IMG/VR virus record: IMGVR_UViG_3300042465_004038
Span: 1 to 35,150 of that record
Source of the DNA: a virus
Strand: one strand, 5' to 3'
DNA length: 35,150 nucleotides
Shown: positions 1-35,150 of the stretch, in pieces
How the letters are laid out: the number at the start of each line of letters is the position of its first letter
Position numbering within the stretch: the stretch's first letter is position 1
Made by a program: the position numbers and the translations under genes
Notes under the pieces: model-generated
Told to the model about the DNA's origin: nothing
What the model saw: only the letters and a program-made list of their open reading frames with translations
Database searches by the model: none

Positions 1-350
1 CACCAATAATTATCTGAACCGTTATGACTCAATAACAATGGCTGACTTGCTGCTGTTGCTTGTACTGCGTCACCTGCTACTGTTAAACTATAAAGTTTCG
101 CTGCTGCTTGACCTGCTGTTGCACCTGTTCCTGAACCTAATTTGTACCCAATCCAATGTGCATCGTAACACACAGGCACGTTAGCCAAATCGCCATAGAT
201 AGACTTTAAACCTTTAACAAAAAAGTTTAATCTTGATAAGTTTGATACACCACCATCAGCTATTATACGATTGTAAATAGTTTTAGCTTCTGCCGAAATT
301 CCACCACGAAATCCTCCAACCCTTGCGTTGGTAGTTGTAATTCCTAACAT
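1..350 (-). CDS. Receptor-binding/tail fibre protein, N-terminal part of a second allele (runs off window)
   Basis: The first 116 or so residues of a protein nearly identical to the complete 480-residue protein at 33586-35028; the rest lies beyond the left edge. By my hand translation only two residues differ (Asp to Glu near residue 21, Ala to Ser near residue 50), although about 28 bases differ, so nearly all changes are silent. This includes two serine codons switched between TCA and AGT. That pattern shows two alleles or paralogs that have both stayed under purifying selection, and argues against sequencing error. It starts two bases after the stop of the 89-residue gene, the same arrangement as at the right end. 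Function is inferred from the full copy: LamG/concanavalin-like tail fibre or receptor-binding protein. Confidence 0.75.
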   Translation of the reverse strand, partial: MLGITTTNARVGGFRGGISAEAKTIYNRIIADGGVSNLSRLNFFVKGLKSIYGDLANVPVCYDAHWIGYKLGSGTGATAGQAAAKLYSLTVAGDAVQATAASQPLLLSHNGSDNYW

Positions 351-472
351 ACTTATTGATTGTTATAAGCGATAGCTGTTCCTGAAGTTAAAGTAATCGC
401 AGTAATTGATGTTCCTGCTTCTGCAGGTATATACATACCTGCTGATACTGTTGCACCATTGAATGCTTTTGT
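1..472. repeat. Left copy of imperfect terminal repeat
   Basis: Aligns without gaps to 34679-35150. Bases 1-68 and 360-472 are identical to the right copy. About 29 mismatches fall between 69 and 359. It covers the start of the receptor-binding gene and the end of the 89-residue gene. Confidence 0.9.
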
Positions 473-622
473 TGTTAGCACGTTTACTCCGTTCATTTCA
501 AGTACACTAATTACCGCATCAGTATTGATTACAATTCCTGTGTAAGTTTTACCTGTTTTTGCACTTGCTGCTGCTATGAATTCGCATCCACCTGAACCAA
601 TTATTTTGCCTAAATCTGTCAT
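353..622 (-). CDS. Small virion-associated protein (89 aa), unknown function
   Basis: An 89-residue protein rich in Gly, Ala, Thr and Val, beginning MTDLGKIIGSGG and ending AIAYNNQ. The alternating pattern suggests a small beta-sheet fold, such as a head decoration protein or a fibre-associated protein; no motif settles this. It lies between the 147-residue tail-terminator-like gene and the receptor-binding gene, with only two bases to the latter. Its C-terminal 39 codons recur at the right window edge (35031-35150) with one silent change. The leader has no Shine-Dalgarno sequence but has an A/T-rich stretch and the late-gene motif (639-653). Structural role is inferred from position only. 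Confidence 0.7.
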   Translation of the reverse strand: MTDLGKIIGSGGCEFIAAASAKTGKTYTGIVINTDAVISVLEMNGVNVLTTKAFNGATVSAGMYIPAEAGTSITAITLTSGTAIAYNNQ

Positions 623-638
623 AATTTAATTTTTTATA

Positions 639-653
639 CTTAATAATATATTT
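639..653 (-). promoter_or_regulatory. Late-gene A/T motif, copy 1
   Basis: Minus strand reads AAATATATTATTAAG, in the 39-base gap ahead of the 89-residue gene, about 17 bases before the ATG. The same 12-base core precedes four other virion genes. It may be a late promoter -10 element or a translation enhancer. Confidence 0.45.
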
Positions 654-661
654 AATTCTTT

Positions 662-1105
662 TTATTTAACAGGAACCTGACACCGGTTTCTATCTTGCAT
701 TAATTGAAACGATAAAGTCATTGTCCAACCGTTTACAATATCAGGCATTGCCTCTCGGATCGGAACTAGCGGTGTTGATGTTTGTAAAATAAAATAATCT
801 TGGTATTGGTATGAAGTCAGGATTGAATAAATATCTTGCGCAATACTTAGCGTATCAGATAAGACATCTTTTTCATTTGTATTATCCGTTTTAACAATGT
901 CTAGCACCTTTAATTCAATCGTAAGGTATAAAGTGTTGGAATCAATATTTGAGTCCTTTATATCACTCCAAACAAGTGGATACCTTTCTTGCTCGCTTGC
1001 GCTTATTTCTGCATCTTCACCAAAATTATAGTAGTTTACTTGTGCGTGGCTATTAGAAACTGATTCTATTAAGTTTAAAACTTGATTTAATGTATAAAAT
1101 TCCAT
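662..1105 (-). CDS. Putative tail terminator / tail completion protein
   Basis: 147 residues. The pattern YPLVWSDI, followed by a strand 'LTIELKVLDIVK', a conserved 'SDTLSIAQDI' helix and a final 'GWTMTLSFQLMQDRNRCQVP', matches a family of about 150 residues that I recall lying between connector and tail genes in Bacteroidota phages and prophages. The alternating alpha/beta layout resembles lambda gpU-type tail terminators, which cap the tail tube and join it to the head. It follows the connector gene by 18 bases. The call rests on recalled family pattern and position; a minor tail protein is the alternative. Confidence 0.5.
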   Translation of the reverse strand: MEFYTLNQVLNLIESVSNSHAQVNYYNFGEDAEISASEQERYPLVWSDIKDSNIDSNTLYLTIELKVLDIVKTDNTNEKDVLSDTLSIAQDIYSILTSYQYQDYFILQTSTPLVPIREAMPDIVNGWTMTLSFQLMQDRNRCQVPVK

Positions 1106-1123
1106 CTGTTTTCCTTTAATTAA

Positions 1124-1714
1124 TTAACACCACGAACATCTTTTTTCGCTACGCTGAATAGATATACCTTGAAAATTGTATTCTCCATTACATCCGTTAT
1201 TATCTCCTAATACTAGGCCTGAATTATAGTTATTTTGCTTAGCAAAGATCGTGTCTACATTAGTATTTACTTGGTTTAAATATAATGGATATTGAACTGA
1301 ATTAGCTAGTAAGTAGTTTGTCATTCTTTGTGCATATACTTGAGCCTTATTTCTAGCGTCATCCATTAATCTCTCGATATCCTGCATTGAAGCCGGCTGC
1401 ATATTATCTGCATTCTGTACACCTACAGCCTTATTAAAGTATTTGTAATTCATAGCCATTGGTAATTCCATACGGCAATACCAAACCATTACATCTGTTA
1501 TATAGTCATTAAGTAAAGTAGTATTTAAACCGGTCAAAGTGCTTGTTCTAACTTGATCTATAACCTCGTTATATAGCTGAGTACCCATTATAGGTAATAT
1601 ATAATACTTTTGTACATCTGCAATAGTAGGTTTTACAACCTTCATATCAACATTATCCTGTAAAACGGATCTATCTTTTAAAGTTTGCTCCGATAAAAAT
1701 AAAACTTCTGCCAT
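1124..1714 (-). CDS. Head-tail connector/adaptor protein (DUF6712-like)
   Basis: 196 residues, mostly helical, with the opening 'LFLSEQTLKDRSVLQDNVD' and then 'YILPIMGTQLYNEVIDQV', typical of the DUF6712-type head-to-tail adaptor of Bacteroidota phages. Such proteins form a ring below the portal and connect it to the tail. The gene lies immediately downstream of the portal gene (8-base gap), which fits. The last residues (KRCSWC) are cysteine-rich and unlike the rest; this may be natural or a small frame change at the 3' end, which sequence alone cannot settle. Confidence 0.65.
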   Translation of the reverse strand: MAEVLFLSEQTLKDRSVLQDNVDMKVVKPTIADVQKYYILPIMGTQLYNEVIDQVRTSTLTGLNTTLLNDYITDVMVWYCRMELPMAMNYKYFNKAVGVQNADNMQPASMQDIERLMDDARNKAQVYAQRMTNYLLANSVQYPLYLNQVNTNVDTIFAKQNNYNSGLVLGDNNGCNGEYNFQGISIQRSEKRCSWC

Positions 1715-1722
1715 ATATTTAA

Positions 1723-3714
1723 TTATTTAATTTTTTTAACAATAGATTGTACCCAAATATGTCTGCAATATGGCAAGTTTACGTTCTTTAACGGATCGTG
1801 ATACCAACCTCCTCTACGTGTAAATGCATCATAGTTAGGTATTCCGTATAATTGACCTAGATCTCTACCTATATTTATTATGTCTTCTCTTGTAAAATAT
1901 CTTTCATTGGTCATCATAGCTTGACAAAACTCTCTACTGCTACCACCTTCAACTAGATCCGGTGCAGATTCTCTCAATTCATACTTATATCTGATCAGCA
2001 ATTCGTCAAAAGATGGTAATTTTGTAGCATCTCCTTTGCTTGTAGCGTTTAATATTCCTTTGTTATCTACGATTAACTTTTCACCTACTAAGGTTTCAAT
2101 CAATCCATCTACATTATCCATACTAATCTTTAGTATTTTAGCAATACTTTCTTTGCTTATATTAGGATTCTTTTTTATTAGATCCAATAAACCCTTTTCT
2201 CCATCAGTCATCGCAAAGTCCTGACTAGATAACATTGTTTTTTTTCTCTTTAAAGCAACAAAATTTTCTGCAGGTTCACCGTATTTCATAAAAACTTCTA
2301 GATCTAAATTGTCTTGTGCAGATGTAAAGTCATGATTACACATTCTATCAGAACTAAAAGCAGCAGCCGGTGCAGTTACATCTGCATTAGGCAATAAAAT
2401 ATCTCCACCTTCTAGTCCAACCTTACCAATAATTGCCCTTACTTCATTAGGAGTCAATTGGTTTAATACCTTAGTTGCTACTAATGGACTTAATGCACCT
2501 AACGAATCAGCAACATTTGATACAACATTCTTAATTTCCAATGGTTTTCTACCTACTATATCACGCATCTCATCCTTAGTCAAGATATTCATCAATGTAG
2601 CCTCGCTAAAATTAGGCATAATAGGCTCCAATGGTTTTATTTCAAGTTTTCCTTTTATTGGCGAAAATAGATTATAAATATTTGTTTGTACTTTTTGCTT
2701 AGGGGAAATGTAAGTTGCAGAAAAAATATTGTAAGCATCTATCATCTCATCTCTTCCACCAAGTTGGCCGGCAACCCTGACACCGAAAATCATTGGTGAC
2801 GTAATTTTATGTCCAACAAAGATCTCTTGTTGGATTGTTTCGTTTAAGGCCTCGTATTTTTGAGCAAAATCTCCTGCATTAAGATCGTCAATTTTAGCTG
2901 CTCTTGCAGGATCGTCAACAAAGTCAATAACAATTGATCCTGCACTGTCTGTTGATGTAAATTTGTTCTTTAATTTTCTCTCAGTAACTTTCATTTCATC
3001 GTCACTTGGAACACCGTTCATAAAAGTGATCATTTTAGATCCTTTAAAACCGTTCTGAATTTCTGCACGATGGAAGTTTGCTATCTCTGCATCTGTTATA
3101 ATTGCAGGAACCGCACCAATATATTCCGGTAAAGTATAAGTATTTAAATTAGGCCTGTAAGATTTATAATAGTAAATACTTTCTGCTTGTTTCTTAGCAT
3201 TAGGATCAAATGGTGGATATGTATTTTCTATTTCAGGATTGTGTTTTTCTTGACCGTTCTCATCCAACCACTCGTTACTGCTATAAAACTCAGTATTATC
3301 ATAGTTACTTCTTATTTTACAGTAGTCAACGTGGTATATATCATATCCTTTGCCGCCTTTTCTACCTACTATTTTTAAATAACAACCTCCAAACAATTCG
3401 CAGTCTAGATTTGTTTTTGACAATAGATCGTTTAAAGTTTCATAAGGATTTGGATTGTCAATAAAAGCCTGTAAACTCAAGATATCTTTACCATCCATAT
3501 TTGTCTGATCAAAAATAAATCCTTGACCATTTATATATAGTTGTTTGCTAGTTATAATTGCGTTATGCTTTGCGCTTCTATTGAATAGTGTTACTAAGTA
3601 TTCAGGATAGTTATTTTTTTCTCCATACTTTATAAAGTCTTTTCCTTTAGTCTCAACAAACATTGGAACTTTATCATTGCTGAATCCTATTTTTATTACT
3701 GAATCTTTGTACAT
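1723..3714 (-). CDS. Portal protein with winged-helix and MuF-like C-terminal extension
   Basis: 663 residues. Residues 1 to about 400 look like a phage portal: 'YGEKNNYPEYLVTLFNRS' near the start, a 'LFGGCYLKIV' core strand, and 'PMIFGVRVAGQLGGRDEM', typical of Bacteroidota portals. The portal is the dodecameric ring through which DNA is packaged. Beyond the normal portal length the protein continues. Residues about 502-555 read like a winged helix-turn-helix (two-helix HTH plus 'GEKLIVDNKGIL' wing). Residues about 574-663 hold an SSREFC motif (C597) and an ending CRHIW motif (C650, H652), resembling the MuF-type domain often found fused to or beside portals. Connector genes follow directly. 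The portal call is strong; extension domains are inferred. Confidence 0.85.
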   Translation of the reverse strand: MYKDSVIKIGFSNDKVPMFVETKGKDFIKYGEKNNYPEYLVTLFNRSAKHNAIITSKQLYINGQGFIFDQTNMDGKDILSLQAFIDNPNPYETLNDLLSKTNLDCELFGGCYLKIVGRKGGKGYDIYHVDYCKIRSNYDNTEFYSSNEWLDENGQEKHNPEIENTYPPFDPNAKKQAESIYYYKSYRPNLNTYTLPEYIGAVPAIITDAEIANFHRAEIQNGFKGSKMITFMNGVPSDDEMKVTERKLKNKFTSTDSAGSIVIDFVDDPARAAKIDDLNAGDFAQKYEALNETIQQEIFVGHKITSPMIFGVRVAGQLGGRDEMIDAYNIFSATYISPKQKVQTNIYNLFSPIKGKLEIKPLEPIMPNFSEATLMNILTKDEMRDIVGRKPLEIKNVVSNVADSLGALSPLVATKVLNQLTPNEVRAIIGKVGLEGGDILLPNADVTAPAAAFSSDRMCNHDFTSAQDNLDLEVFMKYGEPAENFVALKRKKTMLSSQDFAMTDGEKGLLDLIKKNPNISKESIAKILKISMDNVDGLIETLVGEKLIVDNKGILNATSKGDATKLPSFDELLIRYKYELRESAPDLVEGGSSREFCQAMMTNERYFTREDIINIGRDLGQLYGIPNYDAFTRRGGWYHDPLKNVNLPYCRHIWVQSIVKKIK

Positions 3715-3717
3715 ATT

Positions 3718-4134
3718 CTATGGTTGGTAAACTATTGTTGTATTATCTATTGAATTATAAGTTATATCTGTATTAGCAGCAAAAACTACATAAACTAATC
3801 CATCTTCAACTTCTTTTGTTATGTTTGTAACTGCTGCTGCTGCATTTGCTAGTCCGGTTGTATTTACTAGATTTGTTTGATATACTTTATAATCATAGTA
3901 TCCTTGAGATCCTAGACTCACTTCACCGTTTAATGTATTTGCACTAGCCTTTTCTATTACCGTAAATTGATTAAATCTATCTTTATAAGCACTTATATCA
4001 GTTGCTATAAAATAATAGCTTACAAGTGTTTGTTGACTTACAAACTTAAACAAATAAATCGGATTTGCAATAGTAGTATTTTCTTTTAAAGTTACCACTA
4101 CATTATTAGTAGCTGCTTTGTTAAACTTTATCAT
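3718..4134 (-). CDS. Virion structural protein of unknown function (138 aa)
   Basis: 138 residues, beta-rich. The motif 'IYLFKFVSQQTLVSYYFIA' followed by 'DRFNQFTVIE', then 'GYYDYKVYQT', matches a small family I recall beside capsid and portal genes in Bacteroidota phages, always without assigned function. It lies just upstream of the portal (3-base gap) and just downstream of a strong terminator, with its own late-type motif in front. A minor capsid, decoration or tail role is possible. Conservation and position support a virion protein; nothing shows the exact role. Confidence 0.6.
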   Translation of the reverse strand: MIKFNKAATNNVVVTLKENTTIANPIYLFKFVSQQTLVSYYFIATDISAYKDRFNQFTVIEKASANTLNGEVSLGSQGYYDYKVYQTNLVNTTGLANAAAAVTNITKEVEDGLVYVVFAANTDITYNSIDNTTIVYQP

Positions 4135-4135
4135 A

Positions 4136-4150
4136 ACTAATAATATATTT
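4136..4150 (-). promoter_or_regulatory. Late-gene A/T motif, copy 2
   Basis: Minus strand reads AAATATATTATTAGT, ending one base before the ATG of the 138-residue gene and lying just downstream of the terminator at 4169-4196. This is where a promoter restarting portal-operon transcription would be needed. The very short distance to the start would give a nearly leaderless message. Confidence 0.45.
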
Positions 4151-4168
4151 ATTTATGTTTTTACGTGC

Positions 4169-4196
4169 AAAAAAAAACCTGCTAATTAATAGCAGG
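4169..4196 (-). terminator. Intrinsic terminator after the capsid/tail-tube genes
   Basis: On the minus strand a perfect 7-bp stem (CCTGCTA, loop TTAAT, TAGCAGG; 4178-4196) is followed at once by nine T residues. It lies 29 bases after the stop of the 172-residue gene and separates capsid-level expression from the portal genes. Confidence 0.85.
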
Positions 4197-4224
4197 CTTT
4201 AACTATGAAAACAATGAAAGAAAT

Positions 4225-4743
4225 TTAAACTATAATTGTAGCTAATAACGATGCTAATGCTTCTTGTGAAAATGCTTTCTCTTGACCCATAAAAGTCAAA
4301 GTGTAGCCATTAAACTCGTTCATATTAGCACCACTTGTAGCAGTTCCACCTGATACCTGCATTCCATTTTCTTTACCGAAAATAAACGCTTGACCTGACT
4401 TCATTTCTACAACTACTACGCATCTGTTTTGGATTAACAAAGCTAGCTTTGCAGATGTTGCTTGTTGCATTTTCAAGAAGTTTGCAGTGATAGTTTGCTC
4501 GTAAGCAACTGTACCAATTGCAGGATCTGATTGGATTGCTACACTTGTATTATTAGCGCCACGCGGCTCTAATTCATACTTGTAAAATTTAGTTCCTGAT
4601 GCTTTAGTAATTGCGCTAACAATTCCACTTGCATTTTCAGCATACGCTGATACATTAGCTAATTCAGTAATGTATAAATTTTTTATTCCGCCTACTGTGT
4701 CTTTACAGTCTAAGGCATAATTTGAAACGATGGCACAAGGCAT
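4225..4743 (-). CDS. Putative major tail (tube) protein
   Basis: 172 residues beginning MPCAIVSNYALDCKD, then 'GGIKNLYITELANVSAY', 'FYKYELEPRG', and 'YEQTITANFLKMQQ'. This layout, with a late 'GYTLTFMGQEK' strand, matches a family found directly after the major capsid gene in Bacteroidota phages and resembling tail-tube proteins. The gene shares an operon with the capsid gene and ends at a strong terminator, consistent with a highly expressed subunit. No other gene here fits a major tail protein better. A hairpin lies in the 52 bases between this gene and the capsid gene. Role inferred from family pattern and context. Confidence 0.6.
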   Translation of the reverse strand: MPCAIVSNYALDCKDTVGGIKNLYITELANVSAYAENASGIVSAITKASGTKFYKYELEPRGANNTSVAIQSDPAIGTVAYEQTITANFLKMQQATSAKLALLIQNRCVVVVEMKSGQAFIFGKENGMQVSGGTATSGANMNEFNGYTLTFMGQEKAFSQEALASLLATIIV

Positions 4744-4760
4744 AATTTTTTTATTTATTA

Positions 4761-4789
4761 AAGTGGAGTAGTTTTTAGCTACTCCACTT
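4761..4789 (-). other. Stem-loop between capsid and tail-tube genes
   Basis: A perfect 11-bp inverted repeat (AAGTGGAGTAG / CTACTCCACTT) with a 7-base loop fills the gap between the capsid stop and the next start. No long T run follows (TTTAATAAATA), so it is more likely an mRNA stabiliser, processing site or partial attenuator than a full terminator. Confidence 0.7.
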
Positions 4790-4795
4790 GGTTAA

Positions 4796-5737
4796 TTATA
4801 TTGTAAATTTAACGATCTCAGCAACTTGAGAAACCTGAACACCGTATTTGAATTCCATCTTGAATCTTACTAGATCAAAATCTTCTGAATACCAAAACTT
4901 GAATGTTTCCTCTTCTCCCTGTAAATCAACTCCTAAAAACATATTAGCATCTTGTAATGCATAAATTGCGTTTACGTTGTTTAAGCCCGGACAAGATATT
5001 ACTTTAACATTTGTTCCATGTATAAACATTTCGCCTAATGCGTTATCAACAGATGTATAGTTGAATAAATTTGCATTAGTTAATGCGATCTGATACAATC
5101 TGAAAATATGAGTACCTACGTTTACTTTTAAATCTGCTTTGTCTAATAATGCAATAGGAATTGCTTTGTAAACACCTTGCATAATAGAAATAATGTTTGC
5201 TTCAGTAATTGCTGTAGCTACTGCACTTACATAAGCAGTTGCATTCGCTTGAGTAGTTCCACTTGCAGCATTGATAATTTTTACTAAACCATCAAATTTG
5301 TTGATGTTAGGATTACCACTTGCAGTATCACCTGTCCAAATTGCTACTTCGATTTGCTCAGCATTAGTACCTGTAACGGTATTTACAAATGCTTGATCAA
5401 TACCACCCGGTAAAGCATCATACTTAGAACCCGGCGAAAGTAATAATTGAGTGTATTTTGCCTCAAGATCTTTGATACACCATTCTTTATTTACCTTAAT
5501 TTTACCAATGGTTAATGTTCTACCACTGATTGAAGTGTTACCACTTGCTGAGAAACCGCAAGTAGATCCATCTTGCCAAAACAACGAGTCTGATAAAGTT
5601 GGTACTTCTATTGAAGATTTTACCCCTGTTAAAGGAGTCATTCTTGAAGCCGTTTTTGCTTCAAACATTGCCTTAGTAATCAAAACATTTTCGTTTGGAT
5701 TGGTATAGGCTGCTAACGTTGATACTACAAATGCCAT
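4796..5737 (-). CDS. Major capsid protein (HK97-like)
   Basis: 313 residues. It begins with a helical N-arm region (AMFEAKTASRMTPLTGVKSS), has 'LFWQDGSTCGFSASGNTSIS' and a strand 'IKVNKEWCIKDLEAKY', and then a central helical domain with 'NVGTHIFRLYQIAL'. Its size, the run of protease gene, scaffold-like gene, then this gene, and the stem-loop/terminator arrangement downstream all fit the HK97-fold major capsid protein that builds the icosahedral shell. The start has an A-rich leader (AAAAAAAATTATG) with no Shine-Dalgarno sequence. Family resemblance is by overall pattern rather than a single catalytic motif. Confidence 0.8.
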   Translation of the reverse strand: MAFVVSTLAAYTNPNENVLITKAMFEAKTASRMTPLTGVKSSIEVPTLSDSLFWQDGSTCGFSASGNTSISGRTLTIGKIKVNKEWCIKDLEAKYTQLLLSPGSKYDALPGGIDQAFVNTVTGTNAEQIEVAIWTGDTASGNPNINKFDGLVKIINAASGTTQANATAYVSAVATAITEANIISIMQGVYKAIPIALLDKADLKVNVGTHIFRLYQIALTNANLFNYTSVDNALGEMFIHGTNVKVISCPGLNNVNAIYALQDANMFLGVDLQGEEETFKFWYSEDFDLVRFKMEFKYGVQVSQVAEIVKFTI

Positions 5738-5763
5738 AATTTTTTTTATTTATTTTTTTTAAT

Positions 5764-6306
5764 TTATATGTTACTTTTTTTCCATTCAGCAATTCTATCT
5801 GCTGCTGATTTTGCAGGTTTTGCTTTCTTAAATGTTGAATTTTTAGGTGCTTCAACTTCTACAATTGGCTCCTCAGCTATTGTATCAACTATTTCTTTGA
5901 TCTCATTAAATTTAGAATCTACATTAATACTTGCCATTTCTACTGCTGCTAACATATCTTGCATCTTTTTTTCCATTTCTGCAATCTTAGTTTCGCAAGC
6001 CATCATTCTCTCTTCATATGCAGACATATCAGGTTCAACTGCCAATTCCTCTTCAACCTCTTCAGATTTTGGTTCAATCATAGTTACTAGGCCGCCTAAT
6101 GTAGTTACCAAAGTACCATCTGATAATTCGTGTGTAGCATCAGGTGCAGGTGTTGTATTACCATCTGTATCTATTACCATAATTGCAGTACCTTCTCCTA
6201 GTTCACCCTCCCATTGGATTAGTGTTCCATCTGCTAATTTTGCATCATTGAAATTTTCGTTGTTAAATAATGCTTTTATCTTTGCGAATGCGTTTAATTT
6301 AGTCAT
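5764..6306 (-). CDS. Scaffold-like protein
   Basis: 180 residues, acidic in the middle, with a predicted coiled coil at about residues 95-150 (MSAYEERMMACETKIAEMEK onward) and a basic C-terminal tail rich in Lys, Ala and Ser. Acidic coiled-coil proteins ending in a basic helix, coded between a prohead protease and the major capsid protein, are typical scaffolds that guide shell assembly. An N-terminal beta segment of about 75 residues (LADGTLIQWEGELGEGTAI) is also common in this Bacteroidota family. It lies 26 bases before the capsid gene and carries a late-type motif upstream. A structural role is likely; scaffold activity is inferred. Confidence 0.65.
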   Translation of the reverse strand: MTKLNAFAKIKALFNNENFNDAKLADGTLIQWEGELGEGTAIMVIDTDGNTTPAPDATHELSDGTLVTTLGGLVTMIEPKSEEVEEELAVEPDMSAYEERMMACETKIAEMEKKMQDMLAAVEMASINVDSKFNEIKEIVDTIAEEPIVEVEAPKNSTFKKAKPAKSAADRIAEWKKSNI

Positions 6307-6319
6307 GTTCTTTTATTTG

Positions 6320-6334
6320 CTTAATAATATATTT
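6320..6334 (-). promoter_or_regulatory. Late-gene A/T motif, copy 3
   Basis: Minus strand reads AAATATATTATTAAG, identical over 15 bases to copy 1, about 13 bases before the ATG of the scaffold-like gene. Confidence 0.45.
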
Positions 6335-6350
6335 AATTTATTTTTTTGTT

Positions 6351-6932
6351 TTAGTTCTCTATTTGTTTGATTATATCAATCATTTCGTCTATCTTAGTTC
6401 TAGTTTTTTCAGCTATTTTCTCAGTCTTAAAAATACCTTCAACTGAAAATCCTTTGAACTCACCGGTTTTTATAAAGTCATTCCAAATCTCGTCATTGTC
6501 TACCTTATAAGATCCAAACCAACTTCCATCAGGCAAATTAAAGCCCTTAGGTGAATTAATGTTCCTGCTGCTATCTATTATAAAGTTTTCAATCATATAA
6601 ACATCATCTAGCATCTTATTAGGATCATGCATCATGTTTACTTCTTTATCCTTCGAGTATTTAAAAAACTTATTTCTAAGGTTATATATATCTATTGCAG
6701 TAAATAATCCGTAATATTCGCCATTCTCATCTCTTCTATAAATCGGTAAGTCAGCAACCATTAAAGCACCACTTATTACTCTCTTCTCTTTATCGGCTAC
6801 AAAGTTAATCCTTGAGTTATTAAAGGTTTGCCAATTTAGTTCAATAGCAGGATTGTCCACTAAGGCCATTGCTTCTAATTGACTTTCATCATCCTCTCCA
6901 ACTACAAATCTGTATATAGGTAATTTTTCCAT
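6351..6932 (-). CDS. Prohead protease, XkdF-like (S78_2-type)
   Basis: 193 residues from the ATG at 6932; a TTG two codons upstream would overlap the A/T motif and is less likely. The protein begins MEKLPIYRFVVGEDDESQLE and contains 'ALVDNPAIELNW', a candidate catalytic His in 'NMMHDPNK', and 'GSYKVDNDEIW' followed by 'GEFKGFSVEGIF', with a candidate catalytic Ser in GFSVEG. These match PBSX XkdF-type serine proteases, which mature the prohead. It precedes the scaffold and capsid genes, as expected. Naming the catalytic residues is inference from motif position. Confidence 0.8.
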   Translation of the reverse strand: MEKLPIYRFVVGEDDESQLEAMALVDNPAIELNWQTFNNSRINFVADKEKRVISGALMVADLPIYRRDENGEYYGLFTAIDIYNLRNKFFKYSKDKEVNMMHDPNKMLDDVYMIENFIIDSSRNINSPKGFNLPDGSWFGSYKVDNDEIWNDFIKTGEFKGFSVEGIFKTEKIAEKTRTKIDEMIDIIKQIEN

Positions 6933-6933
6933 A

Positions 6934-6948
6934 CTCAATAATATATTT
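6934..6948 (-). promoter_or_regulatory. Late-gene A/T motif, copy 4
   Basis: Minus strand reads AAATATATTATTGAG, ending one base before the ATG of the protease gene. It lies at the border between the tail block and the head block. Confidence 0.45.
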
Positions 6949-6951
6949 ATT

Positions 6952-8814
6952 TTATTTAATTGTTGCTTTTCTTATTATACCCTTTACTTTATTTTGTGTA
7001 TTAGTTATGTCGGTTTCAACCACTATAACTTTTCCTGTAGTATTCGTATTGTTTATATCCATAGGCCTGTTTTGATTTAGCATAGATCCGCTTAATGATT
7101 GTGGTATTCTAGGAATGGTTGGAACTACACCACCTCCACCACCATCTCCACCACCTTTAGTTGGAACAGGAGTATCAATAATATTTTTTACTGCTGCTAA
7201 TCCGGCCAATCCAATAGCAATGGATGAGGCAATTGCTAGTGGAGTATTTGCTGCATTTGCTTCTAATGTCTTAGCTATTGCTGAATAGGTTGATATTGTT
7301 GCTGCTGCAATTGCTAGTGCTTTACCTTCAACTGTATTTTTACCAACTAACTCGCTTATTGAATTCAATGAGTTAGCATAAGAATCTAATAATTGTAATT
7401 TTGCATCCTTTTCTTTTTGTGCAATTGCTAATTTAGCATCACTTGTTTGCTTGTCTGATAGTAGCCCTTTTTGATTTAATTCGTCTAAGGCTGCATATCT
7501 CTCTTCAGCACTTAAAACTTCATCTTTTGCTATTTCTTTTAGATCTTCAATATGTGATGCTTTTCTTTCTTTCTCTGCTAAATTTATACTGTCTTGTGTT
7601 CCCTTTTCTCTATCCTTTATAAATTTAGCCTTATCAACTTCAAGTTTTTCAAGACTTCTGTCATACTCTCCTTTAGTTATTAATTTGTTTTTTAAATCAG
7701 CGTCTAATATCTTTTTTTCAATTGCTTGTTGTGTTTCTAGTTCATTTACAGTTCTAGTACCTTTTGCTTTTAAGGCCTCAAGTTCAAAAGTTAATGCTGC
7801 TTTGTTTTCGGCAGCTATTTTTAAATTCTTTTGCTTTTCTAGTTCTTTTAAATCTTTGTTATGACCTGCAATTAATATTTTCTCTTCTTGCTTTAATTTA
7901 TCAAGTTCATCCTTATTATCAACGGCTGCTTTTTGCTTTAGTTTATTTAGCTCTAATTCATGCTTATAAGTCTTTTGACCACCTGCTCTTTCAACTTCTA
8001 GTTCCTTTTCTTTTTGCTTAATTAACCGATCTAGCTTTTCTGCTGCTGCTGCCTCTTCATTTGCTTTTATTCCTGCCTCCGCACCCTTTTTATAATTACC
8101 AACTACATCATAACCCTTTTTTATCTCTTCTAATGCGCCTGCAAAATCTCCTTGTATTAATTTACCAAATGCTTTAAATGGCATTAGTATAGCATTCTTG
8201 ATAACTTCTCCGGCACCATAAGCAACCTCTCTAAGTTTATCAAATATTTTCCCCATATCATTAAAGATCGGAAATGATTTTTTAACGGCTGCAGATATTG
8301 CTTCCCAATTAGCAAGTAATAAACCTACTGCAACAACTATCAAACCTATTCCGGTTGCTCCAATACCTGCCTTGATTCCTTTTAGCGCATCGCCTGCAAC
8401 ACTTTTTAAGTTTTTAAAAGCATCACCCATTCCTAGTAATCCGTTCAAACCTGTAGCAAGTGCAATTGCTCCTTGAGTCTTTGCCATTACTTTATTAAGA
8501 TCTTCACTTTCGGATCCCATGATTGCCATTGCGCCTTGCATAGCTGCGAATCCGTTTGCTGCAATACCAACTACATTTGCTAATGCTTGGAACTTCTTTT
8601 CAGGATTAAAAGCGTCAATAGTTGTTCTTGTATCTGCAATCTTATCTTTTAATTCACCGGCTTTTTTTGCAGCGTTAACAAAGGCTGCACTGCCTTCCTC
8701 AAGTGTTTGAAGTTCGTTTGTAACTGCTCGTAATTCTGCTTTTAAACTTTTAACCGATGTTATTGCGGGTGATGCTTTTATCTCAACATCTACTATTACT
8801 TTTTCAGTTGCCAT
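6952..8814 (-). CDS. Tape measure protein
   Basis: 620 residues. An N-terminal helical region (about 1-100) is followed by a Gly/Ala-rich hydrophobic stretch with a membrane-like segment near residues 145-170 (GATGIGLIVVAVGLLLANW). A very long Lys/Glu-rich coiled coil spans about 255-470, followed by a second hydrophobic Ala/Ile-rich segment (about 490-545), a Gly-rich linker (GGGDGGGGG) and a basic tail. This is the standard make-up of a tape measure, which sets tail length and later aids DNA entry. At roughly 0.15 nm per residue the tail would be near 90 nm, an estimate from the usual rule. It follows the 934-residue tail gene and precedes the head genes. Confidence 0.88.
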   Translation of the reverse strand: MATEKVIVDVEIKASPAITSVKSLKAELRAVTNELQTLEEGSAAFVNAAKKAGELKDKIADTRTTIDAFNPEKKFQALANVVGIAANGFAAMQGAMAIMGSESEDLNKVMAKTQGAIALATGLNGLLGMGDAFKNLKSVAGDALKGIKAGIGATGIGLIVVAVGLLLANWEAISAAVKKSFPIFNDMGKIFDKLREVAYGAGEVIKNAILMPFKAFGKLIQGDFAGALEEIKKGYDVVGNYKKGAEAGIKANEEAAAAEKLDRLIKQKEKELEVERAGGQKTYKHELELNKLKQKAAVDNKDELDKLKQEEKILIAGHNKDLKELEKQKNLKIAAENKAALTFELEALKAKGTRTVNELETQQAIEKKILDADLKNKLITKGEYDRSLEKLEVDKAKFIKDREKGTQDSINLAEKERKASHIEDLKEIAKDEVLSAEERYAALDELNQKGLLSDKQTSDAKLAIAQKEKDAKLQLLDSYANSLNSISELVGKNTVEGKALAIAAATISTYSAIAKTLEANAANTPLAIASSIAIGLAGLAAVKNIIDTPVPTKGGGDGGGGGVVPTIPRIPQSLSGSMLNQNRPMDINNTNTTGKVIVVETDITNTQNKVKGIIRKATIK

Positions 8815-8817
8815 TTT

Positions 8818-11622
8818 TTATAATATTATTGGGTGTAATCTATATTCTAATTCAATCAACATTTGACTGTTTCCTGCTGCTCCTAAATTTCCTGATGCGT
8901 TTATATTTATTGCCAAATCTTTAAATACCGTATCGTTTATATTTCTTGCACGTTGCATCGTTGCAGTTGTTACAGTTGTTATGCTATTATCAAACTCTGC
9001 AAGGTGTGTTCCATCTCCTGCAAATTCAAGTGATAATACTCTTCTTGTATATCCTGTTGGTGGGCTTGTTGCTCCAAAAAATACTGTAACGTATGCTCTA
9101 AATACTTCAATCCAATAGCCTGATTGCGCTGCTAAAATTTGAATTGGTGTACTATGTAAATTTTGTAGTTCTGCAACTGTTAAAAGCCTGCTTGCGTAAT
9201 ATGGTTGATGTATATTATTTATAACAGTTTCATTAGGCATTACACTTTGATAACCATTAGAACCTATGTATGTTCCACCGTTTTGATTTGTAATATTATT
9301 TGCTCCACCTAAAATAGATACACCGTCAGCATTTACTATATTGCCATTTGAATTTACTATATTAGTTCCTCCACTTACGTTATTTTCATAACCTTGTATT
9401 GTATTATCTGCTAGGTATGGATATATATTTCCATTTCTATTACTGTCAAGTACGTACACCGGTTGCTCGTTTCCGTCAATAGTTCCTGTACCGCCGTTTA
9501 TAGTTTTTGTTATTTCTGTAAAAGTAGTTGCTGCAGATAATTTTAAAAAAGTTAAAATAGCCGGATCTTCACTATTGCTATCAAAATCAACTTCGTATAA
9601 TCTATAATACTGCTTGTCTATAAAATAGTAGTTTCTAAAAGATAGTTTGTTTATTTCTAACTCCGATAATTTGATATGAAACTTTACAATTTTAGAATCA
9701 GGATTTGTAATCTCATCAATTCCTTTTCTATGATATAAGTTATAAAGGTTTACATTTGTATACTTAGCTGCCTTATAAAATAACTGTTTAGGCATCTCAA
9801 AATTTAAATCGAAAGTAGGATTTGATAATGAGTTTAAATGGCCAACAAAAGGATATGTAGTATAATTTGTTACAGTACCGGACACCTTACTAGTTATATT
9901 CCAAGTATTTGCAGTGTTTACATTCCCTCCTCTATAAAGCAATCTTAATTTAGCCGGTGTATCTGTAAATTTACCGTTGCTATCTACAAATAGGATCCTA
10001 GTCATTACTCTATCATTAAATACTGATAGCCCTAATGGAGTTGGAGCAAAGATTACTTTTGTCTCAGTTTGATCAACTGCAAAATCGTTTACAATAATTT
10101 TCTTTTTTGTTCCGTACGCATCAATATACTTAGCATCAAATAATTTATTATTTTCGTCTGTATCTTTATCAAAAGTAAATTTGTAATCTTTATACTTTAA
10201 GGCACCCATTGGTTGTATTTCAATGGCTTTACTTACATCTACTTTATTTGTAAAGTCTACTAATGTACTTGTATAAAAAGTGTCTCGTGGTTCAATGATT
10301 AATTTCTTATCATCCAATGGATCGGCCTCTGCATATAGATTAAATGTTTTAAAAATACTACTTAAAAAATCTGCTTGCTTTGTATCGTTTGGTAATATAC
10401 TATTTAACGACATTGTGCCGTTCTCAACAATACTAGCATTAGGATTATTATAAAAATTAGAAGTATTCAGTAAAGAGTATTCAAGGCCTAGATAAGATTT
10501 ATTTGTAATAAATTTAACTTCTATTGTATCTCCTATATTACAAAATAGATCTAGTTTTACAATCTGCATACTTACATCAAAAGTACCGCTTGCAGCTATT
10601 GAAGGAATTACACTTGATTCAGAACATACTATTGATCCGTTTTTATATATATAGATTTGAGGAGTAATGTTTGCTATTGTACTTGCTGATGTATTTTTAA
10701 GTCTTATATTTAGATTTGCTACAAAATCGTAATAACCTTGTTTATTTACAACCTGTTGGTATGTTCCTGTATTATAGCTTGGTGGCGTTGTATCTGCTAC
10801 TATATTATTAAAAGGCAAAGTAAAAGGCAAGAAAGTATCTACACTTGCATACATTGAGTCAACTAATCTATTAGCCTCAAAAAACCTTTCCAATACTTGC
10901 GCTTCTGTTAGCAATAAAGTTTTACCTGTAGCAGGAATCAATATGCTTTTAAACCTTGTTGAATCAAAAAAATCAGAACTATATCTATATCCGGCATCCT
11001 TGAAAATTGCGTCAATTAAGATCCTCAAATACACTTGCGGGTGCATCTGATCTATATAGTGAGTAACTTCATTAGAACTTGCGCCATACTCTATCAATCC
11101 ATAATAATAACCGTTTGATAAAGGTGCAGTCCAACTGTTTTGTATGTTAGTTAAATTCCAAGTATGGTTGTATGCTGATAGATCTAATGCGTTCAACTTC
11201 TTTTCGCCTAGATCCTGAAACAAATTTGCAGTCCTGCCAATGACAATTATTTCATATTCTATTTGATTATCATCTATTACGTTTATATTTGTTAATTGTA
11301 AGTAACCTCTAATTTGTACTATACCGTTTTTATATAGTACGCAATCCGCTTTTAAAGTTGGATTAAAATCAGGAGCAAAGTTGTACGTATTTCCATTTTG
11401 AACGGATCTAGCTAGATTAAAAATATTGCTAAAAATATCATTGTTATTATGAGTACCGGGCAATGTAATAGTTTTTGTAAAATCACTTTTACGTTCTGCG
11501 ACATTCTGTACATCAATAATACTTTTATTAATAGGCAACGCTACGTTCTCATATAGATCTAATTCATATTCAACTATAGATGCTCCTGCTACTTGATTTA
11601 TTATAAGTCTGTTTTGATTCAT
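8818..11622 (-). CDS. Large tail/baseplate protein
   Basis: 934 residues. The N-terminal 150 residues (YELDLYENVALPINKSI, then 'ERKSDFTKTITLPGTHNNND') match a domain I recall at the start of tail-tip proteins in Bacteroidota phages. The centre (about 280-700) is beta-rich. Around residues 735-795 a run of Asn/Gly-rich short strands (GGTNIVNSNGNIVNADG, ILGGANNITNQNGGTYIG) looks like a small trimeric beta-helix or head-repeat, as in fibre-like proteins. It overlaps the preceding gene by one base and lies 3 bases from the tape measure gene. Likely a distal tail or baseplate component; no enzymatic motif is visible. Confidence 0.7.
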   Translation of the reverse strand: MNQNRLIINQVAGASIVEYELDLYENVALPINKSIIDVQNVAERKSDFTKTITLPGTHNNNDIFSNIFNLARSVQNGNTYNFAPDFNPTLKADCVLYKNGIVQIRGYLQLTNINVIDDNQIEYEIIVIGRTANLFQDLGEKKLNALDLSAYNHTWNLTNIQNSWTAPLSNGYYYGLIEYGASSNEVTHYIDQMHPQVYLRILIDAIFKDAGYRYSSDFFDSTRFKSILIPATGKTLLLTEAQVLERFFEANRLVDSMYASVDTFLPFTLPFNNIVADTTPPSYNTGTYQQVVNKQGYYDFVANLNIRLKNTSASTIANITPQIYIYKNGSIVCSESSVIPSIAASGTFDVSMQIVKLDLFCNIGDTIEVKFITNKSYLGLEYSLLNTSNFYNNPNASIVENGTMSLNSILPNDTKQADFLSSIFKTFNLYAEADPLDDKKLIIEPRDTFYTSTLVDFTNKVDVSKAIEIQPMGALKYKDYKFTFDKDTDENNKLFDAKYIDAYGTKKKIIVNDFAVDQTETKVIFAPTPLGLSVFNDRVMTRILFVDSNGKFTDTPAKLRLLYRGGNVNTANTWNITSKVSGTVTNYTTYPFVGHLNSLSNPTFDLNFEMPKQLFYKAAKYTNVNLYNLYHRKGIDEITNPDSKIVKFHIKLSELEINKLSFRNYYFIDKQYYRLYEVDFDSNSEDPAILTFLKLSAATTFTEITKTINGGTGTIDGNEQPVYVLDSNRNGNIYPYLADNTIQGYENNVSGGTNIVNSNGNIVNADGVSILGGANNITNQNGGTYIGSNGYQSVMPNETVINNIHQPYYASRLLTVAELQNLHSTPIQILAAQSGYWIEVFRAYVTVFFGATSPPTGYTRRVLSLEFAGDGTHLAEFDNSITTVTTATMQRARNINDTVFKDLAININASGNLGAAGNSQMLIELEYRLHPIIL

Positions 11623-12785
11623 TACAATGATTGTCTATAGCGTGAATAAGTATACTCCATATCAAATGAAATATTGAATAGCTTTCTATCGTTTAAAAAC
11701 TTTTTTATTTCATAGTTACTATTGGTTATGTTAACTGCTATAAAATTAGTTGAACTCCTCTCTAGGTAAACAACAGGTGAAGTTGCTAACTGCTCTAGCA
11801 ATAAACTTTGCTCTTGACTAATCCAATCTGATTGTATGTTTATATTATCTGTTATTGTAGTATTGTAATCTGTTTTCAAACGATCAGATTTGCTATAGCC
11901 TATTGATAACGGTGCTTTAAATTGTTTTCTTTCAATATCAATATTAGTTTTACTATTCCTTATAAAATTAAATGATTCAAAGGCTCCTAGCTTATTCAAC
12001 CAATGTAAGCGTACGGTTGGATATATAGAACATTCCGGTGTATAAGTAAATGTTTTAGATGCCAATACAGATCCTCCACTAGTTTGTACTTGTACTAAAT
12101 ATGTTCCATTCGCCAAAGGTAAAGCAGATGTATCAAGTATCCATTTTCCTGCATTGATGTTAAATAGGTGCTCCTTTGCCGTTAAAGTTATCACCTGTGA
12201 GTAAGATGTGGCCGACAACAAAACAATCTTTCCTGCCACTCTATTTGGGTCAAAAAACGTGAGTATTTTATTTTGTGATATCTCAATATTTTCATTTACC
12301 GATAAATTAGCATTCAGGAACCCGAACCCGCTTACATTACAATTTACGTATGAGGTTGGAGTAAAGTCTTCAAAATCAAATATTGCGTTTGTAGCAAACT
12401 TATAACTTGACGTACTAGGTGTAGCAGGATCCGATGCTTGTAAAGCACTTAATGTAGGAACACCTGCTATATCATACAACTCTCTAAACTCTACATAATA
12501 CTTTACTCTTGAATTAGTGTTAGCTGCTACATAGGCTGCTTGTGCGTTTAAAAAATCATAACTTACATAATTCTTTAATACGTTACCAATATCAAAAGTT
12601 AGTGTAGCCACTCCCGGTTGAGCCGGATATTTTAACCTAGCTAAAAGAGTTGATGTAACAGTTTCTTTTATGTCTACAACAAAATAAAAGTTTGGTTGAG
12701 CAGTATTTGTACTACTGATCGTATAAGCTACTTGGTTGAATGCTCCTATGAAATTATCAGGAACCGATGTTTTTGTAATTGCCAT
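11622..12785 (-). CDS. Tail protein, unknown specific role
   Basis: 387 residues, beta-rich throughout. It starts MAITKTSVPDNFIGAFNQVA, followed by 'NFYFVVDIKETVTSTLLARL' and a C-terminal half with 'RLHWLNKLGAFESFNF', which I recall from proteins coded just before the large tail-tip protein in Bacteroidota phages. Its stop overlaps the start of the 934-residue tail gene by one base, and it follows the tail-completion-like gene by 3 bases. A distal tail, tail-tip or baseplate role is inferred from this setting. No catalytic motif is seen. Confidence 0.6.
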   Translation of the reverse strand: MAITKTSVPDNFIGAFNQVAYTISSTNTAQPNFYFVVDIKETVTSTLLARLKYPAQPGVATLTFDIGNVLKNYVSYDFLNAQAAYVAANTNSRVKYYVEFRELYDIAGVPTLSALQASDPATPSTSSYKFATNAIFDFEDFTPTSYVNCNVSGFGFLNANLSVNENIEISQNKILTFFDPNRVAGKIVLLSATSYSQVITLTAKEHLFNINAGKWILDTSALPLANGTYLVQVQTSGGSVLASKTFTYTPECSIYPTVRLHWLNKLGAFESFNFIRNSKTNIDIERKQFKAPLSIGYSKSDRLKTDYNTTITDNINIQSDWISQEQSLLLEQLATSPVVYLERSSTNFIAVNITNSNYEIKKFLNDRKLFNISFDMEYTYSRYRQSL

Positions 12786-12788
12786 ATT

Positions 12789-13430
12789 TTAAAATTCTTG
12801 TACTATTGATGCTATTATTTTTTTGCCTAACTCTTTTGACATTGCCTCAGACAAAACTTTTAATCTTTTTTTTCCAACTGCAGGCTCAACGTAATTTACC
12901 GGCTTAATACCGCTTATTTTTGTTGCTATTGCCATTCCTTTTGCGGCCTGTTCTATTGCGTCAAAGTTGGCAACCTTCTTTTTATTCCTAGTTTTATAAA
13001 GTGATTTACTTTTGCCTTTTATTTTCGCAGTCTTTAAACCTAATTTACTAATGTACTCTTTAAAACTATTTACCATTGAATCAGGAGTGCCTAAATTCCT
13101 GAATCTAAATGGTGAGTTTGGTGCTTTTGCGTTTGTCTTGACTCCTTGCACACCTTTGTCTAGAAACTCCCAATGATCCTGCATTGTTACAATCTCTATT
13201 CTTAAATTACCGTTTGCGTCAATTGGATAAGGCTTTGGTGCTAGATCGGCAATAAGTTTTCCCCTGTCTCCGATCCTAGTTTTCTTAGATAGGATCTTGC
13301 GCATAATACCTATACTTTGATTAGCCCAATCAACCATAATTTTTTGAGCACCGCTTGCTATATCCTTTTCAAAATTGGCAGTTGATGAACCGTATTTGCT
13401 ACCTATCTTTGTTCCTTCGCCTTTTGCCAT
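12789..13430 (-). CDS. HK97 gp10-like tail completion / minor virion protein
   Basis: 213 residues, basic. Pattern: N-terminal helices (IMVDWANQSIGIMRKILSKK), a short beta segment around 'NLRIEIVTMQDHWEFLDKGV' followed by 'GVKTNAKAPNSPFRFRNLG', and a C-terminal 'YVEPAVGKKRL' motif. The 'W-x-F-L-D-K-G-V-x-G' core is reminiscent of HK97 gp10-type proteins that fit between head and tail. The start overlaps the end of the frameshifted chaperone extension by 28 bases. Tail completion is the best guess; certainty is moderate. Confidence 0.5.
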   Translation of the reverse strand: MAKGEGTKIGSKYGSSTANFEKDIASGAQKIMVDWANQSIGIMRKILSKKTRIGDRGKLIADLAPKPYPIDANGNLRIEIVTMQDHWEFLDKGVQGVKTNAKAPNSPFRFRNLGTPDSMVNSFKEYISKLGLKTAKIKGKSKSLYKTRNKKKVANFDAIEQAAKGMAIATKISGIKPVNYVEPAVGKKRLKVLSEAMSKELGKKIIASIVQEF

Positions 13431-13684
13431 TGTCTTTTTTCCTCTTCGCTTTTATCTTTGTAGAACACTACTGTATTTAAAAACTCAATTACATTTAAAT
13501 CAAAATAGAAGTCCCATTTAGATCTATCATTGTTAGCCATATTATTTATGACGCCAATCCAACCCCATTTTTCTTCAAATGTTCTACCACTTGTTTGTTG
13601 CTCTTCGCTAGCTTCACCGCTTTCTGTAATTCCTCCTCCAAATAAATTTGGATATTGTTGTGCAACTCCTCGAAATATTTGCAA
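13403..13684 (-). CDS. Tail assembly chaperone, frameshift extension (gpGT-like C-terminal part)
   Basis: A 93-codon open frame, -1 relative to the upstream 205-residue gene, that begins exactly where a -1 slip on the T9 run would place the ribosome. It has no good start of its own; its first codon is a TTG inside the slippery region. The sequence holds 'FEEKWGWIGVINNMANNDRS', then 'FLNTVVFYKDKSEEEKRQW', typical of the T part of tail assembly chaperones in Bacteroidota phages. The fusion would have 160 residues from the first frame plus 93. In lambda the equivalent G and GT proteins chaperone the tape measure during tail assembly. It lies upstream of the tail genes as expected. Confidence 0.8.
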   Translation of the reverse strand: MQIFRGVAQQYPNLFGGGITESGEASEEQQTSGRTFEEKWGWIGVINNMANNDRSKWDFYFDLNVIEFLNTVVFYKDKSEEEKRQWQKAKEQR

Positions 13685-14163
13685 AAAAAAAGCATGATCG
13701 GATAGGCCTGTGTTATCTTCATATGATTATAAAATAGATCTGCAACTTCTTTATGCTTTTCCGGATTGTATTTTAATCTTTTACCGTACCAAGTTCTTTC
13801 AACGCAAATACTAGCTAGAATATTGTGTATGTTATTTACAATATCTTTTTCATCCTTACAAAATGAAGTAGCATCAATATATTGATTAGCACCTAGCTTT
13901 TGAGTTTGCCATATACATTCAAATCTTTTCCATTTAACCCTAAATTTTATTTTGACCTTAGTATTGCTAGTCAATTTTTCTATTTCACTAAATTCCTGTA
14001 AACTTCTAGTCAGATCTTCAATTGGCATAGATTCAATCTCATCAAAAGTTTTATTGCTTACAATGGCTAACATCTTGATACTTTTGTTTATTGCATCGGT
14101 TTCAAAGTCAGATATTGTCTTACATTGTATAAACTGCCCTATTGTTAATTTATTTACTTTCAT
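13546..14163 (-). CDS. Tail assembly chaperone, G-like unshifted product
   Basis: 205 residues, helical, starting MKVNKLTIGQFIQCKTISDF. The first 160 residues are shared with the frameshifted product; the last 45 (CKYFEELHNNIQIYLEEELQ onward) are made only without slipping. The length, position after the terminase gene and before the tail genes, and the -1 frameshift all match a G-type chaperone. Protein-level similarity to lambda gpG is not visible, as usual for this fast-evolving family. The start is preceded by the late A/T motif. Confidence 0.75.
   Translation of the reverse strand: MKVNKLTIGQFIQCKTISDFETDAINKSIKMLAIVSNKTFDEIESMPIEDLTRSLQEFSEIEKLTSNTKVKIKFRVKWKRFECIWQTQKLGANQYIDATSFCKDEKDIVNNIHNILASICVERTWYGKRLKYNPEKHKEVADLFYNHMKITQAYPIMLFFCKYFEELHNNIQIYLEEELQKAVKLAKSNKQVVEHLKKNGVGLAS
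13683..13691 (-). other. Programmed -1 ribosomal frameshift site (T9 run)
   Basis: On the minus strand the zero-frame codons are CTT TTT TTT TGC. This contains a perfect slippery heptamer T TTT TTT at 13690-13684. Slipping back one base gives TTG CAA ATA, the first codons of the 93-codon extension. A palindrome (CCAAATTTATTTGG) lies about 35 bases downstream and may help pausing. Confidence 0.8.
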
Positions 14164-14165
14164 TT

Positions 14166-14180
14166 CTAAATAATATATTT
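14166..14180 (-). promoter_or_regulatory. Late-gene A/T motif, copy 5
   Basis: Minus strand reads AAATATATTATTTAG, two bases before the ATG of the tail assembly chaperone gene, in the 31-base gap after the large terminase gene. Confidence 0.45.
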
Positions 14181-14194
14181 TAGTTGGTTATTTG

Positions 14195-15373
14195 TTAAAC
14201 ACGTATTGTAGCATATTTACCCTGCGGCCTGTTATTTAATTTATTTAAAGCAAAATATCTGATCGCATCTATTGCGTGGTTGGAATGGTCTACAGGTTTG
14301 CCGGTCAATTTTCCGTCTCTATCTCTCTCCCACTGATATGTTCTCAATTCTTTTATCAGGTTAGTAGATTGTTTTGTTATGTTCAATTTATATCTTTTTA
14401 AGATGTCTATGCCGATCTTTATTGAGTCCGCACCCTTAGATGCCGGTTGAACATTAAAGCCCTGCAAACGCAATTCCTGAATTGATTTAGGCTCCGCACT
14501 ATCTGCAACTATATCGTATGGCCTTGTAATATTAATTGACTTCATAAAATTACCGATATCGTTATTTGTCATATTAGTTCTATACAATAATTCATCTATG
14601 TATAATTCATTGTCCATCTTGTATATAGCCATTAGTGTAGTTGGATCGTTTGTAAATCCAAAATCCATTGAGTATCCTAGTAGCTTTGCTTCATCCGGTA
14701 ATCTCTCAACCTGTTGCCAATTATCAAATACAACTCCCTCAAGTGATCCGATCTGACCAAGTCCGTATACCTTCCACCAATTAGCCCAATATGAACTAGT
14801 TGCGGCCTTATCTCTTGCTTTCTCTATTTCTTTGACTAGATCCTTATCTAAGGCCTCATTATCTTTATATGTTAAAACAATCAGATCTGCATCTGAATCT
14901 GTATTTAATTCAGTATGTACCCAAAACTCGCTGCTTGGATTGTAATCTAAGTATATAAATTTCTTTGTACGGATCGCAAGTTGATGGTATGCTTCAAAGT
15001 TTACATTGTTAGCCTCGTTAATGAATAGTACATCTCTTCTTGCGCCTCTTAGCTTATTAGGTTGATCCGCACTAAAGAACTCAATATAAGATTTATTCTT
15101 GAAAGTATACTTTAAGGTTGATTTATTGAACTGATCGTCATTGTAGAATCCGATCCAATCCATAATTTTTAAAAAGTCTTTTAAGGCTCCTCTCCTGATC
15201 TGTGGTATTGTTTCAGCTACAATACTGATCTCACTATTAGGATTCTTATATGCGTAATCAATAAGCATAGGTATAATACTGAATGTTTTTGAACTTGATG
15301 TTCCACCCTGTACAATTCTGATCCTTTTATTCAGTTTAGCAATTTTCTTTTGAGCAGTAGTAATTTTTAGCAT
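14195..15373 (-). CDS. terL: Terminase large subunit
   Basis: 392 residues with both halves of a packaging motor. Walker A is QGGTSSSKT at residues 22-30, and Walker B is DVLFINEA at 114-121. A coupling motif follows at 'YLDYNP' (141-146). The C-terminal nuclease domain has acidic residues in 'YSMDFGFTNDPT' (D237), 'IVADSAEPKS' (D291) and 'DHSNHAIDAIRY' near the end, the usual RNase H-like triad. The protein pumps DNA into the prohead through the portal and cuts it. The order small subunit, large subunit, tail genes is clear, with a 34-base gap after the small subunit. The PBSX-type 'GGTSSSKT' loop is characteristic. Confidence 0.95.
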   Translation of the reverse strand: MLKITTAQKKIAKLNKRIRIVQGGTSSSKTFSIIPMLIDYAYKNPNSEISIVAETIPQIRRGALKDFLKIMDWIGFYNDDQFNKSTLKYTFKNKSYIEFFSADQPNKLRGARRDVLFINEANNVNFEAYHQLAIRTKKFIYLDYNPSSEFWVHTELNTDSDADLIVLTYKDNEALDKDLVKEIEKARDKAATSSYWANWWKVYGLGQIGSLEGVVFDNWQQVERLPDEAKLLGYSMDFGFTNDPTTLMAIYKMDNELYIDELLYRTNMTNNDIGNFMKSINITRPYDIVADSAEPKSIQELRLQGFNVQPASKGADSIKIGIDILKRYKLNITKQSTNLIKELRTYQWERDRDGKLTGKPVDHSNHAIDAIRYFALNKLNNRPQGKYATIRV

Positions 15374-15407
15374 AAATGCGATTTGTCCACCGTATAGACA
15401 ACCGGTT

Positions 15408-15824
15408 TTATTGAGTTTCTTGGTTTTCTTGAATATTTAAATCTAGGCCTTTAAAGATCTCTCTTTCACCGGATACTTCCACTTCTTGTCTCTCTACATA
15501 TCCTCTCTTCTTTCCTTTAGTCTTTAAATAGAATATTATTGAACTTGGGTTGGGTGCATCCTTTACTTCTACTATGTCACCTTTGTTGGTAACAACCTGA
15601 TGCTTAGCACCCATCATTAATTGGTTCAATTGAGACTCGGCAAAGTCAATAGCCATATCACTTATACCTTCAACTGCTTCTTTATACTTCTCGTCATCTT
15701 TTAACCAAGCATAATGTGTACTTCTATCTATGCCAACTGTCTTGGCTGCTGTTGTTACTATTCCTAGACTTTTTTCAAGTGCTTCTAGCATAGCTTTTTT
15801 TATTGTAGGATTATGTGGGTTCAT
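15408..15824 (-). CDS. terS: Terminase small subunit
   Basis: 138 residues. A helix-turn-helix lies at about residues 20-50 (GIVTTAAKTVGIDRSTHYAW), followed by 'LKDDEKYKEAVEG' and a helical oligomerisation region (DFAESQLNQLMMGA). It ends in a Glu/Gln-rich tail. This is the typical small terminase subunit that recognises the phage packaging site and hands DNA to the large subunit. It lies just upstream of the large subunit and one base after the end of the dioxygenase gene, so the modification genes and packaging genes appear co-transcribed. Confidence 0.85.
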   Translation of the reverse strand: MNPHNPTIKKAMLEALEKSLGIVTTAAKTVGIDRSTHYAWLKDDEKYKEAVEGISDMAIDFAESQLNQLMMGAKHQVVTNKGDIVEVKDAPNPSSIIFYLKTKGKKRGYVERQEVEVSGEREIFKGLDLNIQENQETQ

Positions 15825-15825
15825 A

Positions 15826-16593
15826 TTATAAATTTTTAAATGCTTTTAACGGATAGAATACTAATGAATTACGATAACCTCCTTCAAATGTAGGAATGAT
15901 TGGAGTAACACCATGTATGTTTTTCCAAGCAGGATATACTAGTATTGAATTATCTTTTTGTCCTATGGTTGCGTTGTAGTCAGGTATATGTAGATCACCT
16001 CCTTTTGAATTATGCTTCTTACATATAATAACGTTTACGGCTCCTTGTATGTTTCCTGCATCTCTGTGGAATGGTGCTGATATATTATAGTTTGAGATTG
16101 AACTAGTAAATAGACTGCCAAACTTCCACTTGTCGTCCATGTCTTTAAATAGTTCTATCTGTCTATCATATTGGTTTGGTATTATTTCTTTTATTAGTTG
16201 TTCGCTTTCCTTAGCTAGTAATAACATTGCTTTTATAAATGTTTGCGCAGTCTTTACTGAATGTACGGATGATTTTGAAGCATAGTTTCTTCTCATGTGT
16301 GGTCTTGGCGGAACACTACCTATAATAGTTGAGTATTGGAATACCTGTTGTTCATCTGTATGTATACCACTAGATCTACCCATATTTGTTTTAGGTACAT
16401 TCTTGCTAGTAAGTTCTTTGTCGGCTAGATCCGCAAGTTTACACATCTTGTCCGGCATCTTAGACATATAGAAGCCTATTGGCTCACCGTTGTCGTAAAA
16501 TATACAATCCTCTGTTACATTAGGTTCAATGTACTTGCAGTTGTCTCCAATCTTAATTGAATGCTCAACTAGTTTTAAGTCTATTCTTTTCAT
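15826..16593 (-). CDS. TET/JBP-type 2OG-Fe(II) dioxygenase, predicted DNA base hydroxylase
   Basis: 255 residues. The C-terminal half holds an intact 2-oxoglutarate/Fe(II) site: H176-R-D178 (in SAPFHRDAGN) and H227 (in WKNIHGV) as iron ligands, and R241 (in GGYRNSL) as the likely 2OG-binding arginine. The stretch H-R-D-x-x-N-x-x-G followed by a hydrophobic strand and G198-G199-D resembles the TET/JBP branch, whose members oxidise methyl groups of thymine or 5-methylcytosine in DNA. The start overlaps the kinase gene by 29 bases. Four modification-type genes lie upstream and the terminase downstream. The 2OG enzyme call is strong; DNA base as substrate is inferred from subfamily pattern and neighbours. 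A prolyl or small-molecule hydroxylase is the alternative. Confidence 0.8.
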   Translation of the reverse strand: MKRIDLKLVEHSIKIGDNCKYIEPNVTEDCIFYDNGEPIGFYMSKMPDKMCKLADLADKELTSKNVPKTNMGRSSGIHTDEQQVFQYSTIIGSVPPRPHMRRNYASKSSVHSVKTAQTFIKAMLLLAKESEQLIKEIIPNQYDRQIELFKDMDDKWKFGSLFTSSISNYNISAPFHRDAGNIQGAVNVIICKKHNSKGGDLHIPDYNATIGQKDNSILVYPAWKNIHGVTPIIPTFEGGYRNSLVFYPLKAFKNL

Positions 16594-17098
16594 TTATTTC
16601 TATATCTAATATTTTATAAAATTCATCTTTTACTTCTTGTATAGATCTGTTATTGTCTATAATATATAATTTTCTCATACCATTGGTTTTTTTTATCAAC
16701 GATATATGATTTTTAAGTTTATTGTTATATGTAGCAACGTTTATTGTTTTACCTCTTTGCGAGATCCTTTTAAGATTGTTTTCAAAGTCTGTTTTTAAAT
16801 AGTACAATACCAAGTCAAAATAAGGCCTCAACTCTTCAAAATCTTTTATTTGACAATAATAGTTTCCTGCTATTAATATATTCTTATCTGTATTGCGCTT
16901 TATTTCGTTTAGTACATCTTCTTTTTTATGATAACATAAACTGTCTGCACCCCTTATTTTAGTACCTAGTACATATACATTATTCCGGATCTCTAAAAAC
17001 ATTGATGTCCTAGACAATATAGGCTCCTCTATTAAAGTTGATTTGCCTACACCGTAATTACCTACAATAAAAAATACTTTCTTTTTAGCTATACTCAT
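16565..17098 (-). CDS. P-loop kinase, predicted hydroxymethyl-base DNA kinase
   Basis: 177 residues. Walker A is GNYGVGKST at residues 13-21. Further conserved-looking points are 'RGADS' (49-53), 'ILIAGNYYCQIKDF' (74-87, at the position of a lid or substrate-binding strand), 'LVLYYLKTDF' (97-105) and basic residues R111 and R115. The size and order fit small P-loop nucleotide kinases found in phage DNA-hypermodification operons, where a kinase phosphorylates the hydroxymethyl group of a base in DNA and so makes a leaving group. It overlaps the transferase gene upstream (14 bases) and the dioxygenase gene downstream (29 bases), implying translation together. Kinase fold is clear; the substrate is inferred from context. 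Confidence 0.75.
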   Translation of the reverse strand: MSIAKKKVFFIVGNYGVGKSTLIEEPILSRTSMFLEIRNNVYVLGTKIRGADSLCYHKKEDVLNEIKRNTDKNILIAGNYYCQIKDFEELRPYFDLVLYYLKTDFENNLKRISQRGKTINVATYNNKLKNHISLIKKTNGMRKLYIIDNNRSIQEVKDEFYKILDIEINEKNRLKTS

Positions 17099-17909
17099 TC
17101 AAATAGTTTTTTGTAAATGTTTCAGATCTAAATTCCCATAGTACGTTCCAATATACTCCCTGAGTAATTTTACTCTGCATATCAATTAATTCTTTTCTCA
17201 TTCTTTCAATATAGTATCCTACAAATCTTTTACCGTTCCTATACTTCTTATATGCGCACAAAGTAGTTTCTATTTGGAATATATCACCTTGATTCTCTTT
17301 TAATACCTTTATAAACTCGTTATGTAAGTACAAAGCATCCTTTGATGTTATTTTTTTATCAACCAAATCAATTCTACCGATCGCATATGCCAATCCATTC
17401 CTGCAGGATTCCGCTTCAATCATATTCAAATACGTTGGTTTTAAGTTTACATCTGTTATTTGATTTAATACATCTAGATAATTGAATAATGAAAACCGGC
17501 CAAAGTATTTTATGCTTTCTATTTTCTTATAGATCTTTTGCCATGTTGTAGATCTAAAATAGTTCTGTTGGTTATTCCTTACTAATGACTTATAACTTAT
17601 AAAGCACTCTACAAACTGATCATTTGACTTTATCCTTAGCCGGTCAGTTTGAAATAATAGATTATGTTTATTTTTATTCCACCATTTACTTAGCCTGTCT
17701 ATATCAACGCATTCAAAGTCAGGAAACTCATTGTATATGTAAAAAGTAGTAACTGCTGAATAACAAGTGCCGTATAAAAAAGCAATCCAATATCTTTGCT
17801 CAATATTAAGTTCATAACGATCTGAAATATACTTTAAGCAAGTTATAGATGGATCAATATCTTTAGCTAGTAAACTTTGTTTATGATATGTCTTGTAGTC
17901 TATTACCAC
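17085..17909 (-). CDS. Amino-acid:DNA transferase / aGPT-Pplase-like protein
   Basis: 274 residues, all-helical. Distinctive points are 'QRYWIAFLYGTCYSAVTTFY' (38-57), 'FQTDRLRIKSNDQF' (86-99), 'IKYFGRFSLFNYLD' (133-146) and 'ESCRNGLAYAIG' (167-178). I recognise this set as the alpha-glutamyl/putrescinyl-thymine pyrophosphorylase (aGPT-Pplase) clade, later called amino-acid:DNA transferases. These are predicted or shown in other phages to replace a (pyro)phosphate on 5-hydroxymethyluracil in DNA with an amino acid or amine. The gene lies between the amidotransferase and the kinase and overlaps both. Which nucleophile it uses cannot be read from the sequence. Identification rests on recalled family motifs, so a profile search is the key check. 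Confidence 0.7.
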   Translation of the reverse strand: MVIDYKTYHKQSLLAKDIDPSITCLKYISDRYELNIEQRYWIAFLYGTCYSAVTTFYIYNEFPDFECVDIDRLSKWWNKNKHNLLFQTDRLRIKSNDQFVECFISYKSLVRNNQQNYFRSTTWQKIYKKIESIKYFGRFSLFNYLDVLNQITDVNLKPTYLNMIEAESCRNGLAYAIGRIDLVDKKITSKDALYLHNEFIKVLKENQGDIFQIETTLCAYKKYRNGKRFVGYYIERMRKELIDMQSKITQGVYWNVLWEFRSETFTKNYLNEYS

Positions 17910-18493
17910 TCGTATAAGTTTAAGTTGGTTACTTCTTTTTGTATAACAATACCGCTTCGTTTCATTATATCCTTAGTAGAACAAATAATAATGTTATTGT
18001 CATCGTTGAAGTATAAAGGCCTTTTTTTGTTCCTCAGGGCAATTAACTTTCCATTGTCAAGTCCTAACATGGCGAATGTTATGTTATCTCTTAAAACAAA
18101 CGATTTGTTGTCAAATTTTTGAATTAAAACATATCCATCGTTTTCTATTTCCATCTTGACTCCAAATTCCTTTTCTATCTCGTTTTTACTTTTCTGTGAA
18201 ATAACTCCGTTGAATACTATTGATTTGTTTTCAAAAGTTATCGGTTGGTTATTTTCCATTACATTAAAGTCTCCACTAGTAGAATATCTAAAATGAGCAA
18301 TAAATAGATCAGGTGCTATTGAATGTATTTTATTTTTAAACTCTTTGTAATCAAGGTATTTGTATGTTTGTATTATACCATTGTTATAATAGGAGAACCC
18401 AAATGCGTGGATTCCCCTTAGCCGGCTTTCATCAAACACCTTGTCTAATAAATTTATATCATATACACCTTTGAAACCTATTACTGAACACAT
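17903..18493 (-). CDS. Stand-alone class II glutamine amidotransferase (Ntn hydrolase)
   Basis: 196 residues beginning Met-Cys, so removal of Met1 exposes the nucleophile Cys2 as in GlmS, AsnB and PurF. Other hallmarks are present: 'RGIHAFGFSYY' (24-34, equivalent to RGPDxxG), 'IAHFRYSTSG' with the glutamine-carboxylate-binding Arg, 'NNQPI', 'FNGVISQ' (oxyanion-hole Asn-Gly) and 'ENDGYVLI', followed by the late 'RNKKRPLYF' strand. There is only the glutaminase domain; no synthetase or isomerase partner is fused. It would release ammonia from glutamine for another enzyme. Its position between the ParB-like and transferase genes suggests it amidates the moiety added to DNA. The fold is strongly supported; the acceptor is unknown. 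Confidence 0.85.
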   Translation of the reverse strand: MCSVIGFKGVYDINLLDKVFDESRLRGIHAFGFSYYNNGIIQTYKYLDYKEFKNKIHSIAPDLFIAHFRYSTSGDFNVMENNQPITFENKSIVFNGVISQKSKNEIEKEFGVKMEIENDGYVLIQKFDNKSFVLRDNITFAMLGLDNGKLIALRNKKRPLYFNDDNNIIICSTKDIMKRSGIVIQKEVTNLNLYEW

Positions 18494-19075
18494 TTAGTTG
18501 TTTTTAGATTGCTCTAATTTTAGTTGCTCAATCAGGAACCCACCAATGTAAAGTTCTTTGTCTCTCCAATATTTAACGATCTTTAAGGCCTCTTCATAAT
18601 GCTCAAGTTCAAACTCAATCAATATAGCCTTCTTTACTCCATCTGACATTTCGCCAAGTTCTTTTGATACATCCTCTCCATCAAGTATTGAGTAGTCAAC
18701 ATCTGCAGGTTGATTCCAAACGTCAAAACCCCACTCTTGTAACTGCTCTGAATCCCAATCATTTGCTAATTCATCCCAATTCCAATCACCAAAGCCTACA
18801 TTGTCCTTAATGATAAATTCTCTTTGCTGCTGCTCTGATAAATCTTTTGCCTTTATAATATATACCTCAGTCAATCCGGCTTCAATACAGGCTCTTAAAC
18901 GCATATTGCCGCCTAGTACAATCATATCCTCGTTAACTACAATAGGCCTTATCTCAAGCATTGTAGGAAATTCTTTTATTGATGTAACAAGTTTTCTAAA
19001 TTTGTCATCCTTAATTATTCTAGGATTATTTTCATTAGGCTTTACTTGTTCTATTTTTACTTTTTCAATTTTCAT
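18494..19075 (-). CDS. ParB/Srx-fold protein
   Basis: 193 residues. The N-terminal 100 residues are a ParB-type nuclease-like domain: 'VKPNENNPRIIKDDKFRKL', 'IRPIVVNEDMIVLGGNMRLR' with the GGxxR motif, then 'EVYIIKAKDLSEQQQREFII'. The acidic middle ('GFGDWNWDELANDWDSEQLQ') is seen in phage ParB-like proteins that also have a methyltransferase or packaging partner. Related domains bind or cut DNA, or use nucleotide triphosphates. It begins the tight five-gene modification block and ends one base before the amidotransferase gene starts. It might target the modification enzymes to DNA; this is inference from context. Chromosome partition is unlikely for a phage of this type. Confidence 0.8.
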   Translation of the reverse strand: MKIEKVKIEQVKPNENNPRIIKDDKFRKLVTSIKEFPTMLEIRPIVVNEDMIVLGGNMRLRACIEAGLTEVYIIKAKDLSEQQQREFIIKDNVGFGDWNWDELANDWDSEQLQEWGFDVWNQPADVDYSILDGEDVSKELGEMSDGVKKAILIEFELEHYEEALKIVKYWRDKELYIGGFLIEQLKLEQSKNN

Positions 19076-19077
19076 AT

Positions 19078-19608
19078 TTATTTTAATTTATATAGTTTAC
19101 TCCAAGTTGTCGGCACGTTCATATATTTTACTAGATCGTAACCTAGTTTATCAAATAGTACATTCCATTCCTGATCGTTTTTAATATTTATATGACCCCA
19201 ATCTGCATCACCATCTGTTTTGTTAGGTGTTGAACTGAATAGTATATAATTAGGCCTGATCTTTTTAAATAATGATTTCAATTCCTTGTCTGTCATATGT
19301 TCAGCAACTTCTATGAATACAAGTAGATCCGTTGTAATAGGTAACGGTAATATAACTAAATGCGGCAAGTTTTCTCTTATATACTCCCTATGCGCTTCAA
19401 AATATTCGTACCCAACTATATTGTAAGACTTTCTATGAAAAGCATCTGAGTACGCACCTACACCGGCACCGTAATCAAGTACAGATTCAAATTGTACTTC
19501 TTTTGCTATAGCCTCAACTGTAGCATCACATAGGCTAATAAAATCTTGATTGAACGGGCTTATACCCATTTTCAATTCTGCTTCTAAAAATTGTTTGTCT
19601 GTTATCAT
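19078..19608 (-). CDS. Class I SAM-dependent methyltransferase, unknown substrate
   Basis: 176 residues with a Rossmann-type methyltransferase layout: motif I 'VLDYGAGVGAYSDAF' (about 42-56), acidic end of strand 2 'IVGYEYFEAH', motif IV region 'LLVFIEVAEHMTDKELKSLF', and a later 'NYILFSSTPN' strand. The 'E-V-x-E-H' form resembles small-molecule or Methyltransf_11/23-type enzymes. It lacks the PCQ and ENV motifs of cytosine-C5 methyltransferases and the DPPY motif of adenine enzymes. It lies just upstream of the ParB-like gene and overlaps the preceding gene by 4 bases. It could methylate a hypermodified base, a sugar or a protein. Confidence 0.8.
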   Translation of the reverse strand: MITDKQFLEAELKMGISPFNQDFISLCDATVEAIAKEVQFESVLDYGAGVGAYSDAFHRKSYNIVGYEYFEAHREYIRENLPHLVILPLPITTDLLVFIEVAEHMTDKELKSLFKKIRPNYILFSSTPNKTDGDADWGHINIKNDQEWNVLFDKLGYDLVKYMNVPTTWSKLYKLK

Positions 19609-19931
19609 TTTATTCTATTTTCGTATAAATTCCTTCTTTCGTATTCCTTTGTTATTATCTCTTCTATTGTAACCGGTTTAGGATTCTCTATCTCGTATTT
19701 GTTTACAAACCTAACCATATTTTTTATAGCTTGAATCATACAACCCTGACAATCACCGGATCTTATACCGGTAATCTCTTGACTATATTCTTTAATCCTG
19801 ATCAATTGATAGTTTGTACCGCACCAACTGCTTTCGTTGTCAAATATTTTAATTAGTTCGAGTATTGTAAATCTCTCATCAATTAGTAATGCGCCTTGCA
19901 TCTCGTTGTATATCTCTTCGTATCTTCTCAT
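19605..19931 (-). CDS. Hypothetical protein (108 aa) with CxxC motif
   Basis: 108 residues, mixed charged and helical, with the motif 'SGDCQGCMIQAIKNMVRF' in the centre and a lone Cys upstream (SSWCGTN). The CxxC pair next to a helix could bind metal, but too few ligands are visible to claim a zinc finger. It overlaps the methyltransferase gene by 4 bases (ATGA type) and so is translated with it. I do not recognise the family. Confidence 0.65.
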   Translation of the reverse strand: MRRYEEIYNEMQGALLIDERFTILELIKIFDNESSWCGTNYQLIRIKEYSQEITGIRSGDCQGCMIQAIKNMVRFVNKYEIENPKPVTIEEIITKEYERRNLYENRIK

Positions 19932-19934
19932 AAT

Positions 19935-20165
19935 TTAAAATTTAAATAATAATCTTTTAAGTATAATAGAACAATATGCACCATATCCTGCATAAGCAAA
20001 AGGCTCTGCATAAGTTTGCAAATTGAAAACATAAGTAACTACACACACCCAAAATGTAAGACATACGATGCAGTTAAAAGGTTTAAAGTCTAACCAAGAT
20101 GGGAATTGAGTAAGTGAAAAGAATGATACGAATACCATCGCTATTCCTATTGAAGTTAATATCAT
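19935..20165 (-). CDS. Small inner-membrane protein with CxxC loop (76 aa)
   Basis: 76 residues with about three hydrophobic segments: residues 1-20, about 30-48 and 55-72. The loop before the second segment has 'FKPFNCIVCLTFWVCV', a CxxC placed at the membrane edge. Similar short proteins occur in Bacteroidota phages and resemble DUF1360-type membrane proteins. Function is unknown; possibilities include altering the host envelope or blocking superinfection. It lies 3 bases from each neighbour, clearly in the same operon. Confidence 0.65.
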   Translation of the reverse strand: MILTSIGIAMVFVSFFSLTQFPSWLDFKPFNCIVCLTFWVCVVTYVFNLQTYAEPFAYAGYGAYCSIILKRLLFKF

Positions 20166-20168
20166 AAT

Positions 20169-20372
20169 TTAATCTTTAAACGTTTCGTTGTAGTATTTTT
20201 CTCCGGGTAATTCATAATCTAATCCAATTATTTTTATTTGATTACAAGCATCAATTATCTGTTGCTTCTCCATTTCTTTGGCTTTTGCAAATAATCCAAA
20301 TTCATTTACATTATAATTTTGTAGGGCAATTAATTCTTGTTCTAACCATTCAACTGCTGTTTGTTTGCTCAT
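20169..20372 (-). CDS. Small conserved phage protein (67 aa)
   Basis: 67 residues: 'QTAVEWLEQELIAL' at the start, 'KAKEMEKQQIIDACNQ' in the middle and 'EKYYNETF' near the end. I recall this pattern (TAVEWL, MEKxQI, YYNETF) in many small proteins of Bacteroidota phages, always without function. The start overlaps the stop of the glycosyltransferase gene by 4 bases. Helical and probably soluble. Confidence 0.7.
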   Translation of the reverse strand: MSKQTAVEWLEQELIALQNYNVNEFGLFAKAKEMEKQQIIDACNQIKIIGLDYELPGEKYYNETFKD

Positions 20373-21475
20373 AATTTTATTATTTGTTTATATGCGTTAT
20401 ATCTTAACTCTGCTATTTTTTCTATTGATTGTACTTGAACATCTAAATACAATTGCTCGGCTAGATCTTCTATCATATTTGGATTACGGATTAGTTTCAC
20501 CATTTGCTTATACCAATCGTGCTTACTTTTAGCCTTTAAACAATTTTTATCAGTGAGTAAAGTATTGTACGGATGAACATCTGAAACAATTACGGCCTTC
20601 TTTTTAAATCCGGCTTCTAATAGTTTCAAGTTAGATTTCATATTATTAAATCTTGTATCTTTTAAAGGTATCAAAGCAACATTTATACGATCGTAAAAAT
20701 AAGCATAGTTATGAACATCTGTGCTTGGAAAGATCTCAAAATTATTTTCGCTTGCTTTACCCTTACAAGACAACACGCCAAGCATTGCTTCGCTTTCGCC
20801 ATCACCCTTAGCATAACCACCATATACCATCTTGAAACTATCTTTATATCTATAGTCAGTATATAAAGACAAAAGGCTATCGTGCATGAGCATAATATCG
20901 TCAAAATGAGTAATACTACCACTCCAACCAAATACCACACTTAAATCACTCTTAAATGGCACAGGTTCAAACTGAGCAAAGCTAGGCAAACCGTTTGGTA
21001 TCAAATAAGTTTCTTTGCTTCCAAATTCTTTTTTTATCTGATCCGATAATAATTGATGAGTACAAGTAATTACATCAGCGTATTTTATTGAATCTTTTAC
21101 ATCGGCTCCAATACCATCTCTCTTAGATACATTATATAAAATATGATTAGTTGGTAGTTGAAAGTCATCATCCATATCAAGAACAAATTTAACTCCTGCT
21201 TTCTTTATTTTCTCTGCTACTTTTTTTGATTCAAGTATTTTAGACATCGTTCTATTTGCTACAACTAAATCAAATCTTTGAATAAACTCAATCGAATCTA
21301 CACCATCAATAATATTTGAATCAATGTCACCTACTTGATGTAATTCAACATCATCAAAATATTTAAACAATGCTCTATGCGGATTCAATAACCTATGATA
21401 ATCAACACCGTTTAATGTTGACTTTTCTCCAACTTGTGTTTCGCTATAGCTAGGAATTAATACTAGTATTTTCAT
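20369..21475 (-). CDS. GT-B glycosyltransferase (GT4-like)
   Basis: 368 residues in two Rossmann-like halves. The N-terminal half starts 'MKILVLIPSYSETQVGEKS' and includes 'GVKFVLDMDDDFQLP'. The C-terminal half starts after 'YLIPNGLPSF' with 'VFGWSGSITHFDD', contains 'VALIPLKDTRFNNMKSNLKL', where the acidic/basic pattern resembles the sugar-nucleotide-binding E-x(7)-E region, and ends with helices. This is a GT-B fold, closest to GT4-like enzymes. The acceptor could be modified DNA bases, virion proteins or host surface. Position upstream of the methyltransferase and DNA-modification genes makes DNA glycosylation possible but not shown. No signal or membrane anchor is seen. Confidence 0.8.
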   Translation of the reverse strand: MKILVLIPSYSETQVGEKSTLNGVDYHRLLNPHRALFKYFDDVELHQVGDIDSNIIDGVDSIEFIQRFDLVVANRTMSKILESKKVAEKIKKAGVKFVLDMDDDFQLPTNHILYNVSKRDGIGADVKDSIKYADVITCTHQLLSDQIKKEFGSKETYLIPNGLPSFAQFEPVPFKSDLSVVFGWSGSITHFDDIMLMHDSLLSLYTDYRYKDSFKMVYGGYAKGDGESEAMLGVLSCKGKASENNFEIFPSTDVHNYAYFYDRINVALIPLKDTRFNNMKSNLKLLEAGFKKKAVIVSDVHPYNTLLTDKNCLKAKSKHDWYKQMVKLIRNPNMIEDLAEQLYLDVQVQSIEKIAELRYNAYKQIIKL

Positions 21476-21477
21476 AT

Positions 21478-21978
21478 TTATTTTAAAGTATTTGCAAATT
21501 TTTTTATACGATCTTTTGCTTTTCGTAATGTCTCATAACTTATTCCGGTTGCCCTGTGAACTTTTGATAATGTACCTAGTTCATTATAATAAAGCAGGAT
21601 CCGGTTATCAATCTCATCTAGATCTAGCATAAACTGTTCTATAATATTTAGATCTATAATGTTATCAAATTCTTGATCCTGACATGATTTATCTTCAATC
21701 TCCTGCAATGTATCTTCTTTTGAGTAAATATACCCATAATCCTCATTTTTATAAATTATATATCCTAGTTTGCCTTGTTTGCTTATTATATTTCTAGCTA
21801 CACAAAAAAACCAAAAAGACAAGTGCTCTTTGGTTGGTAATCTCTCTTCTTTAATAGTCAGTATTTGCTCGCATACTTCTTGAAAAATATCGTCGCAGTA
21901 TTTTTTGTTTATTTTAAAGCAAGTAGTTTTGTAACTCTCGTTGTTTAAAATTTCATTTATAATCTCTATTCTAGTCAC
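21478..21978 (-). CDS. Sigma-70-like transcription factor (phage sigma)
   Basis: 166 residues starting at a GTG. The first half holds a region-2-like segment: 'YCDDIFQEVCEQILT' (DxxQE form) and 'LSFWFFCVARNIIS', as in ECF sigma factors. The second half has a region-4 helix-turn-helix: 'LDEIDNRILLYY', 'LSKVHRATGISYETLRKAKD'. It lies 2 bases before the glycosyltransferase gene and just after an intrinsic terminator. It is well placed to switch transcription to the downstream modification, packaging and virion genes, and could recognise the A/T motif found before five virion genes. Recognition of that motif is inference. A repressor or antisigma role is the alternative. Confidence 0.75.
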   Translation of the reverse strand: MTRIEIINEILNNESYKTTCFKINKKYCDDIFQEVCEQILTIKEERLPTKEHLSFWFFCVARNIISKQGKLGYIIYKNEDYGYIYSKEDTLQEIEDKSCQDQEFDNIIDLNIIEQFMLDLDEIDNRILLYYNELGTLSKVHRATGISYETLRKAKDRIKKFANTLK

Positions 21979-21992
21979 AATTTTTTTTACAT

Positions 21993-22018
21993 AAAAAAAG
22001 CACCAATAAATTGATGCT
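21993..22018 (-). terminator. Intrinsic terminator between early region and sigma-like gene
   Basis: Minus strand: AGCATCAAT, loop TT, ATTGGTGCT (one G-T pair), then a run of seven T. It lies 32 bases after the 95-residue gene and 15 bases before the GTG start of the sigma-like gene, marking the end of the early operon. Confidence 0.8.
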
Positions 22019-22049
22019 CCAAAAATAGATCTATTATAATTCTATTTTA

Positions 22050-22337
22050 TTAACAAGTTTTACACAGTCTTTCATTAGCTTCGTAGTAGTTATCAAAAAA
22101 CTCCTCTTCGCCGTTATCAAAGTCTGTAATTATAAACTCAACATCCTGACCAAAGCAAGATGCTATTTGTACTCCGTTCTCAAGAGCAATATAAACATAG
22201 CCTGAATTATTATTCATACCTATATCCATTATCTCTTCACCAAAGCAATTACCTAAGTATGCTTGTTGTACTTTAATCCAAGATCTAAAATCTGAACTAC
22301 CTAATTTGCTTAAAAAATTTTGAATTTGATTTTCCAT
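22050..22337 (-). CDS. Hypothetical protein (95 aa), last gene of early operon
   Basis: 95 residues, mixed alpha/beta. It starts 'MENQIQNFLSKLGSSDFRSW' and has 'GYVYIALENGVQIASCFGQD' and 'EFFDNYYEANERLCKTC' at the end. Two cysteines close the protein (CKTC). Not recognised. It ends just before an intrinsic terminator and follows the 119-residue gene by 12 bases. Confidence 0.65.
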   Translation of the reverse strand: MENQIQNFLSKLGSSDFRSWIKVQQAYLGNCFGEEIMDIGMNNNSGYVYIALENGVQIASCFGQDVEFIITDFDNGEEEFFDNYYEANERLCKTC

Positions 22338-22349
22338 TGTTTTTATTTT

Positions 22350-22709
22350 TTATTTTGAGTATTTAACTATTTGTTTTAATTCTTTAAGCATTTGCATTGT
22401 AGCTACAAATTTCCAAGTGCTTACTTCTCTGTGCATTGTTCCTGAACTATTTTCTCTTACATTGTAATCTTGACTAATAAAATTTTGAAATTTAGTTATC
22501 CAATAATCAAATATCTCTTCATAGGTCAATTCGCAGTCTTTTACCATATCTTTTAAAATAGCTTTGTAATGATCTAACTTGTACGATTCAATATATAAAT
22601 CCTCGCATATCCAAGGTAAATTATAACAAACATTTTCTATTAGTTTTTTGTTCATTTCAAAAACATTTAATTCTTTTTGTTCTACGATATTTTGTAATTC
22701 TATTCTCAT
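22350..22709 (-). CDS. Hypothetical protein (119 aa)
   Basis: 119 residues, mainly helical, with several aromatic positions (NLPWICEDLYIESYKLDHY; FDYWITKFQNF). The late segment 'SSGTMHREVSTWKFVATMQM' is unusual. No family recognised. The gene follows a 96-base non-coding gap with a hairpin and has an AAAAATTATG start region. Confidence 0.65.
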   Translation of the reverse strand: MRIELQNIVEQKELNVFEMNKKLIENVCYNLPWICEDLYIESYKLDHYKAILKDMVKDCELTYEEIFDYWITKFQNFISQDYNVRENSSGTMHREVSTWKFVATMQMLKELKQIVKYSK

Positions 22710-22805
22710 AATTTTTAATTTTTATTTGTTTATTTAATTTTAAAAAAGATGTCTTTCCATCAGTCAACCCTGTACGAATACTGTGGGATTTTTTATCTTT
22801 ATTTT
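22710..22805 (-). other. Non-coding gap with two short hairpins
   Basis: The minus strand has an imperfect stem CCC-ACA-GTA, tetraloop TTCG, TAC-A-GGG (about 22768-22787). Downstream is a short GATG/CATC stem followed by six T (about 22743-22760). Neither is strong; together they might act as an attenuator between the 153- and 119-residue genes. No ORF is visible. Confidence 0.35.
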
Positions 22806-23267
22806 CTATAAACTTTCTTTAGTCCAAATCATTCCAAATTTCTTACTTCTCTCAATCATAAAGGCTCTTGCCTCTTTTGAAGTTCCTACCATTGATGGCT
22901 TTACCTCCCCATCTATTTGAAAATTTAACATTGTAGATTGTAATTGAATTTTACCTTCTAAGTACATCTCAAACTCATCGTTAAAAGTTCTAACAAAAGC
23001 ACTATAAAATCCTCCATTAGTCAAAGAACCTCCATAAGATAAAGAACCTAACAATCTCAATCCTTCTTCTAAGGTATAAACTACAAAAAATCTATCATAG
23101 TCATATCCGTTACCTTTGTCTACTTTATAGAACTCAACATCACTATACTTGCTGAATCTGTCAACTGCTCTCTCCCATTCGCTTGGGTTATACTCTCTTT
23201 GTGAATCATTCTTAACTTCATGTGCGGTCATTCTTGATGCCATTGTTTTGTTTTGTACGTTTTTCAT
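22806..23267 (-). CDS. Hypothetical protein (153 aa)
   Basis: 153 residues. An N-terminal tail of about 25 polar residues precedes an alpha/beta domain with 'WERAVDRFSKYSDVEFYKVD', 'RFFVVYTLEEGLRLLGSLSY' and 'GGFYSAFVRTFNDEFEMYLE'. Not recognised. It has its own promoter-like element upstream (23301-23335) that is nearly the same as the one before the first gene of the early operon, suggesting strong early expression. Early proteins of this type are often host-takeover or anti-defence factors, but nothing in the sequence shows it. Confidence 0.65.
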   Translation of the reverse strand: MKNVQNKTMASRMTAHEVKNDSQREYNPSEWERAVDRFSKYSDVEFYKVDKGNGYDYDRFFVVYTLEEGLRLLGSLSYGGSLTNGGFYSAFVRTFNDEFEMYLEGKIQLQSTMLNFQIDGEVKPSMVGTSKEARAFMIERSKKFGMIWTKESL

Positions 23268-23300
23268 AATTTTTAGTTTTTTTTAGTTCGTTATTGTTCG

Positions 23301-23335
23301 GCAAAGGTGAGAATAAAAAAGTTAATAAAAAAATT
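23301..23335 (-). promoter_or_regulatory. Early promoter-like element, copy 2
   Basis: Minus strand has TTATTC, then CACCTTTGC, close to the Bacteroidota -7 box TAnnTTTG, and a T-rich upstream tract. The element and the leader to the ATG (AACTAAAAAAAACTAAAAATTATG) closely match those at 30202-30272. The -33 box is not obvious. Confidence 0.5.
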
Positions 23336-23386
23336 ATTTACGATTTATTTTTTAAATTATTTTTTAACGATCAGGAAAACAACAAA

Positions 23387-23782
23387 TTAAAATTTATTTA
23401 TTTTTTCTAGGATCTCTATTTTTTGCTCAAAATCTTTAATTTTGTCTAAAAAAATAAACTGCTCATTTTGAAGTCTCTTTGATTTAGCCCTGAATAAAAT
23501 ATTTTCATAATTAAACTTTGCAAATACCCTAGCGTTGAACTCCTGCATCCGGTAAAGTGTTTCAAGGTGCCTTAGGCCGTTATCCTTCTGAGTGCCTTGA
23601 GAATTTATCACCTTCATCTCAAAGTCTTCAATAAATGCGTTAAAATCCCAAAAATCGTGAAACAATATTGCGTTATGATTATTTGATCCAAACAATGAAA
23701 AATATTTATTTATCTCAATAAGTAAGTTTTTATATTCAAGACTTCTTATTTTTTCTATTTCTTTATACTCAGGTAATGTCAT
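23387..23782 (-). CDS. Hypothetical protein (131 aa), coiled-coil end
   Basis: 131 residues, helical throughout. It has an aromatic cluster 'AILFHDFWDFNAFIEDFEM' near residues 37-56 and a C-terminal coiled coil of Lys, Glu and Ile repeats (FLDKIKDFEQKIEILEKINK). Its start overlaps the stop of the DnaB-like ATPase gene by one base (TAATG), so a replication accessory role, such as a helicase loader, is possible from context. No family recognised. Confidence 0.6.
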   Translation of the reverse strand: MTLPEYKEIEKIRSLEYKNLLIEINKYFSLFGSNNHNAILFHDFWDFNAFIEDFEMKVINSQGTQKDNGLRHLETLYRMQEFNARVFAKFNYENILFRAKSKRLQNEQFIFLDKIKDFEQKIEILEKINKF

Positions 23783-24753
23783 TAGAATGGTATGTTAGGT
23801 TGGTAAAAAGATTCTACTTTACTTTTGTTATTATCAACGTTATTAAACGGTGTTGGTATATACCTTTGATAGCCTTCAAACTCTTCATAATACGCATTCT
23901 TTACTAGGTCAAATCCTAAACTGAACCGGCCTTTAATACCTACAATCTTTGGTTTTGCTTTTCTTATGTCTATATCAACTACATTAGACTGTATAAAGTT
24001 TCCATTATGTTCTATGTAATTTCTATGAATACAAATCAAACTCTGTGCCTTAGCATACCATACGGATCCGCCTTCAATCTCATCCGGCCTTGGTGCTCTA
24101 GGAAACTGCTCACCCTTTTCAACTGTCGGATTCCTAGCGTGACAAACCATTATGTTATGAATGTTATGATACTTCGCAAACCTATTCCACTTTGGTAAAG
24201 CATATTTTAAATACTCAGATATCAATCCATTGCCTTTTCCTTTTAGATCGTGGTCAAGATCGTTCCAATTATCAATTACTGCTAGATTACAATTATAAAG
24301 TTTCTTTGCTTCTTTTACGTATTCAAACCATTGCTCAAAACTTATTCCGGCCTCGTCATTACCTTCTATTACTGTGAAATACTCTTGAACAAAGGCTTTA
24401 GCGTTATACAATTCTTTTTCACTAATATAGTTTTTATGAGCCTTGTTCATTGATTTACCGGTCAAACAATGGATCAGTTCGCAATATATTTCGGCTGCCG
24501 TTCCTGTCTCAGGTGAATAAATAATTGGCCTCATTCCGTAATTAACTACCATTGATATAAGAAGTTGATACATAAATTGAGACTTTCCGCTTGTAGGATG
24601 GCCGTATAAAATAGTTGTGTTTCCTAGTCTAAGGTTGTAGTGATTCCTTGCTCCTTCAAATCCAATATAATATCCGGCTCTCATACCATTTTCATAAAGA
24701 TCCATAAACTCTGAATCAACTTTATTGTCGTTTATTTTTAAAATATTTACCAT
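23782..24753 (-). CDS. DnaB/RecA-type replicative helicase-like ATPase
   Basis: 323 residues. Walker A is GHPTSGKSQF (from residue 51). The Walker B strand is 'NLAVIDNWNDLD', and 'HNIHNIMVCHARNP' follows as the sensor strand, with the late loop 'EGGSVWYAKAQSLICIHRN' typical of DnaB-family ATPases. The helicase would unwind DNA at phage replication forks. Only the RecA-like ATPase core is present; the N-terminal domain of bacterial DnaB, which binds primase, is missing, so it is closer to Twinkle-type or short phage helicases. It lies directly after the DUF6291 gene (7-base overlap) and close to the DnaA-domain gene, forming a replication module. Confidence 0.85.
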   Translation of the reverse strand: MVNILKINDNKVDSEFMDLYENGMRAGYYIGFEGARNHYNLRLGNTTILYGHPTSGKSQFMYQLLISMVVNYGMRPIIYSPETGTAAEIYCELIHCLTGKSMNKAHKNYISEKELYNAKAFVQEYFTVIEGNDEAGISFEQWFEYVKEAKKLYNCNLAVIDNWNDLDHDLKGKGNGLISEYLKYALPKWNRFAKYHNIHNIMVCHARNPTVEKGEQFPRAPRPDEIEGGSVWYAKAQSLICIHRNYIEHNGNFIQSNVVDIDIRKAKPKIVGIKGRFSLGFDLVKNAYYEEFEGYQRYIPTPFNNVDNNKSKVESFYQPNIPF

Positions 24754-25349
24754 ATAATTTTTTTCTCCTCTATTTTATTTTCAGACTTGTTAAACTTCTT
24801 ATCATTACTTGACCAAGTTATAAGTCTCTTGTCTACTTCAAAAGTATTTTCCATAGCCATCCTCATTTTACCTTTGTCGTTCTTTTCTGACCAATACCTG
24901 TAAAATGAATTTAATATATCTTTTGAATACTTCTCTTTATACTTTGAAAGTTCATCTATAAATTCTTTATCAGTACATTTTTTATATTTAAATATTATTA
25001 CATTATCATTTACAGTAACAGTTACATTTAGGCTTTTTTGGCTTTCTAAAAAAAGGCTTGGGTTTTTTGGCTTTGGTTGGGTTTGTTCAATTATCTTAGG
25101 CCGGCCTCCTTTTTTACCGTTTAGTGATTGCTTTTCTTTAAATTTATCCCAAGTTGCTAGATCGCGTTTTAATTGTTGTTTAATCGGTTCAAAGCATAAA
25201 TCAACTAAGATATCATCAACGATCGGATTAAGGTCATTAACATACTCTAAAATGGTTAAAAAGAGTATTCCTGCTTTATCTTGCGGCATCTTTTTGATCG
25301 TGTGGATCAGATCCGCGTATAATATAAATGATTTTTTATTTTCTGCCAT
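24747..25349 (-). CDS. DUF6291-type replication-associated protein
   Basis: 200 residues from the ATG at 25349. A start 12 codons upstream would place its codons inside an intrinsic terminator stem and is rejected. The N-terminal domain ('KKSFILYADLIHTIKKMPQD', 'LFLTILEYVNDLNP', 'LCFEPIKQQLKRDLATWDKF') is the DUF6291 pattern common in Bacteroidota phages. A Lys/Gly/Pro linker (LNGKKGGRPKI) leads to a C-terminal helical part with 'FYRYWSEKNDKGKMRMAMEN', similar to ends of replication initiators or helicase loaders. It immediately precedes the helicase gene. The loader/initiator role is inferred. Confidence 0.75.
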   Translation of the reverse strand: MAENKKSFILYADLIHTIKKMPQDKAGILFLTILEYVNDLNPIVDDILVDLCFEPIKQQLKRDLATWDKFKEKQSLNGKKGGRPKIIEQTQPKPKNPSLFLESQKSLNVTVTVNDNVIIFKYKKCTDKEFIDELSKYKEKYSKDILNSFYRYWSEKNDKGKMRMAMENTFEVDKRLITWSSNDKKFNKSENKIEEKKIIW

Positions 25350-25362
25350 AGTTATAAAAATG

Positions 25363-25396
25363 AAAAAGCCCCAAACGTGTCGCATACGATTGAGGC
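25363..25396 (-). terminator. Intrinsic terminator/attenuator before the DUF6291 gene
   Basis: Minus strand: GCCTCAATCGT, 7-base loop, ACGTTTGGGGC (10 of 11 positions pair, with one G-T and one mismatch), then TTTTTC. It lies 14 bases upstream of the ATG at 25349. It may partly stop transcription between the DnaA-like and helicase genes. Confidence 0.75.
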
Positions 25397-25479
25397 AATT
25401 TCTATAATCAACTTTGGAAAATTTTTTATAGGAGAGTTATTAAGATGCGACCAAAATAACACTTGCAAAATTAATATTT

Positions 25480-25659
25480 CTACCTGACTATTATTAACTT
25501 TTTATCAACAAGTAGCTGATTAAAATAATCCTTAGTGTAATTCATAACAGGCAAATAATATCCTTCATCCTCACAGATTAATACTACTGTGTCGTATAAG
25601 GTAAATTTACATTTAAAAATTTTCTTATGTTTAAGATCTTTTATTTTTTGTGGTTTCAT
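25480..25659 (-). CDS. Small hypothetical protein (59 aa)
   Basis: A 59-codon frame, MKPQKIKDLKHKKIF onward, ending LLVDKKLIIVR. It begins one base after the stop of the DnaA-domain gene (TAATATG spacing, seen elsewhere in this genome), which strongly supports translation. Basic N-terminus, then an alternating 'KFTLYDTVVLICEDEGYYLP' beta segment. No family recognised. The 94 bases between its stop and the terminator hold no further gene. Confidence 0.6.
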   Translation of the reverse strand: MKPQKIKDLKHKKIFKCKFTLYDTVVLICEDEGYYLPVMNYTKDYFNQLLVDKKLIIVR

Positions 25660-25660
25660 A

Positions 25661-26107
25661 TTAGTAAAGTATTTGGTTTATGTTTTCTGTAATTCTATTA
25701 AATTTGATAGCAAATCTTTTATCAGTCTCAATTAAGTTTTCAACGGATCGGATTGCGTGAATAATCGTTGTATGATCTTTTCCGTATGAATCCTGCTCGT
25801 GTGTTCTGCTAGTCATATAAAACATACCGATCTCATCCAATGATAGCAAAGTATGTTTCCTGATTAAGTACATTGATATTTGTCTAGGTTCAACTAAAGA
25901 TCTAACTCTAGTAGAAAGTATTAATTGACTGCTTTCAATTCCAAATTCTGCAGCGCATATACCTATTATCATTTTACCTATTTCGCTATTACCTAGTAAA
26001 TCAATATTTTTTTTAATAAATAACTTGCAAGGCACTCCGGATTCTTTTTGAATATCCTTTTCTGCTTTCTCAATTATCCATTGTATAATTTTTTCTTTAT
26101 CTTCCAT
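25661..26107 (-). CDS. DnaA domain IV-type DNA-binding protein
   Basis: 148 residues. The C-terminal half is a clear DnaA domain IV: 'RSLVEPRQISMYLIRKHTLL' then 'LSLDEIGMFY' and 'YGKDHTTIIHAIRSVENLIE' (compare the DHTTV-type signature of bacterial DnaA that contacts DnaA boxes). The N-terminal half is helical and unrelated to the AAA+ ATPase, which is absent. So the phage has only the origin-binding part. It may bind DnaA-box-like sites to start phage replication, or compete with host DnaA. It overlaps the NinG gene by 11 bases and lies upstream of the DUF6291 and helicase genes. The domain call is strong; origin binding is inferred. Confidence 0.85.
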   Translation of the reverse strand: MEDKEKIIQWIIEKAEKDIQKESGVPCKLFIKKNIDLLGNSEIGKMIIGICAAEFGIESSQLILSTRVRSLVEPRQISMYLIRKHTLLSLDEIGMFYMTSRTHEQDSYGKDHTTIIHAIRSVENLIETDKRFAIKFNRITENINQILY

Positions 26108-26624
26108 ATTTCTTATATTTGTTTTTTATAAATTCTAATTCAATATCACTCCATTTAAATGTTCTAGTATCTTGTGCTAGTAATTCTAGATCCTTTACTT
26201 TTTGTTCTCCAAACCTTATTACCAATCCGGCTCTATAATTACTCTCGTTACCGTTTAAATATGTATTACACTTTCTGCATTGCTTATGAACATTCATTTC
26301 GTGGAATATAACACCCCTGTATAATTCTGCTTTTTTGTAATGGCCGCCATCCCATAGCTTAGTTTCTTTTACATTACAACTTATACAAGGTGAATCTTTG
26401 TCTCGCATCCGGATCCACCTTTGAAATATGACCTTGACATCATTTACTCGTTGCGTATATGTCTTCATTTTTTGTAGCTTTACTTTTTTCTCAAGTTTTG
26501 CTATGTTACTTTTGACAGGTTTGCTAAAAGCAAGTTCTATTGCACATTTAGCACAACAAACAGTTTGAGTGCTTTTAAACGGTGTAAAAACAGTTTTACA
26601 TACTTTGCATTTTTTATCTTTCAT
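26097..26624 (-). CDS. ninG: NinG-family recombination protein
   Basis: 175 residues. The N-terminal zinc ribbon 'CKVCKTVFTPFKSTQTVCCA' with CxxC at both ends is followed by a coiled helix and a second part with 'SPCISCNV', 'GGHYKKAELYRGVIFHEMNV' and 'HKQCRKCNTYLNGNESNYRA'. The His/Asn/Cys pattern is that of an HNH-like fold. This is the lambda NinG (Rap) type, a Holliday-junction or branched-DNA endonuclease linked to phage recombination. It lies in the recombination block with ERF, YqaJ and an OB-fold protein. Length is close to lambda NinG (about 200 residues). Confidence 0.88.
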   Translation of the reverse strand: MKDKKCKVCKTVFTPFKSTQTVCCAKCAIELAFSKPVKSNIAKLEKKVKLQKMKTYTQRVNDVKVIFQRWIRMRDKDSPCISCNVKETKLWDGGHYKKAELYRGVIFHEMNVHKQCRKCNTYLNGNESNYRAGLVIRFGEQKVKDLELLAQDTRTFKWSDIELEFIKNKYKKYGR

Positions 26625-26633
26625 ATTTAATTA

Positions 26634-26656
26634 GGGGTGGCAGTTTATACCACCCC
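26634..26656 (-). other. Intergenic stem-loop
   Basis: Perfect 7-bp stem GGGGTGG / CCACCCC with a 9-base loop; flanking AATTA and TTAATT extend it with a small bulge. It fills the gap between the OB-fold gene stop and the ninG start. No T run follows, so an mRNA-stability or attenuation role is likelier than termination. Confidence 0.65.
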
Positions 26657-26662
26657 ATTAAT

Positions 26663-26950
26663 TTAGAATGGCAGATCTGTTGCAGGCCTGCTCAAGTTTG
26701 TAGCAGTCAAGTTTGTAAATCTTCTACCGTTGCTCAATCTGCTTTCGGCAGTAAATGTAACTTCAAGATTGCTTCCAATCTCGTGTCCTTCTAGTTCCTC
26801 TAATTTTAATAATCCAAATTCTATTTCTTTTGGATATTTCTCTTCAGGAGTTACTATTACAAATTGAACTTTACTCCACTCTTTACCGGCTTTCGTAGTG
26901 CCTGTGATTACTTCGCTTATTGCGATGATTTTTCCTTTTTGCTTATACAT
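26663..26950 (-). CDS. DUF3127-like OB-fold single-strand DNA-binding protein
   Basis: 95 residues. The pattern 'KGKIIAISEVITGTTKAGKE' then 'WSKVQFVIVTPEEKYPKEIE' and 'GSNLEVTFTAESRLSNGRRF' matches DUF3127, an OB-fold family common in Bacteroidota and their phages. It ends in ATDLPF, similar to the acidic, Phe-terminated tip of bacterial SSB that recruits partner proteins. It probably coats single-stranded DNA in phage recombination or replication. Neighbours are the YqaJ exonuclease gene (1-base gap) upstream and ninG downstream. Confidence 0.8.
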   Translation of the reverse strand: MYKQKGKIIAISEVITGTTKAGKEWSKVQFVIVTPEEKYPKEIEFGLLKLEELEGHEIGSNLEVTFTAESRLSNGRRFTNLTATNLSRPATDLPF

Positions 26951-26951
26951 A

Positions 26952-27641
26952 CTATATTATTGGTTTGGTTAATATTTCAATTAATTTATCTCTTTGTTCT
27001 GATGCTATTTTTACCTCATCTAGGATCCTTTGTTGTACTTCAGGATCCGCTTTTACAATTTTGTAAAATATCCTAGTTTCTAGTGGTAGATCTATTTCTA
27101 TTTTATTTCCATCAAAATCGTAATTGGTTGATGTTAAATACCTGACTAAATAATGCAGATCTACACTAGGCAAACCTAGTTTTATGTTATGTAGACTTAA
27201 AGACATCATTTGCATCTGTGCTTGATAAAAATAGGCTTTAGGAATGTTTTGAAATTCCGGCTTGCAATCATTTATAATCATTAACTTCTGTTCAAAAAAC
27301 TTTTCTGTAGGGCATTTTAGATCTATGCTAGCAACTATAATTCCGTCAAAATCATATAAAGCAGCATCCGGTGTACTACCGCAATCATCGTTAATTGGAA
27401 AATACTCTGAATCTAAGTATCTAGCATCTAAGTTAGTTACCTCAATAAATGATTCTAAGGCTTCTAGTTCATTTATATTTCCATGCTCTGTATGTTTACT
27501 TGAAAATGACTTTGCGTATCCTCTAATGCTCTCTATTGCCTTATCCATTATATATGAATCTCTAGTTGCTCCTTTACCGCCAACAAATAAATTCGATACG
27601 GTTGATGCAGTAAATTTACCTAGTCTATGATTACTTAGCAT
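26952..27641 (-). CDS. YqaJ-type recombination exonuclease (PD-(D/E)XK)
   Basis: 229 residues. N-terminal 'LGKFTASTVSNLFVGGKG' is the usual substrate-side helix of YqaJ/lambda-exonuclease proteins. 'HGNINELEALESF' carries a conserved Glu. 'GSTPDAALYD' supplies the catalytic Asp and 'VASIDLKCP' the D-x-K strand; 'KAYFYQAQMQMMSL' is the late Gln helix. Together these form the PD-(D/E)XK nuclease core that resects double-stranded ends for annealing. It follows the ERF gene with an 11-base overlap, giving a two-component recombination system like lambda Exo-Beta. Confidence 0.88.
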   Translation of the reverse strand: MLSNHRLGKFTASTVSNLFVGGKGATRDSYIMDKAIESIRGYAKSFSSKHTEHGNINELEALESFIEVTNLDARYLDSEYFPINDDCGSTPDAALYDFDGIIVASIDLKCPTEKFFEQKLMIINDCKPEFQNIPKAYFYQAQMQMMSLSLHNIKLGLPSVDLHYLVRYLTSTNYDFDGNKIEIDLPLETRIFYKIVKADPEVQQRILDEVKIASEQRDKLIEILTKPII

Positions 27642-28149
27642 TTAATAGTTCCTCAACTTGTTTAGTTAAAAAATACTTTGCTTTTACCTTAGCTAGATCA
27701 CCGCCTTTTTTTATGTAATCTATTGCATCTTCAAACGCTTGTGTATTTTGCGCTAACGTCGGCTTTGAATTAGTTACATTTTGATTGTCGGCATCGGCTT
27801 CTGTCTCATCAATTAAAAATAATCCATTAAGCGCATACTTTCGTGCGTAGCTGCTTGCCGTTCCGGTGCCCTGTTCTGAGGACATACCTTTATGTTCACT
27901 AGTTTCTGCAAATCCGCTACAATCAACAAAATACTCGTCAACTCTTATAGTTGCAGTTGCTTTAACAAATATTTTTGTTCCAAGTTGTATAACGTCATCA
28001 CTAATAGTTAGTATTGCATTATACTTCTTTAAAATAGGCTTTACGGCCTCAAGTATATCCTCTGCGGATCTATACTTGTACTTTCCAAAATTGTTGTAGT
28101 TGCCTTTTGGCACTTTTAGTTCTGCTTGAATTTTAATTAAATTTTCCAT
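27631..28149 (-). CDS. erf: ERF-family single-strand annealing protein
   Basis: 172 residues. 'KIQAELKVPKGNYNNFGKYK' leads to 'YRSAEDILEAVKPILKKYNA' and the core 'EQGTGTASSYARKYALNGLF' with 'LIDETEADADNQ', which is the signature of the ERF superfamily (P22 Erf and relatives). These proteins form rings on single-stranded DNA and anneal complementary strands during phage recombination or genome circularisation. The C-terminal 45 residues are variable and may contact partners. Coupled by overlap to the YqaJ nuclease gene. Confidence 0.9.
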   Translation of the reverse strand: MENLIKIQAELKVPKGNYNNFGKYKYRSAEDILEAVKPILKKYNAILTISDDVIQLGTKIFVKATATIRVDEYFVDCSGFAETSEHKGMSSEQGTGTASSYARKYALNGLFLIDETEADADNQNVTNSKPTLAQNTQAFEDAIDYIKKGGDLAKVKAKYFLTKQVEELLNAK

Positions 28150-28166
28150 TGTTTTTTTTGTTTGTT

Positions 28167-28427
28167 TTAGATTAATTGTAAGTAATTTTCTATAAATATT
28201 AATTGTAAGTATGTATTTTTTAACTGCTTTATGTTTAAAAATATTTTTTTACTCAATTTATTTTTTCGCAAGATAGCTTTTTTATTTGATTCCTCGTTAT
28301 CTATCTCTTGAATTATTTTTCTAAGTTCCTTATTTTCAGCCTCTAAAAATTTTTTATTGAACTCAAGTTGTGTTCTAAGTGATAAAACTTTAAATTTATC
28401 CTGCAGATCTTTTAATTTTTCTTCCAT
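28167..28427 (-). CDS. Coiled-coil hypothetical protein (86 aa)
   Basis: 86 residues: a long Lys/Glu/Leu coiled coil (about 1-50, 'LKDLQDKFKVLSLRTQLEF'), then a basic, hydrophobic C-terminus. The last residues repeat (TYLQLIFIEN, YLQLI), reflecting a 14-base direct repeat (28171-28184 and 28198-28211, 27-base period). No family recognised. It lies just upstream of the ERF gene. Confidence 0.55.
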   Translation of the reverse strand: MEEKLKDLQDKFKVLSLRTQLEFNKKFLEAENKELRKIIQEIDNEESNKKAILRKNKLSKKIFLNIKQLKNTYLQLIFIENYLQLI

Positions 28428-28429
28428 AG

Positions 28430-28615
28430 TTAATATAAATAATTAAGTACGCATTCATAAACAAATCCTGAGTTGCAATTTAGATCCTCTAGTTGCTCTT
28501 CTGTTAGTTCTACTCCATCGTATTCTGCAGATTCAATAAAAGCATCGCAAAAATCAGGATAATCATTGGTGTCTATTCCACCTAGTTGTATGTTTGTTAT
28601 TTTATCTAGTTCCAT
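28430..28615 (-). CDS. Small acidic conserved phage protein (61 aa)
   Basis: 61 residues, very acidic: 'IQLGGIDTNDYPDFCDAFIE' then 'ELTEEQLEDLNCNSGFVYE'. I recall this pattern (GID-x-x-DYPDFCDAFI with a following LT-x-E-x-L-x-x-LN) in many Bacteroidota phages, where function is not known. The start overlaps the 55-residue gene upstream by 10 bases. Confidence 0.7.
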   Translation of the reverse strand: MELDKITNIQLGGIDTNDYPDFCDAFIESAEYDGVELTEEQLEDLNCNSGFVYECVLNYLY

Positions 28616-28773
28616 TTTTGTTTTTTTATTTGATTTTTTAGTTCTGAAATATTAATTAGCAGGTAATCCGCTTGTTTTGCTTTATAAATATTATTTTCTT
28701 TAGCTGCATAAACTCTATATCTTTCAATCCTCTCTTCTCTTTGTTTTAATGTATCTAATCTACTTATTTGCAT
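28606..28773 (-). CDS. Small coiled-coil protein (55 aa)
   Basis: A 55-codon frame, MQISRLDTLKQREERIERYR onward, filling what would otherwise be a 144-base gap. It overlaps the gene before it by 14 bases and the gene after it by 10, as most genes here do, which supports it. Strongly basic and helical with a Lys-rich end (LKNQIKKQKWN). No family recognised. Confidence 0.55.
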   Translation of the reverse strand: MQISRLDTLKQREERIERYRVYAAKENNIYKAKQADYLLINISELKNQIKKQKWN

Positions 28774-28957
28774 CTCTAATCTCCTTTTTTAAATTGTCAA
28801 CTAATAATGTTTGTAATCTCCATTGATTTACTGCTTTACCTAGTTCAATAAATTCCTGTTCATCGGCTTCTGAGTTGTGTGTTATCTCTAAGCACTTATT
28901 ATAATGTTTCCAATATAATACTAGGATCTCTTCTTGTTTTTTTAGTTCTGTATTCAT
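28760..28957 (-). CDS. Small hypothetical protein (65 aa)
   Basis: 65 residues, helical: 'KKQEEILVLYWKHYNKCLEI' and 'EADEQEFIELGKAVNQWRLQ'. Likely a helical hairpin. Its start overlaps the end of the 79-residue gene by 4 bases (ATGA type). Not recognised. Confidence 0.6.
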   Translation of the reverse strand: MNTELKKQEEILVLYWKHYNKCLEITHNSEADEQEFIELGKAVNQWRLQTLLVDNLKKEIRDANK

Positions 28958-29193
28958 TCTTTATATCCTCCATCTGTGTTGTAAAACTCGGTTAATATTG
29001 CAGGTGCATTTTGTCCTAATGCTAATTTTATAGTCATTACATAAGCATTCTTGCATAGTGTTGGAGATTCGCTTATTAACTGTTTTAAAATGGTTTGAAA
29101 CTGAACTCCCATTTTATCGGCAATATATCCAATTGCTTCTTGACTTTCTAGTAGTGATAAAACTACTTCTTTTTTTAATCGTTCTTTTTGCAT
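28954..29193 (-). CDS. Small HTH-like protein (79 aa)
   Basis: 79 residues. The segment 'SQEAIGYIADKMGVQFQTIL' (about 17-36) has the spacing of a helix-turn-helix, followed by 'ESPTLCKNAYVMTIKLALGQ'. It could bind DNA, but no wing or further domain is visible. It overlaps the preceding HTH-like gene by 19 bases. Not recognised as a named family. Confidence 0.55.
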   Translation of the reverse strand: MQKERLKKEVVLSLLESQEAIGYIADKMGVQFQTILKQLISESPTLCKNAYVMTIKLALGQNAPAILTEFYNTDGGYKE

Positions 29194-29399
29194 AATCGTA
29201 ATATGTATGATTTTTTTGTTTTTCTATTTGTATAAAGTCTTTGATTGTAGGCTGCTCTACTTACTGATGTTGTAGGTATAGATAGCATTCTTGCAGCCAT
29301 ACTAATACTTACTCCGGTTGCTATCAGATCTTTTGTTGCGCTAAATATATCAATTAATGTAGGCGCAAAATTTAATTCATAACGTTCTAGTGGTGTCAT
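29175..29399 (-). CDS. Small HTH-like protein (74 aa)
   Basis: 74 residues. The central 'LIATGVSISMAARMLSIPTT' then 'SVSRAAYNQRLYTNRKTKKS' forms a clear helix-turn-helix with a basic tail (YILRLCKKND), as in small DNA-binding regulators. The start overlaps the previous gene by 4 bases. It may regulate early transcription. Two neighbouring genes with HTH-like segments may have arisen by duplication, but their sequences are not obviously similar. Confidence 0.6.
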   Translation of the reverse strand: MTPLERYELNFAPTLIDIFSATKDLIATGVSISMAARMLSIPTTSVSRAAYNQRLYTNRKTKKSYILRLCKKND

Positions 29400-29653
29400 A
29401 TAGATGTTTTCTCCATTAGTATTGTTACTACTTCATTAAACTTTAAATCAAACTCTTCTTGAGTACCTACTTCTTTATCAATTAATGCAATACTTGTATA
29501 ACTCATAGCTATTGCTTCGCTATCTTTTGCAAAACATACTTGTACTGCTTGCTCTTCGCTTATTATTTTATAATAATAGCAAATGTTTTTTCTGTACGCA
29601 GGCAAATCTATTTGATGCGTCTCTTGGATTGTTTTGTTTACTGTAATTTCCAT
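29396..29653 (-). CDS. Hypothetical protein (85 aa)
   Basis: 85 residues, alpha/beta: 'MEITVNKTIQETHQIDLPAY', 'CYYYKIISEEQAVQVCFAKD' and 'EFDLKFNEVVTILMEKTS'. Similar small proteins occur in Bacteroidota phages but without function. The leader ends AAAAAAACAATGG. Not otherwise recognised. Confidence 0.6.
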   Translation of the reverse strand: MEITVNKTIQETHQIDLPAYRKNICYYYKIISEEQAVQVCFAKDSEAIAMSYTSIALIDKEVGTQEEFDLKFNEVVTILMEKTSI

Positions 29654-29667
29654 TGTTTTTTTATTTG

Positions 29668-29769
29668 TTAGTCGTGTGTGATTAATAATACTACATAAGC
29701 CATTAGGAACATAGCTACTACAAGTAATGCTCCTAAAAAGATCTCTAAAATTTCGTTGTGATTTTTCAT
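29668..29769 (-). CDS. Single-span small membrane protein (33 aa)
   Basis: A 33-codon frame, MKNHNEILEIFLGALLVVAM onward, with a single membrane segment over about residues 9-30 and short polar ends. It starts two bases after the stop of the 67-residue gene (TAAATATG), the close spacing seen for real genes here. Role unknown; early phage microproteins of this kind often act on the host envelope. Confidence 0.55.
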   Translation of the reverse strand: MKNHNEILEIFLGALLVVAMFLMAYVVLLITHD

Positions 29770-29771
29770 AT

Positions 29772-29975
29772 TTATCCGGCTTTACAAATTCTTTTTAATT
29801 CTGTTAGATCCATTACTCTTGGTAGATCGTTATTTCTAGTTAGATCTATTAAAGGCATATTGTTCGTATAACAAGTGTACTCTTTACCTGTAACAGGGCT
29901 AAAATAGGTTACATAATAATGGCCGTATCCATAAGGCCTGAATCTAAAATCTGTTTTTTTAATTTTTGCTTTCAT
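29772..29975 (-). CDS. Small basic hypothetical protein (67 aa)
   Basis: 67 residues: 'KKTDFRFRPYGYGHYYVTYF', then 'SPVTGKEYTCYTNNMPLIDL' and a helical end 'DLTELKRICKAG'. The pattern (GYGHYYVTYxSPxTGKxY) is familiar from Bacteroidota phages as a short beta-hairpin protein of unknown role. It follows the 73-residue gene by 5 bases. Confidence 0.65.
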   Translation of the reverse strand: MKAKIKKTDFRFRPYGYGHYYVTYFSPVTGKEYTCYTNNMPLIDLTRNNDLPRVMDLTELKRICKAG

Positions 29976-29980
29976 AATTT

Positions 29981-30202
29981 TTATTCGTTTATAATATTTT
30001 CTTGGTATACGTTAAATATATTTATTAATTTTGATTTGGTTTGCTCATGTAATTGACCTCCAATACCTTGTATTGTTTTGCCTTCTATTAATCTCAACCA
30101 ATACGAATTTGAATAGCTATCTGATTCTAAATCGTTTTCTATCCAAATTTCATTTACCAACGGATGGTTTTGTAACTCTGTAAATGTTTTAACTTTTTTC
30201 AT
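29981..30202 (-). CDS. Hypothetical protein (73 aa), first gene of the early operon
   Basis: 73 residues from the ATG at 30202, which has the AAAAATTATG context; a TTG ten codons upstream lies in the leader and is rejected. The sequence is 'MKKVKTFTELQNHPLVNEIW' then a loop of Asp/Ser/Tyr and 'YWLRLIEGKTIQGIGGQLHE'. Not recognised. It is preceded by the large regulatory gap and a promoter-like element. Confidence 0.65.
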   Translation of the reverse strand: MKKVKTFTELQNHPLVNEIWIENDLESDSYSNSYWLRLIEGKTIQGIGGQLHEQTKSKLINIFNVYQENIINE

Positions 30203-30233
30203 AATTTTTAGTTTTTTAGTTTCTTTCAACACC

Positions 30234-30272
30234 GCAAAGATGGAATAAAATAATTAAATAAAAAAATAAAAA
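30234..30272 (-). promoter_or_regulatory. Early promoter-like element, copy 1
   Basis: Minus strand carries TTTTATTC then CATCTTTGC, near the Bacteroidota -7 box TAnnTTTG, preceded by long T/A tracts. Sequence and leader match the element at 23301-23335 almost base for base, allowing one gap. It lies 32 bases before the ATG at 30202. Confidence 0.5.
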
Positions 30273-30339
30273 AATTAATAATTTTCTAAGTTACAGATTA
30301 TCTGCAAAATAAAATTTAAAAAATAAATATTTGAGATTT

Positions 30340-30527
30340 TTATAACTCGCCAAATGTAGGTATAATTATATAGTTTTGGCGAGCTATGTTTTATAGTTTA
30401 TATGTCAGTTGAAACCTGATATTCTTACTTTAAGTACCTATTTTGTGTGATATTGAGCAAATAACGTACTTAAAATGTGAAAAAATCACATTTAACTGTC
30501 GCAAATATATACTAAATGTGTGACAGA
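30340..30527. promoter_or_regulatory. Inverted-repeat cluster in the largest non-coding gap
   Basis: Four inverted repeats: CTCGCCAAA/TTTGGCGAG (30346-30354, 30375-30383), TTTAAGTAC/GTACTTAAA (30429-30437, 30466-30474), AAATGTGA-AAAAA-TCACATTT (30473-30493), and CTGTCGCA/TGTGACAG with one mismatch (30496-30503, 30519-30526). Half-site-like TGTGA recurs. This may hold operators, a terminator for the upstream operon or a replication origin. The adjacent 30240-30340 is almost pure A+T. No gene is visible in 30203-30527. Confidence 0.55.
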
Positions 30528-30830
30528 TTATTTTTTGCTTATTTCGTATTGGTGAAGGAAGTTACCGACTTTATCAACCAATTCCTCATTCAACCATTCT
30601 CCGGATCCGGAATGGAATAATAAGCAGTGAACTAACTCATGATAAAAAGTAGCTAAGAATATTTCATTTTTATATTCAACCCAACCGGTTTTGGTTTTAT
30701 ATTTTCTAGCTAGGATTATTTTATTTTCAAAAGATATAAATTGGCCGTAACATTTATTTTTATGGCAATAAAGATCGTCAATTACAACCTCAATCTTTTG
30801 ACCAAGTATTTGGAACTCTTTTGGTATCAT
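30528..30830 (-). CDS. HExxH metalloprotein, SprT/ImmA-like
   Basis: 100 residues from the ATG at 30830, which overlaps the phosphoesterase stop as ATGA; an in-frame start 17 codons upstream would run deep into that gene and is less likely. The C-terminal half has 'ATFYHELVHCLLFHSG' with H-E-L-V-H and then 'EWLNEELVDKVGNFLHQY', the downstream Glu helix of gluzincin-like small metallopeptidases. 'KIILARKY' is the typical edge strand before it. It may cut host or phage regulators, as ImmA does, but no repressor gene is seen here. Last gene before the large regulatory gap. Confidence 0.75.
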   Translation of the reverse strand: MIPKEFQILGQKIEVVIDDLYCHKNKCYGQFISFENKIILARKYKTKTGWVEYKNEIFLATFYHELVHCLLFHSGSGEWLNEELVDKVGNFLHQYEISKK

Positions 30831-31543
30831 AGTTCCATAAGTTCGTTTATTGCAGTTTTCCCATCTATTATTACTCCGCAACCGATTGCCGGCTTCTTTC
30901 CGTACTTAGCATAGCTAAAAGCAATATGTTTATGGTTTATACCGCAACCAACCTGCATACCAAAGATCCTAAAATTTGCTCCAACAAAAAATTCAGTATA
31001 AGCCTGAGTATGCAAATGACCTTGTACGCTTGACATCATATCGGATTTACATTTCACCTTAGCAGTTCCACCCTCTCCATGCAAATATTGAACACCATCA
31101 ATTATATGCCTATCAACAAATTTCCAACTAGGGACCTCTAAAACATCTTTGTAATCTTTAATCCATTTCTGACTGATACCGCCTGTTTGTGCTTTGCGCA
31201 TTATCAAACGATCGTGGTTTCCTATTATTATTGTTGCATTAGGGAATGTATCGTGCCATTTTTTTAGTTTACTAATAGCAAACTCTAGTTCGTCGCCGCC
31301 TCCAATAGAATCAGGAATTGTCTCATGATAACTTGAAAAATGATTATCAATTATATCTCCAATAAATACTACCTCAGTACATTTATATTTATTATAGATC
31401 TCTTTACAAAATTCAAAATAACCGTCTAAGCAAAAAGGCTCGTGAAGATCACCAATACACAATACTCTTTTTTGATTATTTTCAGTTCGTACTTTTTTAA
31501 TTGCATCAAACTCCTCTTGTGTTATTCTAGGCCTGATCTTCAT
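30827..31543 (-). CDS. Calcineurin-like metallophosphoesterase
   Basis: 238 residues from the ATG at 31543 (TAATATG after the previous stop); a TTG five codons upstream is the less likely start. All five metal-binding blocks are present: 'CIGDLHEPF', 'FIGDIIDNH', 'IIGNHDR', 'YLHGEGG' and 'VQGHLHTQ'. Such enzymes hydrolyse phosphodiesters or phosphomonoesters with two metal ions. Phage members may act on nucleic acid ends, cyclic nucleotides or host signalling nucleotides; the substrate cannot be read here. An anti-defence role is possible. ATGA overlap with the metalloprotein gene. Confidence 0.88.
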   Translation of the reverse strand: MKIRPRITQEEFDAIKKVRTENNQKRVLCIGDLHEPFCLDGYFEFCKEIYNKYKCTEVVFIGDIIDNHFSSYHETIPDSIGGGDELEFAISKLKKWHDTFPNATIIIGNHDRLIMRKAQTGGISQKWIKDYKDVLEVPSWKFVDRHIIDGVQYLHGEGGTAKVKCKSDMMSSVQGHLHTQAYTEFFVGANFRIFGMQVGCGINHKHIAFSYAKYGKKPAIGCGVIIDGKTAINELMEL

Positions 31544-31544
31544 A

Positions 31545-31727
31545 TTATTTAAATCCAAATAAATCTTTTAAGTAATCAACTGTTTCATCCGGCTTTGTAA
31601 TATCTTTTATTTCTAAAAAATTTAGCCTTTTATTTATTTGATCTTTTGCATCTTGAACAGATCTAGCACGAACAATGGTGTACATCTTCCGGCCATTAAA
31701 CTCGTAAAATATTTTGTAATCTTTCAT
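31545..31727 (-). CDS. Small hypothetical protein (60 aa)
   Basis: 60 residues: 'MKDYKIFYEFNGRKMYTIVR', then 'ARSVQDAKDQINKRLNFLEI'. The beta-hairpin followed by an Ala/Asp/Gln helix is common in short phage proteins of the 'ARSxxDAK' type. Function unknown. It ends two bases before the phosphoesterase start. Confidence 0.6.
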   Translation of the reverse strand: MKDYKIFYEFNGRKMYTIVRARSVQDAKDQINKRLNFLEIKDITKPDETVDYLKDLFGFK

Positions 31728-31775
31728 ATTGATCGTTATTTTATACGTTTTTAAATATAATGTAGTCTGTGAACG

Positions 31776-31851
31776 ACATTTTATACCTTATTAGGTATAA
31801 TTTGCTTTAACGAATGCTATTTAATACATTTTAATCCTTATTGGGTATAAT
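31776..31851 (-). repeat. Two 26-base imperfect direct repeats
   Basis: Copies at 31776-31801 and 31826-31851 match at 23 of 26 bases and lie 50 bases apart. The upstream copy is the 3' end of the 62-residue gene; the downstream copy is in the non-coding gap 31728-31830 and contains a palindrome TTATACC-TTATTA-GGTATAA (31781-31800). The gap holds no gene longer than 12 codons. Confidence 0.7.
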
Positions 31852-32019
31852 CTCATCTGACAGTTCTAAAATATGATTATTGATTACAGTTTCGCTAAAT
31901 GTAATACCAACTAATAATGATTTAAATGCAGTAAAGAAATCTTCAATACCTGTATCATTGTTCAACTCAATAGTGTGCTTAACTCCAAATGCAGTTGCAG
32001 TAATTATTATTTTATCCAT
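31831..32019 (-). CDS. Small hypothetical protein (62 aa)
   Basis: 62 residues: an N-terminal strand 'KIIITATAFGVKHTIELNND', a helix 'GIEDFFTAFKSLLVGITFSE', and an acidic end 'HILELSDEIIPNKD'. Its start overlaps the spanin-like gene by 8 bases. The 3' end of the gene forms one copy of a direct repeat. Unknown function. Confidence 0.6.
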   Translation of the reverse strand: MDKIIITATAFGVKHTIELNNDTGIEDFFTAFKSLLVGITFSETVINNHILELSDEIIPNKD

Positions 32020-32443
32020 TGTTTAGTATTTTTCTTATGTAACCGACTATAAATAGAATCAATATTATTAATGGCAAGATATACCAATAATCAGCACCAA
32101 GTTGTTTATACCAAGCCAATTTTGGACAAGTAACAGGTATCTCAATAAGAACTTTTTTCTCATAATAAATAGTATCGCCTTTGCACTTTCCCTCTATGTA
32201 AACCTTGCCAAATTTCTTTACATAAACAATTTCTAATTTATCTTTTGTAATATAAACAGAATCTACGTCATCATTGAAAATCGTATCGGTTCGTATCGAA
32301 TCGGTTACAATCGTATCATGAATTGTTAAAACTATACTTGCAGTATCCTGCTTGCAGAACTTTTCAATTGCTCTGTGCTTAGTGTAGCAGCTACAAATTA
32401 AACAGTACAGGAATATAATAATAAGTGAGTATATTGATTTCAT
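32012..32443 (-). CDS. Predicted unimolecular spanin (u-spanin)
   Basis: 143 residues. The N-terminus is a lipoprotein-type signal (KSIYSLIIIFLYCLICSCY) with a likely lipidated Cys19 preceded by I-C-S. The middle (about 30-115) is a beta-rich, Thr/Asp/Val region. A C-terminal membrane span follows at about 120-136 (YILPLIILILFIVGYI), ending RKILNNG. A lipobox plus C-terminal transmembrane segment is the arrangement of T1-type u-spanins, which bridge outer and inner membranes and fuse them at lysis. It lies in the lysis cassette after the endolysin. The lipobox -2 residue (Cys) is unusual. No similarity to T1 gp11 is claimed. Confidence 0.7.
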   Translation of the reverse strand: MKSIYSLIIIFLYCLICSCYTKHRAIEKFCKQDTASIVLTIHDTIVTDSIRTDTIFNDDVDSVYITKDKLEIVYVKKFGKVYIEGKCKGDTIYYEKKVLIEIPVTCPKLAWYKQLGADYWYILPLIILILFIVGYIRKILNNG

Positions 32444-32553
32444 TTTCTTTTCTTTTTTATTTCCTGATCCTTTTTTAGATCTATTATTTTTTGCTTGTAT
32501 TTAGCTTCTATTATAGCTACTATTCTTGCACGTTCCTTGTCAACTGAATCCAC
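32440..32553 (-). CDS. Possible coupled micro-ORF (37 aa, GTG start)
   Basis: A 37-codon frame with GTG start overlapping the endolysin stop by one base (TAGTG) and ending in TGA that overlaps the spanin start (ATGA). It exactly fills the space between the two genes. Product VDSVDKERARIVAIIEAKYK onward is a charged helix with a Lys/Arg-rich end. Double coupling is the main support; a GTG start and short length leave doubt. Confidence 0.4.
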   Translation of the reverse strand: MDSVDKERARIVAIIEAKYKQKIIDLKKDQEIKKKRK

Positions 32554-32966
32554 TATTTAATTACAAGTATTTGTCTTCTATTGCCGGCCTTCTTTAAAGA
32601 AATATGAATCCAAGTACAATCATATTCATTTATAACCTGATCAAATTCTAATCCGCTTAGTTTTATAAAATCAAAAATTTGTTTGTTTCCTTTTTTAGAT
32701 CCTGCAGTTATATCAATTGAATTTCCGAGAACATGGCCTGATGTTAAACTACCTTTGACGGCCCGATTCAATTCATACGATCGGTAAAATGAGTTTATTT
32801 TTATTGGAGCATTAAACCACTCTCTAATTGGCTCAAATAAATTTTCGGCAACGTATACCATCGCTTCTAGTTCGGATTGATTAGGCTCATTCTTAATGCC
32901 ATTCCTGAGTGCAGTTGGACTTGATGTTGCTTCGAGTAAAGTTATATGCTTACTTATCATTGTCAT
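32553..32966 (-). CDS. Peptidase M15-type endolysin
   Basis: 137 residues. Zinc ligands of the M15/VanY-type fold are visible: H78 and D85 in 'TSGHVLGNSIDI', and H121 in 'TWIHIS'. 'LFEPIREWFNAPIKINSFYR' is the usual N-terminal helix and strand of these D-Ala-D-Ala or L-Ala-D-Glu peptidases. The protein would cut peptidoglycan cross-links at the end of infection. No signal peptide is seen, so a holin must release it; two holin-like genes lie directly upstream. Domain fills the whole protein, with no separate cell-wall-binding part. Confidence 0.9.
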   Translation of the reverse strand: MTMISKHITLLEATSSPTALRNGIKNEPNQSELEAMVYVAENLFEPIREWFNAPIKINSFYRSYELNRAVKGSLTSGHVLGNSIDITAGSKKGNKQIFDFIKLSGLEFDQVINEYDCTWIHISLKKAGNRRQILVIK

Positions 32967-32974
32967 TAGTTCAC

Positions 32975-33169
32975 TTATGGATTTACTTTTGTATTTATTT
33001 TAGTCATATATCCACCAACCCCAATCAATGCGCTTAATATCAATTTTGGGTATTCTTTATTGATGTCAAATGTTGCCCAATCAATAGTTATCCAAGCAGT
33101 AGAAATAGCAACTATAAAACCCATAATAGTGCTTAATTTAGATTGCCAATTTTCTTTAATCTTTTTCAT
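32975..33169 (-). CDS. Holin-like small membrane protein (64 aa)
   Basis: 64 residues. A basic N-terminus (KKIKENWQSK) is followed by two hydrophobic segments, about 11-30 ('LSTIMGFIVAISTAWITIDW') and 41-56 ('KLILSALIGVGGYMT'), and a short polar end. Size, two spans and position right before the endolysin gene suit a class II-type holin. It overlaps the 57-residue membrane-protein gene by 14 bases. Either or both could be the holin, or one an antiholin. Confidence 0.65.
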   Translation of the reverse strand: MKKIKENWQSKLSTIMGFIVAISTAWITIDWATFDINKEYPKLILSALIGVGGYMTKINTKVNP

Positions 33170-33329
33170 ACCAATTTTTGCAAATTTTTATTATTGATAA
33201 CAATGAGAATACAAAAGCTACGACACCTGCTAATACTTGAATGATTGGAAGTATAGCCATAGCATAAGCAGTAATTACACCACCCCAAGCAAAACCGTTT
33301 TCAATGATTAGTAAAAAGTTCTTTCTCAT
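33156..33329 (-). CDS. Second holin-like membrane protein (57 aa)
   Basis: A 57-codon frame, MRKNFLLIIENGFAWGGVIT onward. Hydrophobic segments at about 12-30 (GFAWGGVITAYAMAILPII) and 31-48 (QVLAGVVAFVFSLLSIIK) form a helical hairpin, and the end is basic (CKNWYEKD). The start is joined to the stop of the 85-residue gene as TAATG, and its 3' end overlaps the next membrane-protein gene. It fills a gap that would otherwise be 159 bases. Holin or antiholin role is inferred from position in the lysis cassette. Confidence 0.65.
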   Translation of the reverse strand: MRKNFLLIIENGFAWGGVITAYAMAILPIIQVLAGVVAFVFSLLSIIKICKNWYEKD

Positions 33330-33586
33330 TACGGATTAACTGTTGGTAAAACTATTTCTTCATATTGCACCATTGCCAATATTTCTGCTTCAGTAAATAT
33401 GCTACTTACATCAGTATTTACAACCAACCAATTGAATCCGTTTATATCAACTATTGGATTAGCGTAATCAATTGTATCTTCATCATTAGGTAAGCCTAAT
33501 AACACACAACATTTTGTATCTAATTCTTTGAATTTAGCAAGTGTAATGCATTTATAGAATCGTGGGTAAAGTATTGAATCTTCCAT
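33329..33586 (-). CDS. Hypothetical protein (85 aa) after the receptor-binding gene
   Basis: 85 residues, acidic, with an aromatic start (YPRFYKCITLAKFKELDTKC) and 'NWLVVNTDVSSIFTEAEILA'. The start is fused to the receptor-binding stop as TAATG, so it is translationally coupled. It could be a fibre chaperone or a small tail protein, but nothing in the sequence proves it. Not recognised. Confidence 0.6.
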   Translation of the reverse strand: MEDSILYPRFYKCITLAKFKELDTKCCVLLGLPNDEDTIDYANPIVDINGFNWLVVNTDVSSIFTEAEILAMVQYEEIVLPTVNP

Positions 33587-35028
33587 TAGAATGCGTTATT
33601 ATTAAGTGAGCGAATTAGGTTGTAGGTTGCAGTTTGATTTAATGTACTATCATTTATATTTGAATATACTAATGTAGTTAATTTACTATTAGCAGTTGTA
33701 TTACCGCCTTTGAACAAATGAACTCCACTTGCATTACTTGCTCCCGAATTACCATTTGTTGCAGTGCCATTGTTTATTCTTGCCAAAGAACTTGCGCCAT
33801 TATTTACCCAAGTATCCATTATTACATCATTTGTAGCCACAAAAGATATATCTAAAACACCACCTGCGTAATGCCTAATTACATTAGCATAAGCAATAAT
33901 ATTACGTGTATCATTAACAAGTCCATCAACTACTGTTTTGGTTACTGAAGAATATTTTGAAAATGCCAAATAACTTGTATTTGGTTGGTTTAATGCAAAT
34001 GCACTTGAACTCATTTCGTCATCAACCCCATCCCCTTGAACTATCGTTCTATCAACCAACACACCTTTATAACCACTCGTTGCTGTTCCCGTTGAAATTG
34101 TCCAGATTTCACCTGTTGCACTTGTCCAAGCAGTTTGACTTGTAGCTGCGTTGTATGTTGCAGGATTGAAATCAACTACTGGTGTGCCACCGATTGAGTT
34201 GGCTATTGTTACTCTTTTTATTTTGCCACCAAAATTACCACCGCTACCCCCTAAATAAGCACCAATTAACAAATCTGTATTTGCATTAAATAATGATGAA
34301 GTAATTGAAGAAACATTTGCTCCTAATTGTGTAAAATTAGCACCACTATCAATACTTGTAAAAAATTTTACTAATCCATTTATTTTGTCTCTTGTAATTT
34401 TTACAGAAAATGTATTTCCTGCAGTTGGAATATTTGCAGTTGATAAATAACTAATTGTATTTATTCCATCTATTGAAACTCCCAAATATAAACCGCCTGT
34501 TGCTGTTATTCCAAATATAAATTGCCTTGTTGTTATGCCTGTAAATTTTCCTATTATATTGTTATCAGATGCATATAAAAAAGGATTAATATCGTATGCA
34601 ATAATTTCAAAATCATCTACAAATGTTTTACTTGCATTATATGGAGTTGAGCAATAATTTGATGCGACTTTTGAACCCCACCAATAATTATCTGAACCGT
34701 TATGACTCAATAACAATGGCTGACTTGCTGCTGTTGCTTGTACTGCATCTCCTGCTACTGTTAAGCTATAAAGTTTAGCTGCTGCTTGACCTGCTGTTGC
34801 ACCTGTTCCACTACCTAATTTGTAACCAATCCAATGAGCATCGTAACACACAGGCACGTTTGCCAAATCGCCATAGATAGCCTTTAAACCCTTTACAAAG
34901 AAGTTTAATCTTGATAGGTTACTTACACCACCATCAGCTATTATACGATTGTAAATAGTTTTAGCATCTGCCGAAATTCCACCACGAAAACCTCCAACTC
35001 GTGCGTTAGTTGTAGTTATCCCTAACAT
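33586..35028 (-). CDS. Receptor-binding/tail fibre protein with LamG (concanavalin-like) domain
   Basis: 480 residues. The N-terminal 60 residues ('VGGFRGGISADAKTIYNRII', 'ADGGVSNLSRLNFFVKGLKA') are a recurring start of Bacteroidota phage tail proteins, probably for attachment to the tail. 'VDDFEIIAYDINPF' through 'GGKIKRVTIANSIGG' (about 135-280) has the strand spacing of a LamG/concanavalin-like sandwich, which often binds sugars. The C-terminal part is beta-rich with Asn/Ser/Gly, fitting a receptor-binding tip. The first 117 codons exist as a second, 94%-identical allele at the left window edge. Adsorption role is inferred. Confidence 0.7.
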   Translation of the reverse strand: MLGITTTNARVGGFRGGISADAKTIYNRIIADGGVSNLSRLNFFVKGLKAIYGDLANVPVCYDAHWIGYKLGSGTGATAGQAAAKLYSLTVAGDAVQATAASQPLLLSHNGSDNYWWGSKVASNYCSTPYNASKTFVDDFEIIAYDINPFLYASDNNIIGKFTGITTRQFIFGITATGGLYLGVSIDGINTISYLSTANIPTAGNTFSVKITRDKINGLVKFFTSIDSGANFTQLGANVSSITSSLFNANTDLLIGAYLGGSGGNFGGKIKRVTIANSIGGTPVVDFNPATYNAATSQTAWTSATGEIWTISTGTATSGYKGVLVDRTIVQGDGVDDEMSSSAFALNQPNTSYLAFSKYSSVTKTVVDGLVNDTRNIIAYANVIRHYAGGVLDISFVATNDVIMDTWVNNGASSLARINNGTATNGNSGASNASGVHLFKGGNTTANSKLTTLVYSNINDSTLNQTATYNLIRSLNNNAF

Positions 35029-35150
35029 AATTATTGGTTGTTATAAGCGATAGCTGTTCCTGAAGTTAAAGTAATCGCAGTAATTGATGTTCCTGCTTCT
35101 GCAGGTATATACATACCTGCTGATACTGTTGCACCATTGAATGCTTTTGT
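34679..35150. repeat. Right copy of imperfect terminal repeat
   Basis: Aligns without gaps to 1-472. Perfect identity in the first 68 and last 113 bases flanks a divergent centre with about 29 mismatches, nearly all silent. If the molecule is circular, the join lies here and the unique length is about 34.68 kb. Confidence 0.9.
35031..35150 (-). CDS. Small virion-associated protein, C-terminal part (runs off window)
   Basis: The last 39 codons and stop of a gene that matches the 89-residue gene at 353-622 with a single silent change (AAC for AAT in the NNQ end). It is cut by the right edge of the window. Same two-base spacing to the receptor-binding gene as in the left copy. Confidence 0.75.
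   Translation of the reverse strand, partial: TKAFNGATVSAGMYIPAEAGTSITAITLTSGTAIAYNNQ

Follow-up and report, generated by a model that had tools for sequence, protein, structure and literature searches.

What chemistry might a virus perform with a ParB-like protein, a glutamine amidotransferase, an amino acid:DNA transferase, a small kinase and a TET/JBP-family dioxygenase, all encoded in one run beside its terminase genes? The question is raised by the window, by which we mean the whole 35,150-nucleotide stretch of viral DNA analysed here (IMG/VR record IMGVR_UViG_3300042465_004038). Our ORF reading of the window places the five genes, overlapping or abutting, in an operon at 15826–19075 on the minus strand; they are listed here with the adjoining terminase gene:

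18494..19075, minus strand: ParB-like protein, 193 aa, first gene of the operon (Pfam ParB_N, 31.7 bits)
17903..18493, minus strand: stand-alone class II (Ntn) glutamine amidotransferase (GAT), 196 aa, without a synthase domain
17085..17909, minus strand: amino acid:DNA transferase (AADT), 274 aa, GTG start (Pfam ADDT, 71.2 bits)
16565..17098, minus strand: small P-loop kinase with a Walker A motif, predicted 5-hydroxymethylpyrimidine DNA kinase, 177 aa
15826..16593, minus strand: TET/JBP-family Fe(II)/2-oxoglutarate dioxygenase, 255 aa (Pfam Tet_JBP, 41.0 bits)
15408..15824, minus strand: terminase small subunit (phrog_309, E 5e-13), a conserved boundary of the cassette

The ParB and GAT genes abut, and the remaining overlaps are 7 (GAT/AADT), 14 (AADT/kinase) and 29 (kinase/TET) bases. 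More than 80 dereplicated loci from phages share this gene set in several arrangements, a recurrence far beyond chance. ORF and motif reading confirm what an earlier note on this DNA had described, five overlapping or abutting genes with intact motifs, and the families it named (TET/JBP, AADT, class II GATase, P-loop kinase and ParB) are all upheld. In the profile searches which that note had proposed as a check, the 274-residue and 255-residue proteins exceed the Pfam cut-offs for ADDT (PF18724; 26.2 bits) and Tet_JBP (PF12851; 34.9 bits), respectively; the ParB-like protein, with its GGNMR motif, exceeds that for ParB_N (26.3 bits). Gene identities and intact active sites are thus established directly.

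From these genes and their relatives we think it likely that phage DNA, once replicated, acquires a nitrogen-linked hypermodified pyrimidine through the action of TET, kinase and AADT, with GAT. TET would hydroxylate a 5-methyl group, most likely that of thymine, to yield 5-hydroxymethyluracil in DNA; the kinase would add phosphate onto that hydroxyl; AADT would then exchange that phosphate for a nitrogen nucleophile on C5-CH2. GAT would work with its AADT clade, probably by freeing ammonia from glutamine at or near AADT, and in relatives a GNAT enzyme may acetylate the amine. The modified base could shield phage DNA against host nucleases. We infer the substrate base, the order of the steps, the nucleophile and the protective role from the observations that follow. 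There is precedent for the middle of this route: in phages M6, ViI and phiW-14, a 5hmdU DNA kinase adds phosphate to the 5hmdU of the DNA, which transferases then modify (PMC6449724).

The catalytic residues of TET do not vary among 149 homologues: they are H176, D178 and H227, of the HxD...H iron triad, and R241, the Arg that binds 2OG. No thymidylate-synthase-type hydroxymethylase (PF00303) was recovered from 40 TET records (the window and 39 related ones), some of which may be incomplete genomes, so that this absence is soft; the positive control, a ViI-like phage, scored 54 bits. Because of that absence, the hydroxymethyl group is likely to come from TET. Which base receives it? To our knowledge, the only activity known for phage TETs is on 5-methylcytosine. 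One could therefore suppose that 5-methylcytosine, the work of a host methyltransferase or of an unrecognised phage one, is what TET oxidises, and that the kinase, AADT and GAT build a hypermodified cytosine. This would agree with the characterised phage TETs, which act on 5mC beside phage C5-methyltransferases (Burke 2021, as cited in PMC12730594). The TET family profile also matches human TET2 (E 4.5e-8), although its matches included no JBP oxygenase structure, and 4 of the 40 related records encode C5-methyltransferases (PF00145). We nevertheless judge a cytosine substrate unlikely: PF00145 is absent from the window and from 28 of 29 AADT records (an absence softened, again, by possible incompleteness), and both the AADT fold match described below and the characterised homologous pathways use 5-hydroxymethyl- or phosphomethyl-uridine (PMC6449724). 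Since a C5-methyltransferase is present in just 1 of the 29 AADT records and thymine is already methylated, thymine is the simplest substrate, one that TET would probably convert, in the DNA itself, to hydroxymethyluracil.

The kinase carries the Walker A sequence GNYGVGKST, of which G18 and K19 are invariant in 25 homologues. Against Pfam it gives weak matches only, and none to Ploopntkinase3 (PF18751, the 5-hmdU DNA kinase family); its profile matches the KIN2 family (prob 98.1), which in turn matches both PF18751 and the kinase of Rhodococcus phage Tonitrus (prob 99), so that the window kinase is tied to PF18751 solely through KIN2. Aligned directly with the P-loop kinase of the ViI-like phage, the window kinase corresponds to it at Walker A alone, and that comparison was set aside; a tblastn search of isolated phages with the window protein found no match. 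The distribution of the kinase is more informative. It is found in 88 of 91 AADT loci as against 0 of 53 loci with TAGT or FkbM alone, and, among loci fetched by TET alone, in 6/6 with AADT as against 0/51 with TAGT/FkbM; these loci are related, Fisher p-values overstate their independence, and the well-supported branches contain only 4 independent pairs, all concordant. Such coupling is what one would expect were a phosphate leaving group needed on the AADT route only.

The AADT motif, ESCRNGLAYAIG, was read directly, and the AADT profile matches the Kuttervirus (ViI-like) transferase (prob 99.6). Modelling from 8 sequences gave a poor structure (pLDDT 49.9), superseded by one from a 70-sequence alignment (pLDDT 96.6), for which the best match is PDB 8z2n, the 5-PmdU glycinyltransferase PUGT (gp46) of phage PaMx11 (Foldseek prob 1.00, TM 0.68/0.65, E 2.8e-5). 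The likeness is structural only, at 12% identity, and no match between AADT and PUGT was found at the sequence level. AADT is, then, a predicted transferase with the fold of a characterised 5-PmdU glycinyltransferase. This structural match, together with the comparative genomics, strongly supports the scheme of hydroxymethylation, phosphorylation and conjugation that the earlier note had put forward.

What also emerges from the comparative set (155 dereplicated loci, the majority of them in uncultivated phages) is that the locus is modular: ParB and TET adjoin the terminase genes and are joined by one interchangeable finishing set, namely the TET-associated glycosyltransferase TAGT carried by sister loci, or an FkbM methyltransferase, or kinase, AADT and GAT with or without a GNAT acetyltransferase. 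Relatives with interchangeable finishing enzymes number more than 100 uncultivated phages; among cultured phages, P-HS2 of Prochlorococcus carries the FkbM form (ParB-FkbM-TET). Both this modularity and the conserved linkage of the genes are direct observations. The ParB-like gene is present in 131 of the 155 loci irrespective of the finishing enzyme, and we suspect that its product has a putative role in DNA binding or targeting.

The motif MC...RGIHAFG...FNG was read directly from the GAT sequence, and residues C2, R26, R69, N95, G96 and D119, aligned with PurF, are invariant in 60 family members. The window protein scores 25.7 bits against Pfam GATase_6, just below the cut-off of 27; this domain is matched by 58 of the 60 members, one relative passing the cut-offs, and the family profile matches PurF (E 2e-9) and GlmS. 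No synthase domain is fused to GAT. AADT accompanies GAT in 90 of 93 GAT loci, and GAT is present with one AADT clade (90/90), which amounts to one change on the AADT tree; on that tree GNAT changes 12 times and kinase type 10 times. Amidotransferase relatives in Zobellviridae were set aside, as the cluster to which they belong is of the amidoligase/ATP-grasp kind and is no DNA-modification cluster.

The earlier note had GAT amidating the product; because we recognised no ATP-dependent ligase among the five genes, we consider it more likely that GAT feeds ammonia to AADT. In its most specific form, which we advance tentatively and rate at somewhat less than an even chance, GAT and AADT would constitute a two-subunit, ammonia-using DNA aminase in which ammonia from glutamine replaces the phosphate on 5-phosphomethyl-uracil, itself derived from thymine that TET had hydroxylated in the polymer, and so yields 5-aminomethyl-uracil within DNA in one step. 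It is gene linkage that points to the ammonia step. The aminomethyl-uracil reading includes GNAT acetylation in relatives.

A possible though doubtful variant, differing in the nucleophile only, is that AADT transfers an entire amino acid, such as the glycine of the PaMx11 enzyme, and that GAT has a later or independent part, serving as an amidase for the adduct or providing glutamate or ammonia for another reaction. AADT's best match is, after all, a glycinyltransferase, the Pfam family is named amino acid:DNA transferase, and the 155 loci yielded no GAT–AADT fusion that would point to physical coupling. On the other hand, GAT is bound to one AADT clade, and in the GAT cassettes we recognised neither a flavin lyase nor a processing enzyme of the PLP or radical-SAM type; PF01266 was uninformative as a flavin-lyase probe, since it failed on a record that does contain the cluster-76 oxidoreductase. 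All 45 loci with a GNAT acetyltransferase also carry GAT, which suggests that a free amine arises without processing of that kind.

Might the target instead be host or competitor DNA, or free nucleotides, and not virion DNA? Domains of the aGPT-Pplase and 5-hmdU kinase types do also occur in predicted bacterial defence systems (PMC13092281). We find this very improbable, bearing in mind that in most relatives the operon lies among packaging genes, with the terminase gene following the cassette, and that the characterised homologous enzymes work on the phage DNA polymer (PMC6449724). As for the host, the window's large terminase is 55% identical to those of Flavobacterium phages and its portal matches Nonlabens phages only; a Bacteroidota host, as the earlier note had it, is likely, and probably a flavobacterium. 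A single-protein TET scan of bacterial genomes gave no match, and a TET profile scan returned four MAG contigs only, of mixed lineage, which do not fix the host.

Kinetoplastid JBP hydroxylates thymine in DNA, and the window shares with the base J pathway a predicted thymine hydroxylation that precedes decoration; here, however, we infer the thymine substrate, and the predicted decoration is phosphate and nitrogen, not glucose. Like phages of the M6/ViI/PaMx11 type, the window joins a kinase and an AADT-fold transferase in one cluster, but those phages obtain 5hmdU from a thymidylate-synthase-like hydroxymethylase (PMC9476957), in place of which the window has TET, plus GAT. With the TET, C5-methyltransferase and glycosyltransferase systems of phages (Burke 2021, as cited in PMC12730594) it shares a TET/JBP oxygenase as first enzyme; the window has no C5-methyltransferase, and predicted nitrogen transfer replaces glycosylation. 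The closest parallel is Tonitrus, for which the combination of TET, AADT, kinase and ParB was already reported in 2025, with ParB-like, Tet-like, aGPT-Pplase2/AADT and P-loop kinase genes clustered near the terminase (PMC11955845). Tonitrus differs in lacking a glutamine amidotransferase, in gene order, in a weakly ApbA-like (Rossmann) gene and in a TET only 27.6% identical to that of the window. The combination which, in the earlier note's suggestion, may define an undescribed modified base is accordingly not itself wholly undescribed. What is new here is the obligate amidotransferase, the acetyltransferase and the swap-slot; our literature search found no paper joining glutamine amidotransferase with hypermodification, phage and thymine.

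If our reading is correct, many environmental phages would build hypermodified bases wholly after replication from ordinary thymine, with TET replacing a nucleotide hydroxymethylase. The tentative two-subunit aminase would imply a glutamine-dependent amidotransferase that acts on polymeric DNA, alongside a thymine-hydroxylating phage TET; whether phage TETs share with kinetoplastid JBP the ability to hydroxylate thymine is a question that the operon raises and that is directly testable. A glutamine-dependent DNA-aminating enzyme would be a useful DNA-labelling tool. The swap-slot, through which a phage may glycosylate, methylate or aminate, would represent a natural combinatorial system of DNA chemistry, and the operon points to a widespread putative disguise of DNA among phages.

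The five genes are packed into a single unit, overlapping by 7, 14 and 29 bases, and the terminase small and large subunit genes lie next downstream. The operon and the features around it are:

19075-15826 (-), five-gene operon: ParB-like protein, class II glutamine amidotransferase, amino acid:DNA transferase (AADT), P-loop kinase, TET/JBP dioxygenase (TET)
15826-16593 (-), the TET gene
19078-19608 (-), Methyltransf_23-type SAM methyltransferase gene, upstream of ParB at a distance of 2 bases; related loci L078 and L095 have one at this position too, and the gene may be a pathway member
20369-21475 (-), glycosyltransferase-like protein (phrog_7162), a few genes upstream of the operon; its relatives stand directly before ParB in related loci L006-L008 and near ParB in L095
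33586-35028 (-), 480-residue protein at the contig end, with no match in Pfam (E<=0.01) or PHROG (E<=0.001)

Elsewhere the window encodes portal-like, SU10-like capsid and tape measure proteins, ERF, YqaJ, NinG, a helicase and an M15 endolysin; this 35,150-base virus contig may be incomplete. A Bacteroidota host is likely: the large terminase shares 55% identity with those of Flavobacterium psychrophilum phages, and Nonlabens phages are the only ones matched by the portal.

Pfam cut-offs were exceeded by the first operon protein (ParB_N, 31.7 bits), AADT (ADDT, 71.2 bits) and TET (Tet_JBP, 41.0 bits); the amidotransferase fell slightly below (25.7 bits vs 27), and the kinase was recognised only as a generic P-loop protein. 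The iron triad and 2OG arginine of TET (H176, D178, H227, R241) are invariant in 149 relatives, as are C2, R26, R69, N95, G96 and D119 of the amidotransferase in 60 sequences and the Walker A glycine and lysine of the kinase in 25. By profile, TET matches a PDB structure of human TET2 (E 4.5e-8), the amidotransferase matches PurF and GlmS, and the kinase groups with a second kinase family (prob 98.1); this family also matches the kinase of Rhodococcus phage Tonitrus, and 19 of its 33 members match Ploopntkinase3 (Pfam). The TET protein falls in PHROG 6059 (phrog_6059), labelled queuine tRNA-ribosyltransferase, a label that has spread to RefSeq phage records; active site and Pfam point to TET/JBP, and the name looks like a propagated misannotation.

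Among solved structures, the best match to an AADT model from 70 homologues (pLDDT 96.6, pTM 0.92) is gp46 of Pseudomonas phage PaMx11, a 5-phosphomethyl-2'-deoxyuridine glycinyltransferase (8z2n; E 2.8e-5, prob 1.00, TM 0.68, 12% identity), followed by a DNA glycosylase. The AADT sequence profile search does not recover 8z2n, so this is independent structural evidence; the profile does match the Kuttervirus (ViI-like) transferase (prob 99.6).

TET alone retrieved 563 relatives in IMG/VR (80 kept), and searches with the AADT, the amidotransferase and the kinase brought in further loci, for a comparison set of 230 loci, 155 after dereplication; homologous loci are related, not independent samples, and cluster labels come from HMMs built for this analysis. 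The architecture is modular: a constant pair, ParB (131/155) and TET (147/155), mostly adjoining terminase genes, is found with finishing sets comprising AADT/ADDTb (96 loci), a TET-associated glycosyltransferase (TAGT, PF20691; 29) or an FkbM-type methyltransferase (PF05050; 25). These decorators need 17 changes on the TET tree (130 rows), with well-supported branches forcing four for AADT, three for TAGT and two for FkbM; the finishing set has thus been exchanged repeatedly while TET stayed. In the cultured Prochlorococcus phages P-HS2 and MED4-117 (L002, L003; ~5641-7765) the sister locus reads ParB-FkbM methyltransferase-TET, and the FkbM enzyme could, by O-methylating the hydroxymethyl group that TET makes, give a methoxymethyl base.

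A kinase is present in 88 of 91 AADT loci with TET vs none of 53 TAGT or FkbM loci. When only loci retrieved with TET as the sole query are considered, this becomes 6/6 versus 0/51 (Fisher p 2.8e-8, kinship ignored), and 4/4 phylogenetically independent pairs are concordant. This coupling is what one would expect if TAGT and FkbM work on the hydroxyl itself and AADT requires phosphate as a leaving group; phages M6, ViI and phiW-14 have a 5hmdU DNA kinase that phosphorylates 5-hydroxymethyl-dU (5hmdU) in DNA before transferases act (PMC6449724).

In known AADT phages, 5hmdU arises at the nucleotide level through a pyrimidine hydroxymethylase resembling thymidylate synthase (M6-like cassette, PMC9476957). 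That family (PF00303) was found in 0/40 distinct TET records, the window among them, with a positive ViI-like control; the records may be incomplete, and such absences from contigs count as soft evidence. It is possible that TET acts on host-made 5mC; in these same, perhaps incomplete, records a C5-cytosine methyltransferase occurs in 4/40, and in 1/29 of those carrying AADT. Thymine already bears a methyl group and is for that reason the simplest reading of the TET substrate.

That TET-generated hydroxymethylpyrimidines serve as starting points is an older general idea, reportedly set out in Iyer 2013. The earlier note suggested that the combination of genes in a roughly 35-kb Bacteroidota phage may define an undescribed modified base. 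Tonitrus, whose genes we re-examined, was described in 2025 as carrying a thymidine hypermodification system of ParB, Tet-like, aGPT-Pplase2 and 5-hmU kinase genes (PMC11955845). What we have not found described before is the obligate class II amidotransferase, together with its acetyltransferase (GNAT) companion in such loci, FkbM as an alternative finishing enzyme, and a swap-slot with counts behind it.

The amidotransferase occurs in 93 loci, 90 with AADT; the remaining three comprise two outgroup phages of the Zobellviridae and a contig end. Dereplicated loci found through AADT carry it in 59/59 cases, and those found through the amidotransferase carry AADT in 44/45, counts that describe one AADT clade, the AADT query having been built from amidotransferase-bearing loci. 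On the AADT tree the presence of the amidotransferase changes once, compared with 12 changes for the acetyltransferase and 10 for kinase type. Gene order varies by lineage (ParB-GAT-AADT-KIN-TET, ParB-TET-GAT-(GNAT)-AADT-KIN2, ParB-KIN-GAT-AADT-TET; GAT, amidotransferase; KIN, kinase; KIN2, second kinase family), with GAT and AADT remaining adjacent save for an intervening GNAT, which is found in 45 loci, every one with GAT. In related locus L125 (2069-3097) the AADT frame has a partial GNAT-like stretch in frame ahead, possibly a GNAT-AADT fusion or remnant. Related loci L016/L096 and L030 (ADDTb-FAD-KIN-TET) have, in place of GAT, a putative FAD oxidoreductase with a different AADT; the two may be alternative routes to an amine.

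Class II amidotransferases hand ammonia on to a partner, and AADT is the sole constant partner here. We therefore propose ammonia as the AADT nucleophile: released by the amidotransferase, it would be used by AADT to form 5-aminomethyl-uracil, which in relatives would then be acetylated by GNAT.
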